IMG/VR virus record: IMGVR_UViG_3300042445_001029
Coordinates: 1 to 29,053 of that record
Source of the DNA: a virus
DNA length: 29,053 bases
Direction: 5' to 3' (one strand)
A program made the position numbers and the translations under genes. Shown here piece after piece: positions 1 through 29,053 of this stretch. The notes beneath the pieces are model-generated. The model had not been told where the DNA came from. It worked only from the letters and a program-made list of their open reading frames with translations, and did no database searches. Numbering within the stretch: position 1 is the first letter of the stretch; each line of letters opens with the position of its first letter.

Positions 1-130
1 ACTCTTCCTGAGAGAACGATTTTGTAGGCTGCTGTTCCTCCGGCGTCGTATCAGCAGATTCCGGTGCTGCCGTAGCTTCCGGTTCCGGCGCGGGGCTGAT
101 CTCCGCTACAGCCTGTTCATCATCAGACAT
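1..130 (-). CDS. Probable scaffolding protein, N-terminal part only
   Basis: An ATG at 130 opens a frame that stays open to the left edge (43 residues seen). The N-terminus starts MSDDEQAVAEISPAPEPE and is acidic, rich in Glu, Ala and Pro, then turns to KSFSQEE at the edge. A disordered acidic start running into an (F/Y)(S/T)xEE helix start is typical of phage scaffolding proteins. The place downstream of the portal in a late operon, where scaffold and coat genes usually sit, fits as well. The sequence GGAGACGT lies just before the ATG. The body of the protein is outside the window, so the function is inferred from composition and position only. Confidence 0.6.
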   Translation of the reverse strand, partial: MSDDEQAVAEISPAPEPEATAAPESADTTPEEQQPTKSFSQEE

Positions 131-194
131 TACGTCTCCTACCTAGCTGTCCGGCTAGTCGGTTAGTTTACAATGCCATAGAGTATTTGACGTG

Positions 195-524
195 TCAAAC
201 GCTCCACGGCAACGCAGGGACTACGACGGCAGGATTGCCAATGCTGGCAAGCGCTGCCGCCAAATTCTGCTGGGTCAATGCGACGCCATCCGCACCAAGA
301 TCGTTCTTGACCCAAGTAAGCACCTGCGCCTTTGTGAGATTTTCATAGGGCACAAACGGGCGGTCGTCGTTAAAATGGATCATTTGATTTCCGCAGACAC
401 TCGTGGATTTTCCACTTTCAGTAGCTGTGGCGGTCCATTTCACTGAAGTCACGACATTAATCCGGCCGTCTAATTCAGGGGCGCACGCCATTTCGACGAC
501 ATCCCAAGCATACGTAATAGCCAT
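195..524 (-). CDS. Phage protein of unknown function, 109 aa
   Basis: The start ATG at 524 sits just past the fibre gene stop and has an AAGGA ribosome site 8 bases upstream. The protein opens MAITYAWDVVEMACAPELDG, resembling a group of small phage proteins usually found beside virion genes. These have a beta-rich N-terminal half (here VTSVKWTATATES) and a helix-forming C-terminal half (LTKAQVLTWVKNDLG). There is no membrane segment or signal peptide. Being last in the fibre-portal stretch and just before the scaffold gene suggests a minor virion or assembly role, but nothing in the sequence proves it. Confidence 0.7.
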   Translation of the reverse strand: MAITYAWDVVEMACAPELDGRINVVTSVKWTATATESGKSTSVCGNQMIHFNDDRPFVPYENLTKAQVLTWVKNDLGADGVALTQQNLAAALASIGNPAVVVPALPWSV

Positions 525-525
525 C

Positions 526-1677
526 TTATTTTCCTTCCAGAGCCGTTAGACGCTGCTTAAGATCAGCATTTTCGCTCGAAAGTTCCTGAATCGCTTTCAC
601 GAGATAAGGAAGAAGATTGAACTGAATCGCCAGTTTTCCATCTTCTTTCTTGGCGACCTGACGCGGCAGAACATTGATATATTCTTGGGCGATGAAACCT
701 TCATCGTGGCGGCCTGAGTCGATGTAATCAAATTCAACCGCGCGAAGCGCGTTAATGACACTCAACCCGCCCTCAAGATCAATGATATTTGTCTTGATCG
801 ACACGTCAGACGTAACCGACCAAGACGCATTGTTATTCTGCTGATACCAACCGCCGCCATTCTGCCAATACGCGCCGATGTTAGCCGCGCCATCAGACAG
901 AACGACATAATTGCTGCCCGTCGCGCTGATCGGCGCAGCCGAGCCCTGATACCCGCCGATGATGACGTTATAAGAGCCGGTTGTAACGCCATACCCGGAT
1001 GCCTGCCCCAGACATGCGTTATTAGATCCGCTGGTAATGCTGTAGCCAGCGCTATTCCCCACAGTAGTGTTATTGCCGCCGCCAGCGATTTTATTGCCCG
1101 CGTTATACCCAACCGCCGCGTTGCCGCTGCCAGTGCATGTGATTAGAGCATTCGTGCCGACCGCCGTATTGTTATTGCCAACACTATTGGTCGCAAGCGT
1201 AGCGTACCCAACGCCGACATTCTGAACGCCCGTCGTGTTAGCCGTAAGACTCGCGGTCCCAATAGCCGTATTAGTGCTGCCAGTATTGACTGAAAGAGTG
1301 CTACTTCCGATCGCCAGATTATTGTTTCCGACAAGATTAGCGGCAAGCGCTGACGACCCAATGGCCACGTTGAACGTGCCTGTAGTATTCGACGCAAGCG
1401 CCACATTGCCAAATGCGACGTTAGTGCTCGACGCGCCGCCGCCAAGACCGACCGTCATTCCTTGAATAGAACCAGCACCAGTGACTGTAAAAGTCCCCGA
1501 CACCGCGCCATTGCCGCTTTTATCGACAGTAAACGACCCAGTGGTCGCGCCTGTCGAACTTAGGTTGATAAGATAAGAACCTGCCGCCGAGGCCGTGTTC
1601 GTAACGACCATCTTGATACCGTTGAACGCCGTTCCGGCGGCGTTCCAAGTATCTGTAAGATTATAAATATAAGCCAT
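526..1677 (-). CDS. Tail fibre/appendage protein with C-terminal S74 self-cleaving chaperone
   Basis: The 383-residue protein has three parts. The N-terminal ~80 residues are Thr/Ser/Gly-rich beta. Residues 86-245 hold about ten imperfect ~14-16-residue repeats of the type N-x-A-I-G-x-x-A-L, like the YadA/trimeric-adhesin head. Residues 290-383 form a peptidase S74 (intramolecular chaperone auto-processing) domain. The S74 part starts SDVSIKTNI, and Ser290 and Lys295 have the five-residue spacing of the Ser-Lys dyad in this family. It continues through FDYIDSG, GFIAQE and NLLPYLVKAIQEL, ending in a coiled coil. Family knowledge says the domain trimerises the fibre and then cuts itself off before the Ser. 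Its place between portal and scaffold genes is uncommon. Confidence 0.88.
   Translation of the reverse strand: MAYIYNLTDTWNAAGTAFNGIKMVVTNTASAAGSYLINLSSTGATTGSFTVDKSGNGAVSGTFTVTGAGSIQGMTVGLGGGASSTNVAFGNVALASNTTGTFNVAIGSSALAANLVGNNNLAIGSSTLSVNTGSTNTAIGTASLTANTTGVQNVGVGYATLATNSVGNNNTAVGTNALITCTGSGNAAVGYNAGNKIAGGGNNTTVGNSAGYSITSGSNNACLGQASGYGVTTGSYNVIIGGYQGSAAPISATGSNYVVLSDGAANIGAYWQNGGGWYQQNNNASWSVTSDVSIKTNIIDLEGGLSVINALRAVEFDYIDSGRHDEGFIAQEYINVLPRQVAKKEDGKLAIQFNLLPYLVKAIQELSSENADLKQRLTALEGK
943..1422 (-). repeat. Degenerate tandem repeats encoding a YadA-head-like beta region
   Basis: Residues 86-245 of the fibre protein repeat a motif such as NVAIGSSALAANLVG, NTAIGTASLTANTTG and NVGVGYATLATNSVG. 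Period is 14-16 codons and there are about ten copies. At DNA level the copies are degenerate. The pattern predicts a trimeric left-handed beta-roll shaft or head. Confidence 0.8.
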
Positions 1678-1889
1678 TACGCCCTCGTCTCTATCTCAAA
1701 ACCTTCGCGGTCAAGAATCGCAACATCAAAACGGTCGAAGATCGCTTGTGATGGTATAGGACCGGAGCCACCCTCACCGACCGCCGGCATAAACGGCCCT
1801 AGCCCACCTTCATACGAGGCTGGCTGAATGCGAAGCTGCGGCCGAAGCCGCATTTCATCGCCATTTATGGACCGAAGCCGTATCGTCAT
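1677..1889 (-). CDS. Small protein of unknown function, 70 aa
   Basis: Not recognised. The ATG overlaps the stop of the upstream 91-residue gene (ATGA-type overlap), and the stop abuts the fibre start, so it is translationally coupled to both. The protein (start MTIRLRSINGDEMRLRP) has a basic first third, a Gly/Pro-rich middle (GGLGPFMPAVGEGGSGP) and an acidic C-terminus. There is no membrane helix. The tight coupling suggests a small virion or fibre-attachment partner, by position only. Confidence 0.6.
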   Translation of the reverse strand: MTIRLRSINGDEMRLRPQLRIQPASYEGGLGPFMPAVGEGGSGPIPSQAIFDRFDVAILDREGFEIETRA

Positions 1890-2161
1890 GCGTAATAGCT
1901 GATGTTGAGCTTAGCGCTTGCGGCAGTTTCGATGAATTTGATTTTGTTGAAGTCGCCGTCATAGCTAAGCGACGCGCCAACAAAGATTGGCATTCCGACA
2001 CTTGCCGTGGGGTTCGTGCCGTCGTCGCGCCAACGCACGTTCTGCGTTTCCGGCACGATCAAAGCCAGTGTAGCGCCTTGGGGGACGGTCAAACCAGCGG
2101 CAGAGCTAAGCGACGTGATCTGCTGATAGCCCAAGCAGACAGTAGTAGATTTCAGACCCAT
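1886..2161 (-). CDS. Small beta-rich virion-type protein, 91 aa
   Basis: It reads as one compact beta-sandwich-like domain. Recognisable pieces are LTVPQGATLALIV, VRWRDDGTNPTASVGMPI, LSYDGDF and a final FIETAASAKLNISYY. These match a widespread family of small phage proteins of unknown role found near portal, capsid or tail genes; I know the pattern but no experimentally fixed function. The start at 2161 follows a 10-base gap from the upstream gene, with GAGGGC just before it. Confidence 0.72.
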   Translation of the reverse strand: MGLKSTTVCLGYQQITSLSSAAGLTVPQGATLALIVPETQNVRWRDDGTNPTASVGMPIFVGASLSYDGDFNKIKFIETAASAKLNISYYA

Positions 2162-2171
2162 AATGCCCTCT

Positions 2172-2528
2172 TTAGGCTAGGAATTTCAATTTATACAGCG
2201 TTGAGAGATATAAGTCTACAATGCCGTCGATGATGTTCTGGATGGCGGAGTCGTCTTTATACTCTTTACGCGCCTCTTCGATCTCTTTCAGAGAATCTTC
2301 AAGAAATTCAACGACATTATTGGTCTTTTTAGCAGAATGCAGCGTGATCGGTCCAATCAGACCGTATCGGCCTTGATAGGCTTCAGCCAAATCATCAGCC
2401 AAATCGATGACTTTTTCATAAAAACCGCCCAGAGCCTTGTGTTTGGCGTAGCTGCGCGTGTTCAAATGCACCGAATGGGTCACATCGCGGGCTAAAAACA
2501 AATGTCCAATCAGATCCGCGCAGCTCAT
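2172..2528 (-). CDS. DUF5856-like all-helical phage protein
   Basis: The 118-residue helical protein contains HLNTRSYAKHKALGGFYEKV in its first half. This resembles the H-x2-T-x-S-Y-A-x-H-x-A-L-G signature of phage proteins grouped as DUF5856, which look like Dps/ferritin-type helical bundles. The second half has two further amphipathic helices. The start ATG overlaps the portal stop (ATGA). The family's function is not established; packaging of a bundle protein in the virion is possible but speculative. The family name is from memory of the motif. Confidence 0.7.
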   Translation of the reverse strand: MSCADLIGHLFLARDVTHSVHLNTRSYAKHKALGGFYEKVIDLADDLAEAYQGRYGLIGPITLHSAKKTNNVVEFLEDSLKEIEEARKEYKDDSAIQNIIDGIVDLYLSTLYKLKFLA

Positions 2529-4642
2529 TGTCCCATTTCCCTCATTGGCGTGTTGCCCGGCACGATGTCGCCCATGTCCAGCGCCGCCGCGATGGTGCCT
2601 TGAACAATGTCCTGCACCTGTTCAGGCGTCATGCCCGCCTGCATGGCCGACAGACGCTTGGTTTCGGCGTCATAAGCCTTAATCTGCGCGTTTTGCTCGT
2701 CAATCGCCAGCTTCTGCATCTCATAGGACTGCATAAGCTGCTGGATCTGGGCCGTTGTGGCCTCCATTTCCTGCGCCATTTGCTCCATCTGCATACGCAT
2801 GGCCTGCGCTTCCGGCGATTCGTCGGTGTCCTGAAGCACTTTTGGGTCAAGCATTTTCTCAAACCGTTTGGCCATCGTCTCAGAGCCTGGCCAGTCCATG
2901 TTTTTGACGAACAGATCGCCCGCAACCGACCAAAGCGCCGGATTCGTCTGGAGGATCTGGCCCATCGTGTCCATAGCTTCCTGCTTACGGGTCATGTAGC
3001 TGGGGCCAGAGGACACATGCACGTCGTAAGTGCCGACGTTCGGATTGTAGATCTTGGCGATCTCAATACCCTCTTCGTTGACAATCTTGCGCACCGCCTC
3101 CGGTTGAGCCGGATTGATGCGCGCCATGTCCACTTCGCCCTCGACGTTGATGATGCGAGCCACGCGCTGCGTGTCGTAGATCTTCGGGATCAAATCGACG
3201 AGCTGACGCGCGACGTATTTTACCGCGCGCGCGAGGTTGTCGACATAATGATAAGTACTCGTGTCGCCTTGCCGCTCCCGAGCGAGGATCGCACGACCCG
3301 TCCGCTCGTTGGAAGTCGCCCCAATGCTACTATCGTACTGGCCAGTGGTCGACTTGATGTCTTCGCCAGCCCCCATCTTGGCTTGAATAAGGCCCGTTTG
3401 AGCCATCGGAGGCTGGGCGCGTTCAGGTAGCGGTAGCGGGTTGCCGGCTCCGTCGGTAACATCGGGATTGACCTCCAGATACGGCCAGTTGTTCGTATTG
3501 GCCGTCTTCCAGTTGGTTTCGTAGCCTTCGAACTGGCCGCCATAGCCGATGAACGGCGCTTTGGGGGCCAGCGCCAGCATTTCCGCTTCTTGGCTGACCC
3601 AGTAGTTATACATGCGCTGCGCGTCTTTAGCGTTACGCACTAGACCGCTAATGTAGATCTGACCGTCGACCTCGAACTCGTTGCCGATCACGCGGACGAC
3701 GGGGATGTATTTACCCGCCCACTCGCGTTCTTCCAGCACCTCGTAGCCGTTGGTTTTGATCCACATGACTTTACGACGGTCGCTCTCGCGGCTGCGCAGC
3801 GGCTTGCCATACGCGGTTCTTAATCGACGATCCTCCGGCGTGCCATCGAACGCCGTAATATTGTCTGGGTAGAGATTGAGCTTGGCGCGCTTAGTGTCGA
3901 CGTAAAAATACTCTGCGATGCGGACAGTCTCTTGACTGACCCACATGCTGAGCGTCTGGTCGCCCACACCCTGACTCATCATACCTGTGACAGGCGTGGC
4001 GTCGGGGTACATGCGCTCATATTCAGCTTTCGGAATGTCTTCCGTAATAAAGCACCAATTCGCGTCCTGACCGCACGGGTCTTGGATCATCGGGTCCATA
4101 TAGACGCTGAAACTGCTACGGACGCGAGCAATTTTAAGATCCTGTTCGAAAGAGTCTTCTTTCGTGTATTCCGTCAGAATGCGGATATAGCCTTCGCCGT
4201 ATGTGACCTGGTTGTCGCAGGCCGTGTCATAGGCAACGTCGGCGTCAGACATATACTCGATATGCCGCACGATGCCGTCGAAGATCTCCGCGACCTCCGG
4301 ATCCGCGTTCTCGTCGGCGGGGATGACGCGGGCGGTCGGGCGGTTCTGGCGTTGCTCGTTGGTCACGAGGCGCACGTGCTGCGGCAGCTTGTTGATTGTC
4401 AGGCACGGGCGCGCGTTGATCGTCTGGCCCTGCACCGCGCCGCGTGTCGCCAACACGTCTGCCGGCCATTGCCAAGCGTTGTCCGGCGAGCCCGCCATGA
4501 ACCGCAGATCGTCTAGCTCGTCTTCGCGGCTGTCCGAATAGGCTGCCATCGCCACCGTAAAGCGGTGACGCATGGTGGCCAGACGGTCATCGTCCGGGTT
4601 ATCGCTGACCTTGCCAGCCGCTACGACATCATCAGCTTGCAT
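2525..4642 (-). CDS. Portal protein (P22 gp1-like)
   Basis: The 705-residue protein forms the dodecameric ring at one capsid vertex through which DNA is packaged and ejected. The length and order of features fit P22-type portals: an N-terminal acidic helix (DDDRLATMRHRF), a WP(A)-D segment, LTINKLPQHVRLVTNEQRQN near residue 85, the GEGYIRILTEY and DPMIQDP region, and an RGR-like GATSNERTGRAILARERQG segment. The C-terminus is a long Met/Gln-rich coiled coil (MRMQMEQMAQEMEATTAQIQ). It follows the terminase and three tiny genes directly; the start ATG overlaps the stop of the upstream 45-residue gene. Long plus-strand frames inside it are shadows. Confidence 0.93.
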   Translation of the reverse strand: MQADDVVAAGKVSDNPDDDRLATMRHRFTVAMAAYSDSREDELDDLRFMAGSPDNAWQWPADVLATRGAVQGQTINARPCLTINKLPQHVRLVTNEQRQNRPTARVIPADENADPEVAEIFDGIVRHIEYMSDADVAYDTACDNQVTYGEGYIRILTEYTKEDSFEQDLKIARVRSSFSVYMDPMIQDPCGQDANWCFITEDIPKAEYERMYPDATPVTGMMSQGVGDQTLSMWVSQETVRIAEYFYVDTKRAKLNLYPDNITAFDGTPEDRRLRTAYGKPLRSRESDRRKVMWIKTNGYEVLEEREWAGKYIPVVRVIGNEFEVDGQIYISGLVRNAKDAQRMYNYWVSQEAEMLALAPKAPFIGYGGQFEGYETNWKTANTNNWPYLEVNPDVTDGAGNPLPLPERAQPPMAQTGLIQAKMGAGEDIKSTTGQYDSSIGATSNERTGRAILARERQGDTSTYHYVDNLARAVKYVARQLVDLIPKIYDTQRVARIINVEGEVDMARINPAQPEAVRKIVNEEGIEIAKIYNPNVGTYDVHVSSGPSYMTRKQEAMDTMGQILQTNPALWSVAGDLFVKNMDWPGSETMAKRFEKMLDPKVLQDTDESPEAQAMRMQMEQMAQEMEATTAQIQQLMQSYEMQKLAIDEQNAQIKAYDAETKRLSAMQAGMTPEQVQDIVQGTIAAALDMGDIVPGNTPMREMGQ

Positions 4643-4779
4643 TATTTTTTCTTCTTTGCGGCTGCGCGCTTCGTCGAATAGGCGATGGCGACGGCCTGCT
4701 TGACCGGCTTACCAGCGGCGACTTCGGCTTTGATGTTTTTACGGAAGGCGTTTTTGGATGTGGACTTGACTAGCGGCAT
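4642..4779 (-). CDS. Tiny Lys/Ala-rich basic protein, 45 aa
   Basis: The frame opens at ATG 4779, which overlaps the stop of the upstream gene (TAATG), and closes in a TAATG overlap with the portal. It reads MPLVKSTSKNAFRKNIKAE, then AGKPVKQAVAIAYSTKRAA, ending in a Lys run. This matches a frequently seen type of small phage protein (MPL-K-S-x-S-K ... GKPxKQAVAIAY) near terminase and portal genes. The high charge suggests nucleic-acid or capsid contact, but the role is unknown. Confidence 0.85.
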   Translation of the reverse strand: MPLVKSTSKNAFRKNIKAEVAAGKPVKQAVAIAYSTKRAAAKKKK

Positions 4780-4928
4780 TACTTCTTCCTTGTCTTAGCA
4801 GACTGCTTGAACGCCTTGGCGGTCGGTGCGCCCTCTGCGCCCGGCTTGCGCATCTTCTCGCCCGACCCGGCTTTGATGCGCGCGCGCTTAGCGTGAATGT
4901 TGGCGTAGAGGCCCGGCTTACTTGCCAC
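4779..4928 (-). CDS. Tiny basic protein, 49 aa, GTG start
   Basis: It is read from GTG 4928 inside the end of the upstream gene to the TAATG shared with the next. The product begins (M)ASKPGLYANIHAKRARIKAG, continues SGEKMRKPGAEGAPTAKAF and ends TRKK. The GLYANIHAKRxRIKAGSGEKMRKPG pattern recurs in many phages between terminase and portal, which supports this frame over the competing Arg-rich frame from 4936. The function is unknown; it is strongly basic with no membrane segment. Confidence 0.85.
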   Translation of the reverse strand: MASKPGLYANIHAKRARIKAGSGEKMRKPGAEGAPTAKAFKQSAKTRKK

Positions 4929-5181
4929 AGTTCCACCTCTTCATTGACGCCTTCGCCCGCTCCGCGTTCTTCGACTTAGCGACCACGCCGCCCATGCGCG
5001 CGCAGAACGACTTTTTACGCCCCTCGTCCGCCTTCGTCTTAGGGTTGGGAGCCGGCGGCTTCAGCTTGCTGCCCGTCGCAGCATTATATTTGGCTCTGCC
5101 CTTGGCCGTCAGCCCAGCGCCCGCCTTAGTCGACAGCTTCTCGCCGCGACCAACGGATAGCGATACGGACTTCTTCGCCAT
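4918..5181 (-). CDS. Small basic phage protein (DUF6321-like), 87 aa
   Basis: The start ATG at 5181 overlaps the TerL stop by one base. A longer in-frame extension to 5466 lies inside TerL and is rejected. The protein reads MAKKSVSLSVGRGEKLSTKA, then GLTAKGRAKYNAATGSKLK, a KKSFCARM motif and a C-terminal KASMKRWNCGK. The GLTxKGRxKYNxxTGSxLKxP ... KKSFCARM ... KRWxC pattern is a common small phage protein family of unknown role, which I recall as DUF6321. It is the first of three consecutive overlapping basic genes between TerL and portal. Confidence 0.85.
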   Translation of the reverse strand: MAKKSVSLSVGRGEKLSTKAGAGLTAKGRAKYNAATGSKLKPPAPNPKTKADEGRKKSFCARMGGVVAKSKNAERAKASMKRWNCGK

Positions 5182-6710
5182 TAGTGACCCATCCATCCTG
5201 AAGAGGCTGCGTTGCCACCATAGGTCATGCGCGGTCGATTGTCCACTGGCCTCGCCTCCCTGTGCGCGACCGGATACGCGAACGTCACGGCGATAGCGTC
5301 GGCGGCGTCGGGACTGGCCAGTCCCCTCGCCTTCATGTCCTTCTTGCTCTCTAGGAATATAGTCCCCTTCGAGTCCGGCTTCATCATCGGCCCGGTCAGG
5401 TCGCTCTTGAGGAACCGGTCGTTGGGGATGGAGGCTGTCTTGAGCCACTCCCGCATGGCGTGCCACATCTCAGCCCGCTTGTTTCCGAACATGATTGGAC
5501 GATTTGACCGTTGCCCAAAGTTTACGCCCCTGATCTTATACCGTTGCTCCTTCAGCCGGTCGACCACGCCCGCGCCTAGGCCGCCCTCGTCGATCACGAC
5601 CATCGCTGGCCTGAACTCTTCTATGATGTCGATGACCCTGCCCACCACCTCCATCGTGTCGTCACCGCGGTAGCGTCGGATGCCGATGATGTCGCGGCCC
5701 TGCCGGATAGCGATGACCGTAGCGTCCGCCCCAAACCGCGCCGGGTCCACGCCCACGATTATCGGCGCTGTCTGGTCCTTCTGTGGTGGCCGTGTCTGCG
5801 CGTCCATGACCAGCGATGACGGTATGAACTGGTCATCCGATGCGTTGGGGAACGCTCCGTAGACCTCGACGTGGGCTTGGCTTGAGTCAGGTCCGTATTC
5901 GTCGATAATTTGCTGATAGACTGCCTTATCAGTTCCCTCCACGCTTCTGGCGTCAACAACCTTTGTTCGCCAGAACTCGCGTTTACTGTTGAAGCACTCG
6001 TAGAAATATCCGCTGTTGCGGCGGGGGTTGCTGAAAGCAAGCCAAAAACGATTAGGAGTGTTCTCTGTAAAGAAGCCACTGGCCACGCTCCATATACTGT
6101 CGTCAATACCACTGGCCTCGTCGAACACGAGCATGACGCCCGCGAAGTTGTGCACGCCCGCGTAGCTGTCCGGGTTCTCAGCCGACCACAGCCGCCCCTC
6201 CACGCCCCAGTAGCGTGTGCCTAACTTCAGATCCCGCTCCACCAGCTCCGCGATCCACTTGGCCGGTAGCACTCGCGTCGCGGACACCTCGAACCAGTGG
6301 GTGTTGAGGCTCATGGACAGCCACTTGGTGATCTCAGCCCAAGTGACGCTGCGGAGCTGCGCCTCTGAGTTAGCCGACACGATGGTCGTCGAGCCTATGC
6401 GCGTGGTCAGCATCCAGATCACAAGCCAGCTAACGAGGGCCGACTTGCCGATACCGCGCCCCGATGAGGTGGCCATGCGGAACGTCTCATAGTCTATACG
6501 GCCATTGTTCTCACGGATGTGATCCCGCAGGTCCATCAGCACCTGCAACTGCCACTGACGCGGGCCTGTGAAGCCCTCCAGCGGCGTGCCGGCCTTACCC
6601 CACGGGAACGCCATCCTCACGAACGCGACCGGATCGTTCTTCACCTGCGCCGACCACAGCGTCGCCATCAGCTTCTGTTCTTCGTCCGCGCTATAAATCG
6701 GAACTTGCAT
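5181..6710 (-). CDS. terL: Terminase large subunit
   Basis: The 509-residue DNA-packaging motor has an N-terminal ATPase and a C-terminal RNase H-like nuclease that cuts concatemers. Walker A is SSGRGIGKSA at residues 82-91, Walker B is VMLVFDEAS at 192-200 with the catalytic Glu198, and the coupling segment is FSNPRRNSG. Nuclease acidic residues are Asp322 in GVDPARFG, Asp374 in VVIDEGG and Asp468/Asp471 in SPDAADA. Length and motif order are complete, with no frameshift. The start overlaps the end of the upstream 213-residue gene; the stop overlaps the start of the next. Confidence 0.96.
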   Translation of the reverse strand: MQVPIYSADEEQKLMATLWSAQVKNDPVAFVRMAFPWGKAGTPLEGFTGPRQWQLQVLMDLRDHIRENNGRIDYETFRMATSSGRGIGKSALVSWLVIWMLTTRIGSTTIVSANSEAQLRSVTWAEITKWLSMSLNTHWFEVSATRVLPAKWIAELVERDLKLGTRYWGVEGRLWSAENPDSYAGVHNFAGVMLVFDEASGIDDSIWSVASGFFTENTPNRFWLAFSNPRRNSGYFYECFNSKREFWRTKVVDARSVEGTDKAVYQQIIDEYGPDSSQAHVEVYGAFPNASDDQFIPSSLVMDAQTRPPQKDQTAPIIVGVDPARFGADATVIAIRQGRDIIGIRRYRGDDTMEVVGRVIDIIEEFRPAMVVIDEGGLGAGVVDRLKEQRYKIRGVNFGQRSNRPIMFGNKRAEMWHAMREWLKTASIPNDRFLKSDLTGPMMKPDSKGTIFLESKKDMKARGLASPDAADAIAVTFAYPVAHREARPVDNRPRMTYGGNAASSGWMGH

Positions 6711-7351
6711 TATTCAGCCTTTCCGCCGCCGATCATGTGGAGCGATGGATACATGCGCAGGATCTCCGGTAGGTGTCCCGCGCCCATAAAATACGCCCCG
6801 TCCGGCTGCGCTAACAGGAACTTATTGCGCCAGCGTTCGGCGCTTTTGGCGAACTTGTGCGGCTCCTTGCCGCCCCACATCCTGTCCTCACCTTCAGACA
6901 GAAACGCCGTCACGTTGCGTTCGGTCGCCGGTTTCTTTGATTGGTTGAGCATACCCATCTCAGACAAAAACTCGGTCAGCGTCTCGTCGTCATAGTCGCG
7001 GTCGTTAAAGTAGTTTACGTCGCTGTCGAGGATCGCTTGAAAGATAGTCTTGCTACTATCCGTTATGCGCGGCGCGGTATGATTTTCTTTGACGTTTGAG
7101 AACAGCACGAACAGGAACTCGACCGGGTAGCCCTTCACGGACTTAGCGAATTTGTCATCCCATGACCCTTTGTAGGGCACGTCAAAATATTCTTTGTCCG
7201 CCCCGTCGCCTTCGTACCACGCCCCGTCAGCGCGGGCGATCAGATTGATCTTGTCTATCAGATCCTTCGACAGCGGTGGTTTGCGCCCATGCGGCATCCC
7301 CACGAATACTTTGTTCGGGTTCTGGAAGATCACCCCGTATGGCGCTTGCAT
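6710..7351 (-). CDS. Unknown 213-residue protein between terminase genes
   Basis: Not recognised. It has a clear ribosome site (AAGGAGAG about 9 bases before ATG 7351). It is soluble and mixed alpha/beta, with an N-terminal segment VGMPHGRKPPLSKDLIDKI, an aromatic stretch (DGAWYEGDG, KEYFDVPYKG) and a C-terminal RWRNKFLLAQPDGAYFMGAG. No membrane helix and no catalytic motif I can name. Its end is fused by overlap to TerL, so it is probably co-translated with it. A packaging accessory or nuclease-like role is conceivable. The first 41 codons overlap the upstream gene out of frame. Confidence 0.8.
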   Translation of the reverse strand: MQAPYGVIFQNPNKVFVGMPHGRKPPLSKDLIDKINLIARADGAWYEGDGADKEYFDVPYKGSWDDKFAKSVKGYPVEFLFVLFSNVKENHTAPRITDSSKTIFQAILDSDVNYFNDRDYDDETLTEFLSEMGMLNQSKKPATERNVTAFLSEGEDRMWGGKEPHKFAKSAERWRNKFLLAQPDGAYFMGAGHLPEILRMYPSLHMIGGGKAE

Positions 7352-7742
7352 CTAATATCTCTCCTTGGATCACGCGCTGCTGCGCCTCTTCTAGCGCCGC
7401 TATAATAGATATGCGCTGCTCGACCTGCACCTGCACCGACTGCGGCGCTGTCCACTTGTGCACATGCTTGAGGATGTCCAGCGCCGCCTTGGTGTCGCCG
7501 CTGCGGGCGGCGTTGTGCAGCACCTCGGACATTTCGGCTTCACCCTCGGCGCGGCCCTTCTGTTCAGCATACTCCGCAATAGGGTCAAACTGCACGAGCC
7601 GCCGATATTCGGTTGGCGTCATGCCAGCGGCGTAGGCGAGCGTGTCGCCCTTCAGCCCTTTGCGGGCGGCCAAGTAGATGCGCTCCAAAACGGCTTCCGT
7701 CGCCTCTATTTTGCGCGGCTCATAAGGTAATGACTCGAACAT
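7227..7742 (-). CDS. Probable terminase small subunit
   Basis: The 171-residue protein lies first in the late operon, just upstream of the 213-residue gene and TerL. It has a predicted helix-turn-helix (LAARKGLKGDTLAYAAGMTPTEY, about residues 26-48), as small terminases use to bind pac or cos DNA. A helical oligomerisation region follows (EAEMSEVLHNAARSGDTKAALDILKH, the usual TerS 'AxxGDxxAAxxLL' style). The last ~40 residues lie in the out-of-frame overlap with the next gene and look disordered. No Shine-Dalgarno site is seen before ATG 7742. Confidence 0.72.
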   Translation of the reverse strand: MFESLPYEPRKIEATEAVLERIYLAARKGLKGDTLAYAAGMTPTEYRRLVQFDPIAEYAEQKGRAEGEAEMSEVLHNAARSGDTKAALDILKHVHKWTAPQSVQVQVEQRISIIAALEEAQQRVIQGEILDASAIRGDLPEPEQSIRGDAAWAQTTAVEGSDRQDQSDRPR

Positions 7743-8307
7743 AATAAACTTTTTAGCACGGTGCGTTTAGAAAATAAAATAAAAAAATTGTTCTTAATGC
7801 CTGCGTATTTCTTAAAGGAGATCCCTCGGCCCAGTCCCCCTCCCTGTTTACAATCCTATAGCATCATGAATGTAAACTTAAAGCATTACGTTAAGTTGAC
7901 AATCAAACGTCGGATCGTCATGCAGTTGGAAGGTCGCGACAAGCGCCAGCAAAACGTCGGATCGTCATGACGACGCAGGTTCATGCAGAATGTTTGCGCC
8001 TGGACGGCGCGGGATAAAAAACGTCGGATCGTCGAATCGCCATGACGATTTCGGTCGCTCAAATCTTTTTGCCACCGCTATATTATTATGTTTACATTTA
8101 TTCTAAAACTCACAGTACTTACACCCATGACGATATGACGATATGCAGGCCGCGCCTGGGGTTGAGCGGGCATTGCCGACGACGATCTCACAACTATCCG
8201 CGACTATATCCACAATTAATCGCCCAAAATGGGGCAAAACATAATAAAACTCTTTACGACCCTCAAAAAACGTGAGAGGATAACATATCCACAAAGGAGG
8301 ACATGAC
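7743..8307. promoter_or_regulatory. Gene-free divergent control region between late and early genes (origin/operator candidate)
   Basis: This is the longest gene-free stretch in the window, between the leftward late operon and the rightward early cluster. It holds AT-rich blocks (7766-7795, 8080-8105), three direct repeats (7905-8033), a perfect 10-base palindrome at 7963-7972, a tandem TGACGATA repeat near 8128-8144 and two ATATCCACA motifs (8206, 8285). A TTGACA at 7896-7901 has no good -10 partner. A possible early promoter on the plus strand pairs TTAATC (about 8216) with CATAAT (8240-8245); this is weak. Short open frames here lack ribosome sites and protein-like composition. Confidence 0.6.
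7905..8033 (+). repeat. Three direct repeats of AAACGTCGGATCGTC
   Basis: Identical 15-base copies lie at 7905-7919, 7952-7966 and 8019-8033; the first two share three more bases (ATG). The start-to-start distances are 47 and 67 bases. The second copy runs into the palindrome CGTCATGACG, and the third is followed at 8042 by an inverted GACGAT half. This arrangement suits operator or iteron sites for a phage DNA-binding protein. Confidence 0.85.
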
Positions 8308-8454
8308 ATGAAGACGCGTAAGAACTCTAAGGTAAAGATCTGGTACATCTACGCCAGCACAGGCGACGAGATCGGGCAGTTCTCGTTCTATCGGAAGGAG
8401 ATCAGAGCATATTTTCCCGGTAGCCGTATTGTAAAAAACCGCGTGTATCTGTAA
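8308..8454 (+). CDS. Early small basic protein, 48 aa
   Basis: The first gene of the rightward cluster has a very strong ribosome site (AAAGGAGG, seven bases before ATG 8308). A decoy ATG at 8303 is stopped after two codons. The product starts MKTRKNSKVKIWYIYASTGD and ends RIVKNRVYL. It is basic and aromatic with no membrane helix. It looks like a single small beta domain and is not recognised. The stop codon is part of the second TAACATATCCACA element. Confidence 0.72.
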   Translation: MKTRKNSKVKIWYIYASTGDEIGQFSFYRKEIRAYFPGSRIVKNRVYL

Positions 8455-8482
8455 CATATCCACACAACAAAAGGAGACGACG

Positions 8483-8752
8483 ATGACTGACAATACCTAT
8501 AACGGCTGGACAAACTACGCGACGTGGCGGGTCAATCTGGAGATATTCGACGGCATGGATGTTGACGATATGGGATGGCGCGGGATGGACAGATGGGAAC
8601 TTGCGTCTGTCCTGCGCGACTATGCCGAAGAGATCATAGAACAAACCGCGCCGGAAGGATTGGCGCGTGACTATGCGCTGGCGTTTCTTGATGGGGTGAA
8701 TTATCGCGAGATTGCCGACATGCTTATCGGCCAGAACGAAGAAGCAGCATAA
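8483..8752 (+). CDS. Early acidic phage protein with NGWTNYATW motif, 89 aa
   Basis: A GGAG ribosome site precedes ATG 8483. The N-terminal TYNGWTNYATWRVNLEIFDG motif marks a widespread family of small phage proteins of unknown function; the rest is acidic and helical (ELASVLRDYAEEIIEQTAPEG, ALAFLDGVNYREIADML). The low pI and small size would suit a host-takeover or DNA-mimic-type protein, but that is only inference. It is followed at once by a terminator hairpin. Confidence 0.83.
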   Translation: MTDNTYNGWTNYATWRVNLEIFDGMDVDDMGWRGMDRWELASVLRDYAEEIIEQTAPEGLARDYALAFLDGVNYREIADMLIGQNEEAA

Positions 8753-8756
8753 TCAC

Positions 8757-8785
8757 AGGCGGCGCTTCACGGCGTCGCCTATTTT
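8757..8785 (+). terminator. Rho-independent terminator or attenuator in the early cluster
   Basis: A nine-pair stem (AGGCGGCGC with GCGTCGCCT, one G-U pair) closes a six-base loop and is followed by ATTTTG. It lies five bases after the stop of the 89-residue gene and just before the third TAACGTATCCACA element. Confidence 0.75.
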
Positions 8786-8811
8786 GTAACGTATCCACAA
8801 GGAATAACGAC

Positions 8812-9264
8812 ATGACAAACTTAAAAGCATGGTGCGAAAGCAAATGGGAAGGCCCGATGCTTAACATCGGTCACGGCAACGTGTTCACGCAAGAAGGCGC
8901 GAACATTCGCGTGCGCGGCGGGAGCGCTCGCAATTACAAATCAAAAGAACAAAAAGCCTATGAGGCGCGATTCGGCATTTACAATGAAAAGCTAAAGCCC
9001 GTGATTTTGGCTGAAGCAACAAAAACCGATGGCGTTTATCGGTGGCCGGCACATAACAAGCCGGCGCCAGTCGTCGCAATACCGCGCAAGCGCGTCCCGA
9101 AGGCTAAACTAGAACAAGCCGCCGCTATTATCGCCAAAGTGCCGCAAGACGAGCTGGCGGCCTTCCTTGCCAAGTTCGGCCTGTCATTGTCGCTCGCCGC
9201 GTCCATCGCGTCGCTGGACAACGCGGAGATGATCGCGCGTCAATTCTTGAGGGCTACGCTATGA
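8812..9264 (+). CDS. Early protein of unknown function, 150 aa
   Basis: An AAGGA ribosome site lies eight bases before ATG 8812. The N-terminal half is basic and polar (ESKWEGPMLNIGHGNVFTQE, GGSARNYKSKEQKAYEARFG). A Pro/Lys linker (AHNKPAPVVAIPRKRVPKAK) leads to a helical C-terminal domain of about 55 residues (AAAIIAKVPQDELAAFLAKF). The C-terminal helices resemble small DNA- or protein-binding bundles. I do not recognise the family. The stop overlaps the next gene's ATG. Confidence 0.72.
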   Translation: MTNLKAWCESKWEGPMLNIGHGNVFTQEGANIRVRGGSARNYKSKEQKAYEARFGIYNEKLKPVILAEATKTDGVYRWPAHNKPAPVVAIPRKRVPKAKLEQAAAIIAKVPQDELAAFLAKFGLSLSLAASIASLDNAEMIARQFLRATL

Positions 9265-9425
9265 TCGAACTAGAGCTAGAGGCGCAAGCAATACTAGAGC
9301 TTATTGACTTGTTATCGCGCACAAGTAACAAATCCACATATCTAAGCGACGCGCTGCTAACCCTGCGCGACGTTTACGACAACGCAGCCGAAGAATACTG
9401 GACAAACGTTTGGAGCAACCAATGA
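9261..9425 (+). CDS. Small acidic helical protein, 54 aa
   Basis: The frame starts at ATG 9261 in an ATGA overlap with the previous gene and ends in an AATGA overlap with the next. The product MIELELEAQAILELIDLLSR continues through TLRDVYDNAAEEYWTNVW and is acidic and all-helical. Both-ends coupling and protein-like composition support it. The function is unknown. Confidence 0.6.
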   Translation: MIELELEAQAILELIDLLSRTSNKSTYLSDALLTLRDVYDNAAEEYWTNVWSNQ

Positions 9426-9718
9426 CCTACCATATCGACTATGAACTTGATGAGTTCCAGCCGTGGCCGGGAATGGCGATATACGCCTATGGCGTTGCGA
9501 CCATCACCTATAAATGGGAAGGGCGCGACCGCGACACAGGCGACGCTGCCGGCCCGTATGACATCGAGCTAGAACACCTCACAATAAGCGCTGACAAGGC
9601 TAAAGAGCCCGACCGCTGCATAGAGCAGACTGATCCGCTCTTCGCACGGATAGAGGCTATCCTATGCGCCAGCCGTGACGTGTATGCAGCCTGCAAGGAA
9701 GATTATGAGGAAGAGTGA
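9422..9718 (+). CDS. Acidic protein of unknown function, 98 aa
   Basis: The chosen start is ATG 9422, with GGAG six bases upstream and coupling to the previous stop; the longer upstream start is inside the neighbour. The product is strongly acidic, with a beta-rich core (MAIYAYGVATITYKWEGRD, YDIELEHLTISADKA) and a helical Cys-containing end (ARIEAILCASRDVYAACKED). The family is not recognised. Confidence 0.68.
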   Translation: MTYHIDYELDEFQPWPGMAIYAYGVATITYKWEGRDRDTGDAAGPYDIELEHLTISADKAKEPDRCIEQTDPLFARIEAILCASRDVYAACKEDYEEE

Positions 9719-9800
9719 CCTGATAGCCTTCGCCATCGGCGCAGCGCTGGCAATACCCGCGCTGTTCCTTTTCCTCATTCACTTGCTAGGGGGGCTCTGA
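9705..9800 (+). CDS. Tiny membrane protein, 31 aa
   Basis: ATG 9705 lies inside the end of the previous gene and has an AAGGA ribosome site five bases upstream. The product MRKSDLIAFAIGAALAIPAL goes on to FLFLIHLLGGL: a basic N-terminus and one transmembrane helix. The stop overlaps the next ATG (TGATG). The good ribosome site, coupling and clear helix make it likely to be expressed. Confidence 0.55.
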   Translation: MRKSDLIAFAIGAALAIPALFLFLIHLLGGL

Positions 9801-10348
9801 TGCGAGTTTTAATCGCTTGCGAGTTTAGCGGGACAGTGCGGGACGCATTCACACGGCGCGGTCATTATGCCATGTCATGCGACTTGCTCTCGTCTGAAAC
9901 GCCAGGCCCGCACCATCAAGGTGACGTGCGCGACGTATTGGGCGACGACTGGGATTTGATGATAGCGCACCCGCCTTGCACGCATCTTGCCGTGTCCGGC
10001 GCGCGCTGGTTCAAGGATAAACGCGAAGAACAGGCGGAAGCGCTGGACTTCGTGCGGCTGTTGCTCGACGCGCCGATCCCGCGCATAGCGCTGGAAAATC
10101 CCGTCTCTATCATTAGCAGCAAAATCAGAAAGCCCGACCAGATCATACAGCCTTGGCAATTCGGCCACGGCGAGACGAAAGCTACGTGCCTATGGCTAAG
10201 GGGGCTCCCGCCTCTGACGCCAACGGACATAGTGGAGGGGCGCACGGCGCGTGTTCACCGTATGCCGCCCGGCCCTGATAGATGGAAAGAACGTTCACGC
10301 ACTTATGGAGGCGTCGCGGAAGCGATGGCGGCACAATGGGGAGCATAA
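9800..10348 (+). CDS. Mini C5-cytosine methyltransferase-like protein, 182 aa
   Basis: The N-terminus MRVLIACEFSGTVRDAFTRRG is a Rossmann SAM-binding loop, followed by SCDLL (motif II-like acidic residue). HPPCTHLAVSG carries the Pro-Cys of motif IV, and ALENPVSI resembles motif VI (ENV). The C-terminal RTYGGVAEAMAAQWG is common in phage members. It lacks a recognisable target-recognition domain and is half the length of classical C5 methyltransferases. It could protect phage DNA or modify a nucleotide. AGGGGG before the ATG is the ribosome site. Confidence 0.78.
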   Translation: MRVLIACEFSGTVRDAFTRRGHYAMSCDLLSSETPGPHHQGDVRDVLGDDWDLMIAHPPCTHLAVSGARWFKDKREEQAEALDFVRLLLDAPIPRIALENPVSIISSKIRKPDQIIQPWQFGHGETKATCLWLRGLPPLTPTDIVEGRTARVHRMPPGPDRWKERSRTYGGVAEAMAAQWGA

Positions 10349-10350
10349 CC

Positions 10351-10503
10351 ATGTCACGCATGAAAGATTATTTTGAGTTCAGCCAGCTCTTACACTGGCT
10401 GTCCGACGAGGCGCTTAACATCCTGCTAGAGACAGAGCAGGACGATTACCGCGCCAAGATCATCCAGAACGAATTAGAGAAGCGCGGCCATGCTCCGGCT
10501 TGA
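10351..10503 (+). CDS. Small helical protein, 50 aa
   Basis: The start ATG 10351 follows GGAG by seven bases, directly after the methyltransferase stop; an earlier in-frame start would lie inside that gene. The product MSRMKDYFEFSQLLHWLSDE continues to DDYRAKIIQNELEKRGHAPA and is all-helical and charged. The function is unknown. Confidence 0.62.
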   Translation: MSRMKDYFEFSQLLHWLSDEALNILLETEQDDYRAKIIQNELEKRGHAPA

Positions 10504-10738
10504 CCTTGACACCGAACCCGGTGGGGTCATGACCCGCTGGAAGGTCGGAGAGGGGCTGTCGCTGCATCGGCGCGACGGCTCGCTCATAATGAAAATCCAT
10601 GCGCCCTATGCTGACGAGCGTTCTGTCGTCACGGCGGCGCACGCGCTCAATTTCATGTTCAAGAGTCTAAAACATGCAAAAGCAAGAGATGATCGAAGAG
10701 ATTCGGGAGCTGATCGAGGAAACAGCCCGGAATCATAA
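10490..10738 (+). CDS. Small protein of unknown function, 82 aa
   Basis: ATG 10490 overlaps the end of the previous gene by 14 bases. The first 60 residues look folded (GGVMTRWKVGEGLSLHRRDG, LIMKIHAPYADERSVVTAA). The last 20 (ARDDRRDSGADRGNSPES) read through the start of the next gene and look like frame-shifted tail sequence. No known motif is visible. Confidence 0.5.
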   Translation: MLRLDLDTEPGGVMTRWKVGEGLSLHRRDGSLIMKIHAPYADERSVVTAAHALNFMFKSLKHAKARDDRRDSGADRGNSPES

Positions 10739-10919
10739 CATACCCACCGAAGCCCTGACCGGCCACAACCGCCGCAAAGGGGTCATCTGGCCCCGGTTCG
10801 AGATTATGTGGCGCGCCAGGCACGAGCTGAACGCGCCGCTCCAGCTAATCGGACAAGTGCTAGGCGGGCGCGACCACACGACCATCATGCACGGGATCAA
10901 ACGCTATGAAAACAGGTGA
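10674..10919 (+). CDS. Stand-alone DnaA domain IV-like DNA-binding protein, 81 aa
   Basis: The whole protein corresponds to the DNA-binding domain IV of the replication initiator DnaA. It has a first helix (IEEIRELIEETARNHNIP), a basic loop region (TGHNRRKGVIWPR), a helix (RFEIMWRARHELN) and the helix-turn-helix with the signature LGGRDHTTIMHGIKRYE. There is no AAA+ ATPase and no domain I. In DnaA this region reads the TTATCCACA box. Here it may act as a repressor, an origin binder or a competitor of host DnaA. An internal ATG at 10689 is an alternative start. Confidence 0.85.
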   Translation: MQKQEMIEEIRELIEETARNHNIPTEALTGHNRRKGVIWPRFEIMWRARHELNAPLQLIGQVLGGRDHTTIMHGIKRYENR

Positions 10920-10974
10920 AGCCATGGCAATCTTAATCGCTGTTTTAATCGAGCTGGTGTTGGGGCTGAAATGA
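10906..10974 (+). CDS. Possible 22-residue hydrophobic peptide
   Basis: ATG 10906 (or 10924, preceded by AGGTGA) to a stop that overlaps the next gene's ATG. The product MKTGEAMAILIAVLIELVLG plus LK is a bare hydrophobic helix. It fills the only gap in the coupled cluster, so it could be a tiny membrane peptide or simply a coupling leader. Confidence 0.35.
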   Translation: MKTGEAMAILIAVLIELVLGLK

Positions 10975-11171
10975 CGTTCGAGGAACAATATCAGGCCATA
11001 CAGGCCGTAATACCTGACCTGCCGCGTGACGTGCCGGCCTATCAGGTCAATCCACCCCTCTGGGCGTTCTGGCGCACGGTAGAGCCGTGGGCGCAAGAGA
11101 GCCCCGTCTTCACTGAAATGGAGATCGTGCGCCGGCTGGACTTGCTTTACATGGGCCAAGGCGTCTGCTAA
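10971..11171 (+). CDS. Last early-cluster gene, 66 aa, unknown
   Basis: ATG 10971 is in ATGA overlap with the preceding tiny frame. The product MTFEEQYQAIQAVIPDLPRD has a Trp/Pro-rich centre (NPPLWAFWRTVEPWAQ) and a helical end (FTEMEIVRRLDLLYMGQG). The family is not recognised. It is followed by the cluster's terminator 43 bases later. Confidence 0.65.
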   Translation: MTFEEQYQAIQAVIPDLPRDVPAYQVNPPLWAFWRTVEPWAQESPVFTEMEIVRRLDLLYMGQGVC

Positions 11172-11214
11172 TAATCTTTTTGTGCTTTCTGCACGTTTCC
11201 TCCCAATGGTGACT

Positions 11215-11244
11215 GGCCCCGGCTCCCCCGCCGGGGTCTTTTTT
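11215..11244 (+). terminator. Strong rho-independent terminator ending the early cluster
   Basis: A nine-pair GC-rich stem (GGCCCCGGC with GCCGGGGTC, one G-U pair) with a six-base loop is followed by six T. It closes the rightward transcript that starts near 8.25 kb and insulates it from the leftward gene ending at 11243. No U tract follows on the minus strand. Confidence 0.9.
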
Positions 11245-11719
11245 AGTATCCGAGCATCGCCCGAAGATAATTTAAAACGCTCGGTTCATACTCTGGCCCT
11301 TGCGGCGCGACATAATCGCGCCCGCCGGCAAACGTAGCGTCAGGCAGCCGCTGAAAGCTCTGCGGCAAGATAGGCGCAGCCCCAGGCATTACGCCGGCCA
11401 TAGACTGTCTAAAACGATCCATAAACGCTTGGCGCTTCACGGCGGCGTCAGCCGGGGCCATGTAGTACTGCCCCACCAAATCCGTGTATTGATGCGGCAG
11501 ATAGACGCCTCCCTTACCCGCCGGCGCGGGCATGGGGACGCCTTGATAGCTGGCGATGTCGGCAATGGCCGGCCCAAAGTTCTCTACGTCAGTCGGGGCG
11601 TAATAATCCGTATGGGCCAGCATAGCGTTTCGCCGGTCCATCACAGCGTCCATGGCTTCCGCCTCCCTCTGTTTTTGTGTTATAGGGGCGAACATGTAAT
11701 TGACGGAACCTTTAGGCAT
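11243..11719 (-). CDS. Ala/Pro/Tyr-rich protein of unknown function, 158 aa
   Basis: The frame runs from ATG 11719 (or ATG 11695, MFAPITQKQREAEAMDAVMD) to a stop beside the early terminator. Composition is low in charge and rich in Ala, Pro, Tyr and Gly (GVPMPAPAGKGGVYLP, PGAAPILPQSFQRLPD, FAGGRDYVAPQGPEYEP), with helical segments around residues 15-35 and 90-110. It resembles virion accessory or ejection proteins more than replication proteins, though it lies in the replication half. No domain is recognised and no convincing ribosome site is seen. Confidence 0.68.
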   Translation of the reverse strand: MPKGSVNYMFAPITQKQREAEAMDAVMDRRNAMLAHTDYYAPTDVENFGPAIADIASYQGVPMPAPAGKGGVYLPHQYTDLVGQYYMAPADAAVKRQAFMDRFRQSMAGVMPGAAPILPQSFQRLPDATFAGGRDYVAPQGPEYEPSVLNYLRAMLGY

Positions 11720-11963
11720 GACCGAGTCCGAGTTTGAACGCCGCCTGAAGGCGCTCCAGCAAGAAATATCTGAGTCTTATCTTAAAGGATATAACGAGGC
11801 CAGGCAACGCGCCCAGTGGACTATAGCGGCGGCCGTCGATGAAAGCACCCGTCTACGGAACGCGCTCGAATGGGCGCTAGACGAGGTTCAAGACGAAAGC
11901 CGCCGAGTCCGTATTCTAGCAGCAATGCACAGGCGGCAACCAACCAATCACGAACGAGACTGA
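11718..11963 (+). CDS. Small coiled-coil-like protein, 81 aa
   Basis: The start ATG 11718 shares bases with the oppositely oriented start at 11719. The product MTESEFERRLKALQQEISES is charged and almost entirely helical, with heptad-like spacing through RLRNALEWALDEVQDESRRV. Composition is far more protein-like than a shadow frame. It lies alone on the plus strand between minus-strand genes and converges with the next gene (16-base 3' overlap). The ribosome site is weak. The function is unknown. Confidence 0.6.
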   Translation: MTESEFERRLKALQQEISESYLKGYNEARQRAQWTIAAAVDESTRLRNALEWALDEVQDESRRVRILAAMHRRQPTNHERD

Positions 11964-12154
11964 CCATAGCCTAGGCCCTCCAGCAGCTCGCGGGCCGTCT
12001 CATGGGCCTGACATAGCCCCTCGACGATCTCCGGCGGACACTCATCGTCCCCCGGAGTCGCCGCCCAGTCAAGGTAAAGATCAAGCTGATCGGTTAAATT
12101 CGCCAAGACGTTCATAAAGACCGGATAGGCGTCAACCTTTAAGTGGGACGACAT
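11948..12154 (-). CDS. Small acidic protein, 68 aa, end of replication operon
   Basis: ATG 12154 overlaps the end of the primase-helicase gene, with GGAAAG just upstream, so it is co-translated. The product is acidic and helical (VFMNVLANLTDQLDLYLDWA, EIVEGLCQAHETARELLEGL). No known motif is visible. Confidence 0.65.
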   Translation of the reverse strand: MSSHLKVDAYPVFMNVLANLTDQLDLYLDWAATPGDDECPPEIVEGLCQAHETARELLEGLGYGQSRS

Positions 12155-14408
12155 TGTCTTTCCAGTCCGGTTCGACCATGTTGCGTAGCTTGGCTTTAGG
12201 CAACGCCGCTAGGTCAGGCCGCACGAATATGTGCCGCTTCGATTTATATTCAGGCGAGCTACAAAGCCCTTTGTCAACCCATCCGGCCTCTTTCAGAGCA
12301 TGAAACAGCGCCGGCTGAACGATCCTTGTCCGCAGATTGTCCGGCGCGGCCTGTGACAACTCTTTAAGGATGATGTGCCAGGGGCCAGAGATGATGTCGG
12401 TCTTGAACGGCGATTCTTGCTTTTCGATAAGGTGATGAATGTAGCTCTCCGCGTTGCTCATGCCGGTGTAGATCAAACGCTGCTTGTATTCGGTCGCAAA
12501 CGGAATCGCTTTCGGATTAAACTGCGACACGTCCCGCCCGCGCAACCAGCCCGCAACCGCCTCAAATCCACCGGCCTTATACCAGTCCCAGATCCGCGTC
12601 GTCTCCTCCGGCGTCATCTTCGGCGCGTCAGACCAGACGCAGAACCAGCGCCGGTCGTCACTGTCGAGCGTGATCGGCATGGATTCGTTCGTGAACGCCA
12701 GCATGAAGATCCGATTAGGCATCTCGAACGGATGCAAACCTTTGCGGTTGACCGTCAGCATCTCCGGCGGCGCGGCGATGATCGGCTTGAGCTTGTTCGC
12801 CAGCGCCCGGCGCTCTTTCGCTTCCGGCTCTTTCAGCTCGTTTAACACCATGATCTCAGTCTGATAATGGTAGCCAAAATCGCTGTTGATCTTATTGCTG
12901 TCGATCACCGCGACGTTTCTCATGTGCTCGCCGCCAACGGCCCAGAGCAGCGGATACCACATGGTGTCCTTGCCGATACCGCCGTTGCCGCCGTGCAGGA
13001 TCGCGTGATTGATCTTCGTGCGCGGCTGCTGTGCCTTCACGGCCATCACGTTCCAGATATGCTCAAGTTCGCGTTCGTCCGGCACGAGACGCCGGCAATG
13101 GTCAATCCAAAGCTGCGGATTACCGGCGCTCTCGACCTTCGGCCTGGCGTCGCGCCAGACGTTGCCATAAACGAGCCCATCGCGCGCAACCTTCCAGTCG
13201 TCACCGGCAGCGTAGGTCATGCCTTTCAAGACATAACCCTTTTGAGCCTCGCGGTTTTCATCATACCAAACCGACGCCTCAAGCCGACGCGGTTTTTCGC
13301 CCGTAGACTTACATTCGACATGCCGGAAAATCGCGTTAAACGCGCGGCGGCTGATCTCTTGACCTGTCTTATGGTCAAAATAACCGTCATCATCGACGAC
13401 ATAAGCGAAGCGTTTATGCCATGTGGCGCGTTCTTCGCGCCCCGCTTGCTTGCGCTCCACTTCAGCAATTCGAACCGCCGCCTCGTCAGGAAACGCTTCG
13501 GTCGGCGTCAGCGAACTAATCTTGCTGGTGTAGTCGGCAATGAGATCGTCTCGCAGGCCGGGGATAGCGCGCGGCCCACCTTGTTCCGATACCCAATCGC
13601 AAAAGAACTTGCTATCAAGATGCTCGCAATGAGCGTGATAGCAACAGAATGAACGATCCTGCGGCTTATATCGCGCTTCAATCTGTCCATCTGTGTGTCC
13701 TTCATGATTCGGGCAGACGACGCCGCACCAACCTTCGGCGTTTACGCCGGACGTAACAAGACCGTTCTCGCTCAGCCACGCCAGCACTGTGTCATTGCCA
13801 GTGTCTTTTACTCTAAAAGAGACGTGTCTTGCAGTGCCAGTCTCAGCCGGCGTAACGCCAAGCGCCGTGCAAATTTCCGCGAGCGTGTATTCGTTCTTTG
13901 GGTGAAACTCTACTTCGCGACAGACAAACGCGTCGCGTCCCGGCTTGACGTTAACCGAGCCTGGCAGGCGACAGTTACGCACGGCGTTAGTAGCACCAGG
14001 ATCGGTATAGCCAGCTTCAGCAATAGCGGTAAGAGCTGCACAATGTTCCTCCACGGTCGGCTGGTCGCTGTAAGCATACCAGTATTGATAGTTGCCGGGG
14101 CTTGTCTCGACGATAGCGGTCGGTTCTAGTGACGGAATCTTCGACTTGGTGCCAATGTCGTCCAGCATCATAAACAGCACATGCGTGCAGTTCGCCACGC
14201 TGGCGGACGGCTTGTCGCGCATACGATCCATGATGAACGAGCCGGTGTTGAGAAACCAACTCTCGCCTTCCTTACGCTTGTGCTTCGGCAGATACGCCGG
14301 CCAAGTGTATTTAGGCGAACCGTCCTTGTGCAGCTTGCCCGTGTCGATCTGTTTGACAATCAGCGCTGTCTCGCCTTTCGGCGCAAGAGATGTAAAATAG
14401 TTAATCAT
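12132..14408 (-). CDS. Primase-helicase (primpol plus SF3-type helicase)
   Basis: The start is taken as ATG 14408, overlapping the stop of the upstream gene after GAGGAAAG. The N-terminal archaeo-eukaryotic-type primase shows the metal-binding MMLDD (about residues 80-84) and NCRLPGSVNVKPG (145-157). A Cys/His cluster at 228-261 (CGVVCPNH ... CCYHAHC) suggests a zinc knuckle. A helicase domain follows, like those of NrS-1-type polymerases (DUF5906 group): Walker A GGNGGIGKDT at 473-482, Walker B-like IMVLNELKE at 519, and AFTNESMPITLDSDDRRWF. The 758-residue protein would prime and unwind at the phage fork. It lies in one operon with PolA. Confidence 0.9.
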   Translation of the reverse strand: MINYFTSLAPKGETALIVKQIDTGKLHKDGSPKYTWPAYLPKHKRKEGESWFLNTGSFIMDRMRDKPSASVANCTHVLFMMLDDIGTKSKIPSLEPTAIVETSPGNYQYWYAYSDQPTVEEHCAALTAIAEAGYTDPGATNAVRNCRLPGSVNVKPGRDAFVCREVEFHPKNEYTLAEICTALGVTPAETGTARHVSFRVKDTGNDTVLAWLSENGLVTSGVNAEGWCGVVCPNHEGHTDGQIEARYKPQDRSFCCYHAHCEHLDSKFFCDWVSEQGGPRAIPGLRDDLIADYTSKISSLTPTEAFPDEAAVRIAEVERKQAGREERATWHKRFAYVVDDDGYFDHKTGQEISRRAFNAIFRHVECKSTGEKPRRLEASVWYDENREAQKGYVLKGMTYAAGDDWKVARDGLVYGNVWRDARPKVESAGNPQLWIDHCRRLVPDERELEHIWNVMAVKAQQPRTKINHAILHGGNGGIGKDTMWYPLLWAVGGEHMRNVAVIDSNKINSDFGYHYQTEIMVLNELKEPEAKERRALANKLKPIIAAPPEMLTVNRKGLHPFEMPNRIFMLAFTNESMPITLDSDDRRWFCVWSDAPKMTPEETTRIWDWYKAGGFEAVAGWLRGRDVSQFNPKAIPFATEYKQRLIYTGMSNAESYIHHLIEKQESPFKTDIISGPWHIILKELSQAAPDNLRTRIVQPALFHALKEAGWVDKGLCSSPEYKSKRHIFVRPDLAALPKAKLRNMVEPDWKDNVVPLKG

Positions 14409-15130
14409 CTTTCCTCGCAAAATATTCCGCAGTCGATCTGCATGTTTTTTAACGGTCGGCCTGTCGCGCCTTCCGGTAACTCGTCGAGAAACATTCGTTT
14501 GTTCTTATATCGCACTAACCGCACACCTAGACTGCGCGATTGCGCTGCCCGGTCAGCGTAAACGTCAGGATATTCTTTACGCACTAAAGACCAATAAGTC
14601 GGTGACGTAGCTTTAACGCAGCCGATACAGTTGGCGTTAGGAAAGCCTTTGCTATAGATGCGCGGCGGCTGAATGCCAGCGGCCAAGATCATGTTGAGGC
14701 AATCCTGTTTTGTCAGGCCAGCGTCGATCAGCACCGGCAGCACGTTGTCACGTTCCGACAGGACGAAACGATCAAACCGATGGCGCTCGTCGACCGTAAA
14801 ACCCAGCACATGCCAGTCGGCTTTATTGTCGCGTTCCCATTCCTGACGGGCGCGTTTCTTTAGCTCGACCGTGCAGACGGCCCCAGTCGGGCCAGACATA
14901 AACCCGCGCTTCTGCCATATATCGCGCGCCGAACAGGACGGGTATTTGCTATTGACGGCGCGTTCGATCTTGACGCCAAGCCATGACTCAACGTCGCGCA
15001 AGAAGCGCTCATTGTCTTCGTCCTCTTCGACGACCGGGTTGTTAATAACCCGAACGTCAGAATATCTCTCTAGCGTTAGCTTTGCGGCAACTGCGCTGGC
15101 GGCTCCGCAAGAAAACCAAACCGCAATCAT
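14405..15130 (-). CDS. PAPS reductase-like PP-loop protein
   Basis: The start at ATG 15130 overlaps the PolA stop. The 241-residue protein opens MIAVWFSCGAASAVAAKLTL, whose SCGAAS matches the modified PP-loop of phage phosphoadenosine-phosphosulfate-reductase-like proteins. Conserved features continue: Cys66 and Cys86 (YPSCSARDIW, AVCTVELKKRA), GFTVDERHRFDRF, a CIGC pair at 168-171 with WSLVRKEYP, and Cys234/Cys238 near the end. The family activates a substrate with ATP (adenylation) and often carries Fe-S clusters. Placement between polymerase and primase suggests nucleotide or DNA (or tRNA) thiolation or modification rather than sulfate assimilation; the substrate is unknown. Confidence 0.85.
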   Translation of the reverse strand: MIAVWFSCGAASAVAAKLTLERYSDVRVINNPVVEEDEDNERFLRDVESWLGVKIERAVNSKYPSCSARDIWQKRGFMSGPTGAVCTVELKKRARQEWERDNKADWHVLGFTVDERHRFDRFVLSERDNVLPVLIDAGLTKQDCLNMILAAGIQPPRIYSKGFPNANCIGCVKATSPTYWSLVRKEYPDVYADRAAQSRSLGVRLVRYKNKRMFLDELPEGATGRPLKNMQIDCGIFCEER

Positions 15131-17013
15131 TTGCCGTATCTTTCCATAATGGTGGCTTCTACTTCTAACGGCAGACCTTCCGCCCATGCAGGCGGCGTCG
15201 TCATTACTTCTTCAAGGAGCGCCTTCGCCTCTTCGGGCCGATCAGACTCCAGAACAATTTCATCGTGAACATGCAACACAACGTCAGGCAGACGGCGCAG
15301 AGCCTCACGTAGAAGATCATGGGCGGTCGCTTGTGTGACGTTCTCGCAAGCCAGCCCTCTCCAGAGCCGACCCCGAGGCCACTCTTTAGCATCCGCCGCA
15401 GGCTTCCAAGACGCCTTTGAATAGGTGATCGAACCATCTTCTTCAAACCGGGCGTTCGGGTAACAAAGCACCCGGCCAGAAGGCAGAGCATACCAAAGGT
15501 GCTGTTTGTCGGCCAAGTATTTTACACGACCAGCCTCAAATATTTTACCTAGATTGCGCAGCGCACGAATGTAAGCAACTTCAAGATCAGACCAGAACGG
15601 CACTGACCACGGGTTAGCTTGACGCCAGGCGTCGACCATACGCTTCGCTTCAGGCTCCGGCAAATGCAGGCCATAAGCGCGACCCATCGCCGCAAACGCG
15701 CCAACGCCGCCGCCGAATCCGCACGCAAGTTCTTGAACTTTACCGACTTGTCTCTGCGACTTGTCAACCTGTTCATATTTGACGTGAAACGTCGCAGCAG
15801 CGTTTACAATGTAAGGATCAAGATGATCGCGGAACGCTTGTAACTTATCCTCACCGCGACCGGACAACCACGGATTAACGCGGCCTTCGATGGCCGACCA
15901 ATCCGCGACGACGAACTGCTTGCCGGGCGCAGGGATCAGGGCTGGCCGAAGCATACCTCGCAAAACGTCCGTGACTCTTCGTCCGTAATTAGGCACGATT
16001 GCATGACCCCGAACCATTGCATGTCGCACGGCTTCCGGGTCATCGGCGCACTTACGTGTGAAGTTGTGGACTTGCGCACCATACGAGGAAGCGCGTCCCG
16101 TGGCTGATCCGCCGGCAAAGACAAAAGCGCCTCGAACACGACCATCAGCACAAGCAAGGTTATCAAGGCGATTAAACTTAGCAACAGAAGACGCCCATAG
16201 GTCATCGGCGCATTGTATGACTTCTCTGACATCGGGAGGCACCTCCTCTGGATCGTCTATGGCCAGTAGGTTGGCCCGAACTGACTTGTCGATTGAGACT
16301 TTATCGGCACGTTCCATAAGTTTACGCGCTTCTGATCCAACACGTTCGAAGACCCATTCTCGCATTCGAGGGCTTCTGACAGTCTGAATCTCACCGTTCG
16401 TGACGGTCTTAACCGTAGCTTCGATCTCTTGAAGTTCATCAGCCGCATATTTGACCGCCGCGCGGCATAGACGCTGATCGACAAGAACGCCACGATCATT
16501 GATGCGCTCGTTAGCATGATAGTCCTCTAGTTCTTCATCGGTGAGATCACGCATGGCTTTGCTGACAGCGCGCATGGTCCTGACATCTTGTTCGCAGTAT
16601 TCGATAAGCTCAGGTATGAGATCGTCACGGTAAGGAGGAATACAGCAAGCACGGACCAAAGCATTGCCGCGATGATCTTTGCGCATTTCAGTTCCAGCGA
16701 AGCGACCGACATCTTCCAGGCTTCCTGGCGCGCAGTTGGCTCTGGCTTGTGCTGCGGTGCAGTAGAACTGTTCGAGTGGTATGGGCACGCCAAGCACATG
16801 CCAGAAGATGAGCCGCTCAAAGGCGGCGTTGTGGGCTCGTATCTGTCCTTTAATCTCTGGGAAAGGCTCGCCCATGCGCCATGTCCGAACGGGATCGTCG
16901 CCATAGGCGTAGGACATACAGATAACTTGCGTGGATGGATGTCGTGCATAGTTATACACTCCCGCTGTTTTTAGATCGCATTCTGATCTTGTCTCGAAAT
17001 CTAGCCAGATCAT
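15127..17013 (-). CDS. Family A DNA polymerase with 3'-5' exonuclease
   Basis: The 628-residue replicative polymerase has exonuclease motifs DFETRSE (Asp5, Glu7), HNAAFE (61-66) and YCEQD (139-143). Polymerase motif A is VVADWSAIEGR (Asp371), motif B is RQVGKVQELACGFGGG (421-436) and motif C is HVHDEIVLE (581-589, catalytic Asp584). All catalytic residues are present, so the enzyme should proofread. The 5' nuclease domain of bacterial Pol I is absent, as in other phage and plasmid members. The ATG overlaps the upstream gene's stop, and the stop overlaps the next ATG. Confidence 0.96.
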   Translation of the reverse strand: MIWLDFETRSECDLKTAGVYNYARHPSTQVICMSYAYGDDPVRTWRMGEPFPEIKGQIRAHNAAFERLIFWHVLGVPIPLEQFYCTAAQARANCAPGSLEDVGRFAGTEMRKDHRGNALVRACCIPPYRDDLIPELIEYCEQDVRTMRAVSKAMRDLTDEELEDYHANERINDRGVLVDQRLCRAAVKYAADELQEIEATVKTVTNGEIQTVRSPRMREWVFERVGSEARKLMERADKVSIDKSVRANLLAIDDPEEVPPDVREVIQCADDLWASSVAKFNRLDNLACADGRVRGAFVFAGGSATGRASSYGAQVHNFTRKCADDPEAVRHAMVRGHAIVPNYGRRVTDVLRGMLRPALIPAPGKQFVVADWSAIEGRVNPWLSGRGEDKLQAFRDHLDPYIVNAAATFHVKYEQVDKSQRQVGKVQELACGFGGGVGAFAAMGRAYGLHLPEPEAKRMVDAWRQANPWSVPFWSDLEVAYIRALRNLGKIFEAGRVKYLADKQHLWYALPSGRVLCYPNARFEEDGSITYSKASWKPAADAKEWPRGRLWRGLACENVTQATAHDLLREALRRLPDVVLHVHDEIVLESDRPEEAKALLEEVMTTPPAWAEGLPLEVEATIMERYGK

Positions 17014-17264
17014 TGCAGCCCGCGCGGGTCTACTACGTTATAGCCGCTAACGTCGCGTTCATGCGCGTTAGAAATAGCCGATAGAATGTCCTTCATAACC
17101 CAAAGTGGCGGCTGAGATACGGCTATGACGACGCTTAGATTATCTACAAGCCCCCAAATTATTTCCTGCTGAGCTATAATGGATTTATTCTTAACCATGT
17201 ATTCGTTACATGTGTTAAGAATAGCCGCCGACGCTGCGGACGGGTCTATAAGTTTATCAGTCAT
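17010..17264 (-). CDS. Small helical protein, 84 aa
   Basis: It is coupled at both ends by ATGA-type overlaps, directly upstream of PolA. The product MTDKLIDPSAASAAILNTCN carries hydrophobic helices (EIIWGLVDNLSVVIAV, LWVMKDILSAISNAHE), too polar for clear membrane segments. The family is not recognised. Confidence 0.65.
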   Translation of the reverse strand: MTDKLIDPSAASAAILNTCNEYMVKNKSIIAQQEIIWGLVDNLSVVIAVSQPPLWVMKDILSAISNAHERDVSGYNVVDPRGLQ

Positions 17265-17422
17265 TGTTCGTCTCCGCTAATTTCCGGTATGCGCACCCAA
17301 AATCTTAAGCCATCATCGGCGTTAAGATACATGGAGTAAACGCTGCCGTCTTCGCACAGCGCGTAAAGTGTCTCTACGGTTTCGTCGCTTATCGCCGCTA
17401 TTTGAATGATCTTCTTATTCAT
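17261..17422 (-). CDS. Small beta-type phage protein, 53 aa
   Basis: The start is set at ATG 17422, which overlaps the stop of the previous gene and follows GGGGAAAG; earlier Met codons lie within that gene. The product MNKKIIQIAAISDETVETLY continues ALCEDGSVYSMY and WVRIPE. The pattern KKIIQIAxxx ... LYALCEDGSVxxxx recurs in small phage proteins of unknown function and looks like two or three beta strands. Confidence 0.72.
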   Translation of the reverse strand: MNKKIIQIAAISDETVETLYALCEDGSVYSMYLNADDGLRFWVRIPEISGDEQ

Positions 17423-17651
17423 TGTTGCTTTCCCCATAGTGGTAGCCAAGATATTCACCGTTCGGGCCGTTGTAGATCGTCATGTTGCCGACCTTCGGCG
17501 CTGAGATCATGCCCTGCGGCGTGTAGTAGAAGTTCTCGTTAGGATAGCTTAGTTCTGTTGCGACTGGCCCGTTCGGCCCACCCCAGACTGAGATCTCTTG
17601 AGCTGCTGCTGGTGATGCCAGTAGCGTGACTGTGAGTAGGATTCTAACCAT
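17415..17651 (-). CDS. Small exported (signal-peptide) protein, 78 aa
   Basis: The N-terminus MVRILLTVTLLASPAAAQE is a good Sec signal peptide with an A-x-A cleavage site before Gln18. The mature ~60 residues are Gly/Asn/Pro/Tyr-rich (VWGGPNGPVATELSYP, FYYTPQGMISAPKVGN, IYNGPNGEYLGYHYG) with a repeated (Y/W)xGPNG unit. A periplasmic role, for example superinfection exclusion or envelope modification, is possible, but none is shown. It overlaps the preceding small membrane-protein frame. Confidence 0.72.
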   Translation of the reverse strand: MVRILLTVTLLASPAAAQEISVWGGPNGPVATELSYPNENFYYTPQGMISAPKVGNMTIYNGPNGEYLGYHYGESNNE

Positions 17652-17719
17652 GACACAAACACTCCCGATGCTAGGCCAAAGCCGTAAAAGAAAAGATACA
17701 GCGACAAATCTTCAATCAT
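17549..17719 (-). CDS. Possible small membrane protein overlapping the exported protein, 56 aa
   Basis: ATG 17719 lies in an ATGA overlap with the upstream gene and directly after GGAGAGAAGGA, one of the best ribosome sites in the operon. It encodes MIEDLSLYLFFYGFGLASGV, a single transmembrane helix to about residue 25, then a Ser/Gln-rich tail that overlaps the signal-peptide gene out of frame for about 100 bases. Either it is a real membrane protein or the site mainly serves coupling into the downstream gene. Confidence 0.5.
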   Translation of the reverse strand: MIEDLSLYLFFYGFGLASGVFVSWLESYSQSRYWHHQQQLKRSQSGVGRTGQSQQN

Positions 17720-18105
17720 TCCTTCTCTCCCAGATAAGCGGCGCGGGCGGCGCGGAGGTCGCCAAGACGCATCAACACAGTTGACGTAAAGTCATCAGCG
17801 TAACGCTTGTCGTCAGCCATGATGGAAAAGTCACGCTGTAGCATTTCGTCAAACGGTTTCAGCGCCGCCATAAGTTCCTCAATCGCGTCGGCGGCTTTCC
17901 GATATTCTTTTAGCCATTCGGTGAAGTTTTGTTCTAGGTGTTCTATCTCGGCTTCCAGTTCCGCAACCCGTGCCCGTAGCTGGTCGTTCACATGCAGCGA
18001 GACCTGTAGTTCGGCCTCTAGGTCGGTGATGGCGTCGGCGCATGAGTTCGCAACTTGCGTATCAAAAAAGCGCAGCCGTGCGATTAGGTCGGTGTAGTCA
18101 GTCAT
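17716..18105 (-). CDS. Coiled-coil protein, 129 aa
   Basis: An AAGGA site lies six bases before ATG 18105, inside the end of the upstream gene. A long central coiled coil (DLEAELQVSLHVNDQLRARV, AELEAEIEHLEQNFTEWLKE) occupies about residues 28-75, with short helices either side and a C-terminal RLGDLRAARAAYLGEKE. Many phages carry such 'ead/Ea22-like' coiled-coil proteins of unknown role in early operons. No enzyme motif is visible. Confidence 0.72.
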   Translation of the reverse strand: MTDYTDLIARLRFFDTQVANSCADAITDLEAELQVSLHVNDQLRARVAELEAEIEHLEQNFTEWLKEYRKAADAIEELMAALKPFDEMLQRDFSIMADDKRYADDFTSTVLMRLGDLRAARAAYLGEKE

Positions 18106-18784
18106 GTCTTATCCTTTTCATCACGCGGCCAAAGTCCGGTGGTATGTCCGTGCATTCCATTTTCACCGCTTTGCGGCGGATCTCGCAGAGCGCTGACGTG
18201 ACTTGGTGAGGTGTCTTGCCTAGCTGGTTTGCTACCTGCACATGGTTAAGACCTTCTTTTATTAGCCGGATTACTTCAGACTCGAAGAAAGAAAATCCGT
18301 TATCCGATTTAGTATTATATACGACGATCTTACGCTCCAAAGGCTCCAGCGACGACGGGTCGGCCAGACCTTTTTTGTGCGCGTAAAGCACCGTCGTATG
18401 ATCGCGCTTAACGTAACGACCAACGCCAGCGTATGACGCATTCGGGATCTCTTCCATGCAGCGGAATATAAATTCGCGCCGCGCCTGCGTTATGTGCGCC
18501 AGTCGAGATACGCCAAGGATCGATTTGTAAGGCACCTTATGCTTGCGTGCGACTTCGCCTAAGATCATCCGGTATGTCGTCGGCATCCCGCTAGTCGGTG
18601 TGTATTCAGCATTGACCGCTGCTTCTAGCGCCATGCGCTGCTGTGGGGTCAGTTCAGGCTCAGACTCCAGCATACGCAACGCCCGCGTCGCCACGCGAAG
18701 CCGATGCTTACGCGCTGCGTCAGTCTGCGATGGTGGTTTGCGTTTCGGGCCGTCGTAGCCCGCATACGGGAACAGATACGCCAT
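18098..18784 (-). CDS. DnaA domain IV-like protein with extra C-terminal helix-turn-helix, 228 aa
   Basis: GGAG precedes ATG 18784. After a basic N-terminal region, residues ~75-142 follow the DnaA domain IV pattern: ILGEVARKHKVPYKSILGVS, a helix (TQARREFIFRCMEEIP), and the helix-turn-helix signature YVKRDHTTVLYAHKKG. A second helix-turn-helix-like region follows at ~165-215 (FFESEVIRLIKEGLNHVQVA, NQLGKTPHQVTSALCEIRRK). There is no ATPase. It could bind DnaA-box-like sites in the phage or host genome as a regulator or origin factor. Together with the 81-residue protein at 10674, it gives the phage two such domains. Confidence 0.82.
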   Translation of the reverse strand: MAYLFPYAGYDGPKRKPPSQTDAARKHRLRVATRALRMLESEPELTPQQRMALEAAVNAEYTPTSGMPTTYRMILGEVARKHKVPYKSILGVSRLAHITQARREFIFRCMEEIPNASYAGVGRYVKRDHTTVLYAHKKGLADPSSLEPLERKIVVYNTKSDNGFSFFESEVIRLIKEGLNHVQVANQLGKTPHQVTSALCEIRRKAVKMECTDIPPDFGRVMKRIRHD

Positions 18785-18902
18785 TCTTTCGCTCCGCTAT
18801 TTCTTTCATTTTCTTGATTAGTTCGCTCTTATCGACGCCTAATTTTGGGCGACCGATGCGGTCCCATGATTTTGTCGTCTTAGCTTTTCGCCATTTAGAC
18901 AT
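18720..18902 (-). CDS. Small basic protein, 60 aa
   Basis: GAGGGG lies six bases before ATG 18902, just downstream of a terminator hairpin. The product MSKWRKAKTTKSWDRIGRPK is very basic with a helix (DKSELIKKMKEIAERKNG). The last 20 residues overlap the next gene out of frame. A DNA- or RNA-binding role is possible from charge alone. Confidence 0.6.
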   Translation of the reverse strand: MSKWRKAKTTKSWDRIGRPKLGVDKSELIKKMKEIAERKNGVSVPVCGLRRPETQTTIAD

Positions 18903-18916
18903 TTTAAGCCCCTCAT

Positions 18917-18949
18917 AAAAAAGGGCGGCGCAGCTCCCCTACGCCGCCC
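18917..18949 (-). terminator. Strong intrinsic terminator within the replication operon
   Basis: On the minus strand an eight-pair stem GGGCGGCG / CGCCGCCC with an 11-base loop is followed by TTTTTT. It lies nine bases after the stop of the 208-residue gene and before the 60-residue gene. It would separate the nuclease/208-residue pair from the rest of the operon unless read-through or antitermination occurs. Confidence 0.88.
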
Positions 18950-18957
18950 TCCTATTA

Positions 18958-19584
18958 TCAGCCGCGACGACGACGGCCAGTGTCACCAGCGGAGCCATCG
19001 ACCGATTCAGCCGGCGCACCGTCGAGCGAGATCCAGTCGATCACATCAAACACCGGGGTGTAGACGCGACCGTAGGATTTGTGCTGATAATATTCCGAGC
19101 CGAGTTTCACGACGGCCACTGGCGCGTCCTGATTCTTCTCGACCTGATCGGCAACCTTCATGGCAAGCTGGTGCATAGCGCGCTTACCGCCAACGGACGT
19201 GACCGTATAGCGCGCTTCCGTGCCAGCATCCTCACCATCAAGGCACTTGACGCTCATGCCAACCTGCGGCTCCCAACCACGCTTAGCGCCAGGCGGTGCC
19301 ACGTCCAGTTCGGGAAGCGGCTCCGTGATGGACACCATCTTCTCGCCAAGCACTTCGCCTTCGCCCCACGCAATGAAACCGTGAACGAACGAGAACGGAT
19401 TGACCGCCCAGCGTCCATCTTTGTCGATCTCAGTCTGATCCGCACCGTAAACCCAATGGCCGGTCTTATCCATTTTCAGGATGACCGAACCAACTGAAGC
19501 CTCAGTATCGAGTTTACGCAGCGACTCAGCCAGAGACGCAGCGGTGGGGAGATTGGCGTTGCCGAACTTCACAATATTAGACAT
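18958..19584 (-). CDS. 208-residue protein in the ssDNA-binding slot (unknown)
   Basis: The ATG overlaps the stop of the Cas4-like nuclease gene (TAATG), so the two are coupled. The protein has an N-terminal helix, a beta-rich core (SVGSVILKMDKTGHWVYGAD, NPFSFVHGFIAWGEGEVLGE) and a conserved-looking C-terminal block KLGSEYYQHKSYGRVYTPVF. It ends in an Arg-rich tail. In related replication cassettes the gene after the DUF2800 nuclease encodes a putative ssDNA-binding protein (DUF2815). This sequence does not clearly match that family, so an ssDNA-binding or recombination role is a positional inference. Confidence 0.78.
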   Translation of the reverse strand: MSNIVKFGNANLPTAASLAESLRKLDTEASVGSVILKMDKTGHWVYGADQTEIDKDGRWAVNPFSFVHGFIAWGEGEVLGEKMVSITEPLPELDVAPPGAKRGWEPQVGMSVKCLDGEDAGTEARYTVTSVGGKRAMHQLAMKVADQVEKNQDAPVAVVKLGSEYYQHKSYGRVYTPVFDVIDWISLDGAPAESVDGSAGDTGRRRRG

Positions 19585-20678
19585 TACTTGACCTCAAGTT
19601 TAGAGAAGGCAGAACGAATGTCCTTGCCTATCGTAAGCACCGCCGGTCGGGGATCGCTCTCCGGCGCGATGGTGTTACCTGTTGAAACCGCGACGACCAG
19701 ATCTTTTGGTATAGCTAGTCCATGTTTCTTAGCTACCTTCTCAATCTGCGCTGGCGAGCGCAACGTCGTCTCGATTAATTCCGAATTATCCAGTCCCATT
19801 TGCTCAAGAGCTTCTCGCGCTCCTTCAGCATCAACCCATTGACGAGTGGCGCGCTTGGGGACGAGCTTCCATCCCGGCACAGGTGCGTTGTTTTCCAGCA
19901 TCGTCTGGGCCAATTCACGGACGCTTTTAGCCCATTCTTCCGCAAGGATCGCAAACGCCAGAGCATTACCGACTTTCTCCACGTCAATAGCTTTAACTTT
20001 GGTCGCAACAGCGCGCTCAAGCTGACCTGTAAGCAGAGGGCAGACAGGTTTAGCTGCGCACCAACGACAATGATCTCCAGCAGCATATGGCGCGTTAGGC
20101 TTAAATGACGCCTGCACAGCATCATACAGCGTGCGCTCGAACGCCTTGATGCGACCGGGGGTTGTAAGCCAACGCTTTACATACGGCGGCTGCACGATGA
20201 TGAGTTCGATCTCATCAACGCCTTCAAATACCCAGCGCAGCGCTTCCGTTCGCATACCGGCGGCGGCGTAGAACATAAGCTGTTCATTTTCTTCGGCGTC
20301 TACCGCAACGCCATCCCCGAACTTCCAGTCGAGGACTATCGCACGATTGCGAATACGGCCAGCGAGATCGCAAGAACCGTAAACTCCGGCAAGAAAGTCG
20401 TTAAAATGGACATTCACCTCCGTGGCAAACTCAAGCTCCGCATTAGGGTCGATCTCGTTCAATGAGTCAAGCGCTAGGATTAGCTTCTCATTGTCAGGAT
20501 AATCTTCAACGCTGCCGCCATGCGACAAGATCATGTGCATGGCGTCATGCAGACGCGAGCCTTCTTCGGCATATTTAGAGCTTGGCTTTTCAGGGACTGT
20601 GTTAACAAGCGCCCGCGAACCGGGGCAGTTAATCAAGCGCTTAGCGGTCGAACCGCCGACGATGTTGCTGTGTGACAT
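19584..20678 (-). CDS. Cas4/RecB-like nuclease (DUF2800-type)
   Basis: The start is placed at ATG 20678 (MSHSNIVGGSTAKRLINCPG), which has AAAGG seven bases upstream; longer in-frame starts overlap the promoter. The 364-residue protein shows the PD-(D/E)XK core: Asp104 in GSCDLAG, LDWKFG (Asp117, Lys119) and Gln133 in NEQLMFYA. Cys18 plus Cys204, Cys207 and Cys213 (CRWCAAKPVC) have the 1+3 spacing of the Cas4/AddB 4Fe-4S cluster. It is likely a DNA exonuclease for phage recombination or replication, first gene of the leftward operon and partner of the 208-residue protein. Confidence 0.88.
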   Translation of the reverse strand: MSHSNIVGGSTAKRLINCPGSRALVNTVPEKPSSKYAEEGSRLHDAMHMILSHGGSVEDYPDNEKLILALDSLNEIDPNAELEFATEVNVHFNDFLAGVYGSCDLAGRIRNRAIVLDWKFGDGVAVDAEENEQLMFYAAAGMRTEALRWVFEGVDEIELIIVQPPYVKRWLTTPGRIKAFERTLYDAVQASFKPNAPYAAGDHCRWCAAKPVCPLLTGQLERAVATKVKAIDVEKVGNALAFAILAEEWAKSVRELAQTMLENNAPVPGWKLVPKRATRQWVDAEGAREALEQMGLDNSELIETTLRSPAQIEKVAKKHGLAIPKDLVVAVSTGNTIAPESDPRPAVLTIGKDIRSAFSKLEVK

Positions 20679-20702
20679 TACCATACCTTTCGATGATTCG
20701 AC

Positions 20703-20730
20703 ACTAGACAATCTGTTATGGATGTGTCAA
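20703..20730 (-). promoter_or_regulatory. Sigma70-like promoter for the replication operon
   Basis: On the minus strand a perfect -35 TTGACA (20725-20730) is followed after 16 bases by TCTAGT (20703-20708, 4 of 6 matches to TATAAT). Transcription would begin about 20 bases before ATG 20678. It sits in the short gap between divergent operons. Confidence 0.6.
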
Positions 20731-20740
20731 GAACTTTTTT

Positions 20741-21058
20741 ATGCTTGAGAAAGACATTGAAAAGTATCTTGTGAAATGCGTCGCGCAAGCTGGCGGCAAG
20801 GCTTACAAATTCGTGTCGCCATCCAATCGCGGCGTGTCTGATCGGATCGTTTGCTTACCGGACGGCACTACGCATTTCATAGAGTTAAAGCGTCCCGGCG
20901 GTAAAATATCGCCACTACAAGCGATGTTTGCGCGTGACATGGATCAGCTCAATCAGAACTACGAAGTTCTATGGTCTAAGGAAGAAATTGACCGATGGAT
21001 CTCAGACCATACCAGCATATTGCCGCAGATTTCCTCTTCAGCCGCGACCGGGCCATGA
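20741..21058 (+). CDS. VRR-NUC domain nuclease
   Basis: The 105-residue protein is a minimal VRR-NUC (PD-(D/E)XK) endonuclease. The N-terminal helix EKDIEKYLVKCVAQAGGKAY is followed by SNRGVSDRIV (catalytic Asp), THFIELKRPGGKISPLQ (Glu-x-Lys and Gln) and a final helix (SKEEIDRWISDH). Family members act on branched or junction DNA. It starts the plus-strand operon opposite the Cas4-like nuclease; no ribosome site is visible before ATG 20741. The last 20 codons overlap the helicase gene. Confidence 0.92.
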   Translation: MLEKDIEKYLVKCVAQAGGKAYKFVSPSNRGVSDRIVCLPDGTTHFIELKRPGGKISPLQAMFARDMDQLNQNYEVLWSKEEIDRWISDHTSILPQISSSAATGP

Positions 21059-22281
21059 TCCTTGCGCCAGTCGGCGCGGGCAAGACAGCGATCACGTTGA
21101 CGGCGATGGCCGACATGACCAGCAAAGGTCATTGCGACCGCTGGCTCGTGTTAGCGCCCAAGCGCGTCTGCACTGACGTGTGGCCTGTCGAGCGTCCTAA
21201 ATGGGCCGAGCATTTACGCATGAGCGTCGCAGTCGGCACGCCGGCGCAACGTAAGGCAGCGTTCGCGGCTGATGTCGATATAGTCGTCACCAACTATGAC
21301 AACATCCCGTCGATTGATCCCAAAGACTTTGACGGTATCGTCTTCGACGAGCTGACGCGGCTGAAGAACCCGTCCGGCAAACGCTTCAAGCACCTGCTTA
21401 AGATCCTTGACAAGTTCAAGATCCGCTGGGGTCTGACCGGCTCGTTTACATCGAACGGTCTGGAAGACGTGTTCGGCCAGTGCAAGGTCGTCGATCAGAC
21501 GCTGCTAGGCCGCAGCAAAGGCGCGTTTCTGCAACAGTATTTCTACTGCGTGAACCGCGACTACGGCCAATGGGAACCGCTGCCGCAGGCGCTCCCAAAG
21601 GTCATGGAGGCGATCAAACCGGCGACTTATGTGCTGGAACCTGGCGAGTATAAGGACAAGTTGCCGCCGCTCAACATCGTCGAGATCCGGTGCGATCTTG
21701 AGGATCGCGGGCCTTACGAGAACATGAAGAAGGATTATGTGCATGAAGAGATCACGGCTCCGACAGCGGCTGCTGTCACAAACAAACTTCAGCAGCTTAC
21801 CTCCGGCTTCGCTTATGATAGTCAAGGCCATGCTCAGTGGTTTGGACGCCAGAAGTTTGAATCTCTCCGAGACATCCTCGACGAAAACCAGCGCGACAAC
21901 ACTATCATCGTCTACAATTACAAAGAAGAGTTAGCCGAGCTTCAGCGCAGCTTCAACGTCACGACGATTGACGCGCCGGACGCCATTGAGCGCTGGAACG
22001 CCGGCAAGATCGAACTGCTGGCGATCCACCCTAAGAGCGCCGGCCATGGGTTGAACCTTCAGTTTGGCGGCAATAAGATCGTGTTCCTCTCGCTGCCGTG
22101 GTCGCTGGAGCTGTTCGAGCAGACGGTAGGCCGGCTGCATCGCAGCGGCCAGACGCGCGAAGTCTGGTGTTATCTCATCATGTGTAATAAAACTATTGAC
22201 GAACGTATCCTGTCTAGCCTACAAGACAAGAAATCTTTAGCGGAAATCGCCCTTGCAGAACTTAACATGGAAAACCCTTAA
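20995..22281 (+). CDS. SNF2-type superfamily 2 helicase
   Basis: The 428-residue protein has N-terminal LRPYQ, Walker A LAPVGAGKT (residues 23-31), motif Ia LVLAPKRV, motif II FDELT in place of the usual DEAH, motif III GLTGSF in place of LTGTP, and C-terminal motif VI QTVGRLHRSGQ. Such short SNF2 proteins accompany VRR-NUC and PolA in phage replication cassettes and probably remodel or translocate on DNA at forks or junctions. Its start lies inside the VRR-NUC gene, indicating coupled expression. The altered motifs II and III are typical of this phage subgroup or divergent. Confidence 0.92.
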   Translation: MDLRPYQHIAADFLFSRDRAMILAPVGAGKTAITLTAMADMTSKGHCDRWLVLAPKRVCTDVWPVERPKWAEHLRMSVAVGTPAQRKAAFAADVDIVVTNYDNIPSIDPKDFDGIVFDELTRLKNPSGKRFKHLLKILDKFKIRWGLTGSFTSNGLEDVFGQCKVVDQTLLGRSKGAFLQQYFYCVNRDYGQWEPLPQALPKVMEAIKPATYVLEPGEYKDKLPPLNIVEIRCDLEDRGPYENMKKDYVHEEITAPTAAAVTNKLQQLTSGFAYDSQGHAQWFGRQKFESLRDILDENQRDNTIIVYNYKEELAELQRSFNVTTIDAPDAIERWNAGKIELLAIHPKSAGHGLNLQFGGNKIVFLSLPWSLELFEQTVGRLHRSGQTREVWCYLIMCNKTIDERILSSLQDKKSLAEIALAELNMENP

Positions 22282-22471
22282 CGATCAGCTTGCTGATCTT
22301 ACCGAGACAGAAGTGAAAGATCTTCTGGAGGATGAGATGCGTCACGCCCGGCGCTCTACGATCCTAGTGCGGCTGCATCAGCGCTTCACAGTGCTGAGAA
22401 TGTTGCGAGAAAGGGCGGCCATTATGGAGATGATAGATGAATCCTCAAGAACTACTGCTGCAAGCCGCTAA
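22253..22471 (+). CDS. Small helical basic protein, about 72 aa (start uncertain)
   Basis: The open frame begins at TTG 22253, inside the helicase 3' end, and overlaps the next gene. The region LADLTETEVKDLLEDEMRHA followed by TILVRLHQRFTVLRMLRERA is charged, helical and protein-like. A shorter version from ATG 22337 has a good GGAGG site five bases upstream and would give 44 residues. The TTG start keeps the conserved-looking N-terminal helix. The function is unknown. Confidence 0.6.
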   Translation: MQNLTWKTLNDQLADLTETEVKDLLEDEMRHARRSTILVRLHQRFTVLRMLRERAAIMEMIDESSRTTAASR

Positions 22472-22820
22472 CATCATCGACCAGCGCGGTGAGGGCTACG
22501 GCGGTATAGAGAACAATTTCCAGCTTGCGGCGGATCTGGCGACGCTGCGAATTGGGCGTGATTTTCACCCCTACGAGATCGCCATTATCCTTGCTTGCGT
22601 CAAGAACGCCCGCGCGTTCAACTCACCGGCGCACCAGGATAGCCATGTTGACGCTGTGAACTATGAACTGTTCGCGGCGACGTTTGCGGATGATTACGCC
22701 ATGTCGCGCCAGCAGGTCCAGTATAAGACGCGCGCTAACCTAAAGCCGGCACGTTCGGCGAAGCTGACCGTAATCGACGACAAGCCGAGCGACAGCGCTG
22801 TCGTTGGGGAGAGCGCGTAA
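22437..22820 (+). CDS. DUF6378-like phage protein, 127 aa
   Basis: GGAG lies seven bases before ATG 22437. Residues 1-85 (LLLQAANIIDQRGEGYGGIE, NNFQLAADLATLRIGRDFHP, HQDSHVDAVNYELFAATFAD) match the pattern of small phage proteins with DRGxxYGxxExNFxxIAxLW..., known as DUF6378. These resemble MazG-like nucleotide pyrophosphohydrolases in outline, though I see no full MazG metal motif. The C-terminal 40 residues are disordered and overlap the convergent lipoprotein gene. Confidence 0.8.
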   Translation: MNPQELLLQAANIIDQRGEGYGGIENNFQLAADLATLRIGRDFHPYEIAIILACVKNARAFNSPAHQDSHVDAVNYELFAATFADDYAMSRQQVQYKTRANLKPARSAKLTVIDDKPSDSAVVGESA

Positions 22821-22973
22821 TTCTTTAGCCGCTTTGGTTTGGAGTTCGGCTGAATAGTCGACCAGCGGGGGACACCTGCTGGTCGACTGACACCCACTAA
22901 AACTTGCCAGCATCAAGATCAGCGGCAGTTTCATCTTTGGTTTTAGGTTCTGCAACCTGACCCTTTCAATCAT
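22740..22973 (-). CDS. Small lysis lipoprotein candidate (spanin-like)
   Basis: The frame is coupled to the holin-like gene (ATG 22973 overlaps its stop); ATG 22934 is an alternative start, giving MKLPLILMLASFSGCQS. Either way a signal peptide ends in the lipobox FSGC. The mature part reads CPPLVDYSAELQTKAAKELR and VARLVVDYGQLRRTCRL, a pattern seen downstream of endolysins in phages of Gram-negative, especially alphaproteobacterial, hosts. It probably sits in the outer membrane and helps disrupt it at lysis. It overlaps the convergent gene by 81 bases. Confidence 0.75.
   Translation of the reverse strand: MIERVRLQNLKPKMKLPLILMLASFSGCQSTSRCPPLVDYSAELQTKAAKELRALPNDSAVARLVVDYGQLRRTCRL
22856..22888. 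repeat. Eleven-base inverted repeat inside the lipoprotein gene
   Basis: AGTCGACCAGC (22856-22866) and its perfect complement GCTGGTCGACT (22878-22888) flank an 11-base loop. No T run follows on either strand. It lies 36 bases past the stop of the convergent plus-strand gene, where the two transcripts meet. Confidence 0.85.
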
Positions 22974-23142
22974 TCGGCTTGGTGCCGCCGGTCACGTTCC
23001 AGTCTTTAGCGGCGACAAGACCAAGCGCGACGAGCGCGTTCTGAAGATCGGACCAGTTCACGTCCTTGGTCTGCCAAGCATGGAACAGCACCGACAGAAG
23101 CGTCAGAATACCGGGGATCGTGGTCATCCAGTTAACTAACAT
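22966..23142 (-). CDS. Small holin-like membrane protein, 58 aa
   Basis: AAAGGAG lies seven bases before ATG 23142. The protein starts MLVNWMTTIPGILTLLSVLF, one clear hydrophobic helix, then a second weaker one (LQNALVALGLVAAKDW) and a polar end NVTGGTKPND. The GxxLxxAKDxNVTGG ending is common in small phage proteins next to endolysins. Position in the lysis cassette supports a holin or holin-like role, unproven. Confidence 0.72.
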   Translation of the reverse strand: MLVNWMTTIPGILTLLSVLFHAWQTKDVNWSDLQNALVALGLVAAKDWNVTGGTKPND

Positions 23143-23153
23143 TTTTGTCTCCT

Positions 23154-23300
23154 TTAGTTACATGGCCGCGACGTGCTATCACGGGCGATACATTCATAAT
23201 ACTTAAGGTCGGCGCACCCGCTCAGCGCGAGCATAAGCCCCGCACAGCAGCATAAACGTCGTTTATCCGGTTTGACCAACCACGACCAAAGGTAGCCCAT
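23154..23300 (-). CDS. Rz1-like tiny lipoprotein nested in the endolysin gene end, 48 aa
   Basis: ATG 23300 has an AAAAGGA site eight bases upstream, inside the endolysin gene. The frame continues 68 bases past the endolysin stop. The product starts MGYLWSWLVKPDKRRLCCCA, then GLMLALSGCADLKYYECIAR and ends SRPCN. A basic segment (KRR), a hydrophobic core and the lipobox LSGC at 26-29 form a classic lipoprotein signal, leaving a 20-residue mature lipopeptide with two more Cys. Overlap with a lysis gene in another frame resembles the Rz/Rz1 arrangement. Likely an outer-membrane spanin subunit or lysis accessory. Confidence 0.75.
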   Translation of the reverse strand: MGYLWSWLVKPDKRRLCCCAGLMLALSGCADLKYYECIARDSTSRPCN

Positions 23301-23728
23301 GTCGGTAATCCTTTTAAGAAGCCCAGCCGCATGTCTGTCAGTCTGACACCAAGATAGGCTTTAGCGGCGGCGATTGTCTTGGGGCCGATCTGGCCGTCTT
23401 GCGTGACGCCGACCAGTGACTGAAGATATTTCGAAGCCCGACTCACTCCTGAGTTAACGGCAAAATCGAACACAGCCATGTCAAGCCCATCCGGCAGATC
23501 ATCGCCACGGATCTTATCCCAATACTCTTGTTTGTAGATCGCCGCGACTTCTGAGTCAGCGATCTGGAATACGTCCTTCTGGCTAAGCCCGTGCTTCGCC
23601 CGCCACGCATTATAGGTGTTCTGCGTGACGCCGTAAGCCGTGCGGCCACCAGGATCACGCGGGTCATCGACCTTGCCGCCCTCGTAACGCAACGTCGCCT
23701 TCAGCGCGGCGTCATAATTCTCTTTCAT
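23222..23728 (-). CDS. Endolysin, glycoside hydrolase family 108
   Basis: The 168-residue muramidase-type protein starts at ATG 23728 in an ATGA overlap with the upstream gene. The GH108 N-terminal core reads LRYEGGKVDDPRDPGGRTAY with the catalytic Glu16 and GVTQNTYNAW. The central YWDKIRGDDLPDGLDMAVFD and the C-terminal peptidoglycan-binding part (VGVTQDGQIGPKTIAAAKAY) follow. It cleaves the glycan strands of host peptidoglycan. There is no signal peptide, so export would depend on a holin. A lipoprotein frame overlaps its last 26 codons. Confidence 0.93.
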   Translation of the reverse strand: MKENYDAALKATLRYEGGKVDDPRDPGGRTAYGVTQNTYNAWRAKHGLSQKDVFQIADSEVAAIYKQEYWDKIRGDDLPDGLDMAVFDFAVNSGVSRASKYLQSLVGVTQDGQIGPKTIAAAKAYLGVRLTDMRLGFLKGLPTWATFGRGWSNRINDVYAAVRGLCSR

Positions 23729-23985
23729 CGGTCAGCCTTTGTGCTGAGAAGATCACGGATGCGGTCGAGCCGCTCAAACACTTGGTTCAAGGTCGAGTTA
23801 AACTCTTCGCGAGTGATATAGCGCCCGGCGACCAGCACCTCGATGTTGCCGACCTTTTCGGCCAGCTCTTTGTCGGCTTCCTGTAGATCCTTCACAGCCG
23901 CCCAAACGGTGTTGAGCGTCCAGCCGCCCAGCACACCGATGACGCCGATGGCCACATCAAAGAGAACTTGATATTCGACCATCAT
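23725..23985 (-). CDS. Membrane-anchored coiled-coil protein, 86 aa (inner-membrane spanin or holin candidate)
   Basis: It is coupled by ATGA overlaps to the ejection gene upstream and the endolysin downstream. A single transmembrane helix lies at about residues 8-31 (LFDVAIGVIGVLGGWTLNTV), followed by a charged coiled coil (VKDLQEADKELAEKVGNIEV, LNQVFERLDRIRDLLSTK). A helix anchor with a coiled-coil outside fits an i-spanin (Rz-like); a class III or pinholin-type holin is the alternative. It is the only candidate i-spanin near the two lipoproteins. Confidence 0.72.
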   Translation of the reverse strand: MMVEYQVLFDVAIGVIGVLGGWTLNTVWAAVKDLQEADKELAEKVGNIEVLVAGRYITREEFNSTLNQVFERLDRIRDLLSTKADR

Positions 23986-26612
23986 TGCCTCGACATTGCG
24001 TTTCGATTTTGACCACGGCTAAGAACATTGACCGCGCCTACGACAGCCGGCACTTTAGATTCGGCGGACGGTGGCGTAGTTTTGACGCGGGGTTTGGTAG
24101 TCCCTTGCTCCAATATGGTCAGCACACGTTCTGGGTTTTCGTATAAGTCGCGCGCAAGCCGCGCAGACACCCGCGCGTTCTGACGTTTCTGGAGAAACCG
24201 CTGCGTCGCGTGAATGAGATTGTATGGGTATGACAGCGGGTTATACCACTGGAACGCAACTTCTTCGGCTGCTTTTTCACCTAAGTTAGCGGGAGCTTTA
24301 GCTGATAGGCGTTCCATCTGCTTCATGCGCGCCAGATCGTCGATAGCCAACTTGATGTCATTCTTTTGAGCGGCGCTATAGCCACTAATATCCGCGCGCA
24401 ACTGTGCATCGGTGCTAGGCGCGGTTTTGGAGACTTCTTTAAGTTGAAGCTGATCTTCAGCCAAAGCGCGCAGAGCGTCGTATTGCTCCTTGCCGACTGC
24501 GCCAATAATGGCGCGACGCTGATCGGATAGCTTTTTAAGCGCGGCTTTAGGTTCGCCAGCCGTGACATTTTCTAGCACACGATCTGATACTTCTTTGGCC
24601 AGCGCTTCTAACGCTTCAGGCGATTTGCGCAAACGCTCTTTAAGAAAACTCATCTCTTGCGATGATTTCTCAGCTCTATCTACAAGAGCGCGCCAATCAG
24701 TCTCTTTAAGCGCTTTCGCTTGTTCGGTGAGTTTTGCAATACCAGTTTGCATTCTAGTAGCGCTGCGCTGAACTTGACTAATGATGTCGTTAACATCGGA
24801 GCCTATTACATCTAAAGGCTCCCGATATTTTTCGACAAAAGACGCTAGGGCTTTTGGGTCGACTATGCCATCCGTAACGGCTTCTTTGCGCGCCATGGCC
24901 AGAATCGCATCATTTACATCCGACATGACCGCCGGATTATCGCCGAAAGTTGTCGCAAATTGCCGTGCGTTGCGGCCATCGGATAAGAATTTGGCGACCG
25001 TTGTGTCTGGAGGCAGAACGGTTTCGTTTTTAATATTTGTCCGAAATAAATCGCCAGACACGCCCGTTCGATAAGGTTTTACGATCTTATCAACAAAAGC
25101 CTTATTAGCGTCTTTCCAAGCCGTCCGCGCTTCTTGAGGTATGGTTTCACTGGATTCGACAATATCAGTCAGTCTCTTTTTGAGCTGAAGCAAATGCGCT
25201 TTGCGCGTATTGGCCTTAACGTCATTAGGAGAAGCCCTAAAAACTGAGGATAATTCAGCGTTTATGGCCTTGTTAAGTTTGCCGATTGAGCGAAACGACG
25301 CCATGACCGGAGCGGCTTCAGTTGGTTCAGCGTAATACCCCGCGCCTTCACCTAAAGAAACCCAATCGCCTTTTGCTTGCGGACGCTGTTTAGCTATGTA
25401 TTCCGCCAAAGATCCCGGCACGGTAGCAGGCGAAAATTCCGCCGTTGGATCTGCAAGAATGTTTTCAGCCTGCTTTACGACAGGCGCTATATTTTCTTTT
25501 GCTCGCCCCCATTTGCCGGCAAAAGGTTTCTTAAAAATATCCTCCATTTCCTGACTGGCGAGCTTTTCACCTTCTTTTGCCGCCGCTTGGATAGAAACGC
25601 CGCGTTCATAAAGATCTGTTGACGGCAAATACCGCTGAAGCGCGCCAAGTTCAGATTCAAGCGCTTTACGTTCTTCAGCCAGATTGCGCAAAGGCACGTC
25701 GCGGATAATGCGCGGATTTGCCAATTCTTCCGGTGATAGCGCGCCAGCGCGCTCTTGGATTGTAGCGTCCACTCGCGCCAACTGGTCGCGGATAGCCGCA
25801 GCCTGCTGCTGCGGGCGCTCAAGAATAGCGCGACCAGCCGGCGTCTCAACGCCGCCGTAGCTCTTTTCAAGCGCGGCAAGACCCGGCAGTTCTACACCGC
25901 CAGCCGCTGTCGCTTCCGCCAAAGACGGCGCAGGCATACCAGGTGTGCGCGGGATCTGAACGCCTTGCTCATAAGCAGCGCGAATATCCGCCGGTGCGAC
26001 TGGCCCTGTAAGCGCGGCAAGCCGGTTCTGAATCGCCGCTTCGTCGCTAGAAATCGGCAGAACGCGCCCGATCATGTTACGCGCGCCGGCTTGCGCTGCT
26101 TCTGCGCTTGTGCCAATAGCGCGTCCGGCGACTCGCGCCGCCGTGCTACCAAGCGCCGGCAGCGTCGAAACATCCATAGCAAAGCGTGAGGGCTCAGTAA
26201 CAGCGGTCATATACGCTGCCTGCGGAGAGCCATACGCGCGAGCATAATCGGCTAAGACATTAGCCGGAAGTGACCGTAGCTGTTCTCTCGCAGCGACATC
26301 ACCCATAGCGGCTTGGCCAGCCATAAGAGGCAGACCAACAACGCCTTTTGCCATTTCTACGGCGGGTTTCATGGGCTCGCGGGCGATATTCATGCCGGCA
26401 ATAGCCGCGCCGCCGCCTAATAGCGTGCCAATGTCAAGGAGGTTGCTAACCGCTTCTTCACCTGTCTTGGGCGCAGTTCCGAAGAATGGTTTCTCAAATA
26501 CCGGCGAAACAGCTTTCCGTTCAGGAACGCCGCCGTATTGAGAAATTATGTCGGAGTAATCGCCAGCCGGTGCGCCGCCGTATTGCGAGATAATGTCTGA
26601 ATAGTCGGCCAT
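23982..26612 (-). CDS. Large DNA-ejection (internal virion) protein, 876 aa
   Basis: This is the third of three consecutive ejection-type genes and the longest. It opens with a tandem duplication: DYSDIISQYGG occurs at residues 3-13 and 18-28. Next come Gly/Ala-rich amphipathic stretches (LLDIGTLLGGGAAIAGMNIA, VVGLPLMAGQAAMG) and then some 600 residues of Ala/Lys/Glu-rich helix and coiled coil. This resembles P22 gp16-type or podoviral internal proteins that leave the capsid before DNA and build a channel through the envelope. No catalytic motif is seen. Confidence 0.82.
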   Translation of the reverse strand: MADYSDIISQYGGAPAGDYSDIISQYGGVPERKAVSPVFEKPFFGTAPKTGEEAVSNLLDIGTLLGGGAAIAGMNIAREPMKPAVEMAKGVVGLPLMAGQAAMGDVAAREQLRSLPANVLADYARAYGSPQAAYMTAVTEPSRFAMDVSTLPALGSTAARVAGRAIGTSAEAAQAGARNMIGRVLPISSDEAAIQNRLAALTGPVAPADIRAAYEQGVQIPRTPGMPAPSLAEATAAGGVELPGLAALEKSYGGVETPAGRAILERPQQQAAAIRDQLARVDATIQERAGALSPEELANPRIIRDVPLRNLAEERKALESELGALQRYLPSTDLYERGVSIQAAAKEGEKLASQEMEDIFKKPFAGKWGRAKENIAPVVKQAENILADPTAEFSPATVPGSLAEYIAKQRPQAKGDWVSLGEGAGYYAEPTEAAPVMASFRSIGKLNKAINAELSSVFRASPNDVKANTRKAHLLQLKKRLTDIVESSETIPQEARTAWKDANKAFVDKIVKPYRTGVSGDLFRTNIKNETVLPPDTTVAKFLSDGRNARQFATTFGDNPAVMSDVNDAILAMARKEAVTDGIVDPKALASFVEKYREPLDVIGSDVNDIISQVQRSATRMQTGIAKLTEQAKALKETDWRALVDRAEKSSQEMSFLKERLRKSPEALEALAKEVSDRVLENVTAGEPKAALKKLSDQRRAIIGAVGKEQYDALRALAEDQLQLKEVSKTAPSTDAQLRADISGYSAAQKNDIKLAIDDLARMKQMERLSAKAPANLGEKAAEEVAFQWYNPLSYPYNLIHATQRFLQKRQNARVSARLARDLYENPERVLTILEQGTTKPRVKTTPPSAESKVPAVVGAVNVLSRGQNRNAMSRQ

Positions 26613-28282
26613 TAACGACCTCCCCGCGCCGCAATAGCTGCGCGAACTTTATCCGCAACACTCGCAGGGAACTTATGCGGCCCCTGACCGGGGATGTCTA
26701 TAGTGACCATCTCTTCGCCGCCGGCTTTGCCACGTGTAGCCGCCGCGCCTTCAGGCGTCGCCACGCCGCGCAGTCGGCTTAACTGCGGCGCTTCTTTATA
26801 CGGCACGCCCGCACGACGCGAGAGCATACGCACGGCTTCATCGAATTTAGCTAGACGATCACCGACTGGAACTGCCGTGTCGTCAAGACCGCCAATAGCT
26901 TCCATGACAAATTTACGATCTTCGTCAGTAAAGCTCTTGCCGCCAAGACTGCCGCCAACTTTATCCAAAAGAGCGTTTTTCTGCGATGAACTGAGACGCG
27001 CTTCGCCGCGTGTTCCTTCCGTAGACACGCCAAAAGCCCGCGCAAGACCGTAAAGAACCTGCGTAGGCCGACCGCCACCAACGGATTCCATTAACTGCGC
27101 AGGACGCGATGCACCCGTTTCCGGGTTATATTCGATAGCGTCAAGGAATTTGAGCGCCGATTTTTGTCCGGCAGCTTCTTCCGTGCCTATCGGAGCAGGA
27201 GTAAACGATTTTAATGGCTCTCGAATGCCAGATTCTTGAGCCTTGGTTGCTCCACCACCGCCAGCCCAGCGAATAAGATCACCCGCCGTTTTAGCCTTGG
27301 CAAAAACTTCAGGGTTAGCTTTAATCGCTTTAGGCGATAATAGTTCCGACACTGGCGTATCTGGTGACGCGCCAAGCACGTCAAGCGCGCCATCAGCACC
27401 AAGAAAATGCGCTAGGTAGGTATTGCCTTTAGATGGCTGAAAGCCTGCATCACGCAACTTCTGTTGATTAGCCGCCGTAAACGCCTGAAGCATAGGCTCT
27501 TCAACTGGCACGCCATCAATCATAGTGCCGCGCTGCGCCAGAATTGCTTCTTTTGACATACCTTTAGCGCGATCAGGAAAAGTCTTGCGATAAGTGTCGA
27601 CAAACGTGCTGTCGATGAACTGACCTATGCCTTGCGCCGAAGAACGCGGATTTTTGCCTGTGCCTTCGCGGGCCATCGTGTAGCCATACTGCGCCGCTTC
27701 TTCCGGTGTATAAGTAACGCCAGTGCCTTTCACGCGATAGCCAAGAAGGTTTTTATTCGCGTCTTCCATCGGTTCCAGATCTTCCGACGCAATACGCGAA
27801 CCCGAAATTTCTTGCGCCGGCCCTCCGGCAGGACTGACACGCAGCATACGTGTCTGTGACCCAAATTGCTGTTGCAAGATCTGCGGTTTCAGGTCCGCGC
27901 CTTGCATAGCAATCATTTGAATCGACTGCGGGTCATATGCTTCCGGCAATGTCGCGGCGGCAAGCGGAAATGTCTCTGCGACCTGTTTACGCCAAGACGG
28001 GTAATTTTGCGCGTTTATGCGCGGGGTCATGTTAACGAGATAGTCGTATTTTTTAGACGCTATCTCAAATTCTTTCGCCTGCTGTTCGGCCTGTAATTTA
28101 TCGGCTTCACGAATGTCTTTATTAGCCGCATATCCCGCCGCTGCTTCAGCAAGCCGCATTTGTTGTTCTAAACGCTGCTGTTGGAGCGCATTTGCTGCAA
28201 GCGCCTGCCCCTGCGCAAACGAACCCATGAGGTTCAAATTCGGCGTTTCGAACTCAGGGATAGGACGATATTGAATTGGCAT
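26612..28282 (-). CDS. Ejection protein with lytic transglycosylase-like domain, 556 aa
   Basis: The N-terminal ~85 residues form a Gln/Ala-rich helix (GQALAANALQQQRLEQQMRL). A lysozyme-like domain follows at about 195-345. It has AREGTGKNPRSSAQGIGQFI, whose Glu206 and SSAxGxGQF motif fit a catalytic Glu and family 23 fold. Further segments are NTYLAHFLGADGALDVLGAS and FAKAKTAGDLIRWAGG. The C-terminal ~200 residues are helical. In related podoviruses such a protein travels with the ejectosome and opens a hole in peptidoglycan during DNA entry. Starts at ATG 28282, twelve bases after the 241-residue gene. Confidence 0.87.
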   Translation of the reverse strand: MPIQYRPIPEFETPNLNLMGSFAQGQALAANALQQQRLEQQMRLAEAAAGYAANKDIREADKLQAEQQAKEFEIASKKYDYLVNMTPRINAQNYPSWRKQVAETFPLAAATLPEAYDPQSIQMIAMQGADLKPQILQQQFGSQTRMLRVSPAGGPAQEISGSRIASEDLEPMEDANKNLLGYRVKGTGVTYTPEEAAQYGYTMAREGTGKNPRSSAQGIGQFIDSTFVDTYRKTFPDRAKGMSKEAILAQRGTMIDGVPVEEPMLQAFTAANQQKLRDAGFQPSKGNTYLAHFLGADGALDVLGASPDTPVSELLSPKAIKANPEVFAKAKTAGDLIRWAGGGGATKAQESGIREPLKSFTPAPIGTEEAAGQKSALKFLDAIEYNPETGASRPAQLMESVGGGRPTQVLYGLARAFGVSTEGTRGEARLSSSQKNALLDKVGGSLGGKSFTDEDRKFVMEAIGGLDDTAVPVGDRLAKFDEAVRMLSRRAGVPYKEAPQLSRLRGVATPEGAAATRGKAGGEEMVTIDIPGQGPHKFPASVADKVRAAIAARGGR

Positions 28283-28293
28283 CGTAAATTACC

Positions 28294-29019
28294 TTAGCCA
28301 AAGAGAGATTTACCCATACCAGCCTTATAGCCAGCATACGTCCCGCCAGCTTGAAGCGCCTGCCCAAGCAATGAAGTCATCGCATTCGTCGGCCCCATAT
28401 ACGCCGCCGCGTTATTAGCGCCGATGTTGGCGTAACCCTGACCGATGTTCTGGCCTAGCTGGTTATAGTTGCTGGCGAGTTGCTGTCCCGTGCCGGTATA
28501 AACATTGGCGAGATTAGCGCCGACATTGCTCATGCCCTGCGCCGCGCTCATGCCTGAACTGCCAAGACTTTGAAGCGCCTGTGTGGCCGCTAGGCGGTTC
28601 TGCATAAACCGATTATAGGCATTACCGTATTCGGTAGAGGCTAGACCTTGACTGTAGTTCTGAATGCCTTTTAGCGTTGAGCCAGACAAAAGACCGCCGC
28701 GCGCCGCTGCTGATTGCTGGAGCGCCTTCATGCCCTGCTGTTCGCGGAACGCATAGCTAGGGTCCATCTGAAGCTGCGCAAATGTCGGCATTTGCGTATA
28801 TTCGCCGTTCGGCCCGTATAGCGAGGCGAGCTGATTGATAGCGTTCACGCCGACAGTCTGATAAGGCGTAAAGGCTTCCATGCCTTTGTTCAGCGCCCCA
28901 GCGGCCTGCGTCTGCCCTTGCTGAAGCGCGTTTTGAGCCTGCGCGGCCTGTTGGGCCTGCGCAATCATCGCCAACTGAGTGGCTTGATTCTGAGCCGCTG
29001 CGGCTTTACCCCAACCCAT
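28294..29019 (-). CDS. Internal virion/DNA transfer protein, 241 aa
   Basis: AAGGA lies eight bases before ATG 29019. The product is Ala/Gln/Gly/Asn-rich (AMIAQAQQAAQAQNALQQGQ). The central block MDPSYAFREQQGMKALQQSA, AARGGLLSGSTLKGIQNYSQ and LASTEYGNAYNRF is typical of podoviral DNA-ejection proteins comparable to P22 gp7/gp20. The C-terminal half has repeated N-x-G-x-N-hydrophobic units (LGQNIGQGYANIGANNAA). Likely the first ejectosome component, followed directly by the other two. Confidence 0.85.
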   Translation of the reverse strand: MGWGKAAAAQNQATQLAMIAQAQQAAQAQNALQQGQTQAAGALNKGMEAFTPYQTVGVNAINQLASLYGPNGEYTQMPTFAQLQMDPSYAFREQQGMKALQQSAAARGGLLSGSTLKGIQNYSQGLASTEYGNAYNRFMQNRLAATQALQSLGSSGMSAAQGMSNVGANLANVYTGTGQQLASNYNQLGQNIGQGYANIGANNAAAYMGPTNAMTSLLGQALQAGGTYAGYKAGMGKSLFG

Positions 29020-29021
29020 CG

Positions 29022-29053
29022 TTAGATCCTTCCTACCGTGCCGTCAGGGCGGC
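29022..29053 (-). CDS. Last codons of the preceding late gene (frame uncertain)
   Basis: Reading in from the right edge, one frame gives RPDGTVGRI then TAA at 29022-29024, and another gives AALTAR then TAG at 29033-29035. Either would place an upstream gene's stop a few bases before the next start, as elsewhere in this operon. The two cannot be told apart within 32 bases. Confidence 0.3.
   Translation of the reverse strand, partial: RPDGTVGRI

Follow-up and report, generated by a model that had tools for sequence, protein, structure and literature searches.

The window analysed here comprises an entire virus record (29,053 bases, no stated completeness), in which two open reading frames on opposite strands, ORF A (+, 10674-10919) and ORF B (-, 18098-18784), contain the motifs GGRDHTTIMHG and KRDHTTVLYAH, respectively. 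The genes upstream of A are presumably early, judging from gene order, and the features discussed below are as follows.

8206..8214, + strand: upstream box ATATCCACA, 79 bp ahead of the element 1 box
8281..8293, + strand: element 1, TAACATATCCACA, separated by 14 nt from the first early ORF, which starts at 8308; the element is also found in relatives
8308..8454, + strand: first early ORF, 48 aa (cassette 1)
8452..8464, + strand: element 2, TAACATATCCACA, its TAA being the stop codon of the ORF before it, with TTGTAA 17 nt upstream
8483..8752, + strand: early ORF, 89 aa (cassette 2), with weak DUF7249 similarity, below cut-off
8757..8780, + strand: terminator-like hairpin of 10 pairs with the tail ATTTTG, then element 3
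8787..8799, + strand: element 3, TAACGTATCCACA, directly behind the terminator-like hairpin
8812..9264, + strand: early ORF, 150 aa (cassette 3), no family match
10674..10919, + strand: ORF A, 81 aa, stand-alone DnaA domain IV, proposed repressor of the early cassettes
18098..18784, - strand: ORF B, 228 aa, DnaA domain IV mid-protein and a possible C-terminal helix-turn-helix; accessory

The sole Pfam match above cut-off for A is PF08299 (Bac_DnaA_C; 58.6 bits against a gathering score of 31.5 bits, E 6.4e-16, residues 12-77), and comparison of its AlphaFold2 model (pLDDT 94.7) with 1J1V, domain IV on a DnaA box, identifies the domain IV fold (Z 13.2, rmsd 1.2, 74 residues; Z 12.6 for 3PVP). 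An ungapped alignment with 1J1V equates R33 with R399, R41 with R407, R66-T70 with R432-T436 and H73 with H439, and places Q57 at P423 and M72 at L438. The base-contacting domain IV positions in E. coli DnaA are 399, 423, 432-435, 438 and 439 (PMC5043019), and A is identical at six of these eight, including the basic-loop arginine (R33 = R399); the loop and helix-turn-helix contacts to the box, on which the preliminary description had staked its reading of A, are therefore largely retained rather than lost.

PF08299 also matches B (43.1 bits, E 4.5e-11, residues 73-138), and we thus recover the two domain IV proteins in one phage first described, A as a complete domain and B as a weaker copy. 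Both lack the AAA+ motor, as had been proposed: no AAA+ family is listed for either protein by Pfam at E up to 1, and TIGR00362 (full-length DnaA with AAA+) matches their C-terminal ends only, at 52.9 bits for A and 30.6 bits for B, below its cut-off of 343.9. The model of B is poor, with a mean pLDDT of 63.5, too poor to judge the domain IV fold. The second helix-turn-helix originally assigned to B is tentative next to its domain IV, with Sigma70_r4_2 at E 0.15, below the Pfam cut-off, and residues 136-207 aligning with the sigma-H chain 3mzy at E 0.0056. A and B had been thought to form one circuit, and three observations speak against this: two long A-bearing records (40,292 and 33,620 bases) lack the B domain, its slot is occupied by another ORF in one A-bearing record examined, and the equivalent of position 399, R94 in B, is Q in four of five relatives. 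By these sequence comparisons, B is an optional gene without a tie to the boxes.

Many phages encode stand-alone DnaA-C proteins, and these are annotated as such already, with 32 of the 50 matches listed in a viral structure search (BFVD) named 'Chromosomal replication initiator, DnaA C-terminal', and the closest relative of A in the named phage collection is at most 41% identical; the surprise is the DNA near A. Exact TATCCACA occurs four times in the window, always on the + strand (8207, 8286, 8457 and 8792), against 0.40 expected, a count reached by 0 of 100 shuffles, and TAACRTATCCACA occurs three times against 0 expected. These boxes share 8 of 9 bases with the 9-mer consensus TTATNCACA, which has no full match among them. 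Once one mismatch is tolerated, TATCCACA shows no enrichment (16 versus 13.4, a count that 25 of 100 shuffles reach), and the window contains no TTWTNCACA, so that 'DnaA-box-like' is the right term and 'DnaA box' too strong for this phage. The 13-mers of the window are not inverted repeats, and a sigma-70 consensus scan of the window flags none of the three elements as promoters; in the TTGAC-box test the window itself scores 0/3. Terminator-like sites in 7700-11300 number five against 4.0 expected. The first boxes adjoin an AT-rich stretch and the AAACGTCGGATCGTCATG repeats (7905-8044).

The pairing of A with box-like elements, noted at the outset in this one genome, is real and conserved, as 35 of 36 close A loci have TATCCACA upstream of A, with 102 of 106 copies on A's strand (36 loci, some of them near-copies of one another). 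Among 25 non-redundant loci, 20 collected via protein A (19/20 with at least two TATCCACA copies) and five via the box pattern, TATCCACA ranks first among repeated 8-mers upstream of A, and at least two copies are found on A's strand in 24/25 and on the opposite strand in 0/25. A DNA-only scan for paired boxes returns 46 stretches, 42 of this type; A is encoded in 17/17 of those with at least 3.3 kb downstream and in 6/25 shorter ones, and six of the 17 (L097, L109, L114, L119, L123 and L125) are absent from the loci found through A. Most relatives have their upstream box 26-27 bp from the element box, just after TTGAC; A itself follows ≈1.8-3.4 kb downstream of the first box in relatives, and has no element directly before it. 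At the boxes, the first position of the 9-mer, T in the consensus, may be A, C, G or T. Most A-bearing records hold 3-7 near-matches to the element, and L007, L014 and L027 keep the boxes and differ in the 420 bp before them. No TATCCACA enrichment is found in 38 distant DnaA-C loci.

The recurring element, TAAC(N)TATCCACA, stands 9-27 nt before an ATG ORF in 49 of 51 cases, compared with 717 of 5000 control positions in the same regions (1428 of 5000 within 45 nt). The ORFs behind the elements fall into 15 unrelated groups, with those of cassettes 2 and 3 following the element in 5/25 and 12/25 loci, respectively. Of the 18 distinct elements that lie outside the two-box promoter, 10 come after a hairpin of -14 kcal/mol or lower, and a TTGACA hexamer with at least 5/6 matches is found 16-18 nt before TAACNT in six of the 18 (control 43/2000, Fisher 2e-6). 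The other 12 have no hexamer with at least five matches at -35, and a -35 rank test over the whole score range gives p 0.02 only. In the two-box first promoter, TTGAC lies two bases before the upstream box in 16 of 20 distinct contexts; the gap from TTGAC to TAACAT is 22-23 nt, too long for a standard spacer, and TAACAT agrees with TATAAT at 4/6 positions only.

Does the box type follow the DnaA-C gene? Among 41 terminase-sampled loci the 13-mer is present in 5/7 A-family loci and 0/34 others, where A-family membership (W[PA]RFE) was defined after the sequences were seen and four of the five box-bearing loci are records already found through A; the exceptions, L220 and L222, carry TAAC-N-TATACACA at the same place. 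TTGAC promoter-like sites with at most one mismatch to TTATNCACA make up 17/65 with a DnaA-C gene and 4/64 without (p 0.002), or 12/23 versus 3/21 by locus (p 0.009), and with all A-family loci excluded 10/45 sites (p 0.016) and 7/15 loci (p 0.04) still have one, all of these p values being too small because the loci are related, the family was defined post hoc and four of the five loci were already known. A reversed-consensus control gives 3/65 versus 1/64 at these sites, and 11/23 DnaA-C loci have no near-consensus box at a TTGAC site. A Pfam check of 20 records counted as DnaA-C-free finds a match in one, outside the early region. Exact TTATNCACA copies at TTGAC sites are found in L212, L222, L233 and MW202483; L233 places exact TTATACACA on the -10 of 3/3 TTGAC sites, and the box positions of L231 and L267 differ from those of L233. 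In a related phage, OR003940, A's slot is taken by an ORF that carries the annotation 'repressor protein C', and the first promoter-like site has the palindrome GACCCAGTGGGTT in place of the box.

We favor a model, to which we assign a probability of about 0.6 on these comparisons, in which A represses the variable early-gene cassettes via single DnaA-type boxes; this suggests that the phage has reused a replication part, the DNA-reading piece of DnaA, as an early-gene repressor. A would be a phage transcription factor consisting of DnaA domain IV alone, acting in the manner of Aca or L5 repressors. Its sites would be single DnaA-type boxes, (N)TATCCACA, overlapping the -10 of early promoters or placed immediately behind it, and by covering the promoter A would shut off early transcription. 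That A binds the boxes is likely, and that the outcome is repression is probable. In this model the early region consists of small-gene cassettes that can be exchanged, lined up in an array. Many of them would carry a promoter/box unit of their own (TAAC-N-TATCCACA), often immediately following the preceding cassette's terminator, and A, because it sits near the array end, would limit the array as its product accumulates. Of the roles the preliminary description had offered, repression of genes with DnaA boxes is the one that the evidence favors, with the targets now being the phage's own early genes. Binding of single boxes by an isolated domain IV could be weak, given that E. coli DnaA is described as requiring pairs of boxes separated by 2-3 bp (PMC11317965).

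Rather improbable is a scheme in which host DnaA reads the boxes and ties the early promoters to the host replication clock, with A as a competitor that releases or tunes these promoters. Both host DnaA and A could bind, since the boxes hold TATCCACA, 8/9 bases of TTATCCACA, and the contact residues of A are mostly kept; host DnaA is also described as repressing promoters such as its own and mioC (PMC5835720). However, the boxes track the phage DnaA-C gene (the 12/23 versus 3/21 loci above), the 13-mer is missing from all 34 loci without an A-family gene, and the first T of the 9-mer is not conserved. Moreover, the window sites are far apart and the pairs in relatives are 26-27 bp start to start, unlike the E. 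coli spacing given in PMC11317965, from which other hosts may differ. We strongly doubt that A is mainly an anti-host protein, which would occupy oriC and other DnaA boxes to stop host replication and use the phage boxes as feedback sites: domain IV alone is reported to give sequence-specific binding (PMC5835720), the relevant residues are kept and an early position would fit takeover, but no sequence feature bears on this role, and it explains neither the box at the start of exchangeable cassettes nor the change of box type with DnaA-C lineage.

An activator of early or middle promoters that binds the same boxes would produce the same linkage data, and the upstream box of the first promoter is at a possible activator position, yet this is very unlikely, as the constant box lies across the likely -10 or after it, where it would block polymerase, and TTGAC is already in place in the first promoter of most relatives. 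It is scarcely plausible that the 7.9-8.3 kb region is a phage replication origin marked by A and/or B; the AAACGTCGGATCGTCATG repeats and AT-rich stretch beside the first boxes and the DnaA-C family of both proteins would suit an origin, but most boxes precede start codons and keep register with signals resembling promoters and ribosome sites, L007, L014 and L027 keep them despite different preceding DNA, and neither protein has an AAA+ family. Least credible is a 13-mer acting in RNA without A, as a translation start-associated sequence or a part of a terminator or leader, since the position just before start codons (49/51, as in the Cluster K mycobacteriophage sequences described in PMC3203893) and the hairpins before many copies are set against a core of DnaA-box type that varies together with the DnaA-C gene, upstream copies in the first promoter that are not beside a start codon, and the opposite box orientation on the -10 in L233 and at one MW202483 site.

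The comparative signal ties one DnaA-C family to promoter-like sites and yields a candidate operator sequence, and the replication-based names of common phage DnaA-C proteins may hide their actual role. The protein/box pairs form a natural series for the study of how domain IV base preference changes. The element also marks an array of exchangeable early genes that can be mined by element search; such arrays are a usual place for anti-host and anti-defence genes. A wider claim, which we regard as unlikely, is that the whole group of phage proteins labelled 'replication initiator DnaA' comprises early-gene repressors derived from domain IV, with DnaA boxes that co-change with the protein as operators; since phage and host share the box core, host oriC may be occupied by this protein as well, and if true, early shut-off and host replication control would be one act.

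How does this system compare with known ones? Phage proteins annotated DnaA C-terminal (BFVD; MW202483, Rhizobium and Microcystis phages) share the stand-alone or embedded DnaA-C domain, and in MW202483 the gene lies at the end of the same gene row; no reported function was found for them in the literature searched. With bacterial domain IV on the DnaA box (1J1V, 3PVP), A shares its fold, basic-loop arginine, helix-turn-helix signature and a related site, TATCCACA here and TATACACA or TTATACACA in relatives; in contrast to bacterial DnaA, A lacks domains I-III and hence ATP control, and the phage sites are at early genes and do not keep the first T of the 9-mer. Start-associated and extended start-associated sequences of Cluster K mycobacteriophages likewise recur as 13-bp repeats ahead of start codons, about half of them closely preceded by an inverted repeat, but as portrayed in PMC3203893 their core resembles a ribosome-binding sequence and has no known reader, whereas here the core is a DnaA-type box linked to a DnaA-C gene.

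Anti-CRISPR-associated (Aca) repressors, as outlined in PMC9410906, are small helix-turn-helix proteins encoded behind a variable gene set, with predicted sites within the core promoter and a second site in several families. That gene order fits ours, and the promoter register is seen at 6/18 elements and the two-box promoters, not in the window consensus scan. The Aca sites are described as inverted repeats read by other helix-turn-helix families (PMC9410906), whereas here the sites are single asymmetric DnaA-type boxes repeated through the array, with a DnaA domain IV of PF08299 as their presumed reader, and the cassette products have no assigned function. The operators and stoperators of mycobacteriophage L5/TipsytheTRex have a similar layout in the account of PMC9283540, being asymmetric 13-mers oriented along transcription at promoters and in short intergenic gaps and read by a small monomeric repressor, and this arrangement recurs here with 102/106 sites on A's strand and 49/51 elements before ATG ORFs. 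The fold probably differs, the L5-type repressor having two DNA-binding domains (PMC9283540) and A being a DnaA domain IV, the copy number is lower here, with 3-7 near-matches in most A-bearing records, and some intergenic copies resemble promoters of their own.

The preliminary description had proposed two stand-alone copies of DnaA domain IV lacking the AAA+ motor, and both proposals are borne out: PF08299 (C-terminal DNA-binding domain of DnaA; Pfam cut-off 31.5 bits) matches ORF A at 58.6 bits and ORF B at 43.1 bits, a Pfam search of both finds no AAA+ family in either, and the NCBIfam DnaA model matches A and B through the C-terminal end only, far under its cut-off. The features discussed are:

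8281-8293, plus strand, element 1 (an element contains a DnaA-like core, the box)
8452-8464, plus strand, element 2
8787-8799, plus strand, element 3
10674-10919, plus strand, ORF A, 81 residues, domain IV alone
18098-18784, minus strand, ORF B, 228 residues, with a copy of domain IV

Protein A comprises little beyond the domain, and its predicted model (pLDDT 94.7) aligns with 1J1V, the structure of E. coli domain IV bound to a DnaA box, with Z 13.2 and an rmsd of 1.2 over 74 residues. This alignment is ungapped, so that R33, R41 and R66-D67-H68-T69-T70 of A stand for R399, R407 and R432 to T436 of DnaA. A review assigns recognition of 5'-TnCACA to helix 434-451 and that of the 5' TTA, via the minor groove, to R399 (PMC5742627); of the eight base-contacting positions named in PMC5043019 (399, 423, 432-435, 438 and 439), six are kept in protein A, P423 being replaced by Q57 and L438 by M72.

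The DnaA-box-like elements originally described at 8206-8799 are real as a repeated motif but not as strict DnaA boxes. We find four exact copies of TATCCACA in the window, all on the plus strand at 8207-8799 (0.40 expected; 0 of 100 shuffles reach four), three of which are contained in TAACRTATCCACA, but TTWTNCACA does not occur in the window, and TATCCACA with one mismatch is not enriched there. In 36 A loci, consisting of the window and 35 viral-contig loci that encode close relatives of A (75-100% identical, several loci being near-copies of one another), the stretches examined contain 106 copies of TATCCACA, 102 of them on A's strand; copies lie upstream of A in 35 of the 36, the exception being L023, whose A gene sits on the edge of its contig and whose boxes are at the opposite end of the record. 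A motif-free count over 25 non-redundant loci (merged from 42, with L023 excluded for its contig edge) returns TATCCACA as the 8-mer with the widest recurrence upstream of A: 24 of the 25 loci have at least two copies on A's strand, and 0 of 25 have them on the other strand. The base preceding TATCCACA is variable across loci. Site counts exclude TAACATATCTACT, a recurrent near-match that appears to sit at a small ORF's end in the four loci inspected, TAACAAATCCACA at 9326 and TAACATACCCACC within A. The window, a single virus record of 29,053 bases, contains no tRNA and no Rfam family at gathering score.

The small-terminase gene and the first early gene flank a separate set of direct repeats of the AAACGTCGGATCGTCATG type at 7905-8047; in relatives the unit repeated here varies with lineage (e.g., ATAGTCAT, TTTATGCGG and GTTTATGTAAACATG), and these repeats are a candidate packaging site, origin or operator. 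In the early region of another locus, L029, GGGATC is repeated about ten times in a row ahead of the first early gene.

The boxes occur in two layouts. At the first promoter, TTGAC-NN-TATCCACA is followed after 18-19 bp by TAACA and a second TATCCACA; the 20 distinct contexts have TTGAC in 16 and TTGCA, TTGCC or TTGAT in four, in a pattern that fixes most letters, such that column scores arise partly by construction. At this promoter the two boxes lie 79 bp apart in the window and 58 bp apart in L026. The second layout is a lone TAAC-N-TATCCACA, often immediately 3' of a hairpin that is rich in G+C and has a run of T. Merging 45 elements gives 29, 11 of the two-box promoter and 18 others, of which 14 are intra-operon and four are in first position (L004, L020, L026 and L028). 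Of these 18 lone elements, 10, all intra-operon, have a hairpin with an energy at or below -14 kcal/mol, and the mean hairpin energy is -13.6 kcal/mol at the 18 vs. -7.8 at 2000 control positions. A TTGACA hexamer matching at least 5 of 6 bases stands 16-18 nt before TAACNT at 6 of the 18 elements vs. 43 of the 2000 controls (Fisher 2e-6; rank test across all scores, p 0.02), and L020 has an exact TTGACA-16-TAACAT; given this register, the most plausible reading of TAACNT is a -10 that ends on the T with which TATCCACA begins. In a consensus scan of the window none of the three elements scores as a promoter, but the terminator preceding the third is flagged. An ATG ORF begins 9 to 27 nt after 49 of 51 elements (25 loci), vs. 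717 of 5000 control positions at that distance and 1428 of 5000 within 45 nt. The ORFs behind these 49 elements fall into 15 unrelated groups: the element is constant, and the gene behind it changes. In the related phage OR003940 (33985-34750), a repeat with TAACCCGTAACCGTAAAGGAACC precedes each of three early genes and is a start-associated repeat of different sequence.

A scan for paired boxes that used DNA only finds 46 stretches, 42 of this box type, and A is encoded in 17 of the 17 with at least 3.3 kb downstream (six of them outside the loci found through A) and in 6 of the 25 shorter ones; the remaining four of the 46 are box clusters of unrelated type and lack A. The unrelated viral contigs L104, L116, L120 and L111 contain dense, origin-like clusters of DnaA boxes, TTATCCACAGGATATCCACAGG for instance, which in three of these contigs are identical over the stretch compared. 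Sampling by terminase (best 80 of 599 matches; 61 analysed, of which the 41 that extend at least 3.5 kb upstream from terminase are counted) places the 13-mer TAACNTATCCACA in 5 of 7 loci with an A-family gene (A-family loci) vs. 0 of 34 others, 14 of which have another DnaA-C gene and 20 none found; four of the five were already known through A and one, L215, is new. Among the 20 whole records scored DnaA-C-free, Pfam finds the domain in one, outside the early region. The two A-family loci lacking the 13-mer, L220 and L222, carry TAACATATACACA, TAACGTATACACA and TAACTTATACACA in its place, the change falling on the base left free by the consensus TTATNCACA. The A relatives of these two early regions, whose boxes are TATACACA, carry lysine where E. 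coli DnaA has P423, and the TATCCACA members of the same alignment have Q or A, possibly a paired change seen in only two cases.

The association extends in part to other DnaA-C genes. In 44 loci (the 41 terminase-sampled loci, the window, MW202483 and OR003940), and with a crude promoter finder that accepts every TTGAC with a purine run and then ATG after it, coding sites included, 17 of 65 TTGAC sites in DnaA-C loci are within one mismatch of TTATNCACA vs. 4 of 64 in loci without, or 12 of 23 vs. 3 of 21 by locus; the reversed consensus gives 3 of 65 vs. 1 of 64. With A-family loci removed, 10 of 45 sites remain within one mismatch (p 0.016), or 7 of 15 by locus (p 0.04), p values that overstate the link because the compared loci are mutually related. 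The other 11 of the 23 DnaA-C loci show no such box at TTGAC sites, the window scores 0 of 3 because its first promoter has TTTAC rather than TTGAC, and the matches in L231 and L267 lie at a different position relative to TTGAC. L233 has exact TTATACACA on the minus strand over the -10 at 3 of 3 TTGAC sites, and MW202483, the nearest named phage (terminase 82.5%), encodes a 98-residue DnaA-C protein in A's slot (64.2 bits) and carries TTATGCACA and TTTTACACA at two of six promoter-like sites. Two of the three L233 sites, and one site in MW202483 (29001), also have a forward box resembling TNTNCACA directly next to the reverse box that covers the -10, and from this arrangement the sister lineage may use a dimer. 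In OR003940, A's slot holds an ORF annotated 'repressor protein C' with helix-turn-helix matches under their cut-offs, and the palindrome GACCCAGTGGGTT occupies the first promoter-like site and recurs upstream of it. Two promoter-like sites in the early region of L230, a phage with another DnaA-C protein, share TTGACTAACAAAAAAACTGTGTTA, possibly that protein's operator. Farther afield, TATCCACA is not enriched around 38 distant DnaA-C loci, TNCACA is in no general excess near 32 distant loci or in MW202483 and the window, and TTGAC followed by TNCACA occurs 14 times vs. 8.65 expected in 33 distant loci and MW202483, which supplies three of the 14.

These arrangements suggest that the system most likely works by A closing the early promoters through the boxes. 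The promoters would be active on phage entry; A, coded near the end of the early region, would accumulate, cover the boxes on the -10 and shut the promoters, and exchangeable cassettes that retain a box would remain under its control. Both the earliness of the genes and the repressive sign are proposed from gene order and position. A phage-origin reading is retained as an alternative of low probability. Host DnaA is a less fitting candidate for the reader, since the boxes appear and vanish together with the phage gene, their first T is free, and they are single or 26-27 bp apart, whereas E. coli DnaA binds pairs 2-3 bp apart (PMC11317965). This use of pairs is also a caution for A, as domain IV on its own may have only weak hold on one box; further contacts may come from the TAAC part, or A may work at high dose. 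A prophage or host search with the DNA pattern has no match in genome contigs, where protein A finds relatives of at most 55% identity (best 80 of 570, many phyla in the titles) that are presumably mostly host DnaA genes, and thus no host is identified.

The idea that A and B share one box circuit is not supported: no box linked to ORF B is found, and a second PF08299 match, present in 11 of 36 A-bearing records (many of them fragments), is absent from two long ones of 40,292 and 33,620 bases, the former with a different ORF in B's slot. ORF B is surrounded by replication genes on the strand opposite to A, and its loop arginine is replaced by Q in four of five relatives. The second helix-turn-helix ascribed to it is seen as a C-terminal signal, but a weak one. 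Its predicted structure model is unusable. B is probably a second regulator, which is a guess.

Stand-alone DnaA-C proteins in phages are already known: 'Chromosomal replication initiator, DnaA C-terminal' names 32 among the 50 matches listed in a viral-protein structure search, and named phages carry such annotations as well. A literature search covering titles, the starts of abstracts and little subscription literature finds no study of a phage stand-alone domain IV or its function, which is weak evidence of absence. DnaA itself uses a box at the promoters of its gene to repress that gene (PMC5835720), making the step from initiator domain to repressor a short one. Aca repressors, as described in PMC9410906, have predicted sites in the core promoter and repress their cognate promoters in E. 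coli reporters, the same logic as proposed for A, and the layout of A's box array resembles that of the L5 repressor, a monomer that uses asymmetric 13-mers oriented with transcription (PMC9283540). Fold and site differ from A's in both cases, and we therefore file A's system under neither.
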